Assembly (NCBI GenBank): GCA_022072055.1
Contig: JAJVIK010000008.1
Coordinates: 205,980 to 269,979 of the forward strand
Length of the DNA: 64,000 nucleotides
Direction: 5' to 3'
Source of the DNA: a bacterium
GTDB lineage: Bacteria > Hinthialibacterota > Hinthialibacteria > OLB16
Below the pieces are notes generated by a model. It did not search any database, was not told the origin of the DNA, and saw only the letters and a program-made list of their open reading frames with translations. The position numbers and the translations under genes were made by a program. The number at the start of each line of letters is the position of its first letter. Position 1 is the first letter of the stretch. This document shows, one piece after another, positions 1-64,000 of this stretch.

Positions 1-78
1 CAGAGAAATCGAGATCAGGACCTCAACCAGAGTGAGGCCCCTCTCCTGGGCTGAGTTGTCTGTCTTGAGAAGGCGCAT
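1..78 (-). CDS. Prepilin-like protein, N-terminal part only (runs off the window edge)
   Basis: The 26 codons present encode a short basic leader followed by G-LTLVEVLISISL, the class III signal of type IV pilins and type II secretion pseudopilins: cleavage is expected after Gly14, leaving Leu15 with Glu at position +5. An AAGGAGG ribosome site lies five bases before the ATG. Such proteins are processed and N-methylated by a prepilin peptidase; one is encoded near the other end of this window (61532-62404). Only the leader and start of the hydrophobic helix are visible, so whether it is a major pilin, a minor pilin or a DUF1559-type secreted protein cannot be told. Confidence 0.8.
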   Translation of the reverse strand, partial: MRLLKTDNSAQERGLTLVEVLISISL

Positions 79-139
79 GGCGGCCTCCTTGCCGATAAAC
101 CGACCACCCGAGCGTGGAAATTCGCACACTCGATCCATC

Positions 140-169
140 ACTTTATCAATATCCGCGCCAGCCTGTCAA
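140..169 (-). promoter_or_regulatory. Sigma-70-like promoter for the prepilin-like gene
   Basis: On the minus strand TTGACA (164-169) is followed after 18 bases by TAAAGT (140-145), about 60 bases before the prepilin-like ATG. The interval 79-386 has no gene; from 170 to 300 it is AT-rich compared with its surroundings and shows nothing else that I recognise. Confidence 0.5.
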
Positions 170-386
170 GCCTATAAATTGATAAAACACTAAAATAAGA
201 TAAAACTGGTGCGCTTCCTGTCCCGTGACTGCGAGTACAAGGCTTCCAGACACTCCTAATGAATCATCGGAGAGACTTAATAGAGCATCCTAGGATATAA
301 TTCGGACCGTGTGACTCCGCTGGAGGGGACAGACCCCCGCGCGCATCCGAAACGATCTGATACAATTCGCGCGGGTGCAGTGTCAC

Positions 387-656
387 CTAGCGTTGCTTTC
401 GAGGGGACCCCGCAGCGTGGTAGGCCTTCCTTCGGGTGAGGTACTCCTCTTTGGTCATCCGGAGGTTGGGGTCGCGCCCCTCCTTTTCAGCGCTCCAGAT
501 CTCTTCCAGAAACGGGATGCACCAGCCGCAGCCGGTCCCCGCGCCGTAGCATTCGGAGATTCTGGAGGGGACTTCCGGACGGGTCAGGCGGACAAATTTT
601 CGGACCTTCTGGCAGGAGACATGGAAGCAGACACACAGGTCGTCGTGCGGGTTCAT
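387..656 (-). CDS. BFD-like [2Fe-2S]-binding domain protein
   Basis: An 89-residue protein with the cysteine pattern of the bacterioferritin-associated-ferredoxin (BFD) fold: C-V-C at residues 8-10 and a G-T-G-C-G-W-C motif about 36 residues later, which together would hold one [2Fe-2S] cluster. Proteins of this family pass electrons to bacterioferritin for iron release, or occur as cofactor modules in nitrite reductase, NifU and other enzymes. The C-terminal ~35 residues are charged and carry no known motif. It lies 21 bases downstream of a small lipoprotein gene on the same strand. No bacterioferritin gene is visible here, so its partner is unknown. Confidence 0.75.
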   Translation of the reverse strand: MNPHDDLCVCFHVSCQKVRKFVRLTRPEVPSRISECYGAGTGCGWCIPFLEEIWSAEKEGRDPNLRMTKEEYLTRRKAYHAAGSPRKQR

Positions 657-677
657 GGGGACAAACCGGGCCCGCGG

Positions 678-920
678 TCAGGGCTCCATGGGGGGCGGCT
701 CGACCTCGGGGGCTCGTCCCGTGGAGGCTTCCCGCCACGCGTCGCGCGCGGCCTCGGTGGGCACTTCCACGGCCCGCATGAGGAGTTTCCCGCCCGCCTT
801 GGCCCCGGTCACCGTGGTGTCGGCGACACTCTTCGCCAACCCCCCCGCCGCGCGGAAGGGGGCCATGCAGCCCGCCAGCAAGAGCGACAGCGTTGTGAGG
901 AGAACTGCTTTCCGGATCAT
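678..920 (-). CDS. Small lipoprotein of unknown function
   Basis: An 80-residue protein with a lipoprotein signal: basic start (MIRK), a hydrophobic stretch and the lipobox LLAGC with the acylated cysteine at position 18. The mature part is short, Ala/Gly-rich in its first half and ends in a proline-rich acidic tail (EVEPPPMEP). A GGTGAG ribosome site precedes the ATG. It should sit on the periplasmic face of the inner or outer membrane. I do not recognise a family with certainty. It is between the Xer recombinase and the BFD-like gene, all on one strand. Confidence 0.7.
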   Translation of the reverse strand: MIRKAVLLTTLSLLLAGCMAPFRAAGGLAKSVADTTVTGAKAGGKLLMRAVEVPTEAARDAWREASTGRAPEVEPPPMEP

Positions 921-956
921 GACTCACCATCTCACATCATACCGGATGCGTGAAGG

Positions 957-1877
957 TCAACCATCCGGTGACTTAGCCCCGGCCAGTGGGTGAGCCTTGT
1001 CATAGACCTCATGCAGCCGTTTGACCGTGACGTGTGTGTACTTCTGCGTGGTCTTGAGGGAGTTGTGCCCGAGCAGTTCCTGGATCGAGCGGAGGTCCGC
1101 GCCGGAATCGAGCAGGTGGGTGGCGAAGCTGTGACGCAGCATGTGGGGAGTGACCCTTCCGACCCCCAGGGACAAGCCGACTTTGCGGGCCATGCGCTGG
1201 ACACTCCTCGTGGTGAGACGGGTCCCGAAGCGATTGACAAACAAGGGCTCCTTGGGGCCGGGGTTCCCGCGTTCGGCCAGGTAAGCGTCAATGGCGTCCA
1301 TGGCCGGCTCTCCCAGGGGGGCCTCCTGCTCCTTGGCCCCCTTGGCGAGGATGCGCAGGGTCCCCTCGCGGCGGTTGTAGTCCCCCACATTCAAGCCCAC
1401 CAAGGAGGAGACCCGGATGCCGGAGGCATAAAGAGTTTCCAGGATGGCGAGATCCCGCGCCGGATGCTCGGCCCCATCCAGGAGCCGGGCGGTCTCATCA
1501 ACCGGGAGGAAGCCGGGCTGACGGAGCGCTTGCTTGAGTCCCTTGACCGCGCCCGCCGGGCTTTCCGGAAGGTATCCCTGAAGGACCAGGAAACGGAACA
1601 GACCCTTGACCGCCGAAAGCTTCCGGTTCACCGAACGGGCATCCAGGCCCTTGCCCCGCAAATGAGCCAGAAACCCTTTGATTTGCGAGGTGTCCACACT
1701 CTCAAGGTCGATGTCAACCAAATGGACATCCGGGTCAAACCGATCCGCCTTGGATAGGGATTCGAGGAATTGGAGAATGTCGCGACGGTAGGCCGCGAGG
1801 GTGTGACGGCTCGCGGCGCGGACACCGGAGAGGTAGGACTCAAACAGTTCCAGCGCGCTTCGGGCGTTCAGGGGCAT
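957..1877 (-). CDS. Tyrosine recombinase, XerC/XerD type
   Basis: At 306 residues this has the normal XerC/XerD length. The N-terminal SAM-like core-binding domain (about 1-100) starts with the usual helix (LFESYLSGVRAASRHTLAAY). The catalytic domain shows the full set of active-site residues: Arg in ASGIRVSSL, Lys in ILAKGAK, H-x-x-R in HMLRHSFATHLL, the second His in ELLGHNS and the nucleophile Tyr in TQKYTHV. The family resolves chromosome dimers at dif with a second Xer protein and FtsK. I do not see the extra insertion that marks integron integrases between patches II and III. It is downstream of the methyltransferase gene with a 25-base gap. XerC versus XerD cannot be decided from this alone. 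Confidence 0.9.
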   Translation of the reverse strand: MPLNARSALELFESYLSGVRAASRHTLAAYRRDILQFLESLSKADRFDPDVHLVDIDLESVDTSQIKGFLAHLRGKGLDARSVNRKLSAVKGLFRFLVLQGYLPESPAGAVKGLKQALRQPGFLPVDETARLLDGAEHPARDLAILETLYASGIRVSSLVGLNVGDYNRREGTLRILAKGAKEQEAPLGEPAMDAIDAYLAERGNPGPKEPLFVNRFGTRLTTRSVQRMARKVGLSLGVGRVTPHMLRHSFATHLLDSGADLRSIQELLGHNSLKTTQKYTHVTVKRLHEVYDKAHPLAGAKSPDG

Positions 1878-1902
1878 GCCCCCATTTTCGACACAAGCCG
1901 GG

Positions 1903-2616
1903 CTATTCCGAAGCGCGACGCGCCCGGGTTGCCTGATTCAGCATCCACGGTCCCAGTCCGACGCTGAACCTGTCCATGAAATCCAGGACCGGATGCGAGA
2001 GCCGTGTGACAAACGGGAAGAGGTGAAATCCAAACTGCTCTTCGACTCTCAGCCCCCACTCCTCCATCCACGACCGCAGCTCCCGGTAACCCACCCAGTT
2101 CTCATGTCCTTGATAGGGGCGCGCGCCGAGCTTGTTGGCCAGCACGATGGCGAAATGCCAGACCCGATTGGGTGTGGTCAGCGCCAGGAGGCCGCCCGGC
2201 TTGAGAACCCGCGCGAGTTCCGAGACCGCGCGCTTCGGTTCGGGCACATGCTCGATCACCTCGCTGCTCACCACGACATCAAAGCTGCAATCGGGGAATG
2301 GTAGGTTGCAGATGTCCGCCACGCTCTTATCGGTTGAGCATTTCCGCCCCACCTCGCGGAGCAGATTGAGCCCGACATCGATGCTGGTGACCTTGGCCCC
2401 GCGCTCACTGGCGCGCAACGAAAACCAGCCGGTCCCCGACCCCGCATCCAGAAGCCGCTTGCCGGAGAGGTCCTCCGGAAGGAGACGGTCATAGACCACC
2501 CGCACCCGTTTCTCCAGGTCGTAGCGGTTCATCTTGGCGTCGAACTCGCCCGCGAAGCGGTCGTAGAAACGCTGCTTCTCATCCAGCTGTTGAGGTTGCA
2601 TCGAAAGTTCAGCCAT
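1903..2616 (-). CDS. Class I SAM-dependent methyltransferase (UbiG-like)
   Basis: A 237-residue Rossmann-fold methyltransferase. Motif I is LLDAGSGTGWFSLRASERGA, followed by an acidic residue at the end of strand 2 (SIDVG), the motif II-like FDVVVSSEVIEHVPEP and the post-II LKPGGLLALTTPN. This set matches UbiG and related small-molecule or lipid methyltransferases. Its start codon overlaps the end of the GT39-like gene by eight bases, so the two are translated together; modification of a lipid-linked sugar or a surface glycan is a reasonable guess, not shown by the sequence. The C-terminal ~70 residues (the ENWVGYRELRSWMEEWG region) are typical of a substrate cap. Confidence 0.85.
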   Translation of the reverse strand: MAELSMQPQQLDEKQRFYDRFAGEFDAKMNRYDLEKRVRVVYDRLLPEDLSGKRLLDAGSGTGWFSLRASERGAKVTSIDVGLNLLREVGRKCSTDKSVADICNLPFPDCSFDVVVSSEVIEHVPEPKRAVSELARVLKPGGLLALTTPNRVWHFAIVLANKLGARPYQGHENWVGYRELRSWMEEWGLRVEEQFGFHLFPFVTRLSHPVLDFMDRFSVGLGPWMLNQATRARRASE

Positions 2617-4210
2617 CCTCGCCTCCGGGGGGAGCCGCGCTTTCCACCTGAGCCGGCCTGTCGGGGGTCAGGTCCACGATTTGAAAGGTGGAGGCGTCCT
2701 CGATCACCGCGCAATGAGCGCGGACCCACGGGGCGGCCGGGCTTCCCTCCTTGGGATCATCGAAGAGGTATCCGGTGAAGCGCCCATTTTCACCCATGGT
2801 GTATTTGGTAATCAACAAATAGTCCGCGCCGGCCTCGATCAGGGACCGGATCGTGGCCTCGTCCAGGGTCCGCCAGTTGGTCACCCATCCGGGACGGTCA
2901 CAGAGGTAGATCAGGGCGTCGATTTCACGATCCACGACCAGGACCGCGTCCCTCTCGGTCTTTGCCTGGATCGCCTTGCCCGCGGGGACCCAGTTTTGAA
3001 TCCAACCCGGTTCGGTCACCAGGAAACTCTCCTTGAGTGGGGCGTCCCAGACTCGCCAACTCCAAAACACCAGCGGCAGAAGCAAAACGCTTGCCCCCAG
3101 CGCGCAAACATTCGGATAGCGCTTGGAGAGCCTTCGAGACAGATCGACCAGCGCCCCACAGCCAATCCCCGCCGCCAGGCACCCCGGGAAAAGCGCGTGA
3201 AGGAAATAGTAGTCATGCACCACGATATAAACCACATAGTGGTCGAAGGCCAGATAGGCAAAGACCGATACGGCCCAGATTCGCACAATCCATGCGAGCG
3301 GGGAACGCCAGTAAAGCAACAATCCGAGCGCCGCGAGGAGACATCCCATGGGAGTGAAAACCATCCGGTACAGATGATCCGCGAGGCTGGAGAAAAACTC
3401 GGAATTCCACCACTCCAGTCTCAGGAAACGCCCGAAATCCCGCTGCTTGGCTCCATCCTGTCCGGTGAGAAACCAGGCTCCGAACGCCATCGCGTGGTAG
3501 ATCCACAACGCGGTCGGCAAAAAGATCGCCCCCGCCAGCCCCCAGACCCGCCTGTCCGAAAGCCCCTTCACTCCTCTGTGGAAGAGCAGCGCGGCGAGCA
3601 TGGGGACCCCAACATAGGCGTTGGCGAAGTTGGTCAATACGGCCAGGGCGCAGCAGATCCACACTCCGACCCACAGCCTCCAAGTGGGTCGTTCGAGCCA
3701 GAGCAGCCAAAGGCAGAAGGCCAACGTCATGAGGAAGAAGGCCATCGGATGGCGCAGCAGACAGCGCCCGACATAGCTCCCCAAAGGCGAAAGCACAAAG
3801 AGAAGGGCTCCCCAGAACGGCGCTGAATTGTTGAAGTGGCGCCGGAGCAGCCAGTAGCACAGCGCGGCGGTCGCGAGCGAGCACGCGATGCTGATGAGTC
3901 TTCCGAGCACGATGTTTTCCGCCCCGAACTCGCGGTAAGCCAGCGCGAGGGTGGCGGGGTAAAGCGGGAACTCATTGACAAACACCGAGGGGCGGGCCGA
4001 ATAACCGTTGATATGCGGGTACTGGACCGTGATGCCGTGGCGAAAGAAGTGACGGGCCATCATGGCCTCGGTTCCCTCGCGCCAGCAATGGTGGTCAATC
4101 AGGTCGATCTCGATGCCGCGGACCCGGATCAGGAAGCCGATAAGCAGGAGCGCCGCAAGGGCCCATTTGTCGTAGCGCCGCCAGGAGTGTCCCATGCGGG
4201 GGAACCTCAA
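2609..4210 (-). CDS. GT39-like integral membrane glycosyltransferase (ArnT/PMT superfamily)
   Basis: A 533-residue protein with about ten or more hydrophobic segments in the first 360 residues. The first periplasmic loop carries the acidic patch after the first helix (RVRGIEIDLIDHHCWREG), which corresponds to the catalytic region of polyprenyl-phosphate-sugar-dependent transferases such as ArnT and protein mannosyltransferases. The C-terminal ~150 residues form a soluble domain (KAIQAKTERDAVLVVDREID). It would move a sugar from a polyprenyl carrier onto a lipid or protein on the outer face of the inner membrane. It overlaps the HEPN gene upstream by four bases and the methyltransferase downstream by eight. 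Acceptor unknown. Confidence 0.8.
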   Translation of the reverse strand: MRFPRMGHSWRRYDKWALAALLLIGFLIRVRGIEIDLIDHHCWREGTEAMMARHFFRHGITVQYPHINGYSARPSVFVNEFPLYPATLALAYREFGAENIVLGRLISIACSLATAALCYWLLRRHFNNSAPFWGALLFVLSPLGSYVGRCLLRHPMAFFLMTLAFCLWLLWLERPTWRLWVGVWICCALAVLTNFANAYVGVPMLAALLFHRGVKGLSDRRVWGLAGAIFLPTALWIYHAMAFGAWFLTGQDGAKQRDFGRFLRLEWWNSEFFSSLADHLYRMVFTPMGCLLAALGLLLYWRSPLAWIVRIWAVSVFAYLAFDHYVVYIVVHDYYFLHALFPGCLAAGIGCGALVDLSRRLSKRYPNVCALGASVLLLPLVFWSWRVWDAPLKESFLVTEPGWIQNWVPAGKAIQAKTERDAVLVVDREIDALIYLCDRPGWVTNWRTLDEATIRSLIEAGADYLLITKYTMGENGRFTGYLFDDPKEGSPAAPWVRAHCAVIEDASTFQIVDLTPDRPAQVESAAPPGGEDG

Positions 4211-4605
4211 GCCTGGAATCCAAGCTTCAAGTGAATCATCTCGCGTATCCCGCGGGCCGCCTCGACCAGATCCATCGCCTCCTCTTCATTCGGTTCGTAG
4301 GAGGGATGGGGATACCTGATTTCCACGGCAAAGGAGGTCAACATCCGACATTCCTCGACTAACACGGAAAGGGAGGGGTCACCTTCTGAGCAGATGGTGA
4401 GGAGCACCAGCAAATCATGTGTTCTTGGGGGTCGTATTCCCCGCGCCAGAATCGCCGTTTTCAGCAGCTTTTCAGCCGCCTGCTGTGCGTGAAAACAGAC
4501 TGTGTCCCATGGAACCCTTTCCGAGGAGAGGTTGTTCTCGATATTCAGGAAATCGTTCTCGGCCTTCCACAACCACGAAAGGAGCTCTTCATTTAGGTTG
4601 CTCAT
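4207..4605 (-). CDS. HEPN-domain toxin of an MNT/HEPN pair
   Basis: A 132-residue, mostly helical protein that matches the HEPN family: LLSWLWKAENDF at the start, CFHAQQAAEKLLKTAI in the middle, then RPPRTHD, which contains the R-x4-H motif of HEPN RNases. The ATG at 4605 is preferred because the family starts there and GGGGAT precedes it; a longer ORF exists. The partner nucleotidyltransferase gene lies upstream and overlaps by 17 bases. In studied pairs the MNT protein adds AMP units to the HEPN toxin (near its R-x4-6-H/Y motif) and so blocks its RNase activity. The end overlaps the GT39-like gene by four bases, so the pair seems inserted in a fabH/glycosyltransferase operon. Confidence 0.85.
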   Translation of the reverse strand: MSNLNEELLSWLWKAENDFLNIENNLSSERVPWDTVCFHAQQAAEKLLKTAILARGIRPPRTHDLLVLLTICSEGDPSLSVLVEECRMLTSFAVEIRYPHPSYEPNEEEAMDLVEAARGIREMIHLKLGFQA

Positions 4606-4909
4606 AGAGAACGATCCCCGTGGCTTCAACCTCAGAAATGAGGGTTCCAGGAGTGTCGCGATATCGTGCGACCTCCTCTGGAGTGTAGACCACTATGTCC
4701 ATCGACCAAGGTCGAAGCCCAAATAACCGGTTCACTTGGAGGGCTCGCCGCGGTGGGCTGAGAGGTGAGTCCATCTCGATGAACAAATCGATATCGCTCT
4801 GGCTTCCCGCGTTTCCTTTGGCGTGGCTCCCAAAAAGGACTACACGGTGGGGGCGAAGGCCCTCGACGATCGTGTCGGTTATGTGCCTGAGAAGCCCTTC
4901 GTCAATCAT
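4589..4909 (-). CDS. MNT-type minimal nucleotidyltransferase, antitoxin of the HEPN toxin
   Basis: A 106-residue protein of the pol-beta nucleotidyltransferase superfamily. The signature is GSHAKGNAGSQSDIDL, with Gly27-Ser28 and the metal-binding Asp39 and Asp41, and a third Asp at 71 in WSMDIVV. All three carboxylates are present, so the enzyme should be active. The start at 4909 is chosen because the domain begins at MIDEGLLRHI and the gene then begins eight bases after the fabH stop; the longer reading would overlap fabH. Together with the HEPN gene it forms a type VII-like toxin-antitoxin pair. Confidence 0.85.
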   Translation of the reverse strand: MIDEGLLRHITDTIVEGLRPHRVVLFGSHAKGNAGSQSDIDLFIEMDSPLSPPRRALQVNRLFGLRPWSMDIVVYTPEEVARYRDTPGTLISEVEATGIVLYEQPK

Positions 4910-4916
4910 CGTCTTG

Positions 4917-5894
4917 TCACCATTCCAACACGGCGGCGCCCCAGGTGAAGCCCGCGCCGAAGGCGACCAGGAGAATCTTGTCACCCGGTTTCAGGCGGCC
5001 CTGCTCAACCGCCTCGTGGAGACAGACCGGGATGGTGGCTCCCGAGGTGTTTCCATAATACTCAATGTTGGTGACCACTTTTTCCTTCGCGATCCCCAAA
5101 CGCTCCTGAACAGCATCCGTGATCCTCTGATTCGCCTGGTGCGGCACCAGCAGATCGATGTCGTTCACCGTAAGGCCGGTCTTCTCCAGGGCGCGCTCGG
5201 TGAGCTCCTGCGCATAGCGGACCGCGAGCTTGTAGACCTCTTTCCCATCCAGGCGCGCGTATTGAAGCCCGGCATCCACCGTTTCATGCGTGGTGGGCAC
5301 GCGGGAACCGCCGCCGGGGATGTAAATCAGCTCCGCGAAATCCCCATCGGAGCCTATCTCCACATACTTGAGACCGGGAGTCTCCGAGGCGGTCACCAGC
5401 GTTGCCCCGGCGCCATCCCCGAAGAGGACACACGAGCCCCGGTCGTTCCAGTCCAGGAATTTGGTGAGGATCTCCGACCCGATCACAAGGACATTCTTAT
5501 ACATACCTGAGCGGATGTAAGCATCCGCCACGGAGAGGCCATAAATGTACCCGCTGCATGCCGCGGAGATGTCGAAGGCCACCGCGCGTTTGGCCCCCAT
5601 CTTGGTCTGGGTGAGACAAGCGGTGGCTGGAAAGGGAAGGTCCCCTGTGATGGTGGCGACCAGGAGAACTTCCAGATCCATCGGGTCCATCCCGGCGCGC
5701 TTGAGGGCCATCAGCCCCGCCTCGGCGGCCAGGTCCGAGGTCGTCTCATCCGGACCCGCCACCCGGCGTTCATGGATGCCGGTGCGGGTGAAAATCCACT
5801 CGTCGGAAGTGTCCACCGTTTGCGCCAGCTCATGATTGGTGACAACCCGCCGGGGAAAAGCCATCCCGGTGGAAACGATGCGTGAAAAGGTCAT
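4917..5894 (-). CDS. fabH: 3-oxoacyl-ACP synthase III (FabH)
   Basis: At 325 residues this is a full-length FabH, which condenses acetyl-CoA (or a branched acyl-CoA) with malonyl-ACP to start fatty acid synthesis. The catalytic triad is complete: Cys113 in SAACSGYIYG, His252 in LLVPHQANQRI and Asn282 in YYGNTSGAT. The N-terminal TGMAFPRRVVTN and the substrate loop DEWIFTRTGI are typical. The closing G-FGAGFTWGAAVLEW is the expected C-terminus. It is the first gene of a run that continues into the MNT/HEPN pair. No other fab genes are close by, which is unusual but not rare. Confidence 0.95.
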   Translation of the reverse strand: MTFSRIVSTGMAFPRRVVTNHELAQTVDTSDEWIFTRTGIHERRVAGPDETTSDLAAEAGLMALKRAGMDPMDLEVLLVATITGDLPFPATACLTQTKMGAKRAVAFDISAACSGYIYGLSVADAYIRSGMYKNVLVIGSEILTKFLDWNDRGSCVLFGDGAGATLVTASETPGLKYVEIGSDGDFAELIYIPGGGSRVPTTHETVDAGLQYARLDGKEVYKLAVRYAQELTERALEKTGLTVNDIDLLVPHQANQRITDAVQERLGIAKEKVVTNIEYYGNTSGATIPVCLHEAVEQGRLKPGDKILLVAFGAGFTWGAAVLEW

Positions 5895-6067
5895 TCACTA
5901 CTCCTTGGCCGGGCGGAAAAACCCAGGAATCGAAGAGGCAACGTTAGAGCAGGAACGGTGGAAGGGCAAGGTTGGACGAAGGGGGGAGCTCGAAGTCGAA
6001 AGTCCGATGCGCGCCTCCCAAGGCCCTCACGGAGAGAACCGCGCCGGCGCCCGCCCGAATTCAGTTG

Positions 6068-6394
6068 CTACCCGCGCCTCATACCCCCCTGAAGGGGAGC
6101 CCGTTCAGGGTTCCAGGGATGGATCTTCGCGAGTTGCGCGGCCAGCGCCCGCTCCGCGACTTCGGTATCATGGGCCGCCTGTGCTCGCAACCAGTATCCG
6201 TTCGACAGACCAAAAAAGCGGCAGAGACGCAGGTCCGTGTCGGCGGTGATGGCGCGCCTGCCCGCGATAATCTCTCCAATTCTCTGCGCGGGTACGTTGA
6301 TCTCCTTCGCAAGACGGTATTGGGTCAGCCCCATCGGCTTGATGAACTCCTCGCGGAGCAATTCACCGGGCGTGACAGGCTTGAGTTTTCGCAT
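6068..6394 (-). CDS. higA: HigA-family antitoxin (first higBA locus)
   Basis: A 108-residue protein with the HigA start PVTPGELLREEFIKPMGLTQ and a helix-turn-helix running through LAKEINVPAQRIGEIIAGRR, then DLRLCRFFGLSNGYWL. HigA binds and neutralises the HigB RNase and represses the operon. It follows the toxin gene by 12 bases, the usual toxin-first order of higBA. The last ~20 residues (from IHPWNPE) are longer than usual and may be a read-on into flanking DNA. The 173 bases between this gene and fabH hold nothing I recognise. Confidence 0.88.
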   Translation of the reverse strand: MRKLKPVTPGELLREEFIKPMGLTQYRLAKEINVPAQRIGEIIAGRRAITADTDLRLCRFFGLSNGYWLRAQAAHDTEVAERALAAQLAKIHPWNPERAPLQGGMRRG

Positions 6395-6406
6395 GAAACA
6401 TCCTCC

Positions 6407-6685
6407 TTAGTGGTAGTCCACGAGATCGACGTCCTCCGCGCCCGCGTCCGACCAGCGAAAGCAGAGGCGGGACTGATCGTTAACACGGATGCTGTGCTGT
6501 CCCGCGCGCTTGCCCCTGAGAGCCTCCAAATGGTTTCCCGGAGGCACGCGAAGGTCATCGAGGCAATTCGCGATCTCCAGCTGCCTCAGCTTGCGTCGCG
6601 CGACCGACTCGATGCTCGCAAACCGTTTCACCCGGCGCCCCTTTGAAAGCGCCTCGGTCTCAACGGATTTGAACGAGAAGATCAT
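6407..6685 (-). CDS. higB: HigB/RelE-family mRNA interferase toxin (first higBA locus)
   Basis: A 92-residue RelE-fold protein with the HigB pattern: ARRKLRQLEIANCLDDLRVP, PGNHLEALRGKRAGQHSIRV, then RLCFRW and the closing DVDLVDYH. In this family the basic residues of the middle strand and the terminal His-containing tail take part in ribosome-dependent mRNA cleavage. No good ribosome site precedes the ATG, but TATTAT lies a few bases before it, so transcription may start almost at the ATG. A TTAATCGATTAA palindrome (6744-6755) lies upstream, between this gene and the next one, and could be part of an operator or terminator. Confidence 0.85.
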   Translation of the reverse strand: MIFSFKSVETEALSKGRRVKRFASIESVARRKLRQLEIANCLDDLRVPPGNHLEALRGKRAGQHSIRVNDQSRLCFRWSDAGAEDVDLVDYH

Positions 6686-6755
6686 GCAAAATAATAACGC
6701 GACACGTGAATATCGTCGATGGCGGGCGCGCCGGTAGCGCCGCTTAATCGATTAA

Positions 6756-8801
6756 TCACATCCAGTCGGCCACAAACCTCAAGAGGTCGAGATCATCCAC
6801 CACACCGTTGCAGTCCAAGTCCGCGTTCCCGAAGGCGGGCGGCTGGCCGGCTTTCTGACGGAGCAACTCAATCAGGTCCACCGAATTCACCTTGCCGTCG
6901 CCCGACAGGTCAGCTTGGTTCGGGCAAGTCGGAGTCGGGGACACCGTGGGTTCCACGGTGGGAGTCGCGGTCGCGCCTGTCACAATCAAGCACCACTTAT
7001 TGAGGGTTCCGGCATTCCCCACGCCGAGGTCGGCAATATTCAGCTTCCAGGTTCCAGCCAGGTTCTGTCCATCGAAACTGTTCAAACGCGCAAACGGATT
7101 GTCGGTCTGAACTGGCCTGGATGGGTCGACCGGTGGGCAGAACAAAGGTTCCCCCTCATCGTCGAACACCGCCGACAAATCCGCCGAGGGCGCTGCGCAG
7201 TTGGAGGTGTACAAGCTCACCGTGAGACCGGTGACCACATATTCCAGTGAGACAGAGAGGTCCACATTGGTCGGATGGGTGATGTCCACGAAAACATCCA
7301 AATCGGTGATAGTCCGGTTGTCCGTGATGATAAGGGTGTCTTCAAGGGCCCCGGTGGTGGAGCCTGTGGCGTCGGGGATCGCGGCGTGGGGTTCGCTGGT
7401 GTAAGGCGATCCGCAGTCGAAAAAGCGGGTGTGGGTGGGAGTCGGGGTGCGGGAGGCGGTGGTGGAGGGCGTGGGAGTGCGCGTGGGTTCCGGAGTCGGG
7501 ATCAGCAGGCGCCACTGATTGAGGACCCCCACCGACCCCGGCGCGACATCGGTGACCGTCAATCTCCAATCCCCCTCGGCCTGCTCGCCGTTGAAGGCGG
7601 CGAGAGGCTGCTCCGGGGTCGCGGATAGATGCACGGGCGGGCAGGCGCGCGTCCCGGCGGCGTCATCGAAAACAGTTGAAATGTTGTCGCTGGTTTCGCA
7701 GGCGTTGTCGAACAGGAGCACCTTGGTCCCCGTGGCCGTGTGCTCCAGCCCGAGGTCGAGATCCAACAAGTAGTCATGCGACAGGTCGATGTACACACGG
7801 AGATTCGAGATGACTCCTGAATTCGGCGGAATCCGGATTGTATCGGAGACCGTTCCCACCGAACCGTTCGCCCAATCCGGGATGGTTGCCAGGGGAGCGC
7901 TCCGGTAGGGTCCGGGGCAGAGCGCGGCGATGCCGGTCCCGAAGAATAACCGGTAATCACCGGACCCGCTGAGCGAGCGGATTTCCAGCCTGATGAAGTC
8001 ATCCGTGTGACTGCCAAACGGTATGCGCAGATAATCGTGCTCACCGACGCCTCCGAACAGACCGACTCCGCTATATTCGGTGACTCCGTTGTCGGCGTAG
8101 ACCTTGAATTGGAGGTCCGCTCCGCCCCCAGACAGGTTCTGCAGGACCACAAGCACATCCTCATTCCTTGGGACTGCCTTGCCCACGATAAACCAGTCCA
8201 CATCCGAGGCGCTCTCAATCCGACCGTTCACGGAGTTTCCGATGGAGAAGGAATTGGCGGTTCCGAAGGTGTCGTTCGGCTCGACCTCCTGGTCCACAAA
8301 GGCCGGGGCGGCGAGCATTCTGAGGAAGTTGAGGCGATAGCCGCCCTGGATCACCTCTTCGTGGTTCCAGGGAAAAACATGCGCGACCGGAGTGACATCT
8401 TGGGGGATGGAGGCTCCGGCAATTCCGGAGGTTCGAATCGCGCTGGGTCCTCCGCGGATGTCATCGTTGGCGGCGGCGGGGGATAGTTCGTTTCCAGCGT
8501 AGAGCTCGATCTCCGTGTCGATTATCGAGTTTTCGATGGGTTCAATCCAAAGCGAAACCCATTTGTCGCTAAGCGAGGGCGCGTAGTACGAATACCAATC
8601 GTCATCCGCGACACCCGCCCTTGAATCCAGCGAGGCCGCCAAGCGAGGGTCCCAGTTTCCGGGGAAGTCCACCACGGCGGATAGTTGCCGGGTTCCATTC
8701 GGCTCCCAGATGTCCTGAGCTGAAATCACGGGAGCCGAGGCAAGGAAGAAGAGCGCGCCGAGTAGCGGGTGGACCCGTTTCGAAAGGCAAATGAACCGCA
8801 T
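6756..8801 (-). CDS. Secreted protein with two proprotein-convertase P-domains and a C-terminal dockerin
   Basis: A 681-residue exported protein. A signal peptide (HPLLGALFFLASAPVISAQ) is followed by a region resembling bacterial pre-peptidase C-terminal domains (EPNGTRQL..., EPNDTFGTANSF around residues 30-290). Two P/Homo B domains follow (about 300-440 and 465-605), each with the V-x-DTI... D-L-D-L-L-EH and the closing G-x-W-x-L-x-V/I-x-D pattern ending in LNQWRL or LNKWCL. They are joined by a Thr/Pro linker. The last ~55 residues are a type I dockerin: LSGDGKVNSVDLIELL and ADLDCNGVVDDLDLLRFVADW, each a calcium loop plus helix. No peptidase domain is present. Dockerins normally bind cohesins; none is visible in this window. 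Confidence 0.85.
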   Translation of the reverse strand: MRFICLSKRVHPLLGALFFLASAPVISAQDIWEPNGTRQLSAVVDFPGNWDPRLAASLDSRAGVADDDWYSYYAPSLSDKWVSLWIEPIENSIIDTEIELYAGNELSPAAANDDIRGGPSAIRTSGIAGASIPQDVTPVAHVFPWNHEEVIQGGYRLNFLRMLAAPAFVDQEVEPNDTFGTANSFSIGNSVNGRIESASDVDWFIVGKAVPRNEDVLVVLQNLSGGGADLQFKVYADNGVTEYSGVGLFGGVGEHDYLRIPFGSHTDDFIRLEIRSLSGSGDYRLFFGTGIAALCPGPYRSAPLATIPDWANGSVGTVSDTIRIPPNSGVISNLRVYIDLSHDYLLDLDLGLEHTATGTKVLLFDNACETSDNISTVFDDAAGTRACPPVHLSATPEQPLAAFNGEQAEGDWRLTVTDVAPGSVGVLNQWRLLIPTPEPTRTPTPSTTASRTPTPTHTRFFDCGSPYTSEPHAAIPDATGSTTGALEDTLIITDNRTITDLDVFVDITHPTNVDLSVSLEYVVTGLTVSLYTSNCAAPSADLSAVFDDEGEPLFCPPVDPSRPVQTDNPFARLNSFDGQNLAGTWKLNIADLGVGNAGTLNKWCLIVTGATATPTVEPTVSPTPTCPNQADLSGDGKVNSVDLIELLRQKAGQPPAFGNADLDCNGVVDDLDLLRFVADWM

Positions 8802-9055
8802 GATTTGCTCCTCCGATAGGGAGGTCAGGCCGCGCTGGGCGGCGGGACCTCGTAGTCAAAACAAACCAGGGCGCGGGTCGGAACGACCGCTGGAGAAGCG
8901 CTTGGGCGGGAAGACCGCCTAGTGTAGCGGACTTGAGGATTATAGCACTTGGTTGGTTGGGTCGCATCCGCGTTTTTTTCCCCCTATCCGAGGGTCCGGA
9001 ACCGGGAAAGGCAATTCCGCTGGGGATGGCAACGAACCGGTCGATCCTCTTTCGC

Positions 9056-9089
9056 TTGACACCCCCGCGCGCCCGCCCGAAAATAAAGT
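9056..9089 (+). promoter_or_regulatory. Possible promoter before the radical SAM gene
   Basis: TTGACA at 9056-9061 is followed by an A/T patch AAAATAAAGT (9080-9089). The spacing to the best -10 match is 18-22 bases, so this is weaker than the recA promoter. It lies in the 312-base divergent gap 8802-9113, in which I see nothing else. Confidence 0.3.
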
Positions 9090-9113
9090 CCTTGCGGGGA
9101 GGACCTGTCCCGA

Positions 9114-10640
9114 ATGGCCAAAATCGCGCTGGTTTCACTGTATGACACGGTCGCCCTTGGGCTGCGCTATCTGTCCGCCTTCCTGAAGAAGCAGGGGCAT
9201 GAAGTCACGGTCATCTACCTGAAGCAGTACGAGGTCCTCATGAAGGAGGACTTCCCGCCCGAACCGGTGATGGACGAGGTCAACCTGGGGCTGTGTTCGC
9301 GCGGCGAGATCGCCTACTGCTACCCGCGTCACATCTCCGAAACCGAGTGGAGCCTCCTGATCGAGTTGATCCGCGAGAAGCAGGCCGACATTGTCGGCCT
9401 CTCGCTCACCTCCAAGTTCATCAACACCGCGCGCGCCCTCACCGACCGAGTCCACCGGGAGCTGGGTCTCAAGGTCATCTGGGGCGGGATCGAACCGACG
9501 GTCAATCCGGAGTTCGACATCCAGTTCGCGGACTACCTCTGCCGCGGCGAGGGGGAGCATGCCTTCGCGGATTTCGCGGCGGCTTGGGATCGGGGGGGAG
9601 ACCTGACCGCGATTCCCAACATCTGGTCGCGCGAGAATGGAACGATCCGCCGGAACGAACTGCGCCCGCTGCTCCAGGACCTCGACAGCCTACCCTTCCC
9701 CGACTTCGAGCCGGAGGGGAAGTATGAAATCAGTCATGATGGGGTCTGGCCCCGCGAGGACCGTGACTGCTGGGATGACTTCCTGGTCTGCACCTCGCGC
9801 GGATGCCCCTACAAATGCACCTTCTGCATCCATAATGTGATGCACAAGATGTATCAGGGGCAGCGTTATGTCCGCCGCCACAGCGTGGACTATGCCCTCC
9901 AGCTCCTCAAGGTCGCCAAGGAGAAATATGGGGTTCGGAAGATTCACTTCTGGGATGATATTTTTTCGATCCACAAGGAATGGCTCAAGGTCTTCCTGCC
10001 GCGTTACAGGACGGAGATCGGCCTTCCTTACTGGGCCTATGTTTACCCGCAGCAGTGCGACAAGGGGATCTGCAAATTGCTCAAGAGCGCGGGCGAGGTG
10101 GAGGTCCGGATGGGGGTCCAGAGCGGCAGCGAGGAGGTCCTCCTCAAGCAGTACGGCCGCAACGCCCCGCGCGACATGGTCCTTTCCGCCGCCAACAACC
10201 TGATCGAGGCGGGAATCGATTTCGCCATCGATATTATCACCAACAACCCCCTGGAGAGCGAAGAGGATTGCCAAAAGACCCTCGACTTGCTGCTTTCCCT
10301 GCCCCAGCCGGTCAAGATCGGCAGCGACACTCTGAGCTATCTCTCGTATTTCCCCAATTACGAAATGACCCAAATGTATGAGGCGAACAAGGACTCCCAC
10401 CCCTTGGACCCGAAGCGTTACGCCTTTTACAACCGCCTGTATCTGCTCGCCCAGTACCGTCCCCCGGAACTGATCCGGAGGCTCCAGGCCTCGACCTTCT
10501 TCCGCAAGCATCCGGAGAAGCTCCAGTACCTGTTTCCGGGGCAGGCCCCATACGCTGTTCGGCTTCTGCAACGGACCATCCCTCAAGGGGTGCGTGATCG
10601 AGCGAAAAACGCCCTCTCTCCGGTGCTGCTCAGCGGATGA
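9114..10640 (+). CDS. B12-binding radical SAM protein
   Basis: A 508-residue protein with an N-terminal cobalamin-binding fold (about 1-150; IVGLSLTSKF and VIWGGIEPTVNPE) and a central radical SAM barrel whose iron-sulfur motif is C-x3-C-x2-C in CTSRGCPYKCTFCIHN (about residue 230). The pattern 'HFWDDIFSIHKEWLK' and 'RMGVQSGSEEVL' is typical of the BchE-like / Elp3-MiaB-like barrel group. Members carry out methylations, cyclisations or other radical chemistry in cofactor, lipid or antibiotic synthesis. GGGAGGA gives a ribosome site before the ATG. No partner biosynthetic gene is next to it, so the substrate is unknown. Confidence 0.88.
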   Translation: MAKIALVSLYDTVALGLRYLSAFLKKQGHEVTVIYLKQYEVLMKEDFPPEPVMDEVNLGLCSRGEIAYCYPRHISETEWSLLIELIREKQADIVGLSLTSKFINTARALTDRVHRELGLKVIWGGIEPTVNPEFDIQFADYLCRGEGEHAFADFAAAWDRGGDLTAIPNIWSRENGTIRRNELRPLLQDLDSLPFPDFEPEGKYEISHDGVWPREDRDCWDDFLVCTSRGCPYKCTFCIHNVMHKMYQGQRYVRRHSVDYALQLLKVAKEKYGVRKIHFWDDIFSIHKEWLKVFLPRYRTEIGLPYWAYVYPQQCDKGICKLLKSAGEVEVRMGVQSGSEEVLLKQYGRNAPRDMVLSAANNLIEAGIDFAIDIITNNPLESEEDCQKTLDLLLSLPQPVKIGSDTLSYLSYFPNYEMTQMYEANKDSHPLDPKRYAFYNRLYLLAQYRPPELIRRLQASTFFRKHPEKLQYLFPGQAPYAVRLLQRTIPQGVRDRAKNALSPVLLSG

Positions 10641-10817
10641 GTCGGATTCCCTGTGGAGATGGGTGCTCCACCGGGCCGAATTTGTGATAGAATAGCTTCC
10701 ACGAAGGTCCGGATTCGGGGTGTCCGAGTTCGCCGCCTGACCTACCGCCCGTTCTTGCACATCCGACGGCGACCGCACGCCTCCCGGACAAAACGGTCTC
10801 GGAAAGGAGCAGACGCG

Positions 10818-11321
10818 ATGATTGATATCGGCACGGTCAACAGATACCTCCACGAGGGCCCCACCAAGGACCGCATCGACCGGATCCAAACGATGGGTAG
10901 GAGACTCGCGGCGCGAGTGGACGCGGTTTTTAACCTGATTGGTCGTCGCGCGGCCCAATTCGAGTCCCCGGATGGGACCACCTACCACGCGCTGATTCAC
11001 AACGAGGCGGATGACGAGACGGATTATCTGGTGGTCCACCCGGTGGGCGTGCACGACCGCAGCTTCGAGGCGATGCGGATCGAGGGCGAGTGGGCGATCA
11101 ATTACATCGATCCGGATGTCTATGAGGGCATGCTTGTGGGAATCGGGGATGTGGTGATGGAGTATGTCAACGACTCCTACAAAAGCTTCATCCTCCGCAA
11201 TGAAGGGGTCGAACCGGAGCCGCTCGATCAGGATGAGATGGATCTGGACGCCTTTTCCATTGAGATGTCTCATAGGAAAATCGCGCTCTCTCACCAGGGG
11301 AACATGCGGTTGGCGTTCTAG
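10818..11321 (+). CDS. Conserved-looking acidic protein of unknown function
   Basis: 167 residues from the ATG at 10818, chosen because GGAAAGGAG lies nine bases before it; the reading frame is open further upstream but that part is Arg-rich and unlike a protein. The sequence is soluble and acidic, with an opening helical region (TVNRYLHEGPTKDRIDRIQT), a central beta-like stretch (YHALIHNEADDETDYLVVHP) and a hydrophilic tail. I do not recognise a domain. It lies between the radical SAM gene and a terminator hairpin, so it may be transcribed with the former or alone. Confidence 0.7.
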   Translation: MIDIGTVNRYLHEGPTKDRIDRIQTMGRRLAARVDAVFNLIGRRAAQFESPDGTTYHALIHNEADDETDYLVVHPVGVHDRSFEAMRIEGEWAINYIDPDVYEGMLVGIGDVVMEYVNDSYKSFILRNEGVEPEPLDQDEMDLDAFSIEMSHRKIALSHQGNMRLAF

Positions 11322-11353
11322 AGCGATTGACTTTGGCGTGTGGCGCCTTGGAG

Positions 11354-11380
11354 GGCCACGCTCAGTCGTGGCCGGTCTTT
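11354..11380 (+). terminator. Rho-independent-like terminator
   Basis: GGCCACG (11354-11360) pairs with CGTGGCC (11367-11373) across the six-base loop CTCAGT, followed by GGTCTTT. The stem is perfect and sits 33 bases after the stop of the preceding gene; the T-tract is short. The remaining bases up to 11470 show only a GGGAGG ribosome site for the methyltransferase. Confidence 0.55.
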
Positions 11381-11470
11381 AGGTTGCAGGGGACGCGACG
11401 GAGCGCTTCCCTCCAACGCTTTATTCGAGCGAGAAGTATTCTAGTGGATCGGAGACGCTTGGGAGGCTGA

Positions 11471-12439
11471 ATGTCGGAGTGGGGAACTTTCTACAACGAG
11501 GATTGCATCAAAGGCTGTCGCCGCCGTGTCCCTCCGAATTCAGTCGACCTGATCATCACCGATCCGCCCTATGGCATCGGTGGGGATCGGCTGCACAAGC
11601 ATTACAACCGGAGGGAGGAGTTTGTCCTCGACGGGTATGTCGAGGTCCCCTCCAAGCACTACGCTGAGTTCAGTCGCCGTTGGATCACCGAGGCGGAGCG
11701 CATTCTCCGCCCCGGAGGGTCGCTCTATGTGGTTTCGGGCTACACCAACCTCCGTCATATCTTAAACGCCCTGGCCGAGACCTCCCTGGTTGAGGTCAAT
11801 CACCTGATCTGGCGCTACAACTTCGGAGTTTACACGCGCGCAAAGTATATCTCCTCGCACTACCATGTCCTTTACTATGTGAAGCCGGGAGGGCCTGTCA
11901 CCTTCAACGCCTTCTGCCGCTTCGGCGAGGCGGAGCGGACCGATGGGGAACGCTCCCTGAACTACCAGGACCGCGAAGATGTCTGGATCATCAATCGGGA
12001 GTACAAGCCGGGGCGGACCAAGAACAAGAATCAGCTCCCGATGGAGCTCCTGACCAGGATCATTCAATACAGCAGCAACCCGGGAGACTTGGTGGCGGAC
12101 CTCTTCCTAGGTTCATTCTCAACGGCCAAGGCCGCCATCGGCCTGGGCCGTCGAGCGCTCGGGTTCGAACTCAGCAAGACTGCTTTCGCGCATCATGTGA
12201 GGCAGATCCATCATCTCCTTCCGGGATCGATGCTGAGCGGCCTGCGAACCCCGCGCGGGAAATCGGTCCCCAATCGGGGAAAGGCCTGGACGGAGCGAGA
12301 GCGGAACCGGGTCTTAAGGCGCTATCGCGCCCTTCGCGGGCAAGGGAAGACCAAGAAGGACGCGATCCAGATGCTTGGGGATGAATTCGGGAGGGGGCGA
12401 TTCTCGATTCTGAATGTCCTTGAACGGTTTGAAAGCTGA
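11471..12439 (+). CDS. DNA methyltransferase (N6-adenine/N4-cytosine type), apparently orphan
   Basis: A 322-residue protein of the D12/N4-N6 methyltransferase group. Motif IV is TDPPYGIGG near the N-terminus (about residue 31) and the SAM-binding motif I is LVADLFLGSFSTAKAAIGLG near residue 205, so the order is IV before I, as in the beta class. The segment between them (FGVYTRAKYISSHYHVLYYV) would contain the target recognition part. After the catalytic fold a basic tail (about 250-322, TERERNRVLRRYRALRGQGK) resembles a helix-turn-helix. No restriction endonuclease is adjacent, so it probably acts as a solitary, possibly regulatory, methylase. The recognition site cannot be read from the sequence. 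Confidence 0.85.
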   Translation: MSEWGTFYNEDCIKGCRRRVPPNSVDLIITDPPYGIGGDRLHKHYNRREEFVLDGYVEVPSKHYAEFSRRWITEAERILRPGGSLYVVSGYTNLRHILNALAETSLVEVNHLIWRYNFGVYTRAKYISSHYHVLYYVKPGGPVTFNAFCRFGEAERTDGERSLNYQDREDVWIINREYKPGRTKNKNQLPMELLTRIIQYSSNPGDLVADLFLGSFSTAKAAIGLGRRALGFELSKTAFAHHVRQIHHLLPGSMLSGLRTPRGKSVPNRGKAWTERERNRVLRRYRALRGQGKTKKDAIQMLGDEFGRGRFSILNVLERFES

Positions 12440-12469
12440 TCGGACTGTCCAGATGAACAAAAATGGAGG

Positions 12470-12498
12470 TTGACACCCGCCACCGCCGACACTAGCTT
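12470..12498 (+). promoter_or_regulatory. Promoter for the subtilase-like gene
   Basis: TTGACA (12470-12475), a 17-base spacer and TAGCTT (12493-12498) lie in the gap after the methyltransferase gene, about 58 bases before the chosen subtilase ATG. Confidence 0.45.
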
Positions 12499-12556
12499 GA
12501 GTCGAGCCGGTTTCCGGCCACGCCCCCACAATGCCAGCCTACCCGGGTGGTGCGAA

Positions 12557-14485
12557 ATGCCTCGTCGATCCTTGATCCCATTTTGTTTCCTATTGTTGAT
12601 CGTGTCCGCGAAGTCCTTCGGTGGAGCCAATTCCAAGGTCGAGGCGCTGTGCGAAGGAAACCCAAGTCTGACCAAAATGACCTCGGACCTACTTCAGGCG
12701 AGGCTTGCCGCGAAGTCCGGGAAGTCCACTCCACTCGCCGCGCTTGCGAAGGCCGCGCCGCACGCCATCCGCGAGGGGAAGCTGCAGTGCCTGATCGGCG
12801 CGACCGCGCTCTCCAAGGATCTCCTGGATTCCTGCCGCGATGCGGGTCTGGAGGTGGTCGGAACTTACGAGAGGGATGGCCTCCACGGGATCACGGTGCG
12901 CTGCGATAGCGCGCTCCAGTTCGATGCCATCGCCGCGCGCGAGGATGTCCGTGGGATTCGCCCGGAGCCGATCTGGGTTACCTCGGCGGGATCGGTGACC
13001 ACGCAGGGGGACCCTTCCCTACGCGCCGATCTCGCGCGCGGCCAGTTCGGGGTGGATGGTAGCGGAACGCGGGTGGGTGTGCTGAGCGACACGGTCCACC
13101 GAGTCACGGGCGGAACCCTCGCGGGCAACACCCTGACCGGCTCCGGGCCGCAGCTCTCAGGCGACCTCCCCGCGCAGGTGCGGGTCCTGGACCCCGGACC
13201 GGGGGTGGGCGGAGATGAAGGCGCGGGGATGCTGGAAATTGTCCATGATCTCGCGCCGGGGGCGGCGCTTTCATTCGCCTCGGCGGCTTCGGGCTATTTC
13301 ACCTTCGCGCAGAACATCGGCAACCTCGCGAACGACCCGGGTTTTGAATGCGATGTGCTGGTGGATGACATCGCCTACCTGTCCGAACCGATGTACCAAG
13401 ATGGCCCCATCGCTCAGGCGGTGGATGCCGCGGTGGCGGGAGGCGCCGCCTATTTCTCCGCGGCGGGCAACATTGCCGACAACGCCCACGAGCGGGAATA
13501 TCGAGACACGATCAATTTCCTCGACGACCAATCCACCCCTCCAAGTGGAGTGGACCTGCATGACTTTGGGTTCGCCATGGGCAGCGGCACGGACACCCAC
13601 CTCGAGATCATCATGCTGGCCAATGCGACCCTCAACGCCTTCCTCCACTGGGACGAGCCCTACCATGGGGTTCTGGCCTCCGGCCCTGGCGCGGAGGCGG
13701 ATCTGGACCTCTATCTGGTCAATTCAACTGCACCTCCCGGCCCCGCCAACACCCTGGCTCAGAGCACCTCGTTTCAGGGTACGGTGGGGTCTCCGATGGG
13801 AGAAGCGGTGGAGGGATTTCAATTTACCCATCCCACCGGGGGGACTGTTTATCTGGTGATTGACCATTTCGCCGGTCGGGAGCCGGTGAACCTGCATCTA
13901 CTCGCTCATCTCACCGGCGCCGGCGGCGCTACCCTAGTGGACAAACCGCTGATGCGTGACCGGACGGTTTACGGGCACAACACGGCGGCGGGGGCGATGG
14001 CGGTGGCGGCCATGTTCTACGGGGAGATCGACAGCGGGGGGGCCTTGTCGGGTTCACCCACGCTGCTCGATGTGGAAGGGTTTTCATCGCTCGGCGGCAA
14101 TCTCCCGATTTATTTCACCCCCTTCGGCAGTCCGAGGCTCGCGCCTCCGGAGACTCGCTTCAAACCGGATCTCACCGCGGCGGATGGCGGCAACACGAGC
14201 TTCTTTGGGGGGGACACACCTTTTGACGCGGACTCCTTCCCGAACTTCTTCGGCACTTCCGCCGCCGCGCCGCACGCCGCCGGGGTCGCCGCGCTGGTGC
14301 TGGAAGCGCAGCCGCTGCTTTCACCAACCGAGCTCTATGATGTCCTTAAGAACACCGCCATCGACGCCGAGACCGCCGGTCCCGACATTCAATCCGGGGC
14401 GGGGCTACTCGATGCGCACGCCGCGGTCGGGGCGGTTCAGGGACCCGAGACCTCCTCGGTGATGGACTGGGCGCTGTATGAGTGA
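12557..14485 (+). CDS. Secreted subtilase-like (S8) serine protease with an altered His motif
   Basis: 642 residues from the ATG at 12557, which gives a normal signal peptide (RRSLIPFCFLLLIVSAKSFG); the longer reading would put 29 unlikely residues before it. A propeptide-like region (to about 150) precedes the S8 fold. The Asp motif is VGVLSDTVH (Asp178), the oxyanion Asn lies in YFSAAGN (Asn315) and the nucleophile motif is GTSAAAPHAAG (Ser568). The usual H-G-T-H-V-A block is replaced by GGDEGAGMLEIVHD, which puts Asp220-Glu221 where the catalytic His is expected. A jelly-roll-like insert (about 350-480) separates Asn and Ser. The enzyme may be inactive, or may use an acidic residue as in sedolisins. 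It is exported and probably acts in the periplasm or outside. Confidence 0.82.
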   Translation: MPRRSLIPFCFLLLIVSAKSFGGANSKVEALCEGNPSLTKMTSDLLQARLAAKSGKSTPLAALAKAAPHAIREGKLQCLIGATALSKDLLDSCRDAGLEVVGTYERDGLHGITVRCDSALQFDAIAAREDVRGIRPEPIWVTSAGSVTTQGDPSLRADLARGQFGVDGSGTRVGVLSDTVHRVTGGTLAGNTLTGSGPQLSGDLPAQVRVLDPGPGVGGDEGAGMLEIVHDLAPGAALSFASAASGYFTFAQNIGNLANDPGFECDVLVDDIAYLSEPMYQDGPIAQAVDAAVAGGAAYFSAAGNIADNAHEREYRDTINFLDDQSTPPSGVDLHDFGFAMGSGTDTHLEIIMLANATLNAFLHWDEPYHGVLASGPGAEADLDLYLVNSTAPPGPANTLAQSTSFQGTVGSPMGEAVEGFQFTHPTGGTVYLVIDHFAGREPVNLHLLAHLTGAGGATLVDKPLMRDRTVYGHNTAAGAMAVAAMFYGEIDSGGALSGSPTLLDVEGFSSLGGNLPIYFTPFGSPRLAPPETRFKPDLTAADGGNTSFFGGDTPFDADSFPNFFGTSAAAPHAAGVAALVLEAQPLLSPTELYDVLKNTAIDAETAGPDIQSGAGLLDAHAAVGAVQGPETSSVMDWALYE

Positions 14486-14622
14486 AGTGCGGCCCCGACC
14501 CGCCGCCCCGCTGACCCTTGCGCTCCCCCTCATTTGCCCCGAGGATAACCCCCACGAACAGGGATCATCCCCCACGGGATGATACGATTCAGTCAAGTCT
14601 TCTCTCTCTTGAAAGGCGTGCC

Positions 14623-15366
14623 ATGGGCGACAGACTCAAGGACAAACGGATCATTGTAACCGGAGGAGGCTCCGGATTGGGGAAGGCCATCGCACTGCGG
14701 AGCGCGGAGCAAGGGGCCAAGGTCCTCATCACTGCGCGCCGTGCGGCGCGCCTGGAGGCCACCGCTAAACTCTCCGATCAAATCCACTATGTCTCCGCCG
14801 ACCTCACCTCCGAGGAGGGACCTCAGAATGTCGTCGAGGAGGCGGTTAAAGTCCTCGGGGGAATCGATGTGTTGGTCAACAACTCCGGAATCTTCATCTC
14901 CCCGCCGATCGAAGAGACCCCCATGGAACTGTATGACAAGCTGTTTAACGTGAATGTCCGTGGGCTTTACCGCATGACCCGCGCCGCGCTGCCCGAACTC
15001 CGCAAGGGCAACGGCCCAAACATCATCAACATGGCCTCGATTGTCGGGCTGATCGGCATCCCCAATGTCACCTGTTACTCCGCCACCAAGGGGGCGGTGA
15101 TCCAGATCACCCGCTCGCTTGCGGCGGAACTGGGTCCCGAGAAGATTCGGGTCAATTGTGTCTGCCCGGGCCTGGTGCGCACCGAGCTTACCGAGGAGAT
15201 GATGAAGGATGAGAGTTTCCTGAAGCAGATCCTCCCGAATTATGCCCTTGGGCGCTTCGGGGTCCCGGATGACGTGGCCCACGCCTGTGTGTACCTCGCT
15301 TCGGATGAGGCGGCTTGGCTGACGGGAGTGGTCCTCCCGGTGGATGGGGGATACACGGCGCTCTAG
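14623..15366 (+). CDS. Short-chain dehydrogenase/reductase (SDR)
   Basis: A 247-residue classical SDR. The cofactor motif is TGGGSGLG (residues 13-20), followed by the NNSG motif (NNSGIF), the catalytic Ser in MASIVGL and the Y-x3-K pair in YSATKGA. The PGLVRTEL and the closing [10 protein letters not shown] are typical of the FabG-like group. Arg residues after the second strand (TARRAARL) suggest NADP(H). The ATG at 14623 is chosen because the fold starts there. Substrate is unknown; the gene stands alone upstream of cysK, with which it shares strand and a 91-base gap. Confidence 0.88.
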
Positions 15367-15457
15367 CGGTGGAAATCGAAGCCAAAGGGGGTGTATTGCC
15401 ATTTCCCCCGGGACTTCCGTACCATTCGTCTTTCAAAGAGAAGGAGGATCGGACACC

Positions 15458-16405
15458 ATGGGTCGCATCTACAACGACATCACCGAGACCATCGGGAACA
15501 CCCCCCTGGTCCGCCTCAATCGCATGAGCGCGGGACTCAAGGCCACGGTGGCCTGTAAGCTGGAGTTCTTCAATCCGCTATCCAGCGTGAAAGACCGCAT
15601 CGCGGTCAGCATGATCGAGGCCGCCGAGAAATTCGGGGAGCTCAAGAAGGACATGGTCATCATCGAGCCGACCAGTGGAAACACGGGGATCGGTCTGGCC
15701 TTTGTCGCCGCCGCCCGCGGGTATCGTTTGATCCTCACGATGCCGGAGTCGATGTCGATGGAACGCCGCATTCTGCTCGCCATGCTGGGCGCGGAGCTGG
15801 TCCTCACCCCCGCCGCCAAGGGGATGCCGGGAGCCATCGCGCGCGCGGAGGAGCTGGTGGCCGAAACTCCCAACGCCTGGATGCCCCAACAGTTCAAGAA
15901 CCCCGCCAACCCGGAGATCCACCGCAAGACCACCGCGGAGGAAATCTGGAACGACACGGACGGCAAAGTGGATGTCGTGATCTCCGGGGTCGGCACGGGC
16001 GGCACCATGACCGGCGTGGGCGAGGTCCTCAAGGCCCGCAAGCCGAGTGTCCGGATGGTCGGGGTCGAACCCCAGGATTCCCCGGTGCTCTCCGGCGGCA
16101 AGCCGGGGCCGCACAAGATTCAGGGCATCGGCGCGGGGTTCGTGCCGGATATTCTGAACACCAAGATCATCGACGAGGTGATTCAGGTGAGCAACGAACA
16201 GGCCTTTGAAAGGGCGCGTCAAGCGGCCACCCAGGAGGGGATCCTTTGCGGCATCTCCTCCGGCGCGGCGCTGCACGCCGGGCTGGCGGTCGCGGCGCGT
16301 CCCGAAAGCGAGGGAAAGCTGATTGTGGTGGTCCTGCCGAGCTGCGGCGAGCGTTACCTCTCGACCATGCTCGCCGATGAGGCTCGCGCCCGAGTGACCA
16401 CCTGA
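15458..16405 (+). CDS. cysK: Cysteine synthase A (O-acetylserine sulfhydrylase)
   Basis: 315 residues from the ATG at 15458, which has AAGGAGG eleven bases upstream. The PLP lysine is Lys45 in [11 protein letters not shown]; the substrate loop is [11 protein letters not shown], the phosphate-binding loop [12 protein letters not shown], and the C-terminal [10 protein letters not shown] and [14 protein letters not shown] are all conserved. CysK joins sulfide to O-acetylserine to give cysteine in the cytoplasm. It is a fold-type II PLP enzyme and the match is full length. No cysE or sulfate assimilation gene is nearby. Confidence 0.95.
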
Positions 16406-16416
16406 CGGAATCGCCG

Positions 16417-16905
16417 GTGAGCTCAAGAAGAGCCCCAAGCGGGGGCGAAGTCGAAGCCTTCCTGGATTGGGCTTGGAACGATTGGGGGGCCTTTCGCTCT
16501 TGGCAATCGGCCGAGCGGAGGCGGGTCGGTCCGGAATCGGATTCCGCGCGAGATGACCGCCGTCTTCTCTTCCCGCCCAAGCCCGATTGCGCGTTCCTGA
16601 TTGGGGTCCGCGCCGAGGCCGGGACGGTCCGCGTCGGTCTTGTGACCCGCAACCGCTGGATCAGCGAGGGAATCGAGCAAGCGGTGCTGGACAACGGCGG
16701 CTCGATGACCGAGTTTCTCGAGGACGAGATGGAGGCGGACTCGGATCTCCCCTTTCCGATGCTCCACTACCATGATTCGGGCGAGTTCTACTTTGTCAGC
16801 GAGATCCCCTTCTCCGATCTCGCCGATCCCGCGCTCAGGGCGAGAGTGAAGCTTTATTTCGAGGGGTATGTCCGCGCCCTCGAGGAGCGCCTGGAAGAGG
16901 AATGA
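16417..16905 (+). CDS. Uncharacterised protein upstream of the FGGY kinase
   Basis: A 162-residue protein from a GTG start twelve bases after cysK. It is soluble and acidic at its end. A segment around residues 55-90 (PDCAFLIGVRAEAGTVRVGL) looks like the beta-strands of a small alpha/beta or beta domain, and the C-terminus (ARVKLYFEGYVRALEERLEE) is a long helix. The stop overlaps the ATG of the FGGY kinase (ATGA), so the two are coupled. I recognise no family; its place suggests either a kinase-associated or a cysK-operon function, without further support. Confidence 0.7.
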   Translation: MSSRRAPSGGEVEAFLDWAWNDWGAFRSWQSAERRRVGPESDSARDDRRLLFPPKPDCAFLIGVRAEAGTVRVGLVTRNRWISEGIEQAVLDNGGSMTEFLEDEMEADSDLPFPMLHYHDSGEFYFVSEIPFSDLADPALRARVKLYFEGYVRALEERLEEE

Positions 16906-18359
16906 GTTCCGAGGGTTCGTTTGTCATCGGCCTGGATCTGGGAACCAGCGGGGCTCGGGCGGTGGCGGCAAGTCCGGAGGGAGTGGTGTTGGCCTCCGCC
17001 ACCCACATCACTCCGGCCCCATTCATGGATGAGAACGGGGTCTCCGAGCAGGTCGCGGACGGTTGGAAGGTCGCGGGGTTCGCCGCGCTCGCAAAGTGCA
17101 TCCGGATCCTGCGCGAACACGGGGTGGCGCTTTCGGGCCTGGCCGCGCTGTGCGTGGATGGGACCTCGGGGAGTATTGTCTTCCTGGACGAGAACAATCG
17201 CCCGCTCTATCCCGGGTTGATGCACAACGACACACGCGCCGCCGAGGAGGCGAACGAGCTCAACCAACTGCTCGAAGCCCACTGCCGTGAAGTCGGGTAT
17301 CGCTTCAACCCGAGCTTCGCCCTTCCCAAAATCCTCTGGTTCAAGCGCCACAAACGCCTGCTATTCTCCAAGGTCCGTCGGGTCGCGCATCAGGCCGACT
17401 ACATGGTCGGGGAACTGGTGGGGCGCTACGACCTTTCGGATCCCGCGAACGCCCTCAAAACCGGTTTCAATCTGGTCAGGCAGGACTGGCCGGAGGAACT
17501 GGACAAGCTCGGAGTGCGGGAGTTGCTCCCGAGTGTGAGGCCCTCCGGCGAGGTGATCGGCGAGGTCTTGCCGGAAGTGGCCGAGGAGATGGGAATCCCC
17601 CGGCAGGCCAGAGTGGTCGCGGGGCTGACCGACAGCAATGCTTCCTTTCTTGCCACGGGGGCCTCGCTGCCGGGCGAGTTTTCGGTCTCACTCGGAACGA
17701 CGCTGGCGTTCAAGGGGCTGTGGACCGACTTGGTCCATGATTCCAGCGGCGCGGTCTACTGCCACCGTCACCCCAACGGCCACTGGCTTCCCGGAGGAGC
17801 GAGCAATGTCGGTGGGGCCTGCCTCAAGTTCTTTTTCCCGGACCAGGACCTGAGCGTCCTGGACACGGAGGCCCTCGCGCGGTTCCCCACGGAGGTGGCG
17901 TGCTATCCGCTCGTGGAGGTGGGCGAGCGCTTCCCATTCGTGTCCACCGGCGCGGACGGCTACTACCAACAACCCGGGGATGAGATTGACCAATACCTTT
18001 CGTTGCTTCAGGGTGTCGCCTTCGTTGAGAAGTGGTGTTTTGCCAAGTTCCGGGAGCTGGGCATCGAGGTTCGCGGGCCGGTCTACTCCACCGGCGGCGG
18101 AGCGCGCAGCGACACTTGGTCCCAGGTGCGCGCCAACATCCTGCAGATTCCCGTGGCGCGGTGCAGCTCCACGGACTCCGCGTTTGGCGCGGCTGTTCTC
18201 GCGGCCACAACGGTGTTCCATGGGGGGGATTTCGAACGCGCCGGGAAGGCGATGACCGGGGTCTCCCGGGTTTTTGAGCCGGACCCTAAATGGGATGTCT
18301 GGGCGGAGGAGAAACTGGCCGAGATTCAGGCAAACTGCGGAAGGCTGGGGTGGATATAG
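16902..18359 (+). CDS. FGGY-family carbohydrate kinase (xylulokinase-like)
   Basis: A 485-residue sugar kinase with the two-lobed FGGY fold. The N-terminal phosphate motif is DLGTSGARAVA, the substrate region GLAALCVDGTSGS, the catalytic Asp is in AGLTDSNASF (about residue 246), and the C-terminal STGGGARSDTWSQVRANIL is the adenosine motif. The family phosphorylates xylulose, ribulose, glycerol and similar substrates. The sequence in the substrate pocket (CVDGTSGSIV) is nearer to xylulokinase/ribulokinase relatives than to glycerol kinase, but I cannot name the sugar. An ABC ATPase of the XylG/MmsA kind is encoded 32 kb away. Confidence 0.85.
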   Translation: MSSEGSFVIGLDLGTSGARAVAASPEGVVLASATHITPAPFMDENGVSEQVADGWKVAGFAALAKCIRILREHGVALSGLAALCVDGTSGSIVFLDENNRPLYPGLMHNDTRAAEEANELNQLLEAHCREVGYRFNPSFALPKILWFKRHKRLLFSKVRRVAHQADYMVGELVGRYDLSDPANALKTGFNLVRQDWPEELDKLGVRELLPSVRPSGEVIGEVLPEVAEEMGIPRQARVVAGLTDSNASFLATGASLPGEFSVSLGTTLAFKGLWTDLVHDSSGAVYCHRHPNGHWLPGGASNVGGACLKFFFPDQDLSVLDTEALARFPTEVACYPLVEVGERFPFVSTGADGYYQQPGDEIDQYLSLLQGVAFVEKWCFAKFRELGIEVRGPVYSTGGGARSDTWSQVRANILQIPVARCSSTDSAFGAAVLAATTVFHGGDFERAGKAMTGVSRVFEPDPKWDVWAEEKLAEIQANCGRLGWI

Positions 18360-18425
18360 CCTTATTGGGGCCGCTTGCCTATTATAGAGTCGGTGGTTTA
18401 CCCCGTCTGAGAAAGGAGTGCGTGG

Positions 18426-18623
18426 ATGCCCAGTGCCACAATAAAACCTCGCTCAAGTTCGGTGTCGCAAAGCCTCCAGGATCTAATGGAAGATCAAGTT
18501 GTGAAGCCTGTCTTCGACCTTGATTCCATCTCGTCTCTTTGGCCTGTGGATGACGATCCCGATGAGCTTCTACGGTTCATCGCGGCTGAAAGAAAGCGGC
18601 GCCGGGAGAAGGAGAACTGTTGA
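18426..18623 (+). CDS. Antitoxin-like protein of a PIN toxin pair
   Basis: A 65-residue protein ahead of a PIN-domain gene, with the stop one base before the toxin GTG. The sequence is hydrophilic; the C-terminal part (DDPDELLRFIAAERKRRREK) would form the helix that wraps the toxin. This size, charge and placing fit a VapB-type antitoxin, though no DNA-binding domain is clear. A GAAAGGAG ribosome site precedes the start. The bases between 18360 and 18425 contain an A/T patch (TATTAT at 18380) that could be the -10 of its promoter. Confidence 0.6.
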   Translation: MPSATIKPRSSSVSQSLQDLMEDQVVKPVFDLDSISSLWPVDDDPDELLRFIAAERKRRREKENC

Positions 18624-18624
18624 G

Positions 18625-19077
18625 GTGGATTCCAGCGCGGCCGCGGTTGCCCTCCTCGATACAACCGTGGCGAGTTTTCTCCATCCCAAGAAAGCCGAGT
18701 CTAACGATCGCCGCCTCTATACCCCCCACATGGTCGGGAAGACCCCTGCTTTAAGCTTCCAGACTGTTGCGGAGCTTTTCGGCTGGGCCGAGCGAAACCG
18801 TTGGGGGGCAAGGCAGAAATTGGGGCTTGAGGAGTTCCTGCGAAGCTTCCTCGTCCTTGATTCCGACATCGAGCTCTCAAAGGTTTGGGCCGAGGTTATG
18901 GAGGCCAGCCGAAGAGAAGGGAGACGTCTTGAATCGGGCGATTGTTGGATTGCGGCGAGTGCAGTGCGCTACGGAATTCCCCTCTTAGCGCATGATGCGG
19001 ATTTCCTGGGGAGGTCCATACCCGGACTCGTGGTCATCAGTCATCTCCACGTGGGACATCCGGAAAGCTCCGCCTGA
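18625..19077 (+). CDS. PIN-domain toxin (VapC-like RNase)
   Basis: 150 residues from a GTG start with GAGAAGGAG eight bases upstream. The PIN acidic residues are present: Asp in VALLDTTVASFL near the N-terminus, Glu in LSFQTVAELFGW, Asp in SGDCWIAASAVRYG and Asp in LLAHDADF. These bind the metal used to cut RNA. The family acts on tRNA or rRNA and is blocked by a co-encoded antitoxin, here the gene just upstream. The end of the gene faces the LptA-like gene with only five bases between. Confidence 0.8.
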   Translation: MDSSAAAVALLDTTVASFLHPKKAESNDRRLYTPHMVGKTPALSFQTVAELFGWAERNRWGARQKLGLEEFLRSFLVLDSDIELSKVWAEVMEASRREGRRLESGDCWIAASAVRYGIPLLAHDADFLGRSIPGLVVISHLHVGHPESSA

Positions 19078-19082
19078 ACCGT

Positions 19083-19787
19083 TTACTCCGCCGGGCCGCT
19101 GACGCGCGCCTTGTTGCGCGCCCCCTCTTGAATCGCGATCACCTTGGAGTCCCCCTCCTTGGCCCCTTCCTTGGGCTTGGCCGCCGGCTTGGACCCTGTC
19201 TTAGTGTCCTTTTTCTTAAGGGGGTTGGCGGAGCCTTTGGGAACAAAGGTGGTCATTTCGATCAGACGGTCGAAGCGGGCGGAGCTGATTCCGTTCTCGT
19301 CATAGGTCAGGATCGCGCTTTCGGCCACCATCTTGTTGGAGTTCCCATCCGCGGTGCGCTGAATGATGGTGGTTTTCCGGGGGCAGTAGATCTGGCCGGT
19401 GTTCTGGTTGTACTCCACATACGTGGTCTCGATCCGGTACTCGGCCTGATCGTCCACGATGATCCTGCCGGTGGCGGTTCCGGATTTCACATCCGGGTGC
19501 CAATTGATCTCATCCGCCCAGACCATGATGTCGGGGCGCGGTTTCTGCCCGGCCTTCTGGGCGAACTTGATGCGGATCGGCTCCTCGAAGTTCTTGGCGG
19601 GCGCGGTGTAGCGGAAGTGGTTGCCGTCGCGAACATAGCGCAGGCTGCAGCCCGCCGGGGGAATGACCTTCTCGATGCTGCCGCCATCCCCGCCGAAGAT
19701 GTTGGGAGCTTGCGCCAGGAGCGGCGAGGTCTCGCAGGCCAGCAGGCCGACGACCAGGGCTGCAATGGGGAGATGCTTAATGGACAA
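19083..19787 (-). CDS. OstA/LptA-like exported protein
   Basis: I start this at the second in-frame TTG (19787) because GGAGGG lies nine bases before it; the TTG at 19802 has none. 234 residues. A signal peptide (LPIAALVVGLLACETSPLLAQ) is followed by a region with repeated short strands around DIMVWADEINWHPDVKSG, TATGRIIVDDQAEYRIETTY and VAESAILTYDENG, the style of the LptA/OstA beta-jelly roll, where ADE-I-W-x-G-x-A-x-G-x-V motifs recur. The C-terminal ~45 residues are Lys/Gly-rich and disordered. LptA forms the periplasmic bridge for lipopolysaccharide. No lptB/lptC is adjacent. The bases from 19803 to 19872 hold no signal that I recognise. Confidence 0.55.
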   Translation of the reverse strand: MSIKHLPIAALVVGLLACETSPLLAQAPNIFGGDGGSIEKVIPPAGCSLRYVRDGNHFRYTAPAKNFEEPIRIKFAQKAGQKPRPDIMVWADEINWHPDVKSGTATGRIIVDDQAEYRIETTYVEYNQNTGQIYCPRKTTIIQRTADGNSNKMVAESAILTYDENGISSARFDRLIEMTTFVPKGSANPLKKKDTKTGSKPAAKPKEGAKEGDSKVIAIQEGARNKARVSGPAE

Positions 19788-19872
19788 CGTGGAGCCCTCC
19801 AATACCGAAGAATGCCCACATGGGACCCCAGCTTCCCATGGTTTGGACTTTCCCCTCTCCCCTCGTATTCAA

Positions 19873-20646
19873 TTAAACCAAATCCCGGCCCGGAGTCCAA
19901 GCCCCTTGGGAAGGCCGGCCAAGCCCCGATTCGGCTTGCCCGGCGCCGCCCCGATCACACGGAGATTCTGGTCCGCGCAGTCTTGCCTGGAGCTCCTCAA
20001 TGCTCAGGACGGTTACGTCTCGATGGAGCATTGCATGGCAATTCGGGCAAACTGGCCTCAGGTCCTCAACCGGGTCCAAACGATACTCGCCATCAGTAAG
20101 GGCAATTGGTTTGAGATGATGAACATGGATGAAGTCCTTGCCAATTTCCCCGTATTTCTCCTCAAACAAAACGTGGCAGACCGCACACCTATAGCCGTGG
20201 TGTCTCAAGCACGCCTCTCGCGCTCTTGGATCACGCTCGTAGGCGTTCACCCGAATCTGTTTTCGCGCCCCTTCAGAGTACTTGCGGCCAAGCTCCAATT
20301 CATCCGGGAAGAGACGCTCGCGCTCACCAACGAGTCGAGCAGATTCCTCCTGGAATCTTCCCACCCTTTCAACCGCCTCCTGGATTTCTTCTGGGGTGAA
20401 AAGCGGTTGAAACAATGCTTGCTGGACGATTGCTTCCAAGGTGAGATCAGGACGACCCGCGGCAAGGAGCGGATCAAGTCCTTTACGCTGTCCTCTGTTT
20501 CGCTTCTTCAACATCCGCTTAGCCGTGGCAAGACCACCGTCCTTCCGGACAGATTGAAGGAAGCGAGTTCCTCAATAGCCGACTTCCTCACCTGATCGCT
20601 GATAGCCTGTTAAGAGTTCTTGCGTCAGGTCATCCTCCAGGCTCAT
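19873..20646 (-). pseudogene. HNH endonuclease gene interrupted by an in-frame TGA
   Basis: A single frame runs from the ATG at 20646 (SD GGAGGCGGAGA) to 19873, broken only by TGA at 20572-20574, codon 25. On either side the sequence is that of a known HNH family: before it QELLTGYQRSGEEVGY, after it GTRFLQSVRKDGGLATAKRM, where relatives have Trp, so TGG to TGA explains the stop. The HNH module is intact: CAVC, the HVHHLKPI core, LRPVCPNCHAMLHR. An internal ATG at 20514 could still give a 213-residue protein with the whole HNH domain but without about 45 N-terminal residues. The family is related to McrA-like nucleases. Upstream 20647-20838 is open in the same frame but does not look like part of the family. 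Confidence 0.8.
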
Positions 20647-20834
20647 GGGTCTCCGCCTCCAAGCGCGATCATGAGTTCTTACGAATGGGCCGAAATTATC
20701 CGAAAAAGTCGCAATTACATCGAATTTGACTGCATCGGCTCTGCCAAATGTGGACGGCGGGAGTGGGCTCCTGTCATCCAGCGGGAGATCGAAAGCTTCC
20801 TTCAGCCGCGCTCCAATTTCATTAGAGGCTAACT

Positions 20835-21215
20835 TCACTGACCGCGTTTGGGGAAGTAGCGAACACCCGCAATTCCCTGGAAATCTGAGTCTTGCGTCCA
20901 GAGGATCGCTCTAAAGCGCCGGGCGGTGGTCAACATCACGCTATCAGCCAAGGGAAGGCCGGTCTCGACTGACAGCTTCGCGGCGGAAAGGGCAAGTGCT
21001 GTATCAAGATCCACAACACGTCCCTGCCGCATGAGCGCAACAGATTCGAGCGCGACCGTTTCACCACGCTGCTTGAGGACACGCTTAAAGACTTCGAACA
21101 GGCTGATTGTAGGGACAATCAGCCGTTCAGTTGCGGCGAGTGGCCTCGCAAATGCCGCCGCATTGGGTCCATCTGCGAAATACTCAAGCCAACCTGAGGA
21201 GTCCACGATGTTCAT
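20835..21215 (-). CDS. vapC: VapC-type PIN-domain toxin
   Basis: 126 residues. PIN motifs are complete: MNIVDSSGWLEYF with the first Asp, Glu in ISLFEVFKR, Asp in GLPLADSVMLTTAR and Asp in LWTQDSDFQGI. VapC proteins cut tRNA or rRNA when freed from VapB. It overlaps its antitoxin gene by four bases (ATGA). The stop lies just before the region of the broken HNH gene. Confidence 0.88.
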   Translation of the reverse strand: MNIVDSSGWLEYFADGPNAAAFARPLAATERLIVPTISLFEVFKRVLKQRGETVALESVALMRQGRVVDLDTALALSAAKLSVETGLPLADSVMLTTARRFRAILWTQDSDFQGIAGVRYFPKRGQ

Positions 21216-21418
21216 ACGCGGTCTTCTTCCCGTTCCACCGTTGTGTCAATCGGCCCCAGGAAACCACGCGCCTCCCTAAGCGTGCGCACGGGGATCAGTT
21301 CAATCCGATTTCCGTATTGGATTGCATGAACGCGCTGACCCGGCTGGATGCCGAGGGCTTTGCGGATCGAACTCGGGATAACGACTCGATAACTGGGAGA
21401 AACGGTCACTGTGTCCAT
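21212..21418 (-). CDS. vapB: VapB-type antitoxin, AbrB/SpoVT fold
   Basis: 68 residues with the swapped-hairpin AbrB signature: VTVSPSYRVVIPSSIRKALG, followed by IQPGQRVHAIQYGNRIELIP. This DNA-binding module usually represses its own operon together with the toxin. The C-terminal ~20 residues (RGFLGPIDTTVEREE) are the toxin-binding tail. It is the first gene of the pair. No operator palindrome is clear in the 213 bases to the next gene, an MFS transporter on the other strand. Confidence 0.88.
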   Translation of the reverse strand: MDTVTVSPSYRVVIPSSIRKALGIQPGQRVHAIQYGNRIELIPVRTLREARGFLGPIDTTVEREEDRV

Positions 21419-21631
21419 ATCGGAGTCCTTGCCGCGAATTTACGACCAACCTCTTGAGTATGCTACTGGCTTGGCGACCCTCTAGGCAAGCCCAACTTTC
21501 CGGTGTGTGCCGGGCCACCCATCCCTCAAATCTCTCGTTGCCCTCCTCCCCCGCTCCCTGTAGATTAGCCGACCACTGGGACGACTGGCCGGAACAGGAC
21601 CCACGCCAAGCAAACGACGACGGGAGACCCC

Positions 21632-22990
21632 ATGACCTTTTGCCGCACCTCGACTTACGCGTTGGCGGTGCTGTTCGCCATCAACGCAATGAACTTCTTC
21701 GACCGCATGATCCTCGGAGCGGTCACCGAACCCATCCGCAAGGAATGGCAGCTATCCGACACCGCGATCGGGTGGTTGGGGACCGCCTTCACCCTGATCT
21801 ACGCCGCGGTTGGATTGCCCATCGGCGCTCTGGCGGACCGCGCCAGCCGCAAGACCATCCTCGGAATCGGCGTCTTCGTGTGGAGCCTTCTGACCGCCGC
21901 CTCGGGCCTCTCGCGGAGTTTTTGGCAACTGTTTGTGTACCGTCTCGGAGTGGGGATCGGCGAGGCCGCTTGCGCCCCCGCGGCGACCTCCCTGATCGGC
22001 GACTTGTACCCATCGGCGAAACGCTCGCGCGCCCTTTCCATATTCATGATGGGTCTGCCGATTGGGATTGCCTTGAGCTTTCTGGTGAGCACTCAGGTGG
22101 CGCACGATTACGGTTGGCGCGCGGCATTCTATGTGGCCGGGCTACCGGGGATCCTCTGCGGTCTGGCCGCTCTATTCATCAACGAGCCTTCGCGCGGCGC
22201 CTCGGAGCGACATGTCATCGGGGCCAGGCGTCGGGCGGGCCATCCCTTCCTGCTCGTGCTCTCAATCCCCACGATGTGGTGGATCATCCTGTCCGGGGCG
22301 CTGTTCAACTTCATCATGTACGCCATCGGATCGTTCCTCGCCCCGTACCTGATGCGCTTCCACGGCTCGGGCATCCGCGAGGCGGGTTTCATCGCCATGC
22401 TGGTGTATGGTCTCTCCGGGCTCCCGGCGCTGGCGCTCGGAGGCTTGATCGGGGACCGCGTGGCCCACGCGCGCCCCAATGGGCGGATGCTCTTCGCGGC
22501 CTGGGCGCTGTTGCTCTCGGTTCCCCTGCTCTACTTTGCGTTGGACGCCCCGCGTGGGGAGAAGCTGCTGTTCACCCTCCTCATGGGAAGCGGCTGCGCG
22601 ATTCTGTACGCCTATTATTCGCTGGTGTATCCGGCGATCCAGGATGTGATCGAGCCATCCCTGCGCGGCACCGCGATGGCGATCTATTTCTTCGCGATGT
22701 ATGTCTTGGGGGCTTCGCTGGGGCCGGTGGGAACCGGCGCGGCGAGCACTTTCTTCACGGAACGCGCGGCGCTGCTCGCGGGCGTGGAGCTGCTCACCGC
22801 GGAGAGTCTGGAGCCGTTCCGCGCGGAAGGGCTGCGCGTCGCGATGCACATCATTCCGATTCTTGGCGGGCTGCTCGCGCTGGTGCTCTTCGCGGGGGCG
22901 CGGACAGTCGCGAGCGACAAGGAGCGTCTGCAGGAATGGATGCGCTCCTGCGCCGCGGAGGAGCTTGTTCCTGAGGGGGCGGAGGCGTAG
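21632..22990 (+). CDS. MFS transporter (spinster-like / sugar-phosphate or organic-anion group)
   Basis: A 452-residue, 12-helix major facilitator. The N-half has NFFDRMILGAVTEPIRKEW and the loop 2-3 motif GALADRASRKTILGIG (G-x-L-a-D-r-x-x-R-k), followed by RLGVGIGEAACAPAATSLI, typical of the spinster-like subgroup. The central loop (RRAGHPFLLVLSIPTMWW) splits the halves and the C-half ends in a cytoplasmic tail (ASDKERLQEWMR). Substrate unknown. The nearest plus-strand neighbour is thiO, 188 bases on, so it probably has its own transcript. Confidence 0.88.
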   Translation: MTFCRTSTYALAVLFAINAMNFFDRMILGAVTEPIRKEWQLSDTAIGWLGTAFTLIYAAVGLPIGALADRASRKTILGIGVFVWSLLTAASGLSRSFWQLFVYRLGVGIGEAACAPAATSLIGDLYPSAKRSRALSIFMMGLPIGIALSFLVSTQVAHDYGWRAAFYVAGLPGILCGLAALFINEPSRGASERHVIGARRRAGHPFLLVLSIPTMWWIILSGALFNFIMYAIGSFLAPYLMRFHGSGIREAGFIAMLVYGLSGLPALALGGLIGDRVAHARPNGRMLFAAWALLLSVPLLYFALDAPRGEKLLFTLLMGSGCAILYAYYSLVYPAIQDVIEPSLRGTAMAIYFFAMYVLGASLGPVGTGAASTFFTERAALLAGVELLTAESLEPFRAEGLRVAMHIIPILGGLLALVLFAGARTVASDKERLQEWMRSCAAEELVPEGAEA

Positions 22991-23178
22991 GAATCACGAC
23001 CCCTCCGAACGGAGGACCCGCGGGCCCCTGCCTCGGTCGAAGTGGGGAGCCGGGCAAATCAGCGGATGAACCCTCGGGTCGAAGACCTCGCGGTCGCCAT
23101 CCAAGTTCCGAGGCGCGTTCGTGCCTGTCCCCCCACTCATTCAAGTCGCACCGCGGTGGTCTTATACTACTTGGTATC

Positions 23179-24333
23179 ATGGCTTATTCCACGGAGTTCC
23201 TCATCCTCGGCGGGGGCGTGATCGGCTGCGCCGCCGCGCGCGAGCTCGCCAAGTCCGGGCACAAGGTCCTGATTCTTGAGCGCGGGGAGCCGTGCCGGGA
23301 GGCCTCCTGGGCCGCCGCCGGTGCGCTGATCGCTCGCGCCCTCTCGCCAGACGAAGGCCCGCTGCTCGATTTCAAAGTCCGGAGCCTCGCGCTGTTCCGC
23401 GAACACAGCCGGGAACTGACCGAGGAAACTGGGATCGACACCGGCTTCCGTGAGACCGGCGGGATCGATTTTTTCCTCTCCGAGGAGGAGATCGAACAGG
23501 TTCCGGAGTTCCTCGAATGGCAGGCCCGCGCGGGCATTCCCGCCGAGCCGCTCTCCGAATCCGAGTTGCGCGCCAGGGAGCCTCAGCTCAACCCCGAAAT
23601 TCGCCACGGGGTCTTTTTCCCGACCTTCACTCAGGTGCGCACCCCTTGGTACACCCGCGCGTTGCTGGCCTCGGCGCTGCATCATGGGGCGGGGCTGGAA
23701 ACGCACATCGAGGCGCGCGAATTCCTGATGGAGGGCGACCGAGTGGCGGGAGTTCGGACCGACCGGGGCGAGGTCTTCGCCGAAACCACGCTGCTCTGCG
23801 CGGGACCGTGGTCCACGGAGCTCGCGCGACTGCTTGGAAGGCAGCTCCCCGGCGTTCCGGTCAAGGGGCAGATCATCCTACTCGTGGATCGCGCGCGGCC
23901 GGTGAACCACATTGTGCATTACGGCAAGACCTACATCACGCCGCGGGATGAGGGGCGCATGGTGGTCGGGTCCACCGAGGAGTGGGTCGCCTTCCAGCGC
24001 GGAAACACCGCCGAGGGGATCGAGACCTTGCTGCATCAGTCTCGGTTCTTTTATCCGGGGCTTGGACGAGCCTCGGTGGAGCATGTCTGGCACGGGTTCC
24101 GCCCGCTGACCGTGGATGGACTCCCTTACATCGGAGCCTTCGACCACCTTCCGGGACTGTTGGTCGCCACCGGACACTATCGGAGCGGGATCATCCTCGC
24201 GCCTCTCACCGCGCGCGTGGTAACCGAGCTCCTGGAGTCCCGCCCGCTGTCGTTCGACATCGCTGCTTTCTCGCCCGAGCGCGTGGCGGGGATGAAGGAG
24301 GTGGAGCTGGGGGAAAGGAGGGATTTGCATTGA
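23179..24333 (+). CDS. thiO: Glycine oxidase (ThiO-like FAD enzyme)
   Basis: 384 residues of the D-amino-acid oxidase/DadA group. The FAD-binding start is FLILGGGVIGCAAARELA, then LILERGEPCREASWAAAGAL, where the Ala-Ser-Trp motif contacts FAD. The second FAD region is VKGQIILLVDRA and the C-terminal glycine-rich part is VDGLPYIGAFDHLPGLLVAT followed by YRSGIILAPLTA. ThiO makes iminoglycine for the thiazole of thiamine. No other thi genes are seen nearby, so a general amine or amino-acid oxidase remains possible. The stop overlaps the TTG of the next gene. Confidence 0.85.
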   Translation: MAYSTEFLILGGGVIGCAAARELAKSGHKVLILERGEPCREASWAAAGALIARALSPDEGPLLDFKVRSLALFREHSRELTEETGIDTGFRETGGIDFFLSEEEIEQVPEFLEWQARAGIPAEPLSESELRAREPQLNPEIRHGVFFPTFTQVRTPWYTRALLASALHHGAGLETHIEAREFLMEGDRVAGVRTDRGEVFAETTLLCAGPWSTELARLLGRQLPGVPVKGQIILLVDRARPVNHIVHYGKTYITPRDEGRMVVGSTEEWVAFQRGNTAEGIETLLHQSRFFYPGLGRASVEHVWHGFRPLTVDGLPYIGAFDHLPGLLVATGHYRSGIILAPLTARVVTELLESRPLSFDIAAFSPERVAGMKEVELGERRDLH

Positions 24334-25118
24334 GGGAATTGATCCATGCCGTCGTACTCGTGATATTGGTTACCTCCCCTGTCCACGCCTGTTCGTACTG
24401 CGGGCTAAGCCTCGTTAATCTCGCGTTCCCGTTTATGCATGGCGGGATTTGGGTGCTTGGAGTCTGGCGACTCAGTTTCCTTTACTTCCAACGACTTAAG
24501 ATTCAGTCAAACCCCCAGAGATTTCTTTTCACGGATATTCTTCCTTTGGCTGGCCTAGTGTTTGGGGCGCGTTCCGGTGGATTGTTCCTGTATCTCCTGG
24601 TCTGCTATGCGAGCGTGTGCATCCGCGCCCTGTTCGGATGGCGAGATTGGAGAATCTCCAAGAACACGAGAGTCGCCTACACTTCACACATTCTTGCAGG
24701 ACTGGTTTTGACCCCTATTATCCTTCACGCATATTCTGTCTGGTTGAAACAGGATAACTTGGATCATCTTCGATTCTACGTTTACCCAGGCACCGGCCAG
24801 AGCATGAGTCTCGCCCGAGCAATTGCTCAAGACCCCAATCTGGACCTTTCTCGGGTTCGAGATATGCTCGAGAGCGACGACGATCACGAAGCAACCAAAG
24901 GGTTCGAAGTTCTTAGACATAGGAAATCCGCCTCTGATCTGATTGAATTCCGGGATATCCTCATGGACATCCCGGAGGAGGAGTATTCGATGGAGACAAA
25001 CCGATCTCCTCGCACAAGTGTTTGGCTTCCCTTGTGGCTTAGCTCGGTTGTTGGTCACGACGTAAGAACCCGACAGGAATTGCTCGAATGGTATGAGAAA
25101 CAAGAGAAGGGTGGTTAA
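24330..25118 (+). CDS. Uncharacterised membrane protein with exported Cys motif
   Basis: 262 residues from a TTG that overlaps the thiO stop; GGAAAGGAGGG lies just upstream. A signal-like start (IHAVVLVILVTSPVHA) is followed by CSYCGLS, then three hydrophobic segments (LAFPFMHGGIWVLGVW, LAGLVFGARSGGLFLYLLV and VAYTSHILAGLVLTPIIL). The last ~120 residues are soluble, with DLSRVRDMLESDDDHEATKG and the end ELLEWYEKQEK. Function unknown. GC content is lower than in flanking genes. A decayed copy of the same gene is present a few hundred bases downstream (25344-25596). Confidence 0.7.
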   Translation: MRELIHAVVLVILVTSPVHACSYCGLSLVNLAFPFMHGGIWVLGVWRLSFLYFQRLKIQSNPQRFLFTDILPLAGLVFGARSGGLFLYLLVCYASVCIRALFGWRDWRISKNTRVAYTSHILAGLVLTPIILHAYSVWLKQDNLDHLRFYVYPGTGQSMSLARAIAQDPNLDLSRVRDMLESDDDHEATKGFEVLRHRKSASDLIEFRDILMDIPEEEYSMETNRSPRTSVWLPLWLSSVVGHDVRTRQELLEWYEKQEKGG

Positions 25119-25139
25119 CCCCTCCAGAAAGTCTGCCCC

Positions 25140-25337
25140 ATGAAAGTCAAATACTTCCAGGACACGGACACCCTTCACATTGAATTCAAGGAATCGGAGG
25201 TCGCCGAGACAAGGGATCTGGATGAGAACACCCTTCTCGACCTCGACAAGCATGGAAACATCTGCGCCATCACGATCGAACATGCCAAGGACAGGGCCAA
25301 TATTCCGCATTTCTCGTTTGAACAGTTTGCCGCGTAG
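25140..25337 (+). CDS. DUF2283 protein
   Basis: 65 residues starting MKVKYFQDTDTLHIEF, then DENTLLDLDKHGNICAITIE, which is the DUF2283 pattern (an antiparallel sheet protein). DUF2283 genes often lie next to DUF4258 genes and are thought to be antitoxin-like partners; here no DUF4258 gene is adjacent, so this is either an orphan or a remnant. It sits 21 bases after the membrane-protein gene on the same strand. Confidence 0.8.
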   Translation: MKVKYFQDTDTLHIEFKESEVAETRDLDENTLLDLDKHGNICAITIEHAKDRANIPHFSFEQFAA

Positions 25338-25395
25338 CCCCCCATGCCCCCCCTCTCTCGCCGCGCCTTTCTCTCATGCTCCGCCCTCGGGCTGG
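25336..25395 (+). repeat. Direct repeat, copy 1 (paired with 26085-26144)
   Basis: The first 30 bases (AGCCCCCCATGCCCCCCCTC...) are identical with those at 26085, and about 80% of the following 30. The copy covers the start codon and Tat-like signal of the decayed gene. Confidence 0.75.
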
Positions 25396-25596
25396 GTGGG
25401 CTTGCCTTCGCGGCAGCGCTGGCGAATCCGTCTCCCTTCAAGACTCTCACGCTCCCGTCCATGCACGCGGTGAGATAGGCGCCGTGTTTCTTGTCACTCT
25501 GGTTCCTCTACTTCCAGGAGCTAAAGCTCCAATCCGTGGCGTCTGCTTGATTGGATCGAGAAACAGGAGGAAAGGACGAAAGAGTGGAATCTGTAG
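25344..25596 (+). pseudogene. Decayed copy of the membrane-protein gene with a Tat-like start
   Basis: The first 44 codons read MPPLSRRAFLSCSALGLGGL (a Tat-like signal nearly identical to that of the gene at 26093), then run into LTLPSMHAVR-stop at 25476. From the middle of that piece the DNA aligns with the gene at 24330: FPFMHGGIW versus LPSMHAVR, then LSFLYFQRLKIQS versus LWFLYFQELKLQS (stop TGA at 25548), and finally, in another frame, ELLEWYEKQEK versus LLDWIEKQEE, with TAG at 25594-25596. So the part coding for about 180 residues in the middle is missing and the frame is broken three times. It cannot be functional. Confidence 0.75.
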
Positions 25597-25602
25597 AACA
25601 GT

Positions 25603-25818
25603 CTAGAGATCTCGCGGTGACAGTCCTGTCCGTTTGGCGATACGCGCCAACATCCGTGGCCCCAGCTCCTCCCGATCATGGAACGCGAAGACGAAATCCG
25701 GCCAATCCGCGCGCGACAGAACCCGATGCGAAGACCCCTGCTGTCGCTTTATGGTCCATCCGATGCGCAGAGGTGAGGCGAGAACCCGACCGGCTCCGGT
25801 CGAAGGCCACTCACTCAT
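25603..25818 (-). CDS. hicA: HicA-family mRNA interferase toxin
   Basis: 71 residues with the HicA double-stranded-RNA-binding-like pattern: LRIGWTIKRQQGSSHRVLSR, where the His after SS is the catalytic residue of the family, then DFVFAFHDREELGPRMLARI and the end KRTGLSPRDL. HicA cuts mRNA and tmRNA and is blocked by HicB. The ATG overlaps the hicB stop by four bases. The N-terminal nine residues (MSEWPSTGA) are typical in length. The order here is antitoxin first. Confidence 0.85.
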   Translation of the reverse strand: MSEWPSTGAGRVLASPLRIGWTIKRQQGSSHRVLSRADWPDFVFAFHDREELGPRMLARIAKRTGLSPRDL

Positions 25819-26030
25819 ACCGTAACCGCGAATAAGCCGTTCAGCTCAGGGATGGCCTCCCCATAGTCCAGCCTGTCAGCGATCACGCGCAATGCAAGCG
25901 CCTCCACTCGGGCGATGGCCTCGTCCCGTGTGGTTCCATAGGCCAGGACCCCAGGCAAGTCCGGAATTTCGGCGATCCACCGGCCATCATTTTCTTGCTC
26001 GGTTTCGATCCTCACCCGCGCCACCTCCAT
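25815..26030 (-). CDS. hicB: HicB-family antitoxin
   Basis: 71 residues with the partial RNase-H-like fold of HicB: RIETEQENDGRWIAEIPDLP and GVLAYGTTRDEAIARVEALA. The Asp-Gly-x-Trp-x-Ala and PDLPGV-x-A-x-G motifs are diagnostic. No separate DNA-binding domain follows; short HicB forms of this kind are common. It is the first gene of the hicBA pair. Confidence 0.88.
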   Translation of the reverse strand: MEVARVRIETEQENDGRWIAEIPDLPGVLAYGTTRDEAIARVEALALRVIADRLDYGEAIPELNGLFAVTV

Positions 26031-26084
26031 TCTTCCCGGTACTCTAACAAATCGACGTTCTCATGGCAAACTTGCGCCAAATGG

Positions 26085-26144
26085 AGCCCCCCATGCCCCC
26101 CCTCTCTCGCCGCGGTTTTCTCTCACGCTCCGCCTTCGGACTGT
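26085..26144 (+). repeat. Direct repeat, copy 2 (paired with 25336-25395)
   Basis: Contains the ATG and first 17 codons of the PD40 protein at 26093; nearly identical to copy 1. The two copies flank the decayed membrane gene and hicBA, so they may mark a segmental duplication or a recombination end point. Confidence 0.7.
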
Positions 26145-27301
26145 GCGGTCTTCCCCTCCTTCAGTCTCGTTCAGATGCCGCCCAGGAGGCGGATGCGCAT
26201 CGTCTCATCGGCTTCACCCGCCTGCGGGTCAACCTTCCCGGCGGGCGGCATGTGAACCAATACACCTCCGAAGCCTGCTTAATCCGCGCGGATGGGAGCG
26301 GTTTCCGGAGACTTCTGCCCGAGTTCGGCGCGCGGCCCTTTTCCTGGACCCAGTTCGCCGGATGGTCCCCGGATGGCAAACAGGCGATTGTGGCTTGCGG
26401 GTGGGAAGACCCCAGGAATGGCCTGTGGGAGGAAGAGCACCAGACCTTCCGGATGACCGAGGGCTGGCGTCACGATGTCGGACTGCTCGATCTCGAATCC
26501 GGGCGCTACCGGAACCTCACCGCGGTCGAACGAGTGAGCGATTACAACGCGGGACTCTACTTCTGGCCGAATGACCCGAACCGATTCGGGTTCGAGGCGC
26601 TCATCAACGGCATCTCCCATCCGCACCGGATGGACCGCGACGGAAGACACAAGGTGGACCTTTCAAGCGGCGCGGAGGGCTTCACCTACGGCTCCAACGC
26701 CTCGCCCGATGGAAGGCGGATTGCGTACCACAAGGACTACAAGATTCATCTGGCCAACGCGGATGGTTCCGAGGCGCGGGTGATCGAGACCGGGAACCCC
26801 TTCAACTTCGCGCCGAAGTGGTCTCCGGATGGCGAGTGGCTCCTGTTTGTCTCCGGCGAGCACTATGCCTGCCATCCCCACATTGTGCGTCCGGACGGAA
26901 GCAACTTGCGGAAGATCGCGGATCGTCGCGGGCATCGCGGCGTGGTCACGGTCCTGGATGTGCCCGACTATCATGGCGGGAGCAGCGACATTCCGGTCTG
27001 GGCTCCGGATGGAAAGCACATTTACTTCACCGCGCGATTCGGCGGGAGTGTCGAGCTGATGCGTGTTTCGGTGGAGGGGGTCGAAGAACGTCTGACCTTC
27101 TCGGACCATCCGGGGGTTCTGCATTACCACCCGCAGGTTTCGCCGGATGGCGAATGGGTGCTTTTCGGCTCGAACCGAAGCGGCCGCCGGCAGATTCACC
27201 GCATGCGCGCGGGGGGTGGGAAGGTCTTTCAGGTGACTCAAGTCCCGGAGGGTTGGGGCGCAATGTGGGGGCATTGGAGACCGGGGGTAACCTTCTCCTG
27301 A
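26093..27301 (+). CDS. Tat-exported PD40/TolB-like beta-propeller protein
   Basis: 402 residues from the ATG at 26093, six bases after GGAG; an upstream ATG (26063) would add ten residues before the Tat signal SRRGFLSRSAFGLCGLP. The rest is a six- or seven-bladed propeller made of PD40-type repeats: WSPDGKQAIVACG, ASPDGRRIAYHKDY, WSPDGEWLLFVSGE, WAPDGKHIYFTAR and VSPDGEWVLFGSNRSGRRQI. This arrangement resembles TolB C-terminal and oligogalacturonate-lyase-like propellers. The twin-arginine signal suggests folding and possibly metal loading before export. Ligand unknown. Confidence 0.82.
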   Translation: MPPLSRRGFLSRSAFGLCGLPLLQSRSDAAQEADAHRLIGFTRLRVNLPGGRHVNQYTSEACLIRADGSGFRRLLPEFGARPFSWTQFAGWSPDGKQAIVACGWEDPRNGLWEEEHQTFRMTEGWRHDVGLLDLESGRYRNLTAVERVSDYNAGLYFWPNDPNRFGFEALINGISHPHRMDRDGRHKVDLSSGAEGFTYGSNASPDGRRIAYHKDYKIHLANADGSEARVIETGNPFNFAPKWSPDGEWLLFVSGEHYACHPHIVRPDGSNLRKIADRRGHRGVVTVLDVPDYHGGSSDIPVWAPDGKHIYFTARFGGSVELMRVSVEGVEERLTFSDHPGVLHYHPQVSPDGEWVLFGSNRSGRRQIHRMRAGGGKVFQVTQVPEGWGAMWGHWRPGVTFS

Positions 27302-27320
27302 TGCGAGTGGTTGAAGATTG

Positions 27321-27358
27321 GCGCGGTGGGGGTGCTTGCCAAAGCGCCCCCACCGCGC
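27321..27358. terminator. Bidirectional terminator-like hairpin
   Basis: GCGCGGTGGGGG (27321-27332) pairs perfectly with CCCCCACCGCGC (27347-27358); three more pairs extend into the loop. It lies between two converging PD40 genes. No T-tract follows, so it may act as a transcript end protector or with Rho. Confidence 0.55.
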
Positions 27359-27471
27359 GCTGACCTGATATCAACCCCTCCAGAGCATCACCAGGTCCAT
27401 ATCAACCGCCTCCCCAGTCGGTCTCTGTTCGGCTCGCCTCATGCAAACCGGGTGGCTCGCTTGGAGCCGGA

Positions 27472-29232
27472 TCAGAGGCCGCCCGCATGATGGAGGGTTA
27501 TGCAGTCGGTGGCCTGGACCTCCAGGCCATCGGGCAGATTCCCGAAGACTGTCACCTCCACCACCGCGCCCTCAGGTTGGCTGCCGAGGTCCAGGGCATC
27601 CACCAGGTCGCGTTGCGAGAAATGCAGGACCAGATCCGGGTAACCATCGGGTCCACTCCCGCAGGCGCACAGCTCGGCGCCCGGTCCGGCGACATCGTTC
27701 ACGGTCGGAGCCTTCACCGGCTGAACCCCGTTGATGTTGATCGAGTCCGGGTCGATCTCTGTGACATCAAGCTCGGCCGAGCCCAGAATGGCCATCGGAA
27801 TCTTGCCCTCGTTGTTCTTGTTGAGGGTGAAGTTGTTCGGGCAGTCGCCGGGTTTGATATCCAGCACCGCCACCTTGCGGATCGCCACGATGAAAACCTG
27901 GTTGAGGTAAACCCCATCCCCTCGGTTCAGGCTCCGGTTGAAGGCAATCCACTGGCCATCCGGGGCGACGCACAGGGCATCCGGCGCGCGACCGGGATAG
28001 AGAGTCGGATCGGTGATCCTCTCCGACACCCCAAAGTCGGGATCGCCCACAATGACATTTGTGCGCCAGATCGAGTTGTCCGAGACACAGTAGAGGTAGT
28101 CGCCGGTCGGGTCCCACCACGGCTTGGAGGCCGAGGCGGCAAGCGAGGTAACCTGAATCGGGTCGCCGCCAAGGGGGGAGATGATCCAAATCTGCCCGCC
28201 GCGGGTGAACGCGATCCACTTCCCATCCAAGCTGCAGCGAATGATCCCGCCGCAGTCGGAGGCGCTGTAGGTCAAGCGCCGCTGCACCGTGCCCGCCGGC
28301 GGCATGGGGAAGGTTGTCGCGGTTCCCTCCAGCGGTCCATCCGGTCCGGGAACCGTGATGTCCTCGGGGATGTCCACGATATACACCTCATTGCGGACCC
28401 CGCCCGTGGCGGGTACCGTCCTCCCGATAAACGCGCGCGCGCGCTGCCAGGACCCATCCGGCTTCTGGTAGCCGTTCTCGCCGACCCAGGCGTCATCGGA
28501 ACCCTGGAAGATGTCATCGCTGCCCGGGGTGATCTCGGCTTGGGGTTTCACCTTCACGACCAGCACGGTGAAGCTGCCATCCTGATTTCCGAGCGTGTCA
28601 TCCACATCCACCGGGATGCCCAGTTTGGTCACGCCGATGGTTCGGAGGTTCTTTAGCAGCGCTTTCATGACCTGGTCGTTGTAGGTGAATCCGACCCATT
28701 GCCCATCGCCGCTCGGTTCGTGACGGTGCGAGCCGCCGCGAAGCGCGCCGGGGGTGAAGGGTAGGGTCGCGTCCCGGGCGTCCGAGACCACATACCCATA
28801 CGGGCCCACCGACCCATCGGTCGGGCTGATCATCGCGCCGAAGCGAGCAACATCGGCATACTGCACGCCATCCAGGCCGCGAATGGCAATGACCGTGTCT
28901 CCCTCCCGGAAGAAGCTCACCGCCGCGGTTCCCGGTCCGAAGCCGTTTAACGGGATGACGTTCGGCGCGGTGTACATGACCACGATGCCCTGTGTGTCAA
29001 TGTGGACTTTCTCAAGTTTCAGCGTGTTGCCGATGCCGCCGAAAGTCCCGAAGGCCCGAGTGTCGTAGGCCACCCATTTGCAGTCGGGGGACCAGTTGAG
29101 GTTGTTATCCAGCTGATGGTTTCTGTCGGTGTCGAAGGTGAGTTGCCGCTCTTCCCACCACGCTTGGGCGGTCGGCGGGGCCACCGAGAGAATAAGAAAG
29201 GCGACAAACCAAACCGCAAGTAGCATTCTCAT
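27472..29232 (-). CDS. Secreted PD40 propeller protein with a C-terminal 'ILDIKPGDCPN' domain
   Basis: 586 residues with a signal peptide (LLAVWFVAFLILSVAPPTAQA) and AAGGAG before the ATG. The body is a propeller with PD40-type strands: WSPDCKWVAYDTR, SLDGKWIAFTRGGQIWI, WWDPTGDYLYCVSDNSIW and APDGQWIAFNRS. From about residue 455 a separate domain begins with LDIKPGDCPNNFTLNKNN and ends LEVQATDCITLHH; the same domain is common at the end of secreted proteins of Planctomycetes and several candidate phyla. Four Cys in that domain may form two disulfides. Probably a surface or extracellular binding protein. Confidence 0.8.
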   Translation of the reverse strand: MRMLLAVWFVAFLILSVAPPTAQAWWEERQLTFDTDRNHQLDNNLNWSPDCKWVAYDTRAFGTFGGIGNTLKLEKVHIDTQGIVVMYTAPNVIPLNGFGPGTAAVSFFREGDTVIAIRGLDGVQYADVARFGAMISPTDGSVGPYGYVVSDARDATLPFTPGALRGGSHRHEPSGDGQWVGFTYNDQVMKALLKNLRTIGVTKLGIPVDVDDTLGNQDGSFTVLVVKVKPQAEITPGSDDIFQGSDDAWVGENGYQKPDGSWQRARAFIGRTVPATGGVRNEVYIVDIPEDITVPGPDGPLEGTATTFPMPPAGTVQRRLTYSASDCGGIIRCSLDGKWIAFTRGGQIWIISPLGGDPIQVTSLAASASKPWWDPTGDYLYCVSDNSIWRTNVIVGDPDFGVSERITDPTLYPGRAPDALCVAPDGQWIAFNRSLNRGDGVYLNQVFIVAIRKVAVLDIKPGDCPNNFTLNKNNEGKIPMAILGSAELDVTEIDPDSININGVQPVKAPTVNDVAGPGAELCACGSGPDGYPDLVLHFSQRDLVDALDLGSQPEGAVVEVTVFGNLPDGLEVQATDCITLHHAGGL

Positions 29233-29316
29233 GTTTTTCTCCTTCTCTTGAACGGATTCGCGAGGGACATTTCATTGCGCATCGGATTACGGCGCGGCTC
29301 CGACGGTGAGCGGTTT

Positions 29317-29342
29317 GGGGAACGGGGGTTGCGGGGGACGGG
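29317..29342 (+). other. G-quadruplex-capable G-tract run
   Basis: Four G-runs (29317-29320, 29324-29328, 29333-29337 and 29340-29342) with loops of 3, 4 and 2 bases match the standard G4 pattern. A second, looser run (four to five tracts with loops up to ten bases) follows at about 29437-29480. Both lie in the 595-base gap 29233-29827, where I see no gene. Confidence 0.5.
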
Positions 29343-29777
29343 AGTTGCTTGGCAGCCCACCTTGGCCCGCGCCAACGGACGGTACACCGGGAAGGCCCGT
29401 CGAGGGGGTTTCAATCCGGGATGGGAAGCGGGGGGCTCCTGGCCGGGGTCTCTCCCACGGGGGAGTTTGGGGGGGTGGGGGCCGCGCGCGACGTGGAGGC
29501 TGGCGGACGAACGACATCGCCGCCACTCAGGAAAGGCTGGCGAAACGCGGGCAGAGATGCCCGGTCCGTGCTCATCCCCTCACCTCCACCGGAAGGGGCG
29601 GATCTCGAAGGGGTGTTTCCAGGCGCTCCACACGCTTGCGCCACACCGCCTCGAGAGGCCCGCAGCAAGACAGTAATCTAATTCCGTTATTCAGGATGTC
29701 AAGGCAAGCCAGTTCTTTTGTTGACGGCGTCTCCGTTGTCGTTGCCGAATCCTGGTCGCGAATCCGGAGGCGTCATT

Positions 29778-29799
29778 CCCGACTGAGATCGGGAATCCA
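29778..29799. repeat. Inverted repeat after higA (second locus)
   Basis: ATTCCCGA and TCGGGAAT are exact complements around a six-base loop. It lies 29 bases downstream of the second higA and may terminate that transcript, though no T-tract follows. Confidence 0.5.
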
Positions 29800-29827
29800 T
29801 GCGCCAGCCGTCGGGTTCGTTTCCTTG

Positions 29828-30145
29828 TTAGGCCGCCCGCCGATCTCGTTTGACCTGGCGAATATCGCGCAGTGTTGCGGCCTCCGCCTGCTGGGCATGG
29901 TAGAGATCCCAACGAAGCTGGAGATTCAGCCAGAAATCGGGCGACATGCCGAAGAACCGGGCGAGCCGTAGCGCGGTGCTCGGAGTCACGCCACGCCGCC
30001 CGCGAATGATTTCGTTGACCCTTTGATAGGGCACGTGGATACCGTCGGCGAGCTCCTTCTGGGAGAGCCGCATCGGCTTGAGAAACTCCTCCAGTAGCAT
30101 CTCGCCAGGGTGGGTCGGCTGTCGATGCGTTGGTATGCGTACCAT
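29828..30145 (-). CDS. higA: HigA-family antitoxin (second higBA locus)
   Basis: 105 residues with HPGEMLLEEFLKPMRLSQ, the helix-turn-helix LADGIHVPYQRVNEIIRGRR and LRLARFFGMSPDFWLNLQ, a closer match to the family consensus than the first copy. The last part (ATLRDIRQVKRDRRAA) is the usual basic tail. It follows its toxin gene by 20 bases. The stop codon lies inside GCCTAAC (minus strand), which equals the R'' box of integron attC sites, but the partner box is not found. Confidence 0.88.
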   Translation of the reverse strand: MVRIPTHRQPTHPGEMLLEEFLKPMRLSQKELADGIHVPYQRVNEIIRGRRGVTPSTALRLARFFGMSPDFWLNLQLRWDLYHAQQAEAATLRDIRQVKRDRRAA

Positions 30146-30165
30146 GGGATACCTCGCTTAAGCCG

Positions 30166-30459
30166 TCAGTGATAGTCTACGATCTCGACCGATTCTGGGC
30201 CATCGGACCTCCAAACGAAACAGATCCGGTACTGCCTGTTGATGCTGACGCTGTGCTGACCCGATCTGTCGCCGGAGAGCGCTTCGAGGCGGTTGCCCGA
30301 GGGAACCCGGAGGTCGTCCAATCGAACGGTCGAGTCCAATTGTTCCAGCTTCCGCCCGGCGATCCTCCAGAGGTCCTTCGGGCAGGACTGGCGGGCGGCC
30401 TTCGTGTCCCGCCCGTTGAAGATGTCCTCGGTCCCGGGACTCTGGAAGGATCGAATCAT
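30166..30459 (-). CDS. higB: HigB/RelE-family toxin (second higBA locus)
   Basis: 97 residues with the same pattern as the first HigB: LWRIAGRKLEQLDSTVRLDD, LRVPSGNRLEALSGDRSG, QHSVSINRQYRICFVW and the end SVEIVDYH. The extra first ~20 residues (TEDIFNGRDTKAARQSC) match longer HigB family members. The two HigB proteins of this window share about half of their residues by eye, so they are separate acquisitions or an old duplication rather than a recent copy. It starts 45 bases after an attC-like site. Confidence 0.86.
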   Translation of the reverse strand: MIRSFQSPGTEDIFNGRDTKAARQSCPKDLWRIAGRKLEQLDSTVRLDDLRVPSGNRLEALSGDRSGQHSVSINRQYRICFVWRSDGPESVEIVDYH

Positions 30460-30503
30460 CGCTGCCTGATAGCACGGCTATCATGCTAAAGCAAGGGCCC
30501 GCG

Positions 30504-30561
30504 GCCTAACCGCTCAGTATCGGCGGCGGCGCGCATAGCCGTCCGCTAGAACCAGTTGAAA
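30504..30561 (-). repeat. attC-like site a (integron cassette recombination site)
   Basis: Read on the minus strand the site begins TTTCAAC (R'' box, one mismatch to RYYYAAC) and ends GTTAGGC (perfect GTTRRRY) 58 bases later. The arms are only partly complementary (TTCTAGCGGACGG against AGTATCGGCGGCGG). It lies ten bases after the stop of the 200-residue gene. This is the weakest of the three sites. Confidence 0.45.
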
Positions 30562-30570
30562 GCCGCAGCC

Positions 30571-31173
30571 CTACTTGTACAACAGCGCGAGACCTTCGAA
30601 GTAATCGAAGAACTGAACCGCGATGCCGTCGCGAAACACCAACCCTCTGTTCTTCTTGGCTTGCTTCGGGTCCCTGAACGCGAAGAAGCACAGGTGTGTA
30701 TCGTCATTGAATTTGCAGAAGATCCCATCGAGACGAACGAATCGCTCTCCTGCTGGAATAACCACAAGAGAGGCCCCAGGCAGCCATTCGACGAGTCGGG
30801 TCTGAGCATCTTCCGTTGACCTGGGGCCGCACACCTCTGCGCAGGTAACCCTCGTCACCAAAGAACCGCCGTACTGAAATCCGCGAACAAGGTCGGCATC
30901 CCCATACGTGGCGGGATCATCGTGAAAGGCCGTGGCGATGATCCTGCCATCTGCATTCGCGTAGATGTGGTTCGCGATCGCGTAGTTGTCGTTGGCGTCC
31001 TTTGCGTGAAAATGCTCTCCCTGCGGAGCGCCCAGTACTTTCTTTAGCCCCTTGAGAAGATGGTAGGCTTTGCCCGTGGGTTGCGCACGTGTCTTCCGAT
31101 AGATGTAGTAATTCACGGACCCTGTGATGATGCCGCCCCCAACACCACCAAGAAGTAATTGGAGAGGTTCCAT
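30571..31173 (-). CDS. Cassette-borne protein of unknown function with an N-terminal membrane helix
   Basis: 200 residues; AGGAGG lies eight bases before the ATG. The N-terminus (EPLQLLLGGVGGGIITGSVN) is a short glycine-rich hydrophobic segment, followed by a basic stretch (YYIYRKTRAQPTGKAYH), so a membrane anchor is likely. The rest is soluble, alpha/beta in look, with HFHAKDANDNYAIANHIYAN and DGIFCKFNDDTHLCFFAFRD. I recognise no domain. It is bounded on both sides by attC-like sites facing the same way, as expected for a one-gene integron cassette. Confidence 0.65.
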   Translation of the reverse strand: MEPLQLLLGGVGGGIITGSVNYYIYRKTRAQPTGKAYHLLKGLKKVLGAPQGEHFHAKDANDNYAIANHIYANADGRIIATAFHDDPATYGDADLVRGFQYGGSLVTRVTCAEVCGPRSTEDAQTRLVEWLPGASLVVIPAGERFVRLDGIFCKFNDDTHLCFFAFRDPKQAKKNRGLVFRDGIAVQFFDYFEGLALLYK

Positions 31174-31207
31174 TATCTGTGCCTCCTGAATGGTTGCGTC
31201 GTCCTTC

Positions 31208-31267
31208 GTCTAACGCCCAGCATCAGAAGCGGCACGGAGCGCCATCGGTTCGATGCTGTTGTCAGCC
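31208..31267 (-). repeat. attC-like site b (integron cassette recombination site)
   Basis: The best of the three. On the minus strand: GGCTGAC (R'' box, variant), a short spacer, CAGCATC (L''), a central part, GATGCTG (L', the exact complement of L''), GGC, and GTTAGAC (perfect R' box GTTRRRY). The length of 60 bases is that of a classical 59-base element. The TGA stop of the wHTH-HEPN gene lies inside the R'' box, as is normal for cassettes. Confidence 0.65.
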
Positions 31268-32020
31268 AACATCCCTCTGCGCGAAGAGGATCGACGTGAT
31301 GTCTTCAACAAAGGCCGACACCTTCTTGACACCCAGTCGGTACTTCCCAGGATGGCCGCACCGGTTCCGGAGGTTGAGCGCCTCCGTAAGCGTGTCCTTC
31401 TGGTTCTTGTCGAGGATGCCAAGTTCCTTCGCTGCCAATAGAGCAGTTGCGTCCTTGACGTGTGCAAAGTCGTCGAGGGTCTTTATGGGGCGCGCGTTCG
31501 GGTCATGCTTCTGAAGTGCGGCGGTGACCGATGCCGACCCTTTGGTCATCATTCTCACCTGGATCGATCGAATGGCCGCAACCCAAAGGAACACCGTGCA
31601 AGCCCTCAGTGCCCCAACCTGGAGGCACTTCAGGCCTTCCTCAAGATAGTCGCGCGCATCGGCGTCTGAGATCTTGGCGACGACATCCTCGAGAGTGCCG
31701 ACGTCATATTCCATCTCGACATCGGCCTTTGGCAGTCCGAGGAGGCCTCGCACGTGCTCGCGACCGCAGTTCGTGAGGTTCCAGAGGCGCTTCTTGCCCT
31801 GCAGCCCAGTGGTGTCTACAAGTGGCCCGCTCTTGCTCAATACGTCTGTGACGTTAACCTTGGCCCATCCCTTTGCGCGCGCACGCTTCATCCTCTCACG
31901 AAGCTCGTCGACCGTGAGAGCGGTCTTCTGCTCGTACCGCTCGCAGTAGTACAGAACAGCAAGGATGCGATCCTGATGCGTCTTTTTCGCAAGCGGCGCG
32001 AGGAATTCGACCAGAGTCAC
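31262..32020 (-). CDS. Winged-helix-like plus HEPN-like protein, second gene of a two-gene cassette
   Basis: 252 residues from a GTG that overlaps the stop of the gene before it (GTGA). Residues about 18-95 (DRILAVLYYCERYEQKTALT ... LWNLTNCGREHVRGLL) look like a winged helix and align with the upstream protein. The C-terminal part is helical: DYLEEGLKCLQVGALRACTV and later NLRNRCGHPGKYR, in which R-N-R-C-G-H gives the R-x4-H motif of HEPN RNases at the expected place in a helical bundle. If real, this would be an RNase effector controlled by its partner. I know of no characterised member. Confidence 0.65.
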   Translation of the reverse strand: MTLVEFLAPLAKKTHQDRILAVLYYCERYEQKTALTVDELRERMKRARAKGWAKVNVTDVLSKSGPLVDTTGLQGKKRLWNLTNCGREHVRGLLGLPKADVEMEYDVGTLEDVVAKISDADARDYLEEGLKCLQVGALRACTVFLWVAAIRSIQVRMMTKGSASVTAALQKHDPNARPIKTLDDFAHVKDATALLAAKELGILDKNQKDTLTEALNLRNRCGHPGKYRLGVKKVSAFVEDITSILFAQRDVG

Positions 32021-32520
32021 TCGGCATCCCTCGTGCGCTTCTTCGTCCCCTTCTTCACGGAGTAGGTCGCTTTCAGGGCCCTCTCTCCGTGTACGGTCGG
32101 TTTGAACTTGCCTGTGCCAGCACGTGCAAAGAGCTTCTTCCCCTTCTCCTTCGCTTGGACCAAGGTCATGTCGACCCTCGTAGGAATGGTGATGCCTACA
32201 GCGTCCGCCTTCTCTCGAACTTCTTCCACCGAGAAGGGCTCGGCGCCGTATTCGCGGTAGAACCACGCGGCAATGAGCTTCGCGTTATCCGCCGGCTTGT
32301 CGTGATCGACGAAAGCGAAAAACTCCTCCTGAGACTGCGCAGCCACATCCCGGTGGCCGTTTGTCTGCTTCGCCTTGGTGCGAGTCTCGGAAGGGTGCTC
32401 AGTAACGTAGCCCTTGAGAAGTTCGAACGCCTCGCCGCGAACCTCTGGAGGTAACGTCTCGAGGACTTTGCCAATTTGCTCCAGGCGACTGGCACGCCAG
32501 TTCAATTCCTTGTCATCCAC
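32017..32520 (-). CDS. Winged-helix-like partner protein, first gene of a two-gene cassette
   Basis: 167 residues from a GTG with AGGAGGAA eight bases upstream. A helical start (ASRLEQIGKVLETLPPEVRG) and a charged linker (KAKQTNGHRDVAAQSQ) precede the domain AKLIAAWFYREYGAEPFSVE ... TIPTRVDMTLVQAKEKGK ... KFKPTVHGERALK, which parallels DRILAVLYYCERYE ... VNVTDVLSKSGPL ... LWNLTNCGREHVR in the next protein. The end is very basic (VKKGTKKRTRDAE), which suits nucleic acid or RNA binding. Candidate antitoxin or sensor for the HEPN-like protein. Confidence 0.65.
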   Translation of the reverse strand: MDDKELNWRASRLEQIGKVLETLPPEVRGEAFELLKGYVTEHPSETRTKAKQTNGHRDVAAQSQEEFFAFVDHDKPADNAKLIAAWFYREYGAEPFSVEEVREKADAVGITIPTRVDMTLVQAKEKGKKLFARAGTGKFKPTVHGERALKATYSVKKGTKKRTRDAE

Positions 32521-32548
32521 TGCAGAGTTCCTCCTGGCTCTTCGTGTT

Positions 32549-32700
32549 GGCTAACAATGATCAGTTGGACCCGCATAGGATGCGGGCTCCTTCGTTTCTG
32601 CCCAAATCAGCCGCCTTGGGAAATCCTACCAAGGGCGCGATAAACCTTTCTCTTTCAATGGATTGCCGTTTGCCGTTCCATTTATCTCGGCGTGTTATGC
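32549..32700 (-). repeat. attC-like site c (long form)
   Basis: On the minus strand it starts GCATAAC (R''), and ends 152 bases later with GTTAGCC (R', one mismatch to GTTRRRY but sharing GTTAG-C with sites a and b). Outer arms are complementary over about 26 bases with interruptions: GGCTAACAAT..GATCAGTTGGA and its mate TCCATTTATCTC..GTGTTATGC. Long attC sites with this arm pattern are typical of chromosomal integrons. It lies 25 bases after the stop of the SRPBCC gene and just before the ribosome site of the two-gene cassette. Confidence 0.6.
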
Positions 32701-32725
32701 GGTTCCGCATCATACCCATCTCTCG

Positions 32726-33169
32726 TCAATCCGGAATCTCCGGCTCGACAAGGAGCGCCAGCTGCGTGAGCGATTCCTGCCAGCCGAGACAGCATGCCTC
32801 GGGTGGGATCACATCCGGCAACCCTTCCTGCACGATGTTCAGCTCGGTCCCGCAGAACACCTTCTTCAGGGTGATCGTCGTTTGCATCTCCCCGGGCAGG
32901 TTCGGATCGTCGAACGTGTCCGTGTAGCGGATGCGTTCGTGTGGCAGGAGTTCGAGGTAGGCCCCGCCGAACGAGTGGCTCTTGCCGGTGGTGAAATTCG
33001 TGAATGACATCGTGTAGGAGCCGCCGACTTTGGGATCCAGGTGGTGAACCTTGCACGTGAATCCGTTCGGCGGCAGCCACTTGGCCTTCGCGTCCGCATC
33101 GAGGAACGCCCGGTAAACCTTCTCCGGCGACGCTTTCAACACGCGGTGAAACCGCACACTGTTTGGCAT
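32726..33169 (-). CDS. SRPBCC / AHSA1-family protein
   Basis: 147 residues from the ATG at 33169, placed ten bases after AAAGGA; nearby upstream ATGs lack spacing for a ribosome site. The START-like fold is seen in VRFHRVLKASPEKVYRAFLD, WLPPNGFTCKVHHLDPKVGG and YLELLPHERIRYTDTFDDPN, then GWQESLTQLALLVE as the C-terminal helix that covers the pocket. Such proteins bind hydrophobic ligands or act in stress responses; they are among the common cargo of integron cassettes. It would be the first cassette of the array in transcription order. Confidence 0.85.
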   Translation of the reverse strand: MPNSVRFHRVLKASPEKVYRAFLDADAKAKWLPPNGFTCKVHHLDPKVGGSYTMSFTNFTTGKSHSFGGAYLELLPHERIRYTDTFDDPNLPGEMQTTITLKKVFCGTELNIVQEGLPDVIPPEACCLGWQESLTQLALLVEPEIPD

Positions 33170-33479
33170 CGTTTGCATCCTTTCGCTCGGCACGGTCGAT
33201 CCGACTGATTCCAGCCGCCCACAGCCGATTTCTCTTGCTGGCCCTCCGGATAAACCCAATCAAACGTCTCGCTTCCAGATAATACACATAAATGAATCCT
33301 CCGCAACCTATTGATTCCACATGGCTTTTCACGACGGACAATGGGAGGGCGTGGAGAGCGCTTGGTAGCCCGCTTGGGTTGCCATTCCCCACTTCAAGAA
33401 ATAATGTCTCTTATCTCTCTGATAAACCACCACTTACCCTCACGGACAGCCGGAGCCGCCACTCTCCCCAAGAAACCCA

Positions 33480-33508
33480 TTGACTGGACCCCGGATTGGT
33501 CCTATATT
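33480..33508 (+). promoter_or_regulatory. recA promoter
   Basis: TTGACT (33480-33485), a spacer of exactly 17 bases and TATATT (33503-33508) lie 34 bases before the recA ATG. I see no Gram-negative (CTGT-N8-ACAG) or Gram-positive (GAAC-N4-GTTC) LexA box on it. The rest of the gap 33170-33479 shows nothing further. Confidence 0.7.
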
Positions 33509-33542
33509 CGTGACAATAAATGCACTCGGAGGCGCGACCATC

Positions 33543-34589
33543 ATGGCGGCGGGAGACAACGGCAAGCATTCGGCCATCGACTTGGCCATCACTCAAATCG
33601 AGCGGACCTACGGCAAAGGCTCGATCATGCGCCTGGGGGATTCCAGCATGGAGAAGGTCCCGGTCATCAGCACCGGCTCCATCTCGTTGGATTTCGCCCT
33701 CGGGATCGGCGGGATTCCACGCGGGCGTGTGATCGAAATCTTCGGCCCGGAATCCTCCGGCAAGACAACCCTGGCCCTGCATATCGTGGCCGAGGCTCAG
33801 AAGCTCGGCGGCCAGGCGGCGTTCATCGACGCCGAGCACGCCCTCGATGTCCACTACGCGCAACGTCTGGGCATCAACATCGATGATCTCCTGGTCTCCC
33901 AACCCGACACCGGCGAGCAGGCGCTGGACATCGCGGAGACCCTCATCCGCACCAACGCCATCGATGTGATCGTGGTGGACTCGGTGGCCGCGCTAGTCCC
34001 CAAGGCCGAGATCGATGGCGAAATGGGGGACGCGCACGTGGGCCTCCAGGCGCGCCTTATGTCCCAGGCCATGCGCAAGCTCACCGCGGTCCTCAACCGT
34101 TCGCGGACCATCGCGATCTTCATCAACCAGATCCGCGAGAAGATCGGGGTCATGTTCGGGAGTCCGGAGACCACTCCCGGCGGGCGCGCGCTCAAGTTCT
34201 ATTCGAGCATTCGTTTGGACATCCGCCGAGTGGCCAGCATCAAGGACAAGAACGACACGGTCGGCAACCGCGCCAAGGTGAAGGTGGTCAAGAACAAGAT
34301 GGCCCCGCCCTTCCGCGAGGCCGAGTTCGACATCATGTTCGGGGAGGGCATCTCCAAGATGGGCGACCTGATCGATCTCGGCTCGCTCCATAAGGTGATC
34401 GACAAGAGCGGAACCTGGTTCACTTTCGGGGACGACCGCCTGGGGCAGGGGCGCGAAAACGCCAAGCGCTACCTCCAGGAAAACCCGGATGTGGCGGACC
34501 GGATCGAGAAGGCGGTCCGCGCCACCCTCGGCATCGAGGGGAGCACGCCGATCCCGGCGGACGCGGACCTGGTCGAGGCGAAGGGGTAG
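33543..34589 (+). CDS. recA: RecA recombinase
   Basis: 348 residues, the usual RecA length. Walker A is GPESSGKT (68-75), Walker B is [17 protein letters not shown], loop L1 has [20 protein letters not shown] and loop L2 [20 protein letters not shown]; the C-terminal domain follows with an acidic end. RecA forms filaments on single-stranded DNA for homologous recombination and triggers LexA self-cleavage where LexA exists. The ATG at 33543 gives the normal N-terminus; the frame is open upstream because of the promoter region. Single-gene unit, converging with the dehydrogenase gene. Confidence 0.97.
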
Positions 34590-34656
34590 GCTGGACTTGC
34601 GGCGAGCGCGCCCCTGCGAGGTGAGCGATATGCACGCGCGGAAGCGGCGCGCGCTT

Positions 34657-35712
34657 TCACCCCTCGCGCGGGGCGATCAGGACCTTGGCGAAAAAGGCGG
34701 AGCGGTCCCGCATCATGTTGAGCGCCGCGATGGCCCCCGAAAGCGGCGCCCGGTGGGTGATCAGGGGAAGTAGGGCGAGTTTCCTCTCGGCCATCGCCTG
34801 GAGCGAGTCACGCCAATCATCGCGCGCGCCCGACACGCTGTAGTCCGAATTCCAGGTTCCCACAATTCCAACCTCGCGGCGCATCAGCTGGGAAATCAAG
34901 GCTTGCGGGAGAGTCACATCCGCCGAGGGGTTGCCTAGCAGCACCACCCGCCCACCTCGCTTTGCGGATCCGAGCGCCGCAAGCAGGGTGGGGGGACAGC
35001 CCGCCGCTTCCACGCAAACCTCCGCGCCCTCTCCGCCGGTCTGAGCGGAGACCTCCGCGACGGGATCGATGGTCCTTGAGTCAAATGCTTGCTCAAACCC
35101 GAACGACCGAGCCATCTCGACCTTTTCGGGAACAATGTCGAACAGCAGAATTCGCGAAGCCCCGAGGATGCGCGCCCACTGCGCCACCAGAAGGCCGATC
35201 GGACCGGCCCCGAAGATGGCGACAGTCTCTCCGAACGAACAACCCCCTGCGCGCCGAAGGGCATGCAGGGCCACGGAAGCCGGCTCGGTCATCGCGGCCT
35301 CCTCGAGACTGACCCCCTCGGGGACCCGTAACAGGTTCCGCCGCGGCGCGACCACATATTCCGCGAAAGCCCCATCCCGACGGGATCCGAGGTAGTCGTA
35401 GTCTTGACACTGGACATACTTCCCTTGCTCGCAGGCGGGGCACTTTCCGCACCACAGCAAGGGGAAGACCGCGACCGGCTCCCCCACCTGAAGGTCGAAG
35501 ACCCCTTCGCCGCACGCTTCGACTGTCCCCGCGAACTCGTGCCCGCAGACAGTCGGAAAGCGATAGGTTCCCTTCTCGTGGATGCGCGGGATGTCCGAGC
35601 CGCAGACCCCGCAGAATCCGACCCGCACCAGGACCTCGCCCGCGCCGGGGTTCGGCATGGGCAACTCCTCCAGGCGCAAATCCCCGACCTTGTGAAGCAC
35701 CAAAGCCCGCAT
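34657..35712 (-). CDS. Zinc-dependent medium-chain dehydrogenase (galactitol-1-phosphate dehydrogenase-like)
   Basis: 351 residues with the zinc-dependent MDR pattern. The catalytic zinc ligands are in GVCGSD and CGHEFAGTVEACG; the structural zinc loop is LWCGKCPACEQGKYVQCQDY with four Cys; the NAD-binding motif is VAIFGAGPIGLLVAQ, followed by an acidic end of strand 2 (LLFDIV) pointing to NAD. Sequence style (YLGSRRDGAFAEYVVAP) is closest to polyol or sugar-phosphate dehydrogenases such as GatD and sorbitol dehydrogenase. Substrate unproven. No PTS or polyol operon genes are adjacent. Confidence 0.85.
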   Translation of the reverse strand: MRALVLHKVGDLRLEELPMPNPGAGEVLVRVGFCGVCGSDIPRIHEKGTYRFPTVCGHEFAGTVEACGEGVFDLQVGEPVAVFPLLWCGKCPACEQGKYVQCQDYDYLGSRRDGAFAEYVVAPRRNLLRVPEGVSLEEAAMTEPASVALHALRRAGGCSFGETVAIFGAGPIGLLVAQWARILGASRILLFDIVPEKVEMARSFGFEQAFDSRTIDPVAEVSAQTGGEGAEVCVEAAGCPPTLLAALGSAKRGGRVVLLGNPSADVTLPQALISQLMRREVGIVGTWNSDYSVSGARDDWRDSLQAMAERKLALLPLITHRAPLSGAIAALNMMRDRSAFFAKVLIAPREG

Positions 35713-35811
35713 CCGATTCTCCTTATGGCGCGCGCGCCCTCCGAGGATCGGGAACGACGCCGCTCACGCGCCTCGATTGTCCCCGGCGCGCATTCCGAGT
35801 AAGTTCAGCGC

Positions 35812-36876
35812 ATGCGGATTTTCTTCTATACCAAGTACGACCGCCAGGGGGCCAGCAGCCGCTATCGAACCTACCAGTACCAGGAACACTTCGAGCGGGA
35901 AGGATTCATCACCCACTGTCACCCGCTGTTTTCCCGCGAGTACCTCCGCGACCGTTACTCGCGAGGGAGGATGGCGACCGGGTTTATCGACCTTTACAAG
36001 CGTCGAATCGAGGACATGAAGCATGTTTCGGACGCCGACCTTGCGGTGGTGGAGAAGGAGTTTTTGCCTTACCTCCCGGCCCTGCTCGAACGCAAGGCGT
36101 TCCGTGAAGGCAAACGCATTCTGCTGGATTATGATGATGCGGTCTTCGAGAACTACCGACGGAGCCGGAATCCGACGACACGCCTGCTGCTGCGAAACAA
36201 GATCCCCAAGCTCCTGGAGTGGGCCGATGGCGTCACCTGCGGGAGCGCGTATCTCGCGAGCTACGCGCGGGAGCGCGCTCGCCGAGTGTGGTTGGTCCCC
36301 ACGGTCGTGGACACCACCAGGTATCTTCCACACGATCATGAACACGAGGGATTGATTTCCATCGGATGGATCGGGACCCCCTGGTCGGCGCGTTACCTCC
36401 CGGTGGTCCGGCGCGCGGTGGAGCGCGTTGCCCGCGAGGTCCCGATTCGTTTGGTTGTCATCGGCGCCCAAGCGCCCGCATGGGAGGGAGTCCAGTCCCA
36501 ATCTCATGCCTGGTCGGAGGAGAAGGAGGCGGAGTGGATCCGCTGGCTGGACATCGGGATCATGCCGCTCGTGGACACCCCTTTCGAGCGGGGAAAATGC
36601 GGCCTCAAGCTGCTTCAGTACATGGCGGCGGGGGTGGTGCCCGTGGCCTCCGATGTGGGCGGCAATCGGGACATCATTCGAGGCGGAGTGGATGGATTCC
36701 TGTGCCGGACCGAGGAGGAATGGGTGGACAGCCTGCTTCTGCTCGCGCGCGACATCTCCATTCGCAGGCGCATGGCGGAGGAGGCGCTGGTGCGGGTGCG
36801 GCAGCATTTTTCGCTGGCCGCATGGGCCCCGCGGCTTGCCTCAATCTATCGGGAGGTCCTATCCGGAGAACGATGA
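35812..36876 (+). CDS. Glycosyltransferase family 4-like protein
   Basis: 354 residues with the two Rossmann lobes of GT-B enzymes. It starts MRIFFYTKYDRQGASSRYRT, has the acceptor-side LLDYDDAVFENYRRSR and the C-lobe motifs GWIGTPWSARYLP and DIGIMPLVDTPFERGKCGLK (the E-x7-E/G-K-C-G-x-K donor region), then YMAAGVVPVASDVGGNRDII. This arrangement is typical of GT4 enzymes that build surface polysaccharides. It leads a run with a phosphatase, a GT2 enzyme and an ATPase. The stop is followed after 19 bases by the phosphatase ATG. Confidence 0.85.
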   Translation: MRIFFYTKYDRQGASSRYRTYQYQEHFEREGFITHCHPLFSREYLRDRYSRGRMATGFIDLYKRRIEDMKHVSDADLAVVEKEFLPYLPALLERKAFREGKRILLDYDDAVFENYRRSRNPTTRLLLRNKIPKLLEWADGVTCGSAYLASYARERARRVWLVPTVVDTTRYLPHDHEHEGLISIGWIGTPWSARYLPVVRRAVERVAREVPIRLVVIGAQAPAWEGVQSQSHAWSEEKEAEWIRWLDIGIMPLVDTPFERGKCGLKLLQYMAAGVVPVASDVGGNRDIIRGGVDGFLCRTEEEWVDSLLLLARDISIRRRMAEEALVRVRQHFSLAAWAPRLASIYREVLSGER

Positions 36877-36895
36877 AGGGGGCTATCGGACCGGG

Positions 36896-38137
36896 ATGAA
36901 CCACTCTCGCGATCACTGGCGCGGGCGATCGATCTGGACAGTCACGCTCCACCAGATTGTCGCCTGCATGGTCTTCATCCCTTCAGGGTTGGTTTGCGCG
37001 CGGCCAATCAATCTCTACCTGACCTACCCGGACAATCCGTGCTCCACGATTACGGTCAACTGTCATACCTGGGAAGAGGCCGAGACACTGACTGTTCATT
37101 ACGACAAGGTTCCGCGCGGGGGCAATCCCGAAGCGTATGCCCAGCAGGTCAAGAGCCGGCGCAAGCAGATCGCCGGACTTCCGGATGGGCGTTGGATTCA
37201 CTGGGCGGACCTGCGCGACCTCGAACCGGGGACCGCTTACTATTTTATCGTGGGAGATGAGCGCGGGGGTTTTTCCCGCGAGAGGTCGTTTCGAACCGTT
37301 CCCTCGGGTGAGAGTCCGATACGGTTCATCACCGGAGGGGACATGGGCGTCAAGGAGTTGTGTGTCCAGCTCCTCCATTGGGCGGGGCGTCAGGACCCGC
37401 TGTTCGCGGTGATCGGGGGAGACATCGCCTACGCGGATGGGGATCTGGCCAGGGTGGATTGTTGGGACTCCTGGTTTCGGAACTGGGACCAGGAGATGCT
37501 CACCTCGGATGGCCGGATGGTCCCGATCGTGGCGGCGATCGGGAACCACGAGATCAACGAGCTCCCTTCCTCCGACCCGTTCGTTCGCGCGCCGTTCTTC
37601 ACCGGTTTCTTCTGGCAGCAACACGAGGGGACTTTTTTCTCGCGGCGTTTCGGAGAGTGTTTCTCCCTGATTGTCCTCGACACCGGCCACCTTGTTCCGC
37701 ATCACCAACAGGTTCCGTGGCTCGAGGAGGAGCTCCGGAAGTCCCAGGACCTCCCGGTCCGTTTGGCGGTTTATCATATGCCCCTGTATCCCAGCTCTCG
37801 GTCGTTCGAGGATCTGGGATCCGTGGAAGGGCGAAGGGTTTGGGCTCCCTTGTTTGAGAAGTATCGGCTCACCACCGCCTTCGAGAACCATGACCACTGT
37901 TTCAAGCGCTCGAAGCTCCTCAAGTCGGAGGCGATTGACCCGGAGGGAGTCCTGTACCTTGGAAACGGGTGTTTTGGGGTTGAGCCGAGAGAGGTGGGCC
38001 AGACCCGTCGCTGGTATGAAGAAAAGGCCCTGGCACAACCGCATTTCTGGATCGTGGATGTGGACCGCGGTCGGGTCAGCTGTCAGGCGATGAACCAGGA
38101 GGGAAAGGTCTTCGACCGCTATGTCCACCCTCAATGA
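36896..38137 (+). CDS. Exported purple-acid-phosphatase-like metallophosphoesterase
   Basis: 413 residues from the ATG at 36896; the frame is open far upstream only as a shadow of the GT4 gene. A signal peptide (IVACMVFIPSGLVCA) precedes a fibronectin-like N-terminal domain (VNCHTWEEAETLTVHYDKVP), as in purple acid phosphatases. The metal motifs follow in order: GGDMG, GGDIAYAD, AIGNHE, AVYHMP and ENHDHC; the last replaces the usual G-H-x-H by N-H-D-H. The family hydrolyses phosphomonoesters at acid pH with a Fe-Zn or Fe-Mn centre. Expected in the periplasm. Confidence 0.85.
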   Translation: MNHSRDHWRGRSIWTVTLHQIVACMVFIPSGLVCARPINLYLTYPDNPCSTITVNCHTWEEAETLTVHYDKVPRGGNPEAYAQQVKSRRKQIAGLPDGRWIHWADLRDLEPGTAYYFIVGDERGGFSRERSFRTVPSGESPIRFITGGDMGVKELCVQLLHWAGRQDPLFAVIGGDIAYADGDLARVDCWDSWFRNWDQEMLTSDGRMVPIVAAIGNHEINELPSSDPFVRAPFFTGFFWQQHEGTFFSRRFGECFSLIVLDTGHLVPHHQQVPWLEEELRKSQDLPVRLAVYHMPLYPSSRSFEDLGSVEGRRVWAPLFEKYRLTTAFENHDHCFKRSKLLKSEAIDPEGVLYLGNGCFGVEPREVGQTRRWYEEKALAQPHFWIVDVDRGRVSCQAMNQEGKVFDRYVHPQ

Positions 38138-38201
38138 GGGAACGGCAAGGCGATCCGGATAGGCTCATCCCGACCTGGGTTCATGCTAGGATGGTGAGGC
38201 C

Positions 38202-39203
38202 ATGCGGGGCCACGCCCGGATTTCCATCGTCATTCCCGTCTTCAACGGTTCCCGGACCTTGCGCCAGACCCTAGAAACGGCCCGCCGCCAACGGGATGGC
38301 GTGGAGATCATCGTGGTCGATGACGCCTCCACGGAGGACATTTCGCCCTTGGTCCAAGGGATGGGCGCGATCCATCATCGACTCCCGATCAACTTTGGGC
38401 CCGCGACCGCGCGGACCGAGGGGGCGAGAGTGGCCTCCGGGGAGATTGTTTTGTTCACCGATTCGGATGTATGGCTGCCCGACCAGCTGCTCTCGGCGCT
38501 GCAAAAGGTCTTTGCTGAGCGCGAATGTGAATGTGTGCAGGGGGTTTTCTCCAAGCAGTGCCCCCACACTAACTTCTTCTCCCAATACAAGAACCTCTAT
38601 AACCGTTTTGTCCTCAACCGCCTGCCGGATTGGATTGAGACCACCTACACAAGCCTCACCGCCGTGGACAAGGACTTCTTCTTCCGCTGCGGGGGATTCG
38701 ACCAGAACATTCGCTCGGCGAGCATCGAGGATCGCACCTTGGGGGAAAACATCATCCGCGCGGGGGGAAAGATCTTCCTTGACCGGACACTCGAGGTGGT
38801 CCACAACAAACGTCTCTCAGCCTCGGGTTTCTTCAGAAACCAGTTCAAGCGCAGCCGGGATCTCGCCAAGCTTCTACTTCGTCAGCGCGAGAGCGGTTAT
38901 CGCAAGGCCGGCGGGACCTTTGGAACCAACACGCGCGAGGCGATGCTGCGCCTGCCGGTGGCCCAATGCGTCCTCATTTCGGTTGCGCTCTCGCTCTGGA
39001 GCGGCTGGTTTCTTTCGCTCGGCCTGCTTTTCGGGATCTTATATGTTCGTCTTACCCGAGAATGGATCGGTTATCTCGCGCGCGAAAAGGGGCCGGCTTT
39101 CGGACTTCTCGGGTTGGGCGTGGACTTCCTGGATGCGCTTGTGAGCGGACTTGGAGTCGCGGCGGGGATCTTCGGCTACAAGGCGTTGGGGAAGAGGTAT
39201 TGA
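38202..39203 (+). CDS. Glycosyltransferase family 2 with C-terminal membrane helices
   Basis: 333 residues, GT-A fold: ISIVIPVFNGSRTLRQTLET, the nucleotide Asp motif IIVVDDAST, and the metal motif FTDSDVWL (D-S-D). The acceptor region ENIIRAGGKIFLDRTLEVVH and the basic helix FKRSRDLAKLLLRQRESG are typical. Two hydrophobic segments end the protein (VALSLWSGWFLSLGLLFGIL and LGVGVDFLDALVSGLGVAAG), so it is anchored to the inner membrane. It probably transfers a sugar onto a lipid carrier for a surface glycan. The next gene starts five bases on. Confidence 0.86.
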   Translation: MRGHARISIVIPVFNGSRTLRQTLETARRQRDGVEIIVVDDASTEDISPLVQGMGAIHHRLPINFGPATARTEGARVASGEIVLFTDSDVWLPDQLLSALQKVFAERECECVQGVFSKQCPHTNFFSQYKNLYNRFVLNRLPDWIETTYTSLTAVDKDFFFRCGGFDQNIRSASIEDRTLGENIIRAGGKIFLDRTLEVVHNKRLSASGFFRNQFKRSRDLAKLLLRQRESGYRKAGGTFGTNTREAMLRLPVAQCVLISVALSLWSGWFLSLGLLFGILYVRLTREWIGYLAREKGPAFGLLGLGVDFLDALVSGLGVAAGIFGYKALGKRY

Positions 39204-39208
39204 CCCTG

Positions 39209-39949
39209 ATGACTTGGGCCGCTCACGAAACATTCCTGCGTGAGATTGTGCTTCGCCGGGAGGCAGTCCTCTCCTTCAAGGAATACCCGTTCTGCCTGCC
39301 GGTTTTGCGTCACCTGGACTCCCTCCAACTGCATCCCGGAGTCACCTTCCTGGTGGGCGAGAACGGAACCGGAAAGTCCACCCTCTTGGAGTCCATCGCG
39401 GTGGCTTTCGGATTCAACCCGGAGGGTGGAAGCAAGAACTTCCATTTCGCCACCGAGGAGACCCACTCGCCGCTCTTCGATTATATCAAACTCCTGCGCG
39501 GGATCGCCCGACCCAGAACCGGCTTCTTCCTGCGGGCGGAGACCTTCTACAATTTGGCGACGTATCTGGATCGCGAGGTTCCGGATGTCCTGGACTCCTA
39601 CGGCGGAAAGTCGCTCCACCGTCAATCCCATGGCGAGTCTTTCATGTCCCTTGTTTTGCACCGGTTCGGCGGCGCGGGGCTTTATATCCTGGATGAACCC
39701 GAGGCGGCGCTCTCCCCCATGCGGCAGATGGCCTTTCTCGCGGCGATGCATGACCTGGTCAAGGCCGATTCCCAGTTCATCGTCGCCACCCACTCCCCGA
39801 TCATCCTCGCGTACCCGGACTCGTGGATCTATGTCCTCTCCGAGGAAGGGATTCGCCTGACACCCTATGAGGAGACCGAGCACTTCCGTGTCAGCCGGGA
39901 TTTTCTCCTCCGGCGCGAGCTGATGTTGAAGGAGCTCTTGGAGGACTGA
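39209..39949 (+). CDS. Predicted AAA/ABC-type ATPase (COG3910-like)
   Basis: 246 residues. Walker A is VGENGTGKSTLLE, the signature-like segment SHGESFMSL, Walker B LYILDEPEAALSP and the switch His is in FIVATHSPII. This single-domain soluble ATPase lacks a membrane part and belongs to a group seen next to glycan or toxin-antitoxin genes with unknown function. The ATG at 39209 is chosen over a TTG at 39200 because GGAAGAGG is well placed for it. It closes the run of surface-glycan genes and converges with nrfA. Confidence 0.82.
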   Translation: MTWAAHETFLREIVLRREAVLSFKEYPFCLPVLRHLDSLQLHPGVTFLVGENGTGKSTLLESIAVAFGFNPEGGSKNFHFATEETHSPLFDYIKLLRGIARPRTGFFLRAETFYNLATYLDREVPDVLDSYGGKSLHRQSHGESFMSLVLHRFGGAGLYILDEPEAALSPMRQMAFLAAMHDLVKADSQFIVATHSPIILAYPDSWIYVLSEEGIRLTPYEETEHFRVSRDFLLRRELMLKELLED

Positions 39950-39970
39950 GGCTCCCGTTGATCTCCGGCC

Positions 39971-41359
<1,389 letters not shown>

Positions 41360-41374
41360 GATTTGCCTCCAAGG

Positions 41375-41851
41375 TTAGTGCAGATGCCCGACGGACTGAT
41401 GGCATCGGATGCAGTCCAGGGTCTGGTTTCCATCGTGCCGCGCGTCGATGGCCAGGACGACATCGGCGTGACAGGCGCGGCAGGCCTGCTCGGTGATCGC
41501 ACGGTTGCGTGGGGTGATCCGAATCGGTTCGTGGAAAATGCCTGTGGTGAAGGCCAGTGAGTGGTGGTATCCGTTGAGCGCCTTGGTCATGTACTTTCCA
41601 AGGAAGTCGTGGGGGGTGTGGCAATCATTGCAGACCGCGACATGATGATGACTGGAGCGGGACCACGCGTCGAACTGCTCGTTCATCACATGGCAGTTCG
41701 CGCACGCGGCCGGATCGTTGGTGAGGTAGGAGGCGCCTTTGGCATAGACAAAGGTGAAGCCGCCGATCCCCGCCGCGGCGCCGAGCGCAAGCCCCATCAC
41801 AACGCTTGCCGCCGCGCGAATTCTCCTTGAAGAGGGTGTGGCAGGGGACAT
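41375..41851 (-). CDS. nrfH: Cytochrome c nitrite reductase, small membrane subunit
   Basis: 158 residues from the ATG at 41851, eight bases after GGGAG; an ATG at 41866 adds five residues. One membrane helix (AAASVVMGLALGAAAGIGGF) precedes four haem motifs, CANCH, CNDCH, CRACH and CIRCH, as in the NapC/NirT family NrfH. The first is followed by VMNEQFD, where the haem 1 Met ligand is expected. NrfH takes electrons from menaquinol and passes them to NrfA. nrfH before nrfA is the usual gene order. Confidence 0.92.
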   Translation of the reverse strand: MSPATPSSRRIRAAASVVMGLALGAAAGIGGFTFVYAKGASYLTNDPAACANCHVMNEQFDAWSRSSHHHVAVCNDCHTPHDFLGKYMTKALNGYHHSLAFTTGIFHEPIRITPRNRAITEQACRACHADVVLAIDARHDGNQTLDCIRCHQSVGHLH

Positions 41852-41964
41852 CCGCAATGCTCCCATCAGGGCGTCCTGGGGGCGCCAAGCGAGGCCCCCC
41901 TGGGGGCCCGCCGAGAATAGTAGGCGAAGGGTACCCGTCCGCGCGGTCATCGTCAACTTGTGGA

Positions 41965-42687
41965 TCAGCCCGATGAGAGCCGCGAGACCGGATTGTCCTC
42001 CAGATGGATGTTGTTCACCTGAAGCCAGTGCATCGGGTCCTGGTCGAGCGAGGCGGCGAAGGGGCGAGTCAGCCCCACCGCGATGATCGCGGGGACCCCC
42101 GCCGAGAGACGACCCGCGACCTGGTCAATCCGCTTGCGGTCCGGGGTGACATGATCCCCGCCGTACAGACGGATATCCGTCACCGAAAGATCCGCGGCCA
42201 GGTTTCCATCGCTCACCTGAAGCTGAACACGCGGGGGTTTTCCCGGCGCCTCGGCCACTCGCAGAGCCAGCCTCCCATTCGGCGCCAGGCATCCGAGCGA
42301 GCGACATCCCTTCCCGGCCTCAACCGCGAATTTTCGGATCCCCACGCGCTGAAGATCCTCCCCGAAGATCTCCCGAAAGGTGGACTTGGCGATCCGCTGA
42401 AGAGCCTTCCAGAAGAGCTCCGGGCGAACACGCTCGAGCCGCCGAACCCTCCTCGGGTCGAAGAGGTGATCCTCGCTCTCGGGCGCGGACGGACGAGGAG
42501 TGACTTCCCCAAGGTCCAGGAGAGCGCCGATCTCAAAGGGACCGCCATGGCATTCGAGCAGCCGGGTCTCCAGGCGCTGGTGGTTGGGAAGCACGGGGCG
42601 AACATGCGCCCCGTTGGACCAATCGATCCCCGCCGCGCAGAAGAATCCCGCCTGCATCCGCGTGAGATGATGGATGACTATCCGCAT
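41965..42687 (-). CDS. Dual OB-domain (DuOB-like) protein
   Basis: 240 residues. The opening (TRMQAGFFCAAGIDWSNGAH, VRPVLPNHQRLET) and the end (GVPAIIAVGLTRPFAASLDQ, MHWLQVNNIHLED) fit the dual OB-fold domain that is often encoded beside DUF488 proteins; the middle is longer and holds KSTFREIFGEDLQRVGIRKF. The gene starts six bases after a DUF488 gene. The role of this pairing is not established; OB folds suggest nucleic acid binding. Family assignment is by memory of motifs, without a database check. Confidence 0.6.
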   Translation of the reverse strand: MRIVIHHLTRMQAGFFCAAGIDWSNGAHVRPVLPNHQRLETRLLECHGGPFEIGALLDLGEVTPRPSAPESEDHLFDPRRVRRLERVRPELFWKALQRIAKSTFREIFGEDLQRVGIRKFAVEAGKGCRSLGCLAPNGRLALRVAEAPGKPPRVQLQVSDGNLAADLSVTDIRLYGGDHVTPDRKRIDQVAGRLSAGVPAIIAVGLTRPFAASLDQDPMHWLQVNNIHLEDNPVSRLSSG

Positions 42688-42693
42688 CGATCT

Positions 42694-43131
42694 TCAAAGG
42701 TGAATGATCTTCACCCCGCTCCACTTTTCCTGAAGGTACTCCGCCACCAGTCGACGGTGGCATTGGTCCGGCTCCGGTTCGCTGCACAACAAGACCGAGC
42801 GGATGGAGAAGAGCTCGCGGGGAATCTTCTTCTCCACCTTCCTTTCACGGAGCAGGGCGAGGAATCCTCGCTCATAATCCCGCCAGCTCCCCTTTTCCTT
42901 CTTGTAGGCGTCGAGAATCTCCTGGGTGGGGGCAAGCAGCGGTTCATGGATGTATTCCGCGCCGCAGAGCTCCGAAAGGAAAAAGGGGAGATCCTCCCGC
43001 TTGGTGAAACGCGCCAGTTGCGAGGTGTTGTTCAGGCGGATGTCGATCAGACGACGAACGCCCGCGCTCCTCAAGGCTCCGAAGAACTGCTCGGCGGTTT
43101 TCTGGGCAAAACCGATTGTAAGGATCTCCAT
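42694..43131 (-). CDS. DUF488 protein, shorter copy
   Basis: 145 residues: ILTIGFAQKTAEQFFGALRS, VRRLIDIRLNNTSQLARFTK and VLLCSEPEPDQCHRRLVAEY. The C-x-E-x-P-x2-C-H-R motif is diagnostic of DUF488 and probably binds a metal or forms an active site. It overlaps the upstream DUF488 gene by 61 bases; because the domain starts at residue 3, the start cannot be moved downstream, so the overlap is real. Confidence 0.85.
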   Translation of the reverse strand: MEILTIGFAQKTAEQFFGALRSAGVRRLIDIRLNNTSQLARFTKREDLPFFLSELCGAEYIHEPLLAPTQEILDAYKKEKGSWRDYERGFLALLRERKVEKKIPRELFSIRSVLLCSEPEPDQCHRRLVAEYLQEKWSGVKIIHL

Positions 43132-43682
43132 GCTGGGGCCTCCTCGAAATCAAACAGGGATTGCTGAAGCGCGCCGCCGGGCGCTTTCTCCGCCTCTTCT
43201 CGCTCAAGAAGCTCGCGCTCGGATTCGACCCGCCCATCCCCGCGGATGTGAAGGACCTCGACCCCCTTCTCCGTCAACACGCGCGTGATCAGAAGCCGCC
43301 GGTGGCAGAGGCAGGGGTTTTCCTCGCTGCAGGCCAGGGCCACGCGCTCCGACCCGGCCAGATCCATCACGCGCGCGACACCGGAAGTGAACAGGCCGGA
43401 CTCGGCCACCTTCCCATACAGAACATGCCCCTCACGGTCGTAATACTTCAACCCTTGGGGGCGACCCCCAAGCTCCTTGCCGAGGAACAGATACTCTATC
43501 CCGGCCTCGCGCGCGGCGGCGCGGATCGCCTCCTGATTGAATTGCGGCGCGAATTTCGAGTAGGGGCTGGATCGCGTGTCCACCAGCACGGTGATCCCAT
43601 GCGCGCGGAGCAGGTCGATGAACCATTCCTCGGCGTGATTTGAGTGGCCGATGGTGTGAAGGGTCAGCGGCTTGAATGACAC
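43071..43682 (-). CDS. DUF488 protein, longer copy
   Basis: 203 residues from a GTG with GAGG eight bases upstream; the frame extends further from a TTG but without a ribosome site. Motifs: LHTIGHSNHAEEWFIDLLRA, VLVDTRSSPYSKFAPQFNQE, YLFLGKELGGRP and VALACSEENPCLCHRRLLIT. After the domain (from about residue 150) comes a charged tail (ESERELLEREEAEKAPGG) that includes the overlap with the second DUF488 gene. The two copies are diverged, so this is not a recent duplication. Confidence 0.85.
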   Translation of the reverse strand: MSFKPLTLHTIGHSNHAEEWFIDLLRAHGITVLVDTRSSPYSKFAPQFNQEAIRAAAREAGIEYLFLGKELGGRPQGLKYYDREGHVLYGKVAESGLFTSGVARVMDLAGSERVALACSEENPCLCHRRLLITRVLTEKGVEVLHIRGDGRVESERELLEREEAEKAPGGALQQSLFDFEEAPAWRSLQSVLPRKPPSSSSEP

Positions 43683-43739
43683 TCGGGAGACCTCGTTTGG
43701 AGTGAGACTCCGGGCAGTTCGCGTCTTGGCGCGCAACCC

Positions 43740-44150
43740 TCAATCGGGATACACAAACTCCACCGGAATCTCCACCTCCGGGTGAAGGCTTTTGTGGACC
43801 GGGCAGGCGTTGGCGGTATTCTCCATGAGCTGACGGTCCCCGGGAGAGAGTCCGGAGGGCATCTCGATCCGCACTTTAAGGCGGCGGATCCGTCGCGGAG
43901 CACCTTGCGACATCTCCTTGACCACATGCGCGCGAGCGCCGTCCAGGGTGAGGTTGTGACGTTGCGCCACGATCCCCATCGTGGTCAGCATGCAAGTCCC
44001 CAGCGCGGTGGCGACCAGGTCGGTGGGGGAAAAGGATTCTCCCTTCCCGCAATTGTCCACCGGCGCGTCGGTGATCAGAGTGGTCCCAGAGGGGCCATGA
44101 CGAGCCTCGGTCCTCAAGTCGCCGTGGTAAATGGAATGGATGTCAACCAT
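43740..44150 (-). CDS. OsmC/Ohr-family protein
   Basis: 136 residues from the ATG at 44150 (AAGGAGT before it). Two conserved cysteines lie in ATALGTCMLTTMG and ANACPVHKSLHP, the peroxidatic and resolving positions of the family, and the Arg/Glu region is in the opening strand (RTEARHGPSGTTLITDAP). OsmC proteins reduce organic hydroperoxides; this subgroup (with SFSPTDLVA) is the YhfA-like or OsmC type. It overlaps the end of the cobA-hemD gene by eight bases. Confidence 0.85.
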   Translation of the reverse strand: MVDIHSIYHGDLRTEARHGPSGTTLITDAPVDNCGKGESFSPTDLVATALGTCMLTTMGIVAQRHNLTLDGARAHVVKEMSQGAPRRIRRLKVRIEMPSGLSPGDRQLMENTANACPVHKSLHPEVEIPVEFVYPD

Positions 44151-45711
44151 TTGAAACTCCTTGCGTGGAGTCTGTTCGGAAGACCTCAAGAATACTCTCC
44201 AGAATCCCCGCGAGGGAAGCTGTCTTCGCCTCGTGAATCGCCTCGATACCCATCGCTTGGAGCGCGGCCGCAGTGGTCGGACCGATGCTGAAGACCTTCG
44301 ACGAACGAAGGAGGCGACTTGCCATTTCGGCGCCGAGACGCTCGCGGAACCCCTTGAGCGCCGAGGGACTGGCGAAGGTAATCGCATCCACGGCGCCCGA
44401 TCTAAGTTGCTCCTCGGCGCTCCATTCCCCGGCATGGGCCACGGTCCGATAGGCAATCACTCGGTCCACGAGGCCGCCGGCCTCGCTCAGCTGCCCGGCA
44501 AGCTCCTCGCGCGCGATCTCCGAGCACGGAAGCAGAAAACGCCCGCCCCTCACTTTGCCTTGCTCGATCAACGCCTTGGCCAGGGCGCGTCCGGTGGCCT
44601 CGGCGGGGATCAGGTCGGGGAAGAGCGAAAATTCGGAGAGCCTTCGGGAGGTCGCGTCTCCGACCACGCCAATCCGACAGGAGCCGAAGGCGCGAGAATC
44701 GAGCCCCTCCTCGAAGAGTCTCTGGAAAAAGAAATCCACCGCGTTTTTGCTCGTGAACAGCACCCAGTCATAGGTCCCGATTTCCCTGGCGGCTTCTCGG
44801 ATGGCCGAGTCTTCCTCGGGGGGGAGGATCGCGATGCAGGGGCAATCCAGGAGATGGGCGCCCAGCAGAGGGAGCTCCTCGCGCAAGGGATCGCTCGGAG
44901 GTGTGGGGGGATGGGTGATGGCGATCCTTCGACCGAGGAGCGGCAGGCGCCGCTCGCGCGGAGCGGCCAGACTGAGCACCTCCCCAACCAGCAGGACAAA
45001 GGGAATTCCCTTCTCGGGAGAACCGATCCCCTGTGCAAGCCCTGCCAAGGTCCCTTCGAGAATCCGCTCCTCGGGCGCGCTCGCGGTCAGGATGATCGCT
45101 GTCGGGCATTCGGGGGACATCCCTCCGGCGATCAGTCGGCGCGCGGCCTCAGCCGTTCTGCCGCCGGCCATGTAGAAGGCCAAAGTGCCCGAGTGGGCTA
45201 GCGCGTTCCAGTCGATCTGGGAGTTCGGTTTGGAGGGGTCCTCGTGGATGGTGGCGAAAGTGACGCTGGAGGCGAGGCCGCGATGAGTCAGGGGGATTCC
45301 AAGCGAGGCCGCGGCGGCGGACGCCGCGGTCACTCCCGGAATGATCTCAAAGGGAACTCCCGCGTCGGCCAGCGCGCATGCTTCCTCCCCAACTCGTCCG
45401 AAAACCGCCGGGTCCCCCCCCTTGAGGCGCGCCACGCGGAGGCCGGCCGAGGCCTTCTCAATCAGGATTCGGTTGATCTCAGGCTGCTGGATGCCATCGT
45501 GACCGGGACTCTTGCCGACATCAACGCGCTCGGCTGTGGGAGGGACCTCATCGAGGAGCGCGAGTGGAATCAGGCGGTCATGCACGACCACATCGCAGCC
45601 GGCGAGACGCGAGAAACCAAGGCAGGTGATCAGCCTCGGGTCCCCCGGTCCCGCGCCGATTAAGCTGACAAAACCTCCCCCCCGGCTATCCCCGCTCCTG
45701 GATTGGGACAT
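44143..45711 (-). CDS. cobA-hemD: Fused uroporphyrinogen-III methyltransferase / uroporphyrinogen-III synthase
   Basis: 522 residues. The N-terminal ~250 residues are a CobA/SUMT: FVSLIGAGPGDPRLITCLGF, VARLKGGDPAVFGRVGEEA, ITAASAAAASLGIPLTHRG and GTLAFYMAGG. The C-terminal ~255 residues are HemD: LLGRRIAITHP, YDWVLFTSKNAVDFFFQRL and DAITFASPSALKGF, then FSIGPTTAAAL. The first makes precorrin-2 for sirohaem or B12 and the second closes the tetrapyrrole ring, so one protein sits at the branch point. This fusion is known in several phyla. The only ATG (45711) lies inside the citrate synthase gene, a 26-base overlap. Confidence 0.88.
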   Translation of the reverse strand: MSQSRSGDSRGGGFVSLIGAGPGDPRLITCLGFSRLAGCDVVVHDRLIPLALLDEVPPTAERVDVGKSPGHDGIQQPEINRILIEKASAGLRVARLKGGDPAVFGRVGEEACALADAGVPFEIIPGVTAASAAAASLGIPLTHRGLASSVTFATIHEDPSKPNSQIDWNALAHSGTLAFYMAGGRTAEAARRLIAGGMSPECPTAIILTASAPEERILEGTLAGLAQGIGSPEKGIPFVLLVGEVLSLAAPRERRLPLLGRRIAITHPPTPPSDPLREELPLLGAHLLDCPCIAILPPEEDSAIREAAREIGTYDWVLFTSKNAVDFFFQRLFEEGLDSRAFGSCRIGVVGDATSRRLSEFSLFPDLIPAEATGRALAKALIEQGKVRGGRFLLPCSEIAREELAGQLSEAGGLVDRVIAYRTVAHAGEWSAEEQLRSGAVDAITFASPSALKGFRERLGAEMASRLLRSSKVFSIGPTTAAALQAMGIEAIHEAKTASLAGILESILEVFRTDSTQGVSNG

Positions 45712-46933
45712 ATTCGACTCGGAGCGGACCCACATAGACATCCTGGGGGCGGAAGATGCGGTTGTTCTTGAGATACTCGATGGTTCGCGCCCCCCAGCCG
45801 GTGACCCGGCTGACGGCGAAGATCGGTGTGAACATGGCCTTGTCGATCCCCATCGCGGCATACACGATCCCGGAATAGAAGTCCACGTTCGGGAAGACCC
45901 CCTTCTTCGCGCCCAAGTCCCCGACAACCAGCTTTTCCAGCTTCTCCGCGATGTCGTAGAGCTTGCGAATTTCGGGATCGCGCTGGGAGAGCAGCTCCGC
46001 AAGCGGGTGGAGGACCCTCGCGCGGGGATCGTAGGCCTTGTAGACCCGGTGGCCGAAGCCCATTACCTTCCGCTTCTTGGCGCGACTTTCCTCGTACCAA
46101 CCGTCAACCTTGGCCGGATCGCCGATTTCCTCGAGAGTGTGGAGCACCGCCTCGTTGGCGCCGCCGTGCAGCGGTCCCTTGAGGCTCCCGATTCCCGCCA
46201 CCAGCGAACTGTACATGTCGGACATGGAGGAGTTCACCACCATGCTGGCGAAGGTCGAGGCGTTGATCCCGTGGTCGGCGTGCAGGATCAGGCAGATGTC
46301 CATCACCCGGGCGTCATCCGGGCTGGGCTGTTTGCCGGTCATCATCCGAATGAAATCCGCGGCCAGGGATTGGCTGGGATCGGGCGCGAGCGGTTTTTCG
46401 CCGGCGCGAATCCGGGAAATCGCCCCAACGACGGTCGGGAAGCGCGCGATCATCTTGATGACCACCTCGGTTTGAGCCTCCACCGAGGTGTCATCGGCGT
46501 CCGGATCGAGCATCCCCAGGATCGAAACCAGAGTTCGCAGACCGGTCATCGCGTGGTTCTCGCGAATCGGCAGGCGTTCAAGATACGGTTCGATCTCACT
46601 CGGCAGGGCGCGATACTTGCTGAGTTTCGCTTTGAAATCCTCAAATTCCTTAAGTGTGGGAAGCTTGCCGTAGAGCAAGAGATAAGCGGTCTCCTCAAAA
46701 GAGGACTTCTGGGAAAGATCGAAGGTGTCCAGACCGCAATAGATCAGCCATCCCTTGGGACCGTTGACATAACCCACCTTGCTTTCGCAGGTGATGGCAT
46801 CCTCCAGGCCGGGTCCAATCTCGCAGGTGACCGGCCACTGAATCGCGGTGGTCAGGCTGGGATCCGGCTCGGAGTCGGTCTCCTGATAGGCTTTCTCCTT
46901 GGCTTTGCGGACAATCTCTTCGATGTGCGGCAT
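45686..46933 (-). CDS. gltA: Citrate synthase
   Basis: 415 residues from the ATG at 46933 (GGGAGC before it); a GTG ten codons upstream is less likely. The catalytic residues are in LILHADHGINASTFAS (His), GFGHRVYKAYDPRA (His) and NVDFYSGIVYAAM (Asp). The region LKGPLHGGANEAVL is also conserved. It condenses acetyl-CoA and oxaloacetate at the entry of the TCA cycle. It starts 13 bases after asd and overlaps cobA-hemD, a tightly packed minus-strand operon. Confidence 0.95.
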   Translation of the reverse strand: MPHIEEIVRKAKEKAYQETDSEPDPSLTTAIQWPVTCEIGPGLEDAITCESKVGYVNGPKGWLIYCGLDTFDLSQKSSFEETAYLLLYGKLPTLKEFEDFKAKLSKYRALPSEIEPYLERLPIRENHAMTGLRTLVSILGMLDPDADDTSVEAQTEVVIKMIARFPTVVGAISRIRAGEKPLAPDPSQSLAADFIRMMTGKQPSPDDARVMDICLILHADHGINASTFASMVVNSSMSDMYSSLVAGIGSLKGPLHGGANEAVLHTLEEIGDPAKVDGWYEESRAKKRKVMGFGHRVYKAYDPRARVLHPLAELLSQRDPEIRKLYDIAEKLEKLVVGDLGAKKGVFPNVDFYSGIVYAAMGIDKAMFTPIFAVSRVTGWGARTIEYLKNNRIFRPQDVYVGPLRVEYVPIQERG

Positions 46934-46946
46934 CAGGCAGCTCCCA

Positions 46947-47969
46947 TTATGATATATTCCCACCCTCGGCGATCAGCGCCTCGGCGATTTGCACGGCGTT
47001 GAGGGCCGCCCCCTTTCGGAGCTGGTCCCCGCTGATAAAGATCTCCAATCCGCGTCCATCGGGCTGCGACAGGTCCTGACGGATGCGCCCCACAAGGACC
47101 TCATCCCGCCCGCTGGCCTCAATCGGCATCGGAAAGTGGTTTTTCTCCCGGTCGTCCACTAAAATCAACCCCGGAGCTTTGCGGATGGCCTCCCGCGCCT
47201 CCTCGACCGAAACCGGGCGCTCGAATTCGAGGTTCACGGCCTCGGAGTGGGCGCGCATCACCGGGACTCGGATACAGGTCACGCCAAGGCGCATGTCCGG
47301 ATCGCCGAAGATCTTCTTCATCTCGGCGATCACCTTGTTTTCCTCGCCGTTATAGCCGTTGACCTCAATCGCGGCATTATGCGAATACAGATTGAAGGCC
47401 AGCTGATGAGGCAGGGCCTTCTTCGTCAGCGGTTTTCCCTCAAGGACCTCATGGGTTTGAGTCACCAGTTCATTCATCGCCGCCGCCCCCGCGCCGCTCG
47501 CCGATTGGTAGGTGGCGACCACCATCCGGCGAACTCGTGAAAGTCGGTACAGCGGCCAGACCGCGACCGCCAGGATCGCCGCGCAGCAGTTGGGATTGGC
47601 GATCAGGCCCGGATGGGAGCGGATGGCCGAGGCGTTCACCTCCGGCACCACCAGGGGGACACCGTTCTCCATCCGAAACGCCGAGGTGTTGTCCACAATC
47701 ACCGCGCCCGCCTGGACCGCGCGCTCCCGGAAGGTCCGAGTCACCGAGGCTCCAGCCGATGACAGGACAATCTCCCCCTTGGCGAACGAATGCTTGCCAA
47801 GTTCCGCCACGGTGAGCTCCTGGCCTTTGAAGGTCACCTTCTTTCCCACGGAGCGACTGGAGGCGAGCGGGACCAACTCATCCACCGGGAATTCCCGCTC
47901 GGAAAGGCACTCCAACATGACTTGACCGACCGCTCCGGTCACTCCGACAACACTGACACGATACCCCAT
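46947..47969 (-). CDS. asd: Aspartate-semialdehyde dehydrogenase
   Basis: 340 residues from the ATG at 47969, where the family starts (MGYRVSVVGVTGAVGQVML, the NADP-binding loop). The catalytic Cys lies in IANPNCCAAILAVAV, the active-site region is YQSASGAGAAAMNEL, and the His/Arg substrate region is IRVPVMRAHSEAVNLEF. The enzyme reduces aspartyl phosphate to the semialdehyde for lysine, threonine, methionine and diaminopimelate. Upstream ATGs (48005, 48008) exist but lack a ribosome site. The gap 47970-48206 to the divergent NSS gene shows no clear promoter. Confidence 0.94.
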   Translation of the reverse strand: MGYRVSVVGVTGAVGQVMLECLSEREFPVDELVPLASSRSVGKKVTFKGQELTVAELGKHSFAKGEIVLSSAGASVTRTFRERAVQAGAVIVDNTSAFRMENGVPLVVPEVNASAIRSHPGLIANPNCCAAILAVAVWPLYRLSRVRRMVVATYQSASGAGAAAMNELVTQTHEVLEGKPLTKKALPHQLAFNLYSHNAAIEVNGYNGEENKVIAEMKKIFGDPDMRLGVTCIRVPVMRAHSEAVNLEFERPVSVEEAREAIRKAPGLILVDDREKNHFPMPIEASGRDEVLVGRIRQDLSQPDGRGLEIFISGDQLRKGAALNAVQIAEALIAEGGNIS

Positions 47970-48206
47970 GATTGAACCACTACCTCTAAAGCGCTTTTCC
48001 CTCATCATGCGGGAAGAAGCAGTTTAGCAAAAGGGGTTAGGGCATGGCAGTCCCACGGAAGGATTCGAGGCCCTCGGGGTGGCGTGGCCCGATTGGAGTG
48101 CCCCATCTTTCGGAATTCCCGTCTTGTGCTTTCGTCCGTGGCGGGTTTGAATACGCTCCCTGGCTCGCGCACGCGGGCCGAGAGCCGAGGAAGAGGGGGG
48201 CAGAGA

Positions 48207-49832
48207 GTGGCCGAGCTGAAAAAGGAGCAGTGGGCGACCCGCATCGGCGTGATCATGGCGGTCGCGGGATCCGCGGTCGGGCTGGGTAATTTCCTTCGTT
48301 TCCCGGGGCTTGCCGCGAAGTACGGGGGAGGGGCCTTCATGATCCCCTACTTCATTTCCCTTCTGCTGATCGGAATCCCCATCTGCTGGTGTGAATGGAC
48401 TTTGGGCCGCTATGGGGGGCAGCGGGGGTACAACAGCGCCCCGGGGATCTTCCGAGTTCTCACGAAATCCGGCGGATCGATCTATTTCGGGGTCCTCGCG
48501 GTCATTGTCCCGCTGGTCATCTACATGTACTACGTCTTCATCGAGTCCTGGTGTTTGGCGTATGCCTGGTATTATCTCACCGGAGGGATGCCGCAAAGTG
48601 TGGGGACCGACACCACCCCCTTCAAGCAGTTTTTCGCGGATTTTGTCGGCACGGGGGACAATGGGCTGGTTCTCGGCGGCCGTCTCAGTCCCGCGGTGGT
48701 CTTTCTGCTGGTGGTCTTTGTCATGAACTTCTACCTGATCTATCGCGGTCTTTCCAAAGGCATTGAGACCTTCTGCAAGTTCGCGATGCCCTCGCTGATT
48801 TTCTTCGCGATCCTTGTGTTGATCCGGGTCCTCACCCTCGGCACTCCCAACCCCGAGTTTCCGGACCGAAATGTCAGCAACGGGCTTGGTTTTATGTGGA
48901 ACCTCAAGGTGCCGGAGGGGGGCTCGGTTTGGACATTGCTCAATCCGATCCACAACCCGGAGATTTGGCTTCAGGCCGCCGGGCAGATCTTCTTCAGCCT
49001 CTCGGTCGGTTTTGGGATCGTGATGACCTACGCGAGCTACTTGAGGGCCAAGGATGACGTGGTCCTGTCCGGAATCTCCGCCACCGCCACAAACGAGTTC
49101 TGCGAGGTCTGCCTGGGCGGGTTGATCACCGTTCCCGCCGCGTTCATCTTCCTTGGCGGCGACGCCATCACCAATGTGGCCGGCTCCTCCCTCGGCATGG
49201 GGTTCCTGACCCTCCCCGCCGTGTTTGAGCGCATGCCCATCGGGCATTTCTTCGGGTTCATCTGGTTCTTCCTGCTGTTTCTGGCCGCGATCACCTCCTC
49301 GCTTTCCATGCTCCAGCCGGTGATTGCTTTTCTGGAGGAGGGTTTTGGCCTCGCGCGGCGCGCCTCGGTGACCTTCCTCGGGCTGCTCACCTTGATCGGG
49401 AGCTTTTTCGTGGTCTACTTCAGCAAGGACCTGGAGGCCTTGGACACCATGGATTTCTGGATTGGCCAGGTCGGCATCTTCCTCCTCGGCACGATCACCG
49501 TGATCTTCTTCGGGTGGGTGTTGGGGATAGAAAGAGGATTTGAGGAGGCGCACCGTGGCGCGCACATTCGGATCCCCGGTTTCTTCAGATTCATCATCAA
49601 GTATCTTTCGCCCCTGTATCTGATCTCCATCTTCAGTCTGTTCATTTACCAAAACCTGGTGGTGAAGGCGACCGAGGAGGGGTCTTATGTGTGGCGCGCC
49701 CTCTACAAGCATGAGACCCAGATCACGCTTGGGTTCATTCTGATCCTGATCGTGTTCTTCACCATGTTGGTGAACCTTGCGGGCAAACGTTGGCGCGAGC
49801 GTGAAGCGAGCGCCGGAGGAGGCGGGCTCTGA
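48207..49832 (+). CDS. Sodium-dependent transporter of the NSS (SNF) family
   Basis: 541 residues from a GTG preceded by GAGGAAGAGGGGGG. Twelve membrane segments; the sodium and substrate site of helix 1 is GSAVGLGNFLRFPGLAAKYG, with the unwound NFLRFP part, and helix 6 has GQIFFSLSVGFGIVMTYASY, as in LeuT and MetP relatives. NSS proteins take up amino acids with sodium. The C-terminus is basic. The next small gene starts on the overlapping TGATG, which supports it as a partner. Confidence 0.9.
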   Translation: MAELKKEQWATRIGVIMAVAGSAVGLGNFLRFPGLAAKYGGGAFMIPYFISLLLIGIPICWCEWTLGRYGGQRGYNSAPGIFRVLTKSGGSIYFGVLAVIVPLVIYMYYVFIESWCLAYAWYYLTGGMPQSVGTDTTPFKQFFADFVGTGDNGLVLGGRLSPAVVFLLVVFVMNFYLIYRGLSKGIETFCKFAMPSLIFFAILVLIRVLTLGTPNPEFPDRNVSNGLGFMWNLKVPEGGSVWTLLNPIHNPEIWLQAAGQIFFSLSVGFGIVMTYASYLRAKDDVVLSGISATATNEFCEVCLGGLITVPAAFIFLGGDAITNVAGSSLGMGFLTLPAVFERMPIGHFFGFIWFFLLFLAAITSSLSMLQPVIAFLEEGFGLARRASVTFLGLLTLIGSFFVVYFSKDLEALDTMDFWIGQVGIFLLGTITVIFFGWVLGIERGFEEAHRGAHIRIPGFFRFIIKYLSPLYLISIFSLFIYQNLVVKATEEGSYVWRALYKHETQITLGFILILIVFFTMLVNLAGKRWREREASAGGGGL

Positions 49833-49984
49833 TGGAAACGAGCGGGTGGATCTTTCTCTTGGTGTCCTGTTCATTCGTCACAATCTTGACGGTTTACTGC
49901 TTTTGGAAAGTCCTATCCCTTCCAAGCGAGGTGGATGAAGACCTCCATGCCCCATTGGACATCGACACGCGAGACTTGGAGTAG
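49832..49984 (+). CDS. Small membrane partner of the NSS transporter
   Basis: 50 residues, not long enough for most gene callers. One membrane helix (WIFLLVSCSFVTILTVYCFW) is followed by KVLSLPSEVDEDLHAPLDID and a short acidic end. Small proteins of this size and with an H-A-P-L-D-I-D-T tail are commonly encoded just after bacterial NSS genes; in Corynebacterium the short MetS protein is needed for MetP transport, which is a possible model. The TGATG overlap shows translational coupling. Confidence 0.8.
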   Translation: METSGWIFLLVSCSFVTILTVYCFWKVLSLPSEVDEDLHAPLDIDTRDLE

Positions 49985-50029
49985 CCCCTCACGCGGCGGC
50001 GGTAGCCAAAGGTCCGTTTTTTCCCGAAG

Positions 50030-50217
50030 ATGGAGAGGAGCGGAGGGAACTCATCGAGCATCTTGAGGCCAATGGATACAATCTCCTCCGAGAGGGAGCA
50101 AACCACTCCACTTATGCAAACCAGGTAAAGACTATTCCGGTAAAGCGTCATCGAACTCTAGACCGGATCACGGCCAATGAAATCTGCAAACAGGCTGGCT
50201 TGAAGACGAGGTCTTAA
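50030..50217 (+). pseudogene. hicA-like remnant without an in-frame start
   Basis: From about 50041 one frame reads RRELIEHLEANGYNLLREGA, NHSTYANQVKTIPVKRHRTL, DRITANEICKQAGL and stops at 50217. This is the YcfA/HicA pattern with the catalytic His in NHS. The frame is open back to 49939 but has no ATG, GTG or TTG. An ATG at 50030 reads MER in the next frame, so a small insertion or deletion between 50033 and 50047 would restore a normal HicA start. No hicB is beside it. Confidence 0.65.
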
Positions 50218-50225
50218 AGAATCTC

Positions 50226-51749
50226 ATGTCCACTCCGATTCTTGAAATGCGGGATATCTCGAAGGACTTCGATGGGGTCCACGCCCTTTCGCATGTGAAC
50301 TTTTCGGTGGCGGAGGGGGAAATCCACGCGCTGGTGGGGGAGAACGGCGCGGGAAAATCGACCCTGATGAAAATCCTCTCCGGGGTGTATCCCCACGGGT
50401 CCTATGGCGGCGGGATCCACTACCGAGGCCAGGAGGCCCGCTTCGCCGACACCCGCGCCGCGCAAGACTCCGGGATCGCGATCATCCACCAGGAGCTCAA
50501 CCTGGTGTCCGGGATGACCGTGGCGGAAAACATCTTTCTGGGGCGCGAGCCGAACCGCTTCGGGTGGGTGGACTGGCGTCGCATGCGCGCCGAGGCGCGC
50601 GCCCTGCTCGACCGCCTGGGGTTGGATTTCCCTCCAGAGACTCCCGTCTCCTCGCTTTCGGTCGGTCAGTGCCAGATGACGGAAATCGCCAAAGCCCTCA
50701 GCCAGAAGGTGGATCTGTTGATCCTGGATGAGCCGACCAGCGCGCTCACCGATCCGGAGATCGAGCGCTTGTTCGAGCTGCTCTTCCAGCTTAGGAGTCA
50801 GGGGGTCACCTCGATCTACATCTCCCACAAACTGGAGGAGGTGTTCCGTCTGGCGGACACCATCACGGTCCTGCGGGATGGGCGCGCGGTGGGCACTTGG
50901 GCGCGGGATGAGACCGATCCGCGACGGGTGGTGGCGGCGATGGTGGGGCGGGACATCAGCGACCTGTTCCCTTGGCAGACACGGTCCGCAGGGGATCCGG
51001 CGCTGGAGGTGGAGGGCCTTACGGTCACCGACCCCTCGGCGCATCGTCCGATCCTGGACAACATCTCCTTCGCCCTGCGCGCGGGGGAGATCCTTGGGGT
51101 GGCGGGGCTGATGGGGGCTGGAAGGACCGAGCTCGCCGGCTCGCTCTTCGGGGTCCCGCCCGGAAAGCTCGTCGGGAAGGTTCGGGTGAACGGAGCGCCG
51201 GTGGAGATCCGCCATCCCTTGGACGCCATTCGGCGGGGAATTGCGCTGCTCACCGAGGACCGCAAACAGAGCGGCCTGCTTTTCAACCTCTCCATCGCGA
51301 AGAACATCACCCTGGCCGCGTTGGACCGGGTCGCATCCGGCCCGATGTTGAACCCCGCCTCGGAGCGCGCGCTCGCCGCGGATTACGCCGGGCGGCTGAC
51401 CGTGAAGAGCGCCAACCTGGCCAACCTGGTCGGGACTCTATCGGGCGGGAATCAGCAGAAGGTGTTGCTCGCGCGTTGGTTGGCCACTGAGCCGAGGATT
51501 TTGATTCTCGATGAACCCACGCGCGGGATTGATGTCGGCGCGAAGGTGGAGATCTATCGCTTGATGATCGAGCTGGCCCGCGCCGGGCTGGCGATCCTGA
51601 TGATCTCCTCCGAGCTGCCCGAAGTCCTTGGGATGAGCGACCGCATCCTGGTCATGCGCGAGGGGCGCATCGCGGGGGAGCTTTCGCGCGAGGCGGCCTC
51701 CGAGGAAGAGGTCATGCACCTCGCCACGGGAGTGGCCAAGGCGGCATGA
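50226..51749 (+). CDS. Sugar ABC transporter ATPase with two ATPase domains (XylG/MmsA/RbsA type)
   Basis: 507 residues with two ABC domains. First: Walker A GENGAGKSTLMK, signature LSVGQCQMTEIAKAL, Walker B LLILDEPTSALT. Second: degenerate Walker A GLMGAGRTELAG, signature LSGGNQQKVLLARW, Walker B LILDEPTRGIDVG. The insert YPHGSYGGGIHYRGQEARFA is typical for XylG-like ATPases that serve xylose or related sugars. The permease and binding-protein genes normally follow in the same operon but are absent here; the next gene is a broken DUF4258 remnant. Confidence 0.9.
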   Translation: MSTPILEMRDISKDFDGVHALSHVNFSVAEGEIHALVGENGAGKSTLMKILSGVYPHGSYGGGIHYRGQEARFADTRAAQDSGIAIIHQELNLVSGMTVAENIFLGREPNRFGWVDWRRMRAEARALLDRLGLDFPPETPVSSLSVGQCQMTEIAKALSQKVDLLILDEPTSALTDPEIERLFELLFQLRSQGVTSIYISHKLEEVFRLADTITVLRDGRAVGTWARDETDPRRVVAAMVGRDISDLFPWQTRSAGDPALEVEGLTVTDPSAHRPILDNISFALRAGEILGVAGLMGAGRTELAGSLFGVPPGKLVGKVRVNGAPVEIRHPLDAIRRGIALLTEDRKQSGLLFNLSIAKNITLAALDRVASGPMLNPASERALAADYAGRLTVKSANLANLVGTLSGGNQQKVLLARWLATEPRILILDEPTRGIDVGAKVEIYRLMIELARAGLAILMISSELPEVLGMSDRILVMREGRIAGELSREAASEEEVMHLATGVAKAA

Positions 51750-52027
51750 AATCAAATCCCGATAAACCCATTGTTTTGACTCTCCATGCGAGACGTCGCA
51801 TGGGACTTCGAGGTGCAACGCAGCGCGAGGTGTGGGAGACCATCCGAAGAGGTGTGTGGACTCCCGCGAAGCGCGGGAAGTGGCACTCAACGCTTCGGTT
51901 CGAGGGCAAGACGGCTTCCCCTTTCACTTGAGCCTCGTACAATTATAAAACTGTGGACGTTGTTTTCGCGGATGAGCTCGACCAGGTCGTGGTGCTCACT
52001 GTGAAGACCTACTTCCACAACGAGTAG
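51746..52027 (+). pseudogene. DUF4258 toxin-like gene with an in-frame TGA
   Basis: One frame runs for 94 codons from an ATG that overlaps the ABC stop to TAG at 52025, with TGA at 51929-51931. Before it: LTLHARRRMGLRGATQREVW and RRGVWTPAKRGKWHSTLRFE; after it: ASYNYKTVDVVFADELDQVV and VLTVKTYFHNE. Together they give a whole DUF4258 protein (helical N-terminal part with H-A-x2-R-M, then strands V-x-V-V-F-x-E-x-D-x-V-V-V-x-T-V). The remaining partner, DUF2283, starts 16 bases on. Confidence 0.75.
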
Positions 52028-52042
52028 ATGGAGGTTCCAACC

Positions 52043-52270
52043 ATGAAGATTTCATATGATGCCGAGGCGGACGCCCTCTACCTTGAACTCAGGACTCTTG
52101 AACCGGGGACCGCCGTGTGTCGAGATCTCAATGAAGATATCGTGGCTGACTATGGACCCGATGGCCGCCTCGCGGGTATTGAAATCCTTGAGGCCACCAC
52201 CCTGCTTGGAGACCAACCGGGATCTGTGGTGCTGGAAGTGGCCACCTCCGCGATCGGAGGCGGGACCTGA
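52043..52270 (+). CDS. DUF2283 antitoxin-like protein
   Basis: 75 residues from the ATG at 52043, eight bases after GGAGG. Motifs: MKISYDAEADALYLELR, the central DLNEDIVADYGPDGRLAGIE, then ILEATTLLGDQPG. This is the usual partner of DUF4258 proteins, here with its presumed toxin gene broken, so the antitoxin outlives the toxin. A second DUF2283 gene at 25140 has no partner. Confidence 0.85.
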   Translation: MKISYDAEADALYLELRTLEPGTAVCRDLNEDIVADYGPDGRLAGIEILEATTLLGDQPGSVVLEVATSAIGGGT

Positions 52271-52282
52271 TCCATTGATACC

Positions 52283-52600
52283 GTGAAGAAGCGACTTCGC
52301 AAGAAGCGGCGATTGGGTGAGTTCCAGGAACTCGGATTCGAGGTGGAGTTCCGCATGGTTAACGTTCCCTCCATCGAGGAGCGAAACCGTGTGTTTGAAA
52401 CCTTTGTCGAACAGGCCATCGAGGGAAATGATCTCGTTTGTGGGGGTGGGGGAGTTGGGTTGGAGTTGGGCTTCTTTGTAACCTCCGCGACTGAGGGGAA
52501 TCGCAGAGCTGTCGGAGAGTGGCTTGCGGCGCATCCTTTGGTCGAGAAGTATGAAGTCGGGCCACTTCGGGATGCGTGGCATGGATGGGATGATGATTGA
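52283..52600 (+). CDS. yggL: YggL-family (DUF469) ribosome-associated protein
   Basis: 105 residues from a GTG. Pattern: basic start KKRLRKKRRLGEFQELGFEV, then GNDLVCGGGGVGLELGFFVT and GEWLAAHPLVEKYEVGPLRD. In E. coli YggL binds the 50S subunit. The gene is twelve bases after DUF2283. Its presence in a mainly defence-like patch may be chance. Confidence 0.82.
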   Translation: MKKRLRKKRRLGEFQELGFEVEFRMVNVPSIEERNRVFETFVEQAIEGNDLVCGGGGVGLELGFFVTSATEGNRRAVGEWLAAHPLVEKYEVGPLRDAWHGWDDD

Positions 52601-52642
52601 GCGGGCTCCTTCCCTCTTTTCGCGGTCAATCCGGCAATATCC

Positions 52643-53305
52643 ATGAGCACCTTCGGACTCGCGCTCCGCTTTGTTGCCTTTGAAGGGGTGCTCATATTGA
52701 TCCTGTTCGGGTCCGCCGGGAGGATCGACCTGCCCTGGTTCTGGGCGGTGATCGCCATCCATTCGTTCTTGCTGCTCTATGGCCTGTCGGCGATTGATCC
52801 CGACCTCCGCAAGGAGCGCTTCCATCCCGGCAAGGGGGGCATCGACCGTAACCTCCGTTTCCTGGCGATGCCGATGATCCAGTTGCACCTTGTGATCGCG
52901 GGCCTCGACATGGGTCGCTATCAGTGGTCGCCGCCGCTTCCGCTTTGGGCTCACCTCCTCGGGCTCTTGATCTACACGCTGGGGAGCGGGTGTTCGTTCT
53001 GGGCGATGGGGGTCAACCGATTCTTCTCGCCCGTGGTGCGAATTCAATCCGAGCGCGGCCACCATCTCATCACCGATGGGCCTTACCGCTTTGTCCGACA
53101 TCCCGGCTACACTGGAATCCTGGTCGGGCTGTTTGGAGAGGGGCTTGCCCTTGGCTCGCTCTGGTCGCTCGCCCCGCTGGTTCCTTGCTTGGTCCTTTTT
53201 TTTCGGAGAGTCATCCTGGAGGATCGCTTCCTGCATGAACACCTGGAGGGCTACCCCGCGTACGCGGCGCGCGTGCGCTACCGACTGCTTCCGGGGGTGT
53301 GGTGA
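52643..53305 (+). CDS. Isoprenylcysteine methyltransferase-like (ICMT/PEMT) membrane protein
   Basis: 220 residues with five or so membrane helices and the C-terminal motif HHLITDGPYRFVRHPGYTGI, followed by EDRFLHEHLEGYPAYAARVR, which forms the SAM-binding site of ICMT and phospholipid N-methyltransferases. In bacteria the substrate of this group is rarely known. The stop touches the ATG of the glycosidase gene. Confidence 0.82.
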   Translation: MSTFGLALRFVAFEGVLILILFGSAGRIDLPWFWAVIAIHSFLLLYGLSAIDPDLRKERFHPGKGGIDRNLRFLAMPMIQLHLVIAGLDMGRYQWSPPLPLWAHLLGLLIYTLGSGCSFWAMGVNRFFSPVVRIQSERGHHLITDGPYRFVRHPGYTGILVGLFGEGLALGSLWSLAPLVPCLVLFFRRVILEDRFLHEHLEGYPAYAARVRYRLLPGVW

Positions 53306-55381
53306 ATGATTTCACGAAATGGGCTCGCCATCCTCCTCCCCTTGTTGCTCTCCCTCATTTCAAGGGTCGAAGTCTGCCGAGCTGCCAAAGCTTCCAACAA
53401 TCTTATCGAGCGCGAATTCGAGGCGCGCGCCTCCGAGCATCCCACCACAACTCAAAGCCTCCGTCTCAAGGATGGCCCCAACTGGCTCCATCCGGACACG
53501 CCTCAAGTTCTCTATCGATTGCTCGTCGCGGACCCATCGAGCGGCGCGACCCAGGCGCTGACCTCCCTCGATCCGCGCCAGACGGTCACCTCCGAATGGG
53601 AGAACCCGATTGGGCAGGAGCGACTCACACTCCGGTTTGTCCGCGAGAATCCGAAACTGGAGGTGGTCCTAGTCTTCGAGTGTTACCCGGGCCACCCCTT
53701 TGTGCGACGTTGGGGAGCCGCGCGCAACCTGGGAGATTCCGAGGTTGTCATTCAGAAGGCTTGGATCGAAGAGCTGAGGCTCGCCCCTGGCGCCACAAAC
53801 TCGATGGCATACCACGGCCTGGAACGAATCCGCGCGGAAGCTCAGCCGCGCTGGTTCGCGTTGCATGAGACCGACCTCTCCGCGAAATCCCAGCTGCGCT
53901 TTGAAACCGGGCGGTATCGCTCAGCCACCTGGCTTACCCTTCAGAGGAAGCAAACGCCGGAGGGAATGGTTCTCGGCTGGGAGACCTACGCGCCGACCGA
54001 ATGTGTTCTCGATGCGAGCGGGACTCTTTCCGTGGTCTTGCGCGCGCACCTCTCACTTGCGCCCGGTGAGAACTTTGAGATCCCCAAGTCCTTTGTCGGG
54101 CTTTACCGGGGCGATCTCGATGAGGGGTGCTATCTGACCCAGCGGTTCGCGGAGGAGCGGATTGCCTGGCCGATTCCGGATGACAGGTTTCCCTATCTGA
54201 TGTTCAACAGTTGGGGGTATGGGACCCAGATCAACGAGGCCCTCGCGCGCGAAGGGATCGAACGCTGCGCGGAACTGGGTGTCGAGGTCTTTGTGGTGGA
54301 TTTCGGGTGGGAAGGCCCGGATTGGGAGCCGCTCCCGGATAAGTTCCCGAATGGCCTCGCGCCGCTGGCGGACCTCTGTCATGCGAAGGGAATGAAATTC
54401 GGGGTACACCTTTCGTTCGCGAACATCTCCGCGCACTCCAAGCTCTACCGGGAGCATCCCGAATGGACTCATGGCCAGGGGTGCTGGGGGTATGGTCATG
54501 ACCACTTCCCGGTGTACGCCCTCTCCCTGGGACTACCCGAGGCGCGGCGTTGGGCGGTGGACACCGTGCTCCAAGTGATCGACCGCGACAAAGTGGATTG
54601 GTTTCTGACCGACACGCACCTGTACGGGTTCATCGATCCCGCGAAACACGAAGTGCGCGGCGACCAGGAATACCTTGCGCGGGAGGGCTTCGCGGCCACC
54701 CTCGCGGAGATCCATCGGCTGCGCCCCAATGTCCTGATCGAACATTGCGATGGGGGGCTGTCCTTTCCGAGCTACAAGATGATGGAGCAGCATGTGACCA
54801 GCATCACGAGCGACAACGACAACGCCCTGGAGACGCGCATGGCGGTGTATGACCTGTCCCACTTTCTGTCGCCGCGCTTTCTCGACAAATATCAGCAGGA
54901 GTGGGGCTCCCATCACGCCAACCGCTCCTGTCTTTTCGGCGGGCCTTGGATTCTGATGTTTCCGATTCATGAACTCCGCCCGGGCTCGCGCGAGTGGAAC
55001 GAGCTGCTGGAGGACATCGCGCTTTACAAACAAACCCGGAAGCGCATCCGCGAGGGGAAGGCGCTCCATCTGCTCCCGCCGAGCGATCCGAAAGACCCTT
55101 CTTGGGATGGCTGGGACGCCATCGGGTCGTATCATCCGGGCGAGGATTCGGCGGTGGCGTTCGCTTACAGGACTGGCGGACCTCACAAAACAAGAACGAT
55201 TCCCATGAAGGGCCTGATCCCGGAGCATCGGTATCGGGTCCGACTCCTGGACGGCGGAGAAACAAGAGAGGCCACGGGGAGGGAGATTCTGGAGAGAGGC
55301 ATCCGACTCTCCTTGGAGGAATATCGCCGGGGAGAGACCTCGCGGAGCTCCGAGGTGATTCTGATCGAGCCTGTGAGGTGA
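53306..55381 (+). CDS. Alpha-galactosidase-like glycoside hydrolase (GH36-type)
   Basis: 691 residues with a signal peptide (AILLPLLLSLISRVEVCRA). A beta-sandwich domain (about 40-300) precedes a TIM barrel: MFNSWGYGTQINEALAREGI, GVEVFVVDFGWEGPDWEPLP, KGMKFGVHLSFANIS, and DRDKVDWFLTDTHLYG with the presumed nucleophile Asp. The acid/base is probably the Asp in SITSDNDNALE. A C-terminal beta domain ends the protein. The layout is that of GH36 / clan GH-D, which cleaves alpha-galactosides such as raffinose. The exact substrate is unknown; exported enzyme. Confidence 0.78.
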   Translation: MISRNGLAILLPLLLSLISRVEVCRAAKASNNLIEREFEARASEHPTTTQSLRLKDGPNWLHPDTPQVLYRLLVADPSSGATQALTSLDPRQTVTSEWENPIGQERLTLRFVRENPKLEVVLVFECYPGHPFVRRWGAARNLGDSEVVIQKAWIEELRLAPGATNSMAYHGLERIRAEAQPRWFALHETDLSAKSQLRFETGRYRSATWLTLQRKQTPEGMVLGWETYAPTECVLDASGTLSVVLRAHLSLAPGENFEIPKSFVGLYRGDLDEGCYLTQRFAEERIAWPIPDDRFPYLMFNSWGYGTQINEALAREGIERCAELGVEVFVVDFGWEGPDWEPLPDKFPNGLAPLADLCHAKGMKFGVHLSFANISAHSKLYREHPEWTHGQGCWGYGHDHFPVYALSLGLPEARRWAVDTVLQVIDRDKVDWFLTDTHLYGFIDPAKHEVRGDQEYLAREGFAATLAEIHRLRPNVLIEHCDGGLSFPSYKMMEQHVTSITSDNDNALETRMAVYDLSHFLSPRFLDKYQQEWGSHHANRSCLFGGPWILMFPIHELRPGSREWNELLEDIALYKQTRKRIREGKALHLLPPSDPKDPSWDGWDAIGSYHPGEDSAVAFAYRTGGPHKTRTIPMKGLIPEHRYRVRLLDGGETREATGREILERGIRLSLEEYRRGETSRSSEVILIEPVR

Positions 55382-55483
55382 TCTCGGTTGCCACAAGGCG
55401 GGGGAGTGCTAAGCTGATCCGGATTAGTGTCAGACCAGGGATTCCCGGTCGGCCATCCAAGCGACGAAGGGAGGGTTCCCCTC

Positions 55484-55726
55484 ATGGACCTTCAGAAACT
55501 CACCAAGTTCTTCCTGTGGTGCACGATCCTCAACGCCGGCCTGTTGATCCTCTGGGCAGTCATGCTGGTGACCGCGATGGATTGGGTGTATGGCCTGCAG
55601 ACCGCGTTCTTCCCGATCCCGCGCGACATCTTCCCGATCGTGATGTACGCCTTCATCGGGCTCTACAAGAGCCTTGTGTTGATTTTCAACGTGATCCCAC
55701 TGGTGGCGCTGCTGATTGTGAAGTGA
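55484..55726 (+). CDS. DUF6868-like small membrane protein
   Basis: 80 residues from the ATG at 55484 (AAGGGAGGG before it). Two helices (LWCTILNAGLLILWAVMLVT and MYAFIGLYKSLVLIFNVIPL) enclose a loop with MDWVYGLQTAFFPIPRDIFP. The opening MDLQKLTKFFLWCTI is the start of DUF6868. Function unknown. The GTGA overlap couples it to the next gene. Confidence 0.7.
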   Translation: MDLQKLTKFFLWCTILNAGLLILWAVMLVTAMDWVYGLQTAFFPIPRDIFPIVMYAFIGLYKSLVLIFNVIPLVALLIVK

Positions 55727-56007
55727 GGGGCGCTCGACAGGAGCCAAGCGAAGACGCGGCATCTGTTGACCGAGAAACGATAAGAGTCCCCACAAGGGAA
55801 GAACAGAAGCGGTTGGTTCAGTTGTGGGCCACCGCTGGGCCGGAACTCGAGCGCATCCGCGCCGAGGCTCTGCGGGACAAGCCTTACGACCCAGCCGAGG
55901 TGGAAGCGCTCCTCTCCCTCGGCGACCAGGCCGACCTTCCCCCTCGCACCACCAGCGGCCTGGTGGAGATGCAGCGCATTTTCATGCGGGGGCATGGGAA
56001 GAAATAG
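55723..56007 (+). CDS. Small protein of unknown function after the DUF6868 gene
   Basis: 94 residues from a GTG that overlaps the DUF6868 stop. Helical: REEQKRLVQLWATAGPELER and DPAEVEALLSLGDQ, with an end PPRTTSGLVEMQRIFMRGHG. The P-P-R-T-T-S-G-L-V motif looks conserved rather than random, but I do not recognise a family. Confidence 0.6.
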   Translation: MRGARQEPSEDAASVDRETIRVPTREEQKRLVQLWATAGPELERIRAEALRDKPYDPAEVEALLSLGDQADLPPRTTSGLVEMQRIFMRGHGKK

Positions 56008-56044
56008 AGATCGTCCGACACGCTTGCCACTCGCGCGCACCCAC

Positions 56045-57757
56045 TCATCTCTCCCTCTCCGGTATCTTCCCATGCTTCTCAATCAGTTTCCGCTCAGTCC
56101 GGCGGCGGATGGCGGACCACCATCTTCGACGGTCGCGCCAGAGCGCGGCGTCCCGGCGCGAATACTCCCGGAAGAAGCGGACCCAGGCGGCGGGCGTGGT
56201 CGCCTCGTACACCGAGAACAAGAGGCGTGAGAGGTCATTGATCCGCGCGCGGCGGAAGCGCATCGGGCGCAGAGTCATGGCATCCAAGTCCACCAGCCTC
56301 GGCGCGTGCGGCGCGGGCGCGCTCGGATCGAGGAGCACATTCCGCCCCTTGAGGTCCCCGTGCGAAATCCCATGCGAGTGCAACGCGCGGAACAGGTTGG
56401 CCACCGCTAGTTCGAGCGCGCGGAGGTCGTGAGCGCCGGCCTGGCCGCGCGGCGCGCGGCGGCTTTCGCGATAGAAGTCATCATAGCCCACTCCCCCCTC
56501 GATCCATTCGGTCAGGATGAACGACTCCAGGAGCAGCGGCCCCTTGCGACGTTCGAGGACCGCGACCGTGGTCGGCGTCGGGATACCGAGGATCTCGAGG
56601 GCGTAAGCCGAACGCCACACCTTCATCGCCCGGGAGCGTCGAAAAAGATTCTTGATCCGCTCCCAAGGCCCCTTGCGGTTGTAGCGTTTTGCGAACAACG
56701 GGCGCAAAAGCCCCGGGCGCGCGACACGCGCCACACTGGTGGTCGGCGTGTCCTTGAGCAGTGTCGAACACGGGCCGGAAAAGAGCGCGTTCGGGTCCGC
56801 CAGGGCCTCGCGCAGCGCAGGGCTGTCCCATTCCGCGCGGACCCAACCGCTGTATTCACCCAATCGCAGGCGATGGAAGCGCTTCCCCTCGCGAACACAC
56901 TTGGCGAGCCGTGAGCGCCAATGCCCACGAAAGGCGCGGTGCGCGAAGAACTCCACCGCGCGCCCCATCGAACGGCGCGCCTCGCGCTCCGAGGGAAAGG
57001 GCGGGCTCCAATCCCCCAGCGCTTCCAGGTAAGCCTGGAGACAACGTTGCTTGGAGCCGGTCGACAGGTTCTCCCCCTGTCCTGCGAGAAACCGTCCCAG
57101 GTTCATGAGACGTCTCCGCCAAGGGAGTGTTCGACTCCAGCGCAACTGATGGAGGTCCAGGATCAAGACCTCCGGCTTTCCAGAGCGGCGAGTGACCAGG
57201 AGGTTGCCCGGATGCGCATCGCCATGCTCCGCTCCGGCGCGGTGCAACCTTCCGAGACAGGCGCCAAGACTGTGGAGCAGTTCACGGCGTGCCTCCGGGG
57301 AGAGGCGCGAGTCCGCATTCATGAACTCGCTGATCGGCTGCCCATCGGCGATAAACTCGAAGACCACGACCCCGCGCGGTTCACCCTCCGCCCCGCGATG
57401 TTCGCCCCAGAGGATGGGTTGTGGAATCGGGACACCCCGCTCGGCAAGGCGTTTGGCCGAGCGCCATTCGAGAGCGGCGCGGGAGCCGCGCAAAAGCGCC
57501 GCGAGGCGATCCTCCCAGCGTGGGGTACGGTATTCCTTGATCAGCAGCCCTCGCCCCAGCGCCGCCCCCACCCAGACTTTTCGCGCGCGGCCCTCTTTGA
57601 GGACCCGCGCGTCCGAGGGGGACTCGAGCATGGAGAGGAGGGCCTCGAGCAAATCCGAGGAGGGTGAGACAATCTCCCCACGCCACGCGCCGTGCGTGAA
57701 GGGTTTCACCGCAAAGTCCGCGCGGGGGATGGGCTGAACGGTCCCGCGGCTATTCAT
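56045..57757 (-). CDS. Double protein/lipopolysaccharide-kinase-like protein
   Basis: 570 residues from the ATG at 57757, which overlaps the ruvB stop by eight bases. Two kinase domains follow one another. The first has a Lys-region [20 protein letters not shown], then [17 protein letters not shown] and a DLHQLRW metal loop (about 195-215). The second has [38 protein letters not shown] and LVDLDAMTL (about 470-500). H-G-D-x-H/K-x-x-N loops of this style occur in Kdo kinases and WaaP-type lipopolysaccharide kinases. Two successive domains in one chain are unusual and suggest either two phosphorylations of lipid A core or one regulatory domain. Confidence 0.8.
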
Positions 57758-58787
57758 CAAAAAGCGAAGGGGCCTCGGAGGATGCGAGCGGGGCCTTGAA
57801 GCCGAGGTGCGCCCAGGCCATCGGGCCCGCGCATCGTCCCCGGCTGGTGCGCTGGAGGAACCCGATTTTGAGGAGATACGGCTCCACCAGGTCCTCCAAG
57901 GTTTCGCTCTCCTCGTTGAGGGTCGCCGCGACCGCTTCAATCCCCACGGGACCTCCGGAATAGAACTCGATGATGGCGCGGAGGTACTTCCGGTCGAGTT
58001 CGTCGAGGCCCAAGGCGTCGACCCCCTCCATGCGTAGGGCCTCATCCGCCACCCTTGAAGTGGCCGCGCCATCCGCGCGGACCTCGGCATAGTCGCGGAC
58101 CCTCCGCAGCAGGCGGTTGGCGATGCGCGGGGTCCCGCGCGAGCGCCGCGCAATCTGTTCCGCCCCCTCGGATTCGATCCGGACCGAGAGAATCCCGGCG
58201 GAGCGGGTCACAATCCGAGCCAGCTCCTCCGGTTCATAGAAATCGAGGTGGTAGAACAGGCCGAAACGGTCGCGCAGCGGGGCCGAAAGCAATCCCGCTC
58301 GCGTGGTCGCCCCGACCAGGGTGAAGCGCTTGAGAGGGATTTTGATGGTCTTGGCGAAAGCCCCCTTATCGACGACGAAATCGATCTGGTAATCCTCCAT
58401 CGCCGGGTACAGGTACTCCTCCACCACGGTGGCCAAGCGGTGGATCTCATCGATGAAGAGGATGTCCCCTTGGGAGAGGTTGGTGAGGATGCCGAGCAGA
58501 TCGGTGGGTTGTTGGAGCGAGGGGCCGCTGGTGGTGACCAACTCGCCGCCCATTTCGCTCGCGATGATGTGGGCCAGAGTGGTTTTTCCAAGACCGGGAG
58601 GGCCATGAAAGAGGATATGGTCGATGGGTTCCGCGCGCCGTCTGGCGGCTTCGATGGCGATGCCGAGGTTTTCCTTGAGTTGTGTCTGCCCGATGTACTC
58701 CGCGAGGGATTGTGGCCGCAGCGATGCGGCGACCGCCTCCTCTTCGCTCCCTCCGGAGCTCGCCGAGACCAGCCTCTGGACAGTCAT
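57750..58787 (-). CDS. ruvB: Holliday junction helicase RuvB
   Basis: 345 residues. Start: [20 protein letters not shown]; Walker [13 protein letters not shown]; Walker [11 protein letters not shown]; sensor 1 [11 protein letters not shown] and the Arg finger region [16 protein letters not shown]; the C-terminal winged helix has the [15 protein letters not shown] element. RuvB drives branch migration with RuvA. ruvA and ruvC are not in this window. It starts 26 bases after the threonine aldolase-like gene. Confidence 0.96.
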
Positions 58788-58813
58788 GGGGTGATCCTAT
58801 CAGGAAGGAGGGG

Positions 58814-59752
58814 TCACTTGGAGGTGCGCTGCTGGATCAAGCTCCGCGCATCCTCCACAAACGCCGCGTTCGCCTCGACCGGATGGAGAATACGAACGTT
58901 CGGGAGCGCGGTAAGTTCTCCGGAGAGCTTCATGGCGCAACGGTTGGCCCAGCGGGCGCGCTCAAGCCAGGCTCCGGACTGGAGCATCCCCACCCAAGGG
59001 GCCGCGAGGAAGCGCATTTTGGAGGCGAGCTGCCCGGCCTGTTTGCAGCGGTAGTCGAACTCCTCGGCCAGGTTCCGATCGAAAAAGATCACCGCCTCCC
59101 CCACCGGCATGCCGTTCTTGGTCCCGCCGAAACAGAGGACATCCACGCCCGCCTTCCAGGTCAGGTCCTTCGGGGCGGTCTCCAGCGCGGCCGCCGCGTT
59201 GGCGAAACGCGCGCCATCCATGTGCAGGTGAAGGTCGCGCCGGTGGGCGAAGTCGGCGAGCGCGGCGATCTCCGCCGCCTTGTAGGTGGTTCCCATCTCG
59301 GTGGACTGAGTCAGGCTGAGCACGCGCGGCTTGGGGTAGTGGATGTCCTGGCGACGTTCGACCAGATCCCGGACCTGTTCGACATCCATTTTCCCATGCG
59401 CACCCCCCGCAAGGAGGATCTTGGTGCCGTTCGTGAAGAACTCCGGTCCTCCGCACTCATCGGTTTCGAGGTGCGCGTAACGGTGGCAGATCACGCTGTG
59501 GTAGGACTGGCACAGGTGCCCGATGGCCATCGAGTTGGCGGCGGTGCCGGTAAGGCAGAAGAACACCTGGCAATCGGTCTCGAAGAGCTCGCGGAGGAGA
59601 TCGCTTGCGCGCGCGGTCCAGGAATCATCTCCGTATCCGGGGGCATAACCCTCGCTCGCCTGTCGGAGCGCCTCCCAGGCCTCGGGGCAAATCCCGGCGC
59701 AGTTGTCGCTGGCGAATTGGTATCCGGGGGTGATCGGCATGGGGTTCGTCAT
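58814..59752 (-). CDS. L-threonine aldolase-like enzyme, C-terminally short
   Basis: 312 residues, where relatives have about 340. The PLP parts are normal: SEGYAPGYGDDSWTARA, GTAANSMAIGHL, LHMDGARFANAA, and the Lys in CFGGTKNGMPVGEAV. The end is VEANAAFVEDARSLIQQRTS; in the family a further ~35 residues with a substrate-binding Arg and an R-F-M-C-S-W-like strand should follow. Only 26 bases remain before ruvB, so they are deleted, not shifted. The enzyme may be weak or dead. It overlaps the hydrolase gene by ATGA. Confidence 0.8.
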   Translation of the reverse strand: MTNPMPITPGYQFASDNCAGICPEAWEALRQASEGYAPGYGDDSWTARASDLLRELFETDCQVFFCLTGTAANSMAIGHLCQSYHSVICHRYAHLETDECGGPEFFTNGTKILLAGGAHGKMDVEQVRDLVERRQDIHYPKPRVLSLTQSTEMGTTYKAAEIAALADFAHRRDLHLHMDGARFANAAAALETAPKDLTWKAGVDVLCFGGTKNGMPVGEAVIFFDRNLAEEFDYRCKQAGQLASKMRFLAAPWVGMLQSGAWLERARWANRCAMKLSGELTALPNVRILHPVEANAAFVEDARSLIQQRTSK

Positions 59753-60684
59753 TCCTTTATTATCGGCTCCAGGAAACTCACTATCTCACGCTTCACATCC
59801 TCCATCTCGTAGTCCCACAGGAGGTGGTGGTTGGATTCTTGATACCATTTGACCCGTTTGTCCGCGGAGCCGAGGGCTTCGAAGGCCTGCTCGGCGCGCT
59901 TCGGGGAGGCCGCGCGGTCTCCACGCGAATGCAGCATCAGCACCGGGCAACGCACGCGCCCGAGCCGTTCCGGATCACGCGCCAACTTCCCCAGCCGGAT
60001 CAGCTCCCCGGCCCCCTTGGTGGAGATCACCCGATAGGCATAGAGCTTGTCCTTGGCTTCCTCCCGGTTCACACAGGTGAAGACCCGATTCTTCATCACA
60101 TACGGAATCGCCCACGAGGAGAGCGTGTTCCAGGCTTCCGCCGGGAGGATGTAATACCACCGATGAGTGACCCCATAGTAAGGGGCGATCAGCACGAGAC
60201 GGTCCACCTTTTCCTCTGATGCGATCAGAGTGGAGAGCGCGCCGCCCATCGAGAACCCGATCAGCGCCACCTTCGGATGGTGGATCTTAAGCGCCAGGTA
60301 TTCCCGCCGCACAGCATCCAGGAATTGGTCGTTGGTCGTGTTGGCGTGATCCACGGGAAAGGTGGCGTGCCCCGGGAGACGCATCATCCGCACGGTCAGC
60401 CCGGTTTCTTGAAGGATGGCTCCGAGGTCGTTGAAATCGGTGCGCGAGGCCACAAACCCATGCACGAGCAAGGCGGCGTTGGGTCCGGAGCCGGGGAGGG
60501 TGACCGCCTCGGCTCCCTTGATGACCAAGGTGTCCGCGTCGCGCGGGAGGCGGGTCACCTCGCGGTCCATGGCCCGCTGCGCCATGTAATTGTAGGCGCA
60601 ACCGGTGCTCATCAGGACCAGATAAACCCCCGCCAGCGTCTCGGTCGGGAGCCGCGCGCGGCGGCTCCCGAACGGGTTCCTCAC
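59749..60684 (-). CDS. Alpha/beta-hydrolase lipoprotein (carboxylesterase-like)
   Basis: 311 residues from a GTG overlapping the previous stop. The N-terminus ends in LAGVYLVLMSTGC, a lipobox with Cys28. The hydrolase part has AALLVHGFVASRTDFNDLGA (oxyanion), the nucleophile GFSMGGALS, an Asp in MLHSRGDRAAS and His in QESNHHLLWDYE, all as in monoacylglycerol lipases and carboxylesterases. Likely periplasmic, membrane-anchored. Confidence 0.82.
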   Translation of the reverse strand: MRNPFGSRRARLPTETLAGVYLVLMSTGCAYNYMAQRAMDREVTRLPRDADTLVIKGAEAVTLPGSGPNAALLVHGFVASRTDFNDLGAILQETGLTVRMMRLPGHATFPVDHANTTNDQFLDAVRREYLALKIHHPKVALIGFSMGGALSTLIASEEKVDRLVLIAPYYGVTHRWYYILPAEAWNTLSSWAIPYVMKNRVFTCVNREEAKDKLYAYRVISTKGAGELIRLGKLARDPERLGRVRCPVLMLHSRGDRAASPKRAEQAFEALGSADKRVKWYQESNHHLLWDYEMEDVKREIVSFLEPIIKE

Positions 60685-61538
60685 GACCGCGCCCTCCGGA
60701 CCACCAGATCCGCCAGAATCCCCATCATGAAGATCAGCAGGGTGAACAGACACGCCAAGACCCCCGCATCCGAGACCCCGCCATCGGTGATGAAGTAATA
60801 GGTGAGAAGCAACGCGGAAATCCCCGCCGAAACAAAGGTTGCCGGGAGGAACACCCTGAGGGGCTCGAAGTAAGCCGCCACGCGCACGATCAACACCAGG
60901 AAATTGAAGGTGTCGCGGAGCGGGTGAATCTTGGATTTTCCCGCGCGGCGAGCGTAATCGATGGGGAGGTAGCGCACCTCGCACCCATCGCAGAGCGCCG
61001 CGAGGGTCAGCGTCGTGGTGAAGGAAAACCCTTCGGGGTAAAGATGGAGGTAGCGCAGCGCGAGATCCCGCTTGAAGGCGCGCAGGCCGGAGTTCAAATC
61101 AGGGATTCGCCGCCCCGCGACCCGATTCGCCAAGCGGTTGAGGATCCACTTGGCCGGACGGCGAAAGAGGGGAATATGCACGCTCGCCCCGGTCCGCGCG
61201 CCGACCGCCATGTCCGCCTCGGCGAGCTCGTTGACCAGCTCCGGAATCCGCTCGGCGGGGTAGGTGAGGTCGGCGTCCGTGATCACCACAATCTCCCCTT
61301 GAGCGTGACGAAGCCCGGTTTTGAGCGCCGCCCCGTATCCGCGATTGGAGTCGTGCCGAAGCACGGTGGCCCCCGCCTCGGCGGCATGTCTGCCGGTGTC
61401 ATCGGTTGAGCCGTCATCGATGACCAGAATCTCGAAGGAGCTGAGGAAACCCTCCAAGGCCGCGCGCGCGCGCTTCACCGTCTCGACGATGGTCTCGGCC
61501 TCGTTGTAGGCCGGGATGAGGAGCGACACCTTCACCAT
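60681..61538 (-). CDS. GT2 glycosyltransferase (polyprenyl-phosphate sugar synthase-like)
   Basis: 285 residues from the ATG at 61538 (GGAGGTGG before it). Motifs: VSLLIPAYNEAETIVETVKR, ILVIDDGSTDDTG, ITDADLTYP, PDLNSGLRAFKR. Two helices end it (VFLPATFVSAGISALLLTYY and ACLFTLLIFMMGILADLVV). This is the DPM1/ArnC-like architecture, which makes polyprenyl-phosphate sugars of the type used by the GT39-like enzyme at 2609-4210. Overlaps pilD by seven bases. Confidence 0.87.
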   Translation of the reverse strand: MVKVSLLIPAYNEAETIVETVKRARAALEGFLSSFEILVIDDGSTDDTGRHAAEAGATVLRHDSNRGYGAALKTGLRHAQGEIVVITDADLTYPAERIPELVNELAEADMAVGARTGASVHIPLFRRPAKWILNRLANRVAGRRIPDLNSGLRAFKRDLALRYLHLYPEGFSFTTTLTLAALCDGCEVRYLPIDYARRAGKSKIHPLRDTFNFLVLIVRVAAYFEPLRVFLPATFVSAGISALLLTYYFITDGGVSDAGVLACLFTLLIFMMGILADLVVRRARS

Positions 61539-62404
61539 CCGAACCACCTCCAAGGGGCCTCGAAGCGCGTGGTAAAGCCGGGAGGCAGCGCCAGCCACCA
61601 CTCGACCATCTCATCCGCCCAGAACAGTGCCAGATAGCTCCCCAGACAGAGAAAAGGGCCGAAGGGAACCTCGGTGAAACGTTCGATCTTGAACCGTGAG
61701 AGCAGCCGCAACACCAGCACGGTCGCCAGGGCGAGTAGCGGCGCCAGCCCCATGATCACAAAAAACGAGCGCCACCAACCGAGAAGCGCGCCGTTCATGG
61801 CCATGAGTTTGACATCCCCAAGTCCCATGGCCTCGCGCCCGAAGGCCAGTGTCCCCGCGAAACGGATCAGGTAGATGAACGCCGAGGCGAAGGCCGCCCC
61901 GAAGAGCGCCTCCGGCCACCCTGGAACCACGAGTCCCTCGGACCTTCCCGAAAGGTCGAGCGCGATCACAAGGACCGGAAAGAGGACTGTACCCCCCAAG
62001 GTGATCCGGTCGGGGAGAATGGTGTGATCCATGTCGATGAAACTCCCGACAATCTGCATCGCGGTCCAGAGCAGATACACGCCCAGGGCCCACACCAGAC
62101 CGAAGGTCCAGAACAGGTGGGTGAAGAGCAGCGCGGTGAGCAGCTCCACCAGCGAGTAGCGGATGCTGAAGGGCGCGCCGCAGCTCCGGCATTTCCCGCC
62201 GAGCGCCAACCAGCTCACGATCGGGAGGTTGTCTTGCCAGCGAATGGGGGTCTCGCAGGCGAAGCAGATCGAGCGCTTGGGGTTGCCGGTGGACATCCCG
62301 AGCGGCCAGCGGTAGATGCACACATTGAGATACGAGCCGACACAGGCCCCGGCGGCGAAGGCCACAACCGCCCCAAAAACGCGCTCGAAAAACATCAGTT
62401 CCAT
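61532..62404 (-). CDS. pilD: Prepilin peptidase (type IV leader peptidase)
   Basis: 290 residues. The N-terminal methylase domain has the zinc Cys pairs CFACETPIRWQ and GGKCRSCGAPFS; the peptidase part has the two catalytic Asp in GSFIDMDHTILPD and GLGDVKLMA. Eight membrane helices. It cleaves and N-methylates prepilins such as the one at 1-78. It leads a chain of six overlapping or closely spaced genes. Confidence 0.93.
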   Translation of the reverse strand: MELMFFERVFGAVVAFAAGACVGSYLNVCIYRWPLGMSTGNPKRSICFACETPIRWQDNLPIVSWLALGGKCRSCGAPFSIRYSLVELLTALLFTHLFWTFGLVWALGVYLLWTAMQIVGSFIDMDHTILPDRITLGGTVLFPVLVIALDLSGRSEGLVVPGWPEALFGAAFASAFIYLIRFAGTLAFGREAMGLGDVKLMAMNGALLGWWRSFFVIMGLAPLLALATVLVLRLLSRFKIERFTEVPFGPFLCLGSYLALFWADEMVEWWLALPPGFTTRFEAPWRWFGW

Positions 62405-62508
62405 GCCGGGGAGATTAGGAGATGCCCCGCCATCCGACAACCGCAGGCCCACCGGCTCCCGCCCATCGTGGGGCAAGGCCGCTGCTGGAACGAGCGGGGG
62501 GGGGGAGA

Positions 62509-62606
62509 CCGAGCCGCGACCGTGAGGGAGCGGTCCAGTTCCCCACCTGCCAGCTCCCGCGCGCGGCTCGGACTCTTTCCCGCGCTCCCTCACGGTCACG
62601 GCTCGG
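62509..62606. repeat. REP-like inverted repeat
   Basis: A 24-base arm (62509-62532, starting CCGAGCCGCGACCGTGAGGG) is matched in reverse by 62583-62606 with one difference. Inside, CGGCTCGGAC occurs at 62564 and again at 62599. The gap 62405-62718 holds no gene; a run of ten G lies just left of the first arm (62496-62505). The same core is, to my memory, frequent in Planctomycetes intergenic DNA. Confidence 0.7.
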
Positions 62607-62718
62607 ACATCTCCTTCCACTCCCGCGCGGGGGAGAGATGACCAAGGACCTTTAGCGTCACCGGGCCAACGGTCTACCCGGCCCGGCCACCTCTCACTAT
62701 CCTCCTCCCGGAATCGCC

Positions 62719-63438
62719 ATGGATAACCTGCTCGCCGGAATCCTTGTGGGGTGTCTGCTGTCCCTCTTCGCGTGGCTCGCCTTGCGCGGGATGATCCGCA
62801 AAGCCCCCAAGGAGAATCCGACCGAGGTTCGCGCCAACCTGGAAAGCCTGCGCGCGGTCGGGGAGCTTGTGGTCCTCAAGGTCTACACCCAACAGATTGT
62901 CACCCGCACGGATCACCTCTTCGGAGATTGGGGCGAGAAGTGGCTGCAGTGGCTGGTCTCCGCGAAGAAGACCGCGATGATCTTCGATTTCGTGGTCGAT
63001 TTCCGTTATGACCTCAAGAGCCCTCTGTTTCGCCCCGAGGTCAGCGGGAATGACCGTATTCGCTTCACCATGCCCCCCTGTTTCTATGAAATCCAAATGA
63101 AGGACATTCGCATCTACGACGAAAAGGCCGCCGCGCTGGTGCCGCTGCTCCTCCCCGAGTGGATCGGGCAGATCTTCGGGGGCAAATTCTCGGAAAAGGA
63201 GAAGAACGCCCTGATCCGAGCGGCGCGCCAAGAGGCCGAGGGATTGGCCCGAGAGCTGACCCAGAAGATTCTCGGGGAGGTGCAACGCAGCGCGGAGGCC
63301 ACCCTTCGTTCCATCGCGAGCGCCATGTGGTTCAAGGAGGCCGAGTTCGCGTTCAACGAGGGGCTTTCGATGCAGGGGACCGTGGACCTTTCTCCCATCG
63401 AAGCCACCGCGAAACAGGCGGTGGGACAGGGCGCGTAG
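62719..63438 (+). CDS. DUF4230-like protein
   Basis: 239 residues with an N-terminal membrane helix (LLAGILVGCLLSLFAWLAL). The body, LRAVGELVVLKVYTQQIVTR, KTAMIFDFVVDFRYDLKS and VSGNDRIRFTMPPCFYEIQM, fits DUF4230 (SPFH-like strands). A helical tail (RQEAEGLARELTQKILGEVQ) follows. Function unknown; faces the periplasm or cytoplasm side uncertain. Confidence 0.78.
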   Translation: MDNLLAGILVGCLLSLFAWLALRGMIRKAPKENPTEVRANLESLRAVGELVVLKVYTQQIVTRTDHLFGDWGEKWLQWLVSAKKTAMIFDFVVDFRYDLKSPLFRPEVSGNDRIRFTMPPCFYEIQMKDIRIYDEKAAALVPLLLPEWIGQIFGGKFSEKEKNALIRAARQEAEGLARELTQKILGEVQRSAEATLRSIASAMWFKEAEFAFNEGLSMQGTVDLSPIEATAKQAVGQGA

Positions 63439-63513
63439 GCTCCCGGGCCCGCTGGATGCCCCGATGCCCCTGTCGGCTTGTCTCAAGTCCCCTCTCTGCC
63501 AGAATGAAGGGGT

Positions 63514-64000
63514 ATGACAAGCGACCGAATCACCCCGGAATCCCTGCGCGCCCGAAAGGGCGGTTCGCCTCCCATCACGCTCCTGCCGGTTTATGACGCC
63601 ACCTTCGCGCGATTGCTCGACCGCGCCGGAATCGACATCCTGCTAGTGGGCGACACCCTGGGCCAACTGGTCCAGGGACGCGAGAACCCGCTCGCGGTGA
63701 GCGTGGAGGATGTGATCTATCACCTCCAGTGTGTGGGACGGGCGGCGCGGCGCGGGCTGCTGGTCGGCGACATGCCCTTTATGTCGTTCCAGATCAGTCC
63801 GGAGGAGGCGCTGCGGAACGCCGGGAAATTGGTCAAGGAAGGGGGGGCCCGCGCGGTTAAGCTCGAGGGCGGCGAACGCATCGCAGAGACGGTGAACGCC
63901 CTCACCCGCGCCGGAATCCCAGTCATCGGCCATATTGGGGTCCAGCCCCAGTCGATGCTGATCACCGGGGAGATGCGCCTCAGCGCCGGCAAGGCGTTGG
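63514..64000 (+). CDS. panB: 3-methyl-2-oxobutanoate hydroxymethyltransferase (partial, cut by window end)
   Basis: The first 162 residues. The motifs are ITLLPVYDATFARLLDRAGI, ILLVGDTLGQLVQG, VGDMPFMSFQISPEEALRNA, AVKLEGGE and PVIGHIGVQPQSM. PanB makes ketopantoate for pantothenate and CoA. The metal-binding Asp residues (VGDTLG, VGDMPF) and Glu in KLEGG are present. GAAGGGG precedes the ATG. Confidence 0.94.
   Translation, partial: MTSDRITPESLRARKGGSPPITLLPVYDATFARLLDRAGIDILLVGDTLGQLVQGRENPLAVSVEDVIYHLQCVGRAARRGLLVGDMPFMSFQISPEEALRNAGKLVKEGGARAVKLEGGERIAETVNALTRAGIPVIGHIGVQPQSMLITGEMRLSAGKAL

Follow-up and report, generated by a model that had tools for sequence, protein, structure and literature searches.

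A single in-frame TGA codon, probably a very recent nonsense substitution, interrupts an HNH endonuclease gene in a Hinthialibacteria genome

The window analyzed here, a 64,000-nucleotide stretch of a Hinthialibacteria contig, carries on its minus strand an HNH endonuclease gene whose upstream neighbors encode a PIN-domain protein and a MazE-type antitoxin (Table 1). The HNH translation proceeds for 24 residues ending in GY, meets a TGA codon, resumes with GTRFLQ and then runs on to codon 257 with no further internal stop. Across 19873-20646 the other two minus-strand frames contain 9 and 17 stops, and one plus-strand frame has just 2, which represents an antisense shadow. Homology to relatives stays in register on both sides of the TGA, indicating that the HNH frame is not a chance open frame. 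The first-pass annotation had described the frame as perfect on either side of this codon, and both the translation and the in-register homology agree. The gene is present at a single locus in the source genome, and a search of that same assembly thus provides no independent reading of the TGA base.

Table 1. Coordinates of the features at the interrupted HNH locus (window positions; all on the minus strand).
Feature	Position	Residues or codons	Remarks
HNH endonuclease gene	19873..20646	257 codons plus terminal stop	Broken at codon 25; based on translation, Pfam and homologue alignment
In-frame TGA	20572..20574	codon 25	Trp place in 13 of 15 listed full-length homologues
N-terminal all-helical domain	20311..20646	residues 1-112	Without Pfam or PHROGs match
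HNH nuclease core	20020..20187	residues 154-209	Pfam PF01844
C-terminal tail	19876..19965	residues 228-257	Missing in most of the 15 listed homologues; predicted disordered
Ribosome-binding site (GGAGG) of the 20646 start	20656..20660		Duplex -9.3 kcal/mol; equalled or beaten by 6% of window ATGs
First start codon after the TGA	20512..20514	residue 45	Weak ribosome-binding site, -2.2 kcal/mol
PIN-domain (VapC-like) gene	20835..21215		Upstream neighbor
MazE-type antitoxin (VapB-like) gene	21212..21418		4-base overlap with the PIN gene

The first-pass identification as an HNH endonuclease is borne out by Pfam, which scores residues 154-209 at 26.5 bits against a cut-off of 21.4. The same family is matched at E 0.01 in all 16 aligned members, and C154, C157, H174, H176, H177, C200, N202, C203 and H208 do not vary across the 16 aligned rows, that of the window among them. 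We take these invariant His, Asn and Cys core residues to have a catalytic or metal-binding role. An AlphaFold2 model built from the 16 rows (mean pLDDT 78, pTM 0.45) places a mostly confident helical domain at residues 1-112, a low-confidence linker at 114-132, the HNH domain at approximately 140-224 and a low-confidence tail at the end. In this model, the turn that links helix 3-22 to helix 27-36 contains codon 25. Foldseek returned nothing at E 0.001 from the PDB or BFVD.

The N-terminal domain had no sequence match in Pfam, PHROG or the PDB (residues 1-112), and when used alone as the query it was matched in none of 15 other genomes. Structural comparison of residues 1-116 recovered assorted helical proteins. 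This helical domain may be an undescribed module. A version of about 105 residues forms a separate 108-residue open reading frame in a faecal phage record, MT835621.1 (marked unverified; L098:1977-2303), which is likewise unmatched in Pfam and PHROG. The domain also occurs in one open frame with HNH in two Paenibacillus loci (L068, about 1239-1439; L093, about 1242-1442) and in two IMG/VR contigs (L130, 1-222; L131, 670-891). We rejected a natural two-gene split at the domain boundary, because the stop falls after the first helix, inside a domain that MT835621.1 carries whole as a separate reading frame. At the other end of the protein, the C-terminal tail has GC contents of 0.78 and 0.72 at codon positions 1 and 2, compared with 0.68 and 0.41 in the core, and a stop in a different frame falls near the usual end of the family. 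The tail may stem from a second small alteration of the 3' end, or may be a variable tail like those of homologues L018 and L033.

To place the interrupted codon in its family, we scanned genome contigs with residues 45-257 and took the best 80 of at least 392 confirmed relatives. Fifteen of these 80 carry the N-terminal domain in the same arrangement and make up our full-length set, and two more (the Paenibacillus loci) have the N-terminal and HNH domains in one, longer open frame. The 15 listed homologues are 37-64% identical to the window protein and come from Brocadia and other Planctomycetes, Gemmatimonadetes, Binatota, Deltaproteobacteria, FCPU426, Pseudomonas, a Helicobacteraceae bacterium, Vibrio, Acidobacteria, Verrucomicrobia and others. 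The frame is open at the TGA place in all 15, against which the window gene displays the interrupted frame looked for in a pseudogene. Thirteen of them have Trp there, the exceptions being Arg in L026 and Lys in L033. All five nearest listed homologues (L015-L019) have Trp, and the nearest four, which are 57-64% identical, all read Gly-Tyr-Trp. In five more distantly related N-terminal domains the residue is Asn (L068, L093 and L098) or Arg (L130 and L131), giving 13 Trp, 3 Asn, 3 Arg and 1 Lys over the 20 listed domains; Trp therefore marks this branch rather than the whole domain family. Trp as the family residue is thus well supported by the alignment that the first-pass annotation had proposed when it assigned the gene to a family with Trp at this place. 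An in-frame TGA noted in locus L008 sits at its C-terminal end and is the normal stop of that gene.

The first-pass annotation also proposed a search for the intact gene in related genomes, and here the outcome was negative. With residues 45-257 as the query, no near copy was found in 97 other genomes (2 of the same family, 11 of the same class and 84 more distant, none of the same genus), and the matches obtained in 10 of the 97 were all at most 52% identical. Phage and plasmid searches returned 8 and 200 records, respectively, all below 60% identity, one of which covers at least 80% of the query. A scan of viral contigs yielded 69 loci, of which only L100 matched over nearly the full length; as its contig is as long as that of L022, this locus was not counted separately from L022.

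We next considered where translation of the gene begins. Ribosome-binding sites were scored as duplexes with a generic 16S tail and compared with the 1799 ATGs of the window; by this measure the site of the 20646 start is strong, whereas that of the ATG at 20514, which lies 57 bases beyond the TGA, is poor, being equalled or beaten by 79% of them. In all 15 listed full-length homologues, homologous sequence extends upstream of the 20514 position, and 14 have a start codon near the 20646 position, with the remaining one (L019) running off its contig. Residue 45 is an internal Met in 9 of these 15 as well. The 20514 ATG is therefore a conserved internal Met and not the start of the family, and the idea that homologues normally begin there, which the first-pass annotation named as the observation that would overturn its reading, does not hold for the listed set. 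However, a locus from a genome of the same class (L003:1468-2019) points the opposite way on start position, as its related 183-codon open frame begins only inside the N-terminal domain. The missing first half of that domain was not found within 3.5 kb, and L003 may represent a truncated copy, or its gene may really be shorter. In the same frame as the HNH gene and just ahead of its start, 20647-20838 forms a 64-codon open stretch, whose GTG overlaps the stop of the PIN gene. Searches at E 0.01 recovered no relative of this stretch from 97 other genomes or from plasmids, the homologue loci gave only chance-level matches (best E 0.42), and the 15 listed homologues do not carry it; we discarded it as a true N-terminal extension.

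We then asked whether the coding sequence beyond the TGA has decayed, since an old break would be expected to let changes accumulate at conserved columns. In leave-one-out comparisons over the 16-row alignment, the window protein, with Trp assumed at its stop, departs from 1 of 42 columns that do not vary in the other rows, a Leu to Ile change, and from 4 of 65 near-invariant columns; the 15 intact genes break 0-4 and 0-14, respectively, in a test that is rough in that related rows are not independent. There is thus no excess of changes at conserved columns past the TGA, and a single codon suffices to account for the break, as first proposed. Conservation equal to that of intact relatives indicates that the break is either very recent or an assembly error, in keeping with the initial choice between a recent event and a sequencing error.

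The composition of the gene fits a foreign origin. Its GC3 of 0.55 lies below the median of 0.75 across 43 long window ORFs, a mechanically chosen set that includes some antisense ORFs and in which three score lower. The low GC3, the few genome matches and the scatter of homologues over many phyla are consistent with a probable horizontal acquisition of the HNH gene. The adjacent PIN and antitoxin genes also fall below the window median, with a GC3 of 0.59, and the plus strand carries another PIN-domain gene within 18520-19077. Neither the upstream PIN protein nor its antitoxin was matched at E 0.01 in the homologue loci, taken with up to 2 kb on each side for genome contigs and 1.5 kb for viral contigs, and within these flanks we rejected a conserved neighborhood. 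Among these loci, L017 adjoins a GIY-YIG gene and L018 a different PIN gene.

Based on these findings, we favor a single nonsense substitution, of very recent origin, at codon 25 of the probably horizontally acquired HNH gene, and consider this the probable, though by no means assured, explanation. The intact gene would encode a helical domain at the N-terminus and an HNH domain, with a disordered linker between them. Translation begun at 20646 would end within the first domain, 24 residues on, so that no full-length enzyme would be made and the gene would in practice be off. We infer that the organism genuinely carries this base and that the gene, so truncated, is without function. The lack of decay is also what one would expect of a gene that is still used, and an assembly or consensus error explains every observation equally well.

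Under that last alternative, the TGA is a sequencing or consensus error, or a minority-strain variant fixed in the assembly, and the gene is whole in the organism. Conservation of the rest of the protein at the level of its intact relatives fits such an artefact, as does the nature of the assembly, whose 32 contigs and 2.05% estimated contamination are consistent with a metagenome-assembled genome without proving one. Long-read errors are more typically insertions and deletions than single substitutions, which would speak against an artefact if long reads were used here. We regard this account as unlikely, but as having a real chance of being correct.

The gene could also retain low-level function, either because the TGA is leaky and Trp is inserted or because translation restarts at 20514 to give an N-terminally shortened nuclease. 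Passages of a survey of bacterial genomes (PMC7918605) describe UGA as leaky with insertion of Trp, and the absence of visible relaxation after the TGA agrees with continued use. The same passages warn that an in-frame stop unaccompanied by other decay is a poor guide to pseudogene status, and that such stops, which are short-lived, also arise from sequencing errors, annotation artefacts and true pseudogenes. The term "inactivated" is therefore likely but provisional for this gene, judged as it is from sequence. As to a restart, the first-pass annotation had suggested that the HNH core could still be made from the 20514 ATG. This stands insofar as the HNH domain lies wholly after 20514, and the same-class L003 frame, beginning where it does, lends the idea some support. 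It is weakened by the distance of this ATG from the stop, by its poor ribosome-binding site and by the AlphaFold2 model, in which restarting at residue 45 would remove helices 3-22, 27-36 and 38-45 and leave the HNH domain in place. Readthrough finds little encouragement in the tRNA-Trp of the source genome, which has a CCA anticodon and a complete 5-base-pair anticodon stem and so is not the UGA-reading type with a 4-base-pair stem described in PMC13092985. We therefore hold residual function to be distinctly unlikely. Still less plausible is the more specific proposal that the early TGA is a leaky stop kept to hold a potentially self-damaging HNH nuclease at a trickle. If this were true, full-length protein would be made only when UGA is misread as Trp, and a shorter form would arise by restart at 20514.

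Finally, TGA is an ordinary stop codon in the source genome. Trp is the family residue at this place, and reassigned TGA codons usually encode Trp, yet genome-wide reassignment is practically excluded by a release factor 2 gene (prfB) scoring above cut-off, by TGA terminating 37 of the 55 open stretches of at least 300 codons on both strands of the window, and by the absence of a UCA (TCA) anticodon from all 47 detected tRNA genes, each read with ARAGORN. An unusual tRNA, for example the one for selenocysteine, could escape the general tRNA model.

An interrupted HNH gene is an ordinary kind of event, and the favored substitution at codon 25 bears mainly on annotation. The locus is better recorded as a nonsense-interrupted HNH gene with its start at 20646 than as an intact one beginning at 20514. 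Gene-finding software that chose 20514 would hide the break and yield a protein with a shortened N-terminal domain.

Several known systems can be compared with the window gene. In a profile comparison, the HNH domain matches EcoKMcrA, a modification-dependent type IV restriction enzyme (PDB 6ghc), with an E value of 1.1e-6 over profile positions 116-214. The structures align with a Z score of 6.2 and an rmsd of 5.3 over 85 residues, values that may mean only a common arrangement, and CBASS Cap5 chains tie with this match at Z scores of 6.1-6.9. Unlike the HNH part, the N-terminal domain has no sequence match to EcoKMcrA. The PADLOC type IV models gave weak matches to the HNH part only, and the model for a phosphorothioated-DNA restriction enzyme (NF045808) scored 20.4 bits against a cut-off of 180. 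The genes treated in the cited passages of PMC7918605 resemble the window gene in that they carry a single in-frame stop under purifying selection, just as the window gene has one stop and no decay at conserved columns; however, that survey used only stops common to at least two species, whereas the window stop is seen in one assembly. The homologue from Candidatus Brocadia sp. WS118 (L015:1869-2555) differs from the window gene in having an uninterrupted frame of 228 residues without the long C-terminal tail, but shares the same two-domain layout, is 64% identical in the 16-row alignment and has Gly-Tyr-Trp-Gly at the place of the window TGA.
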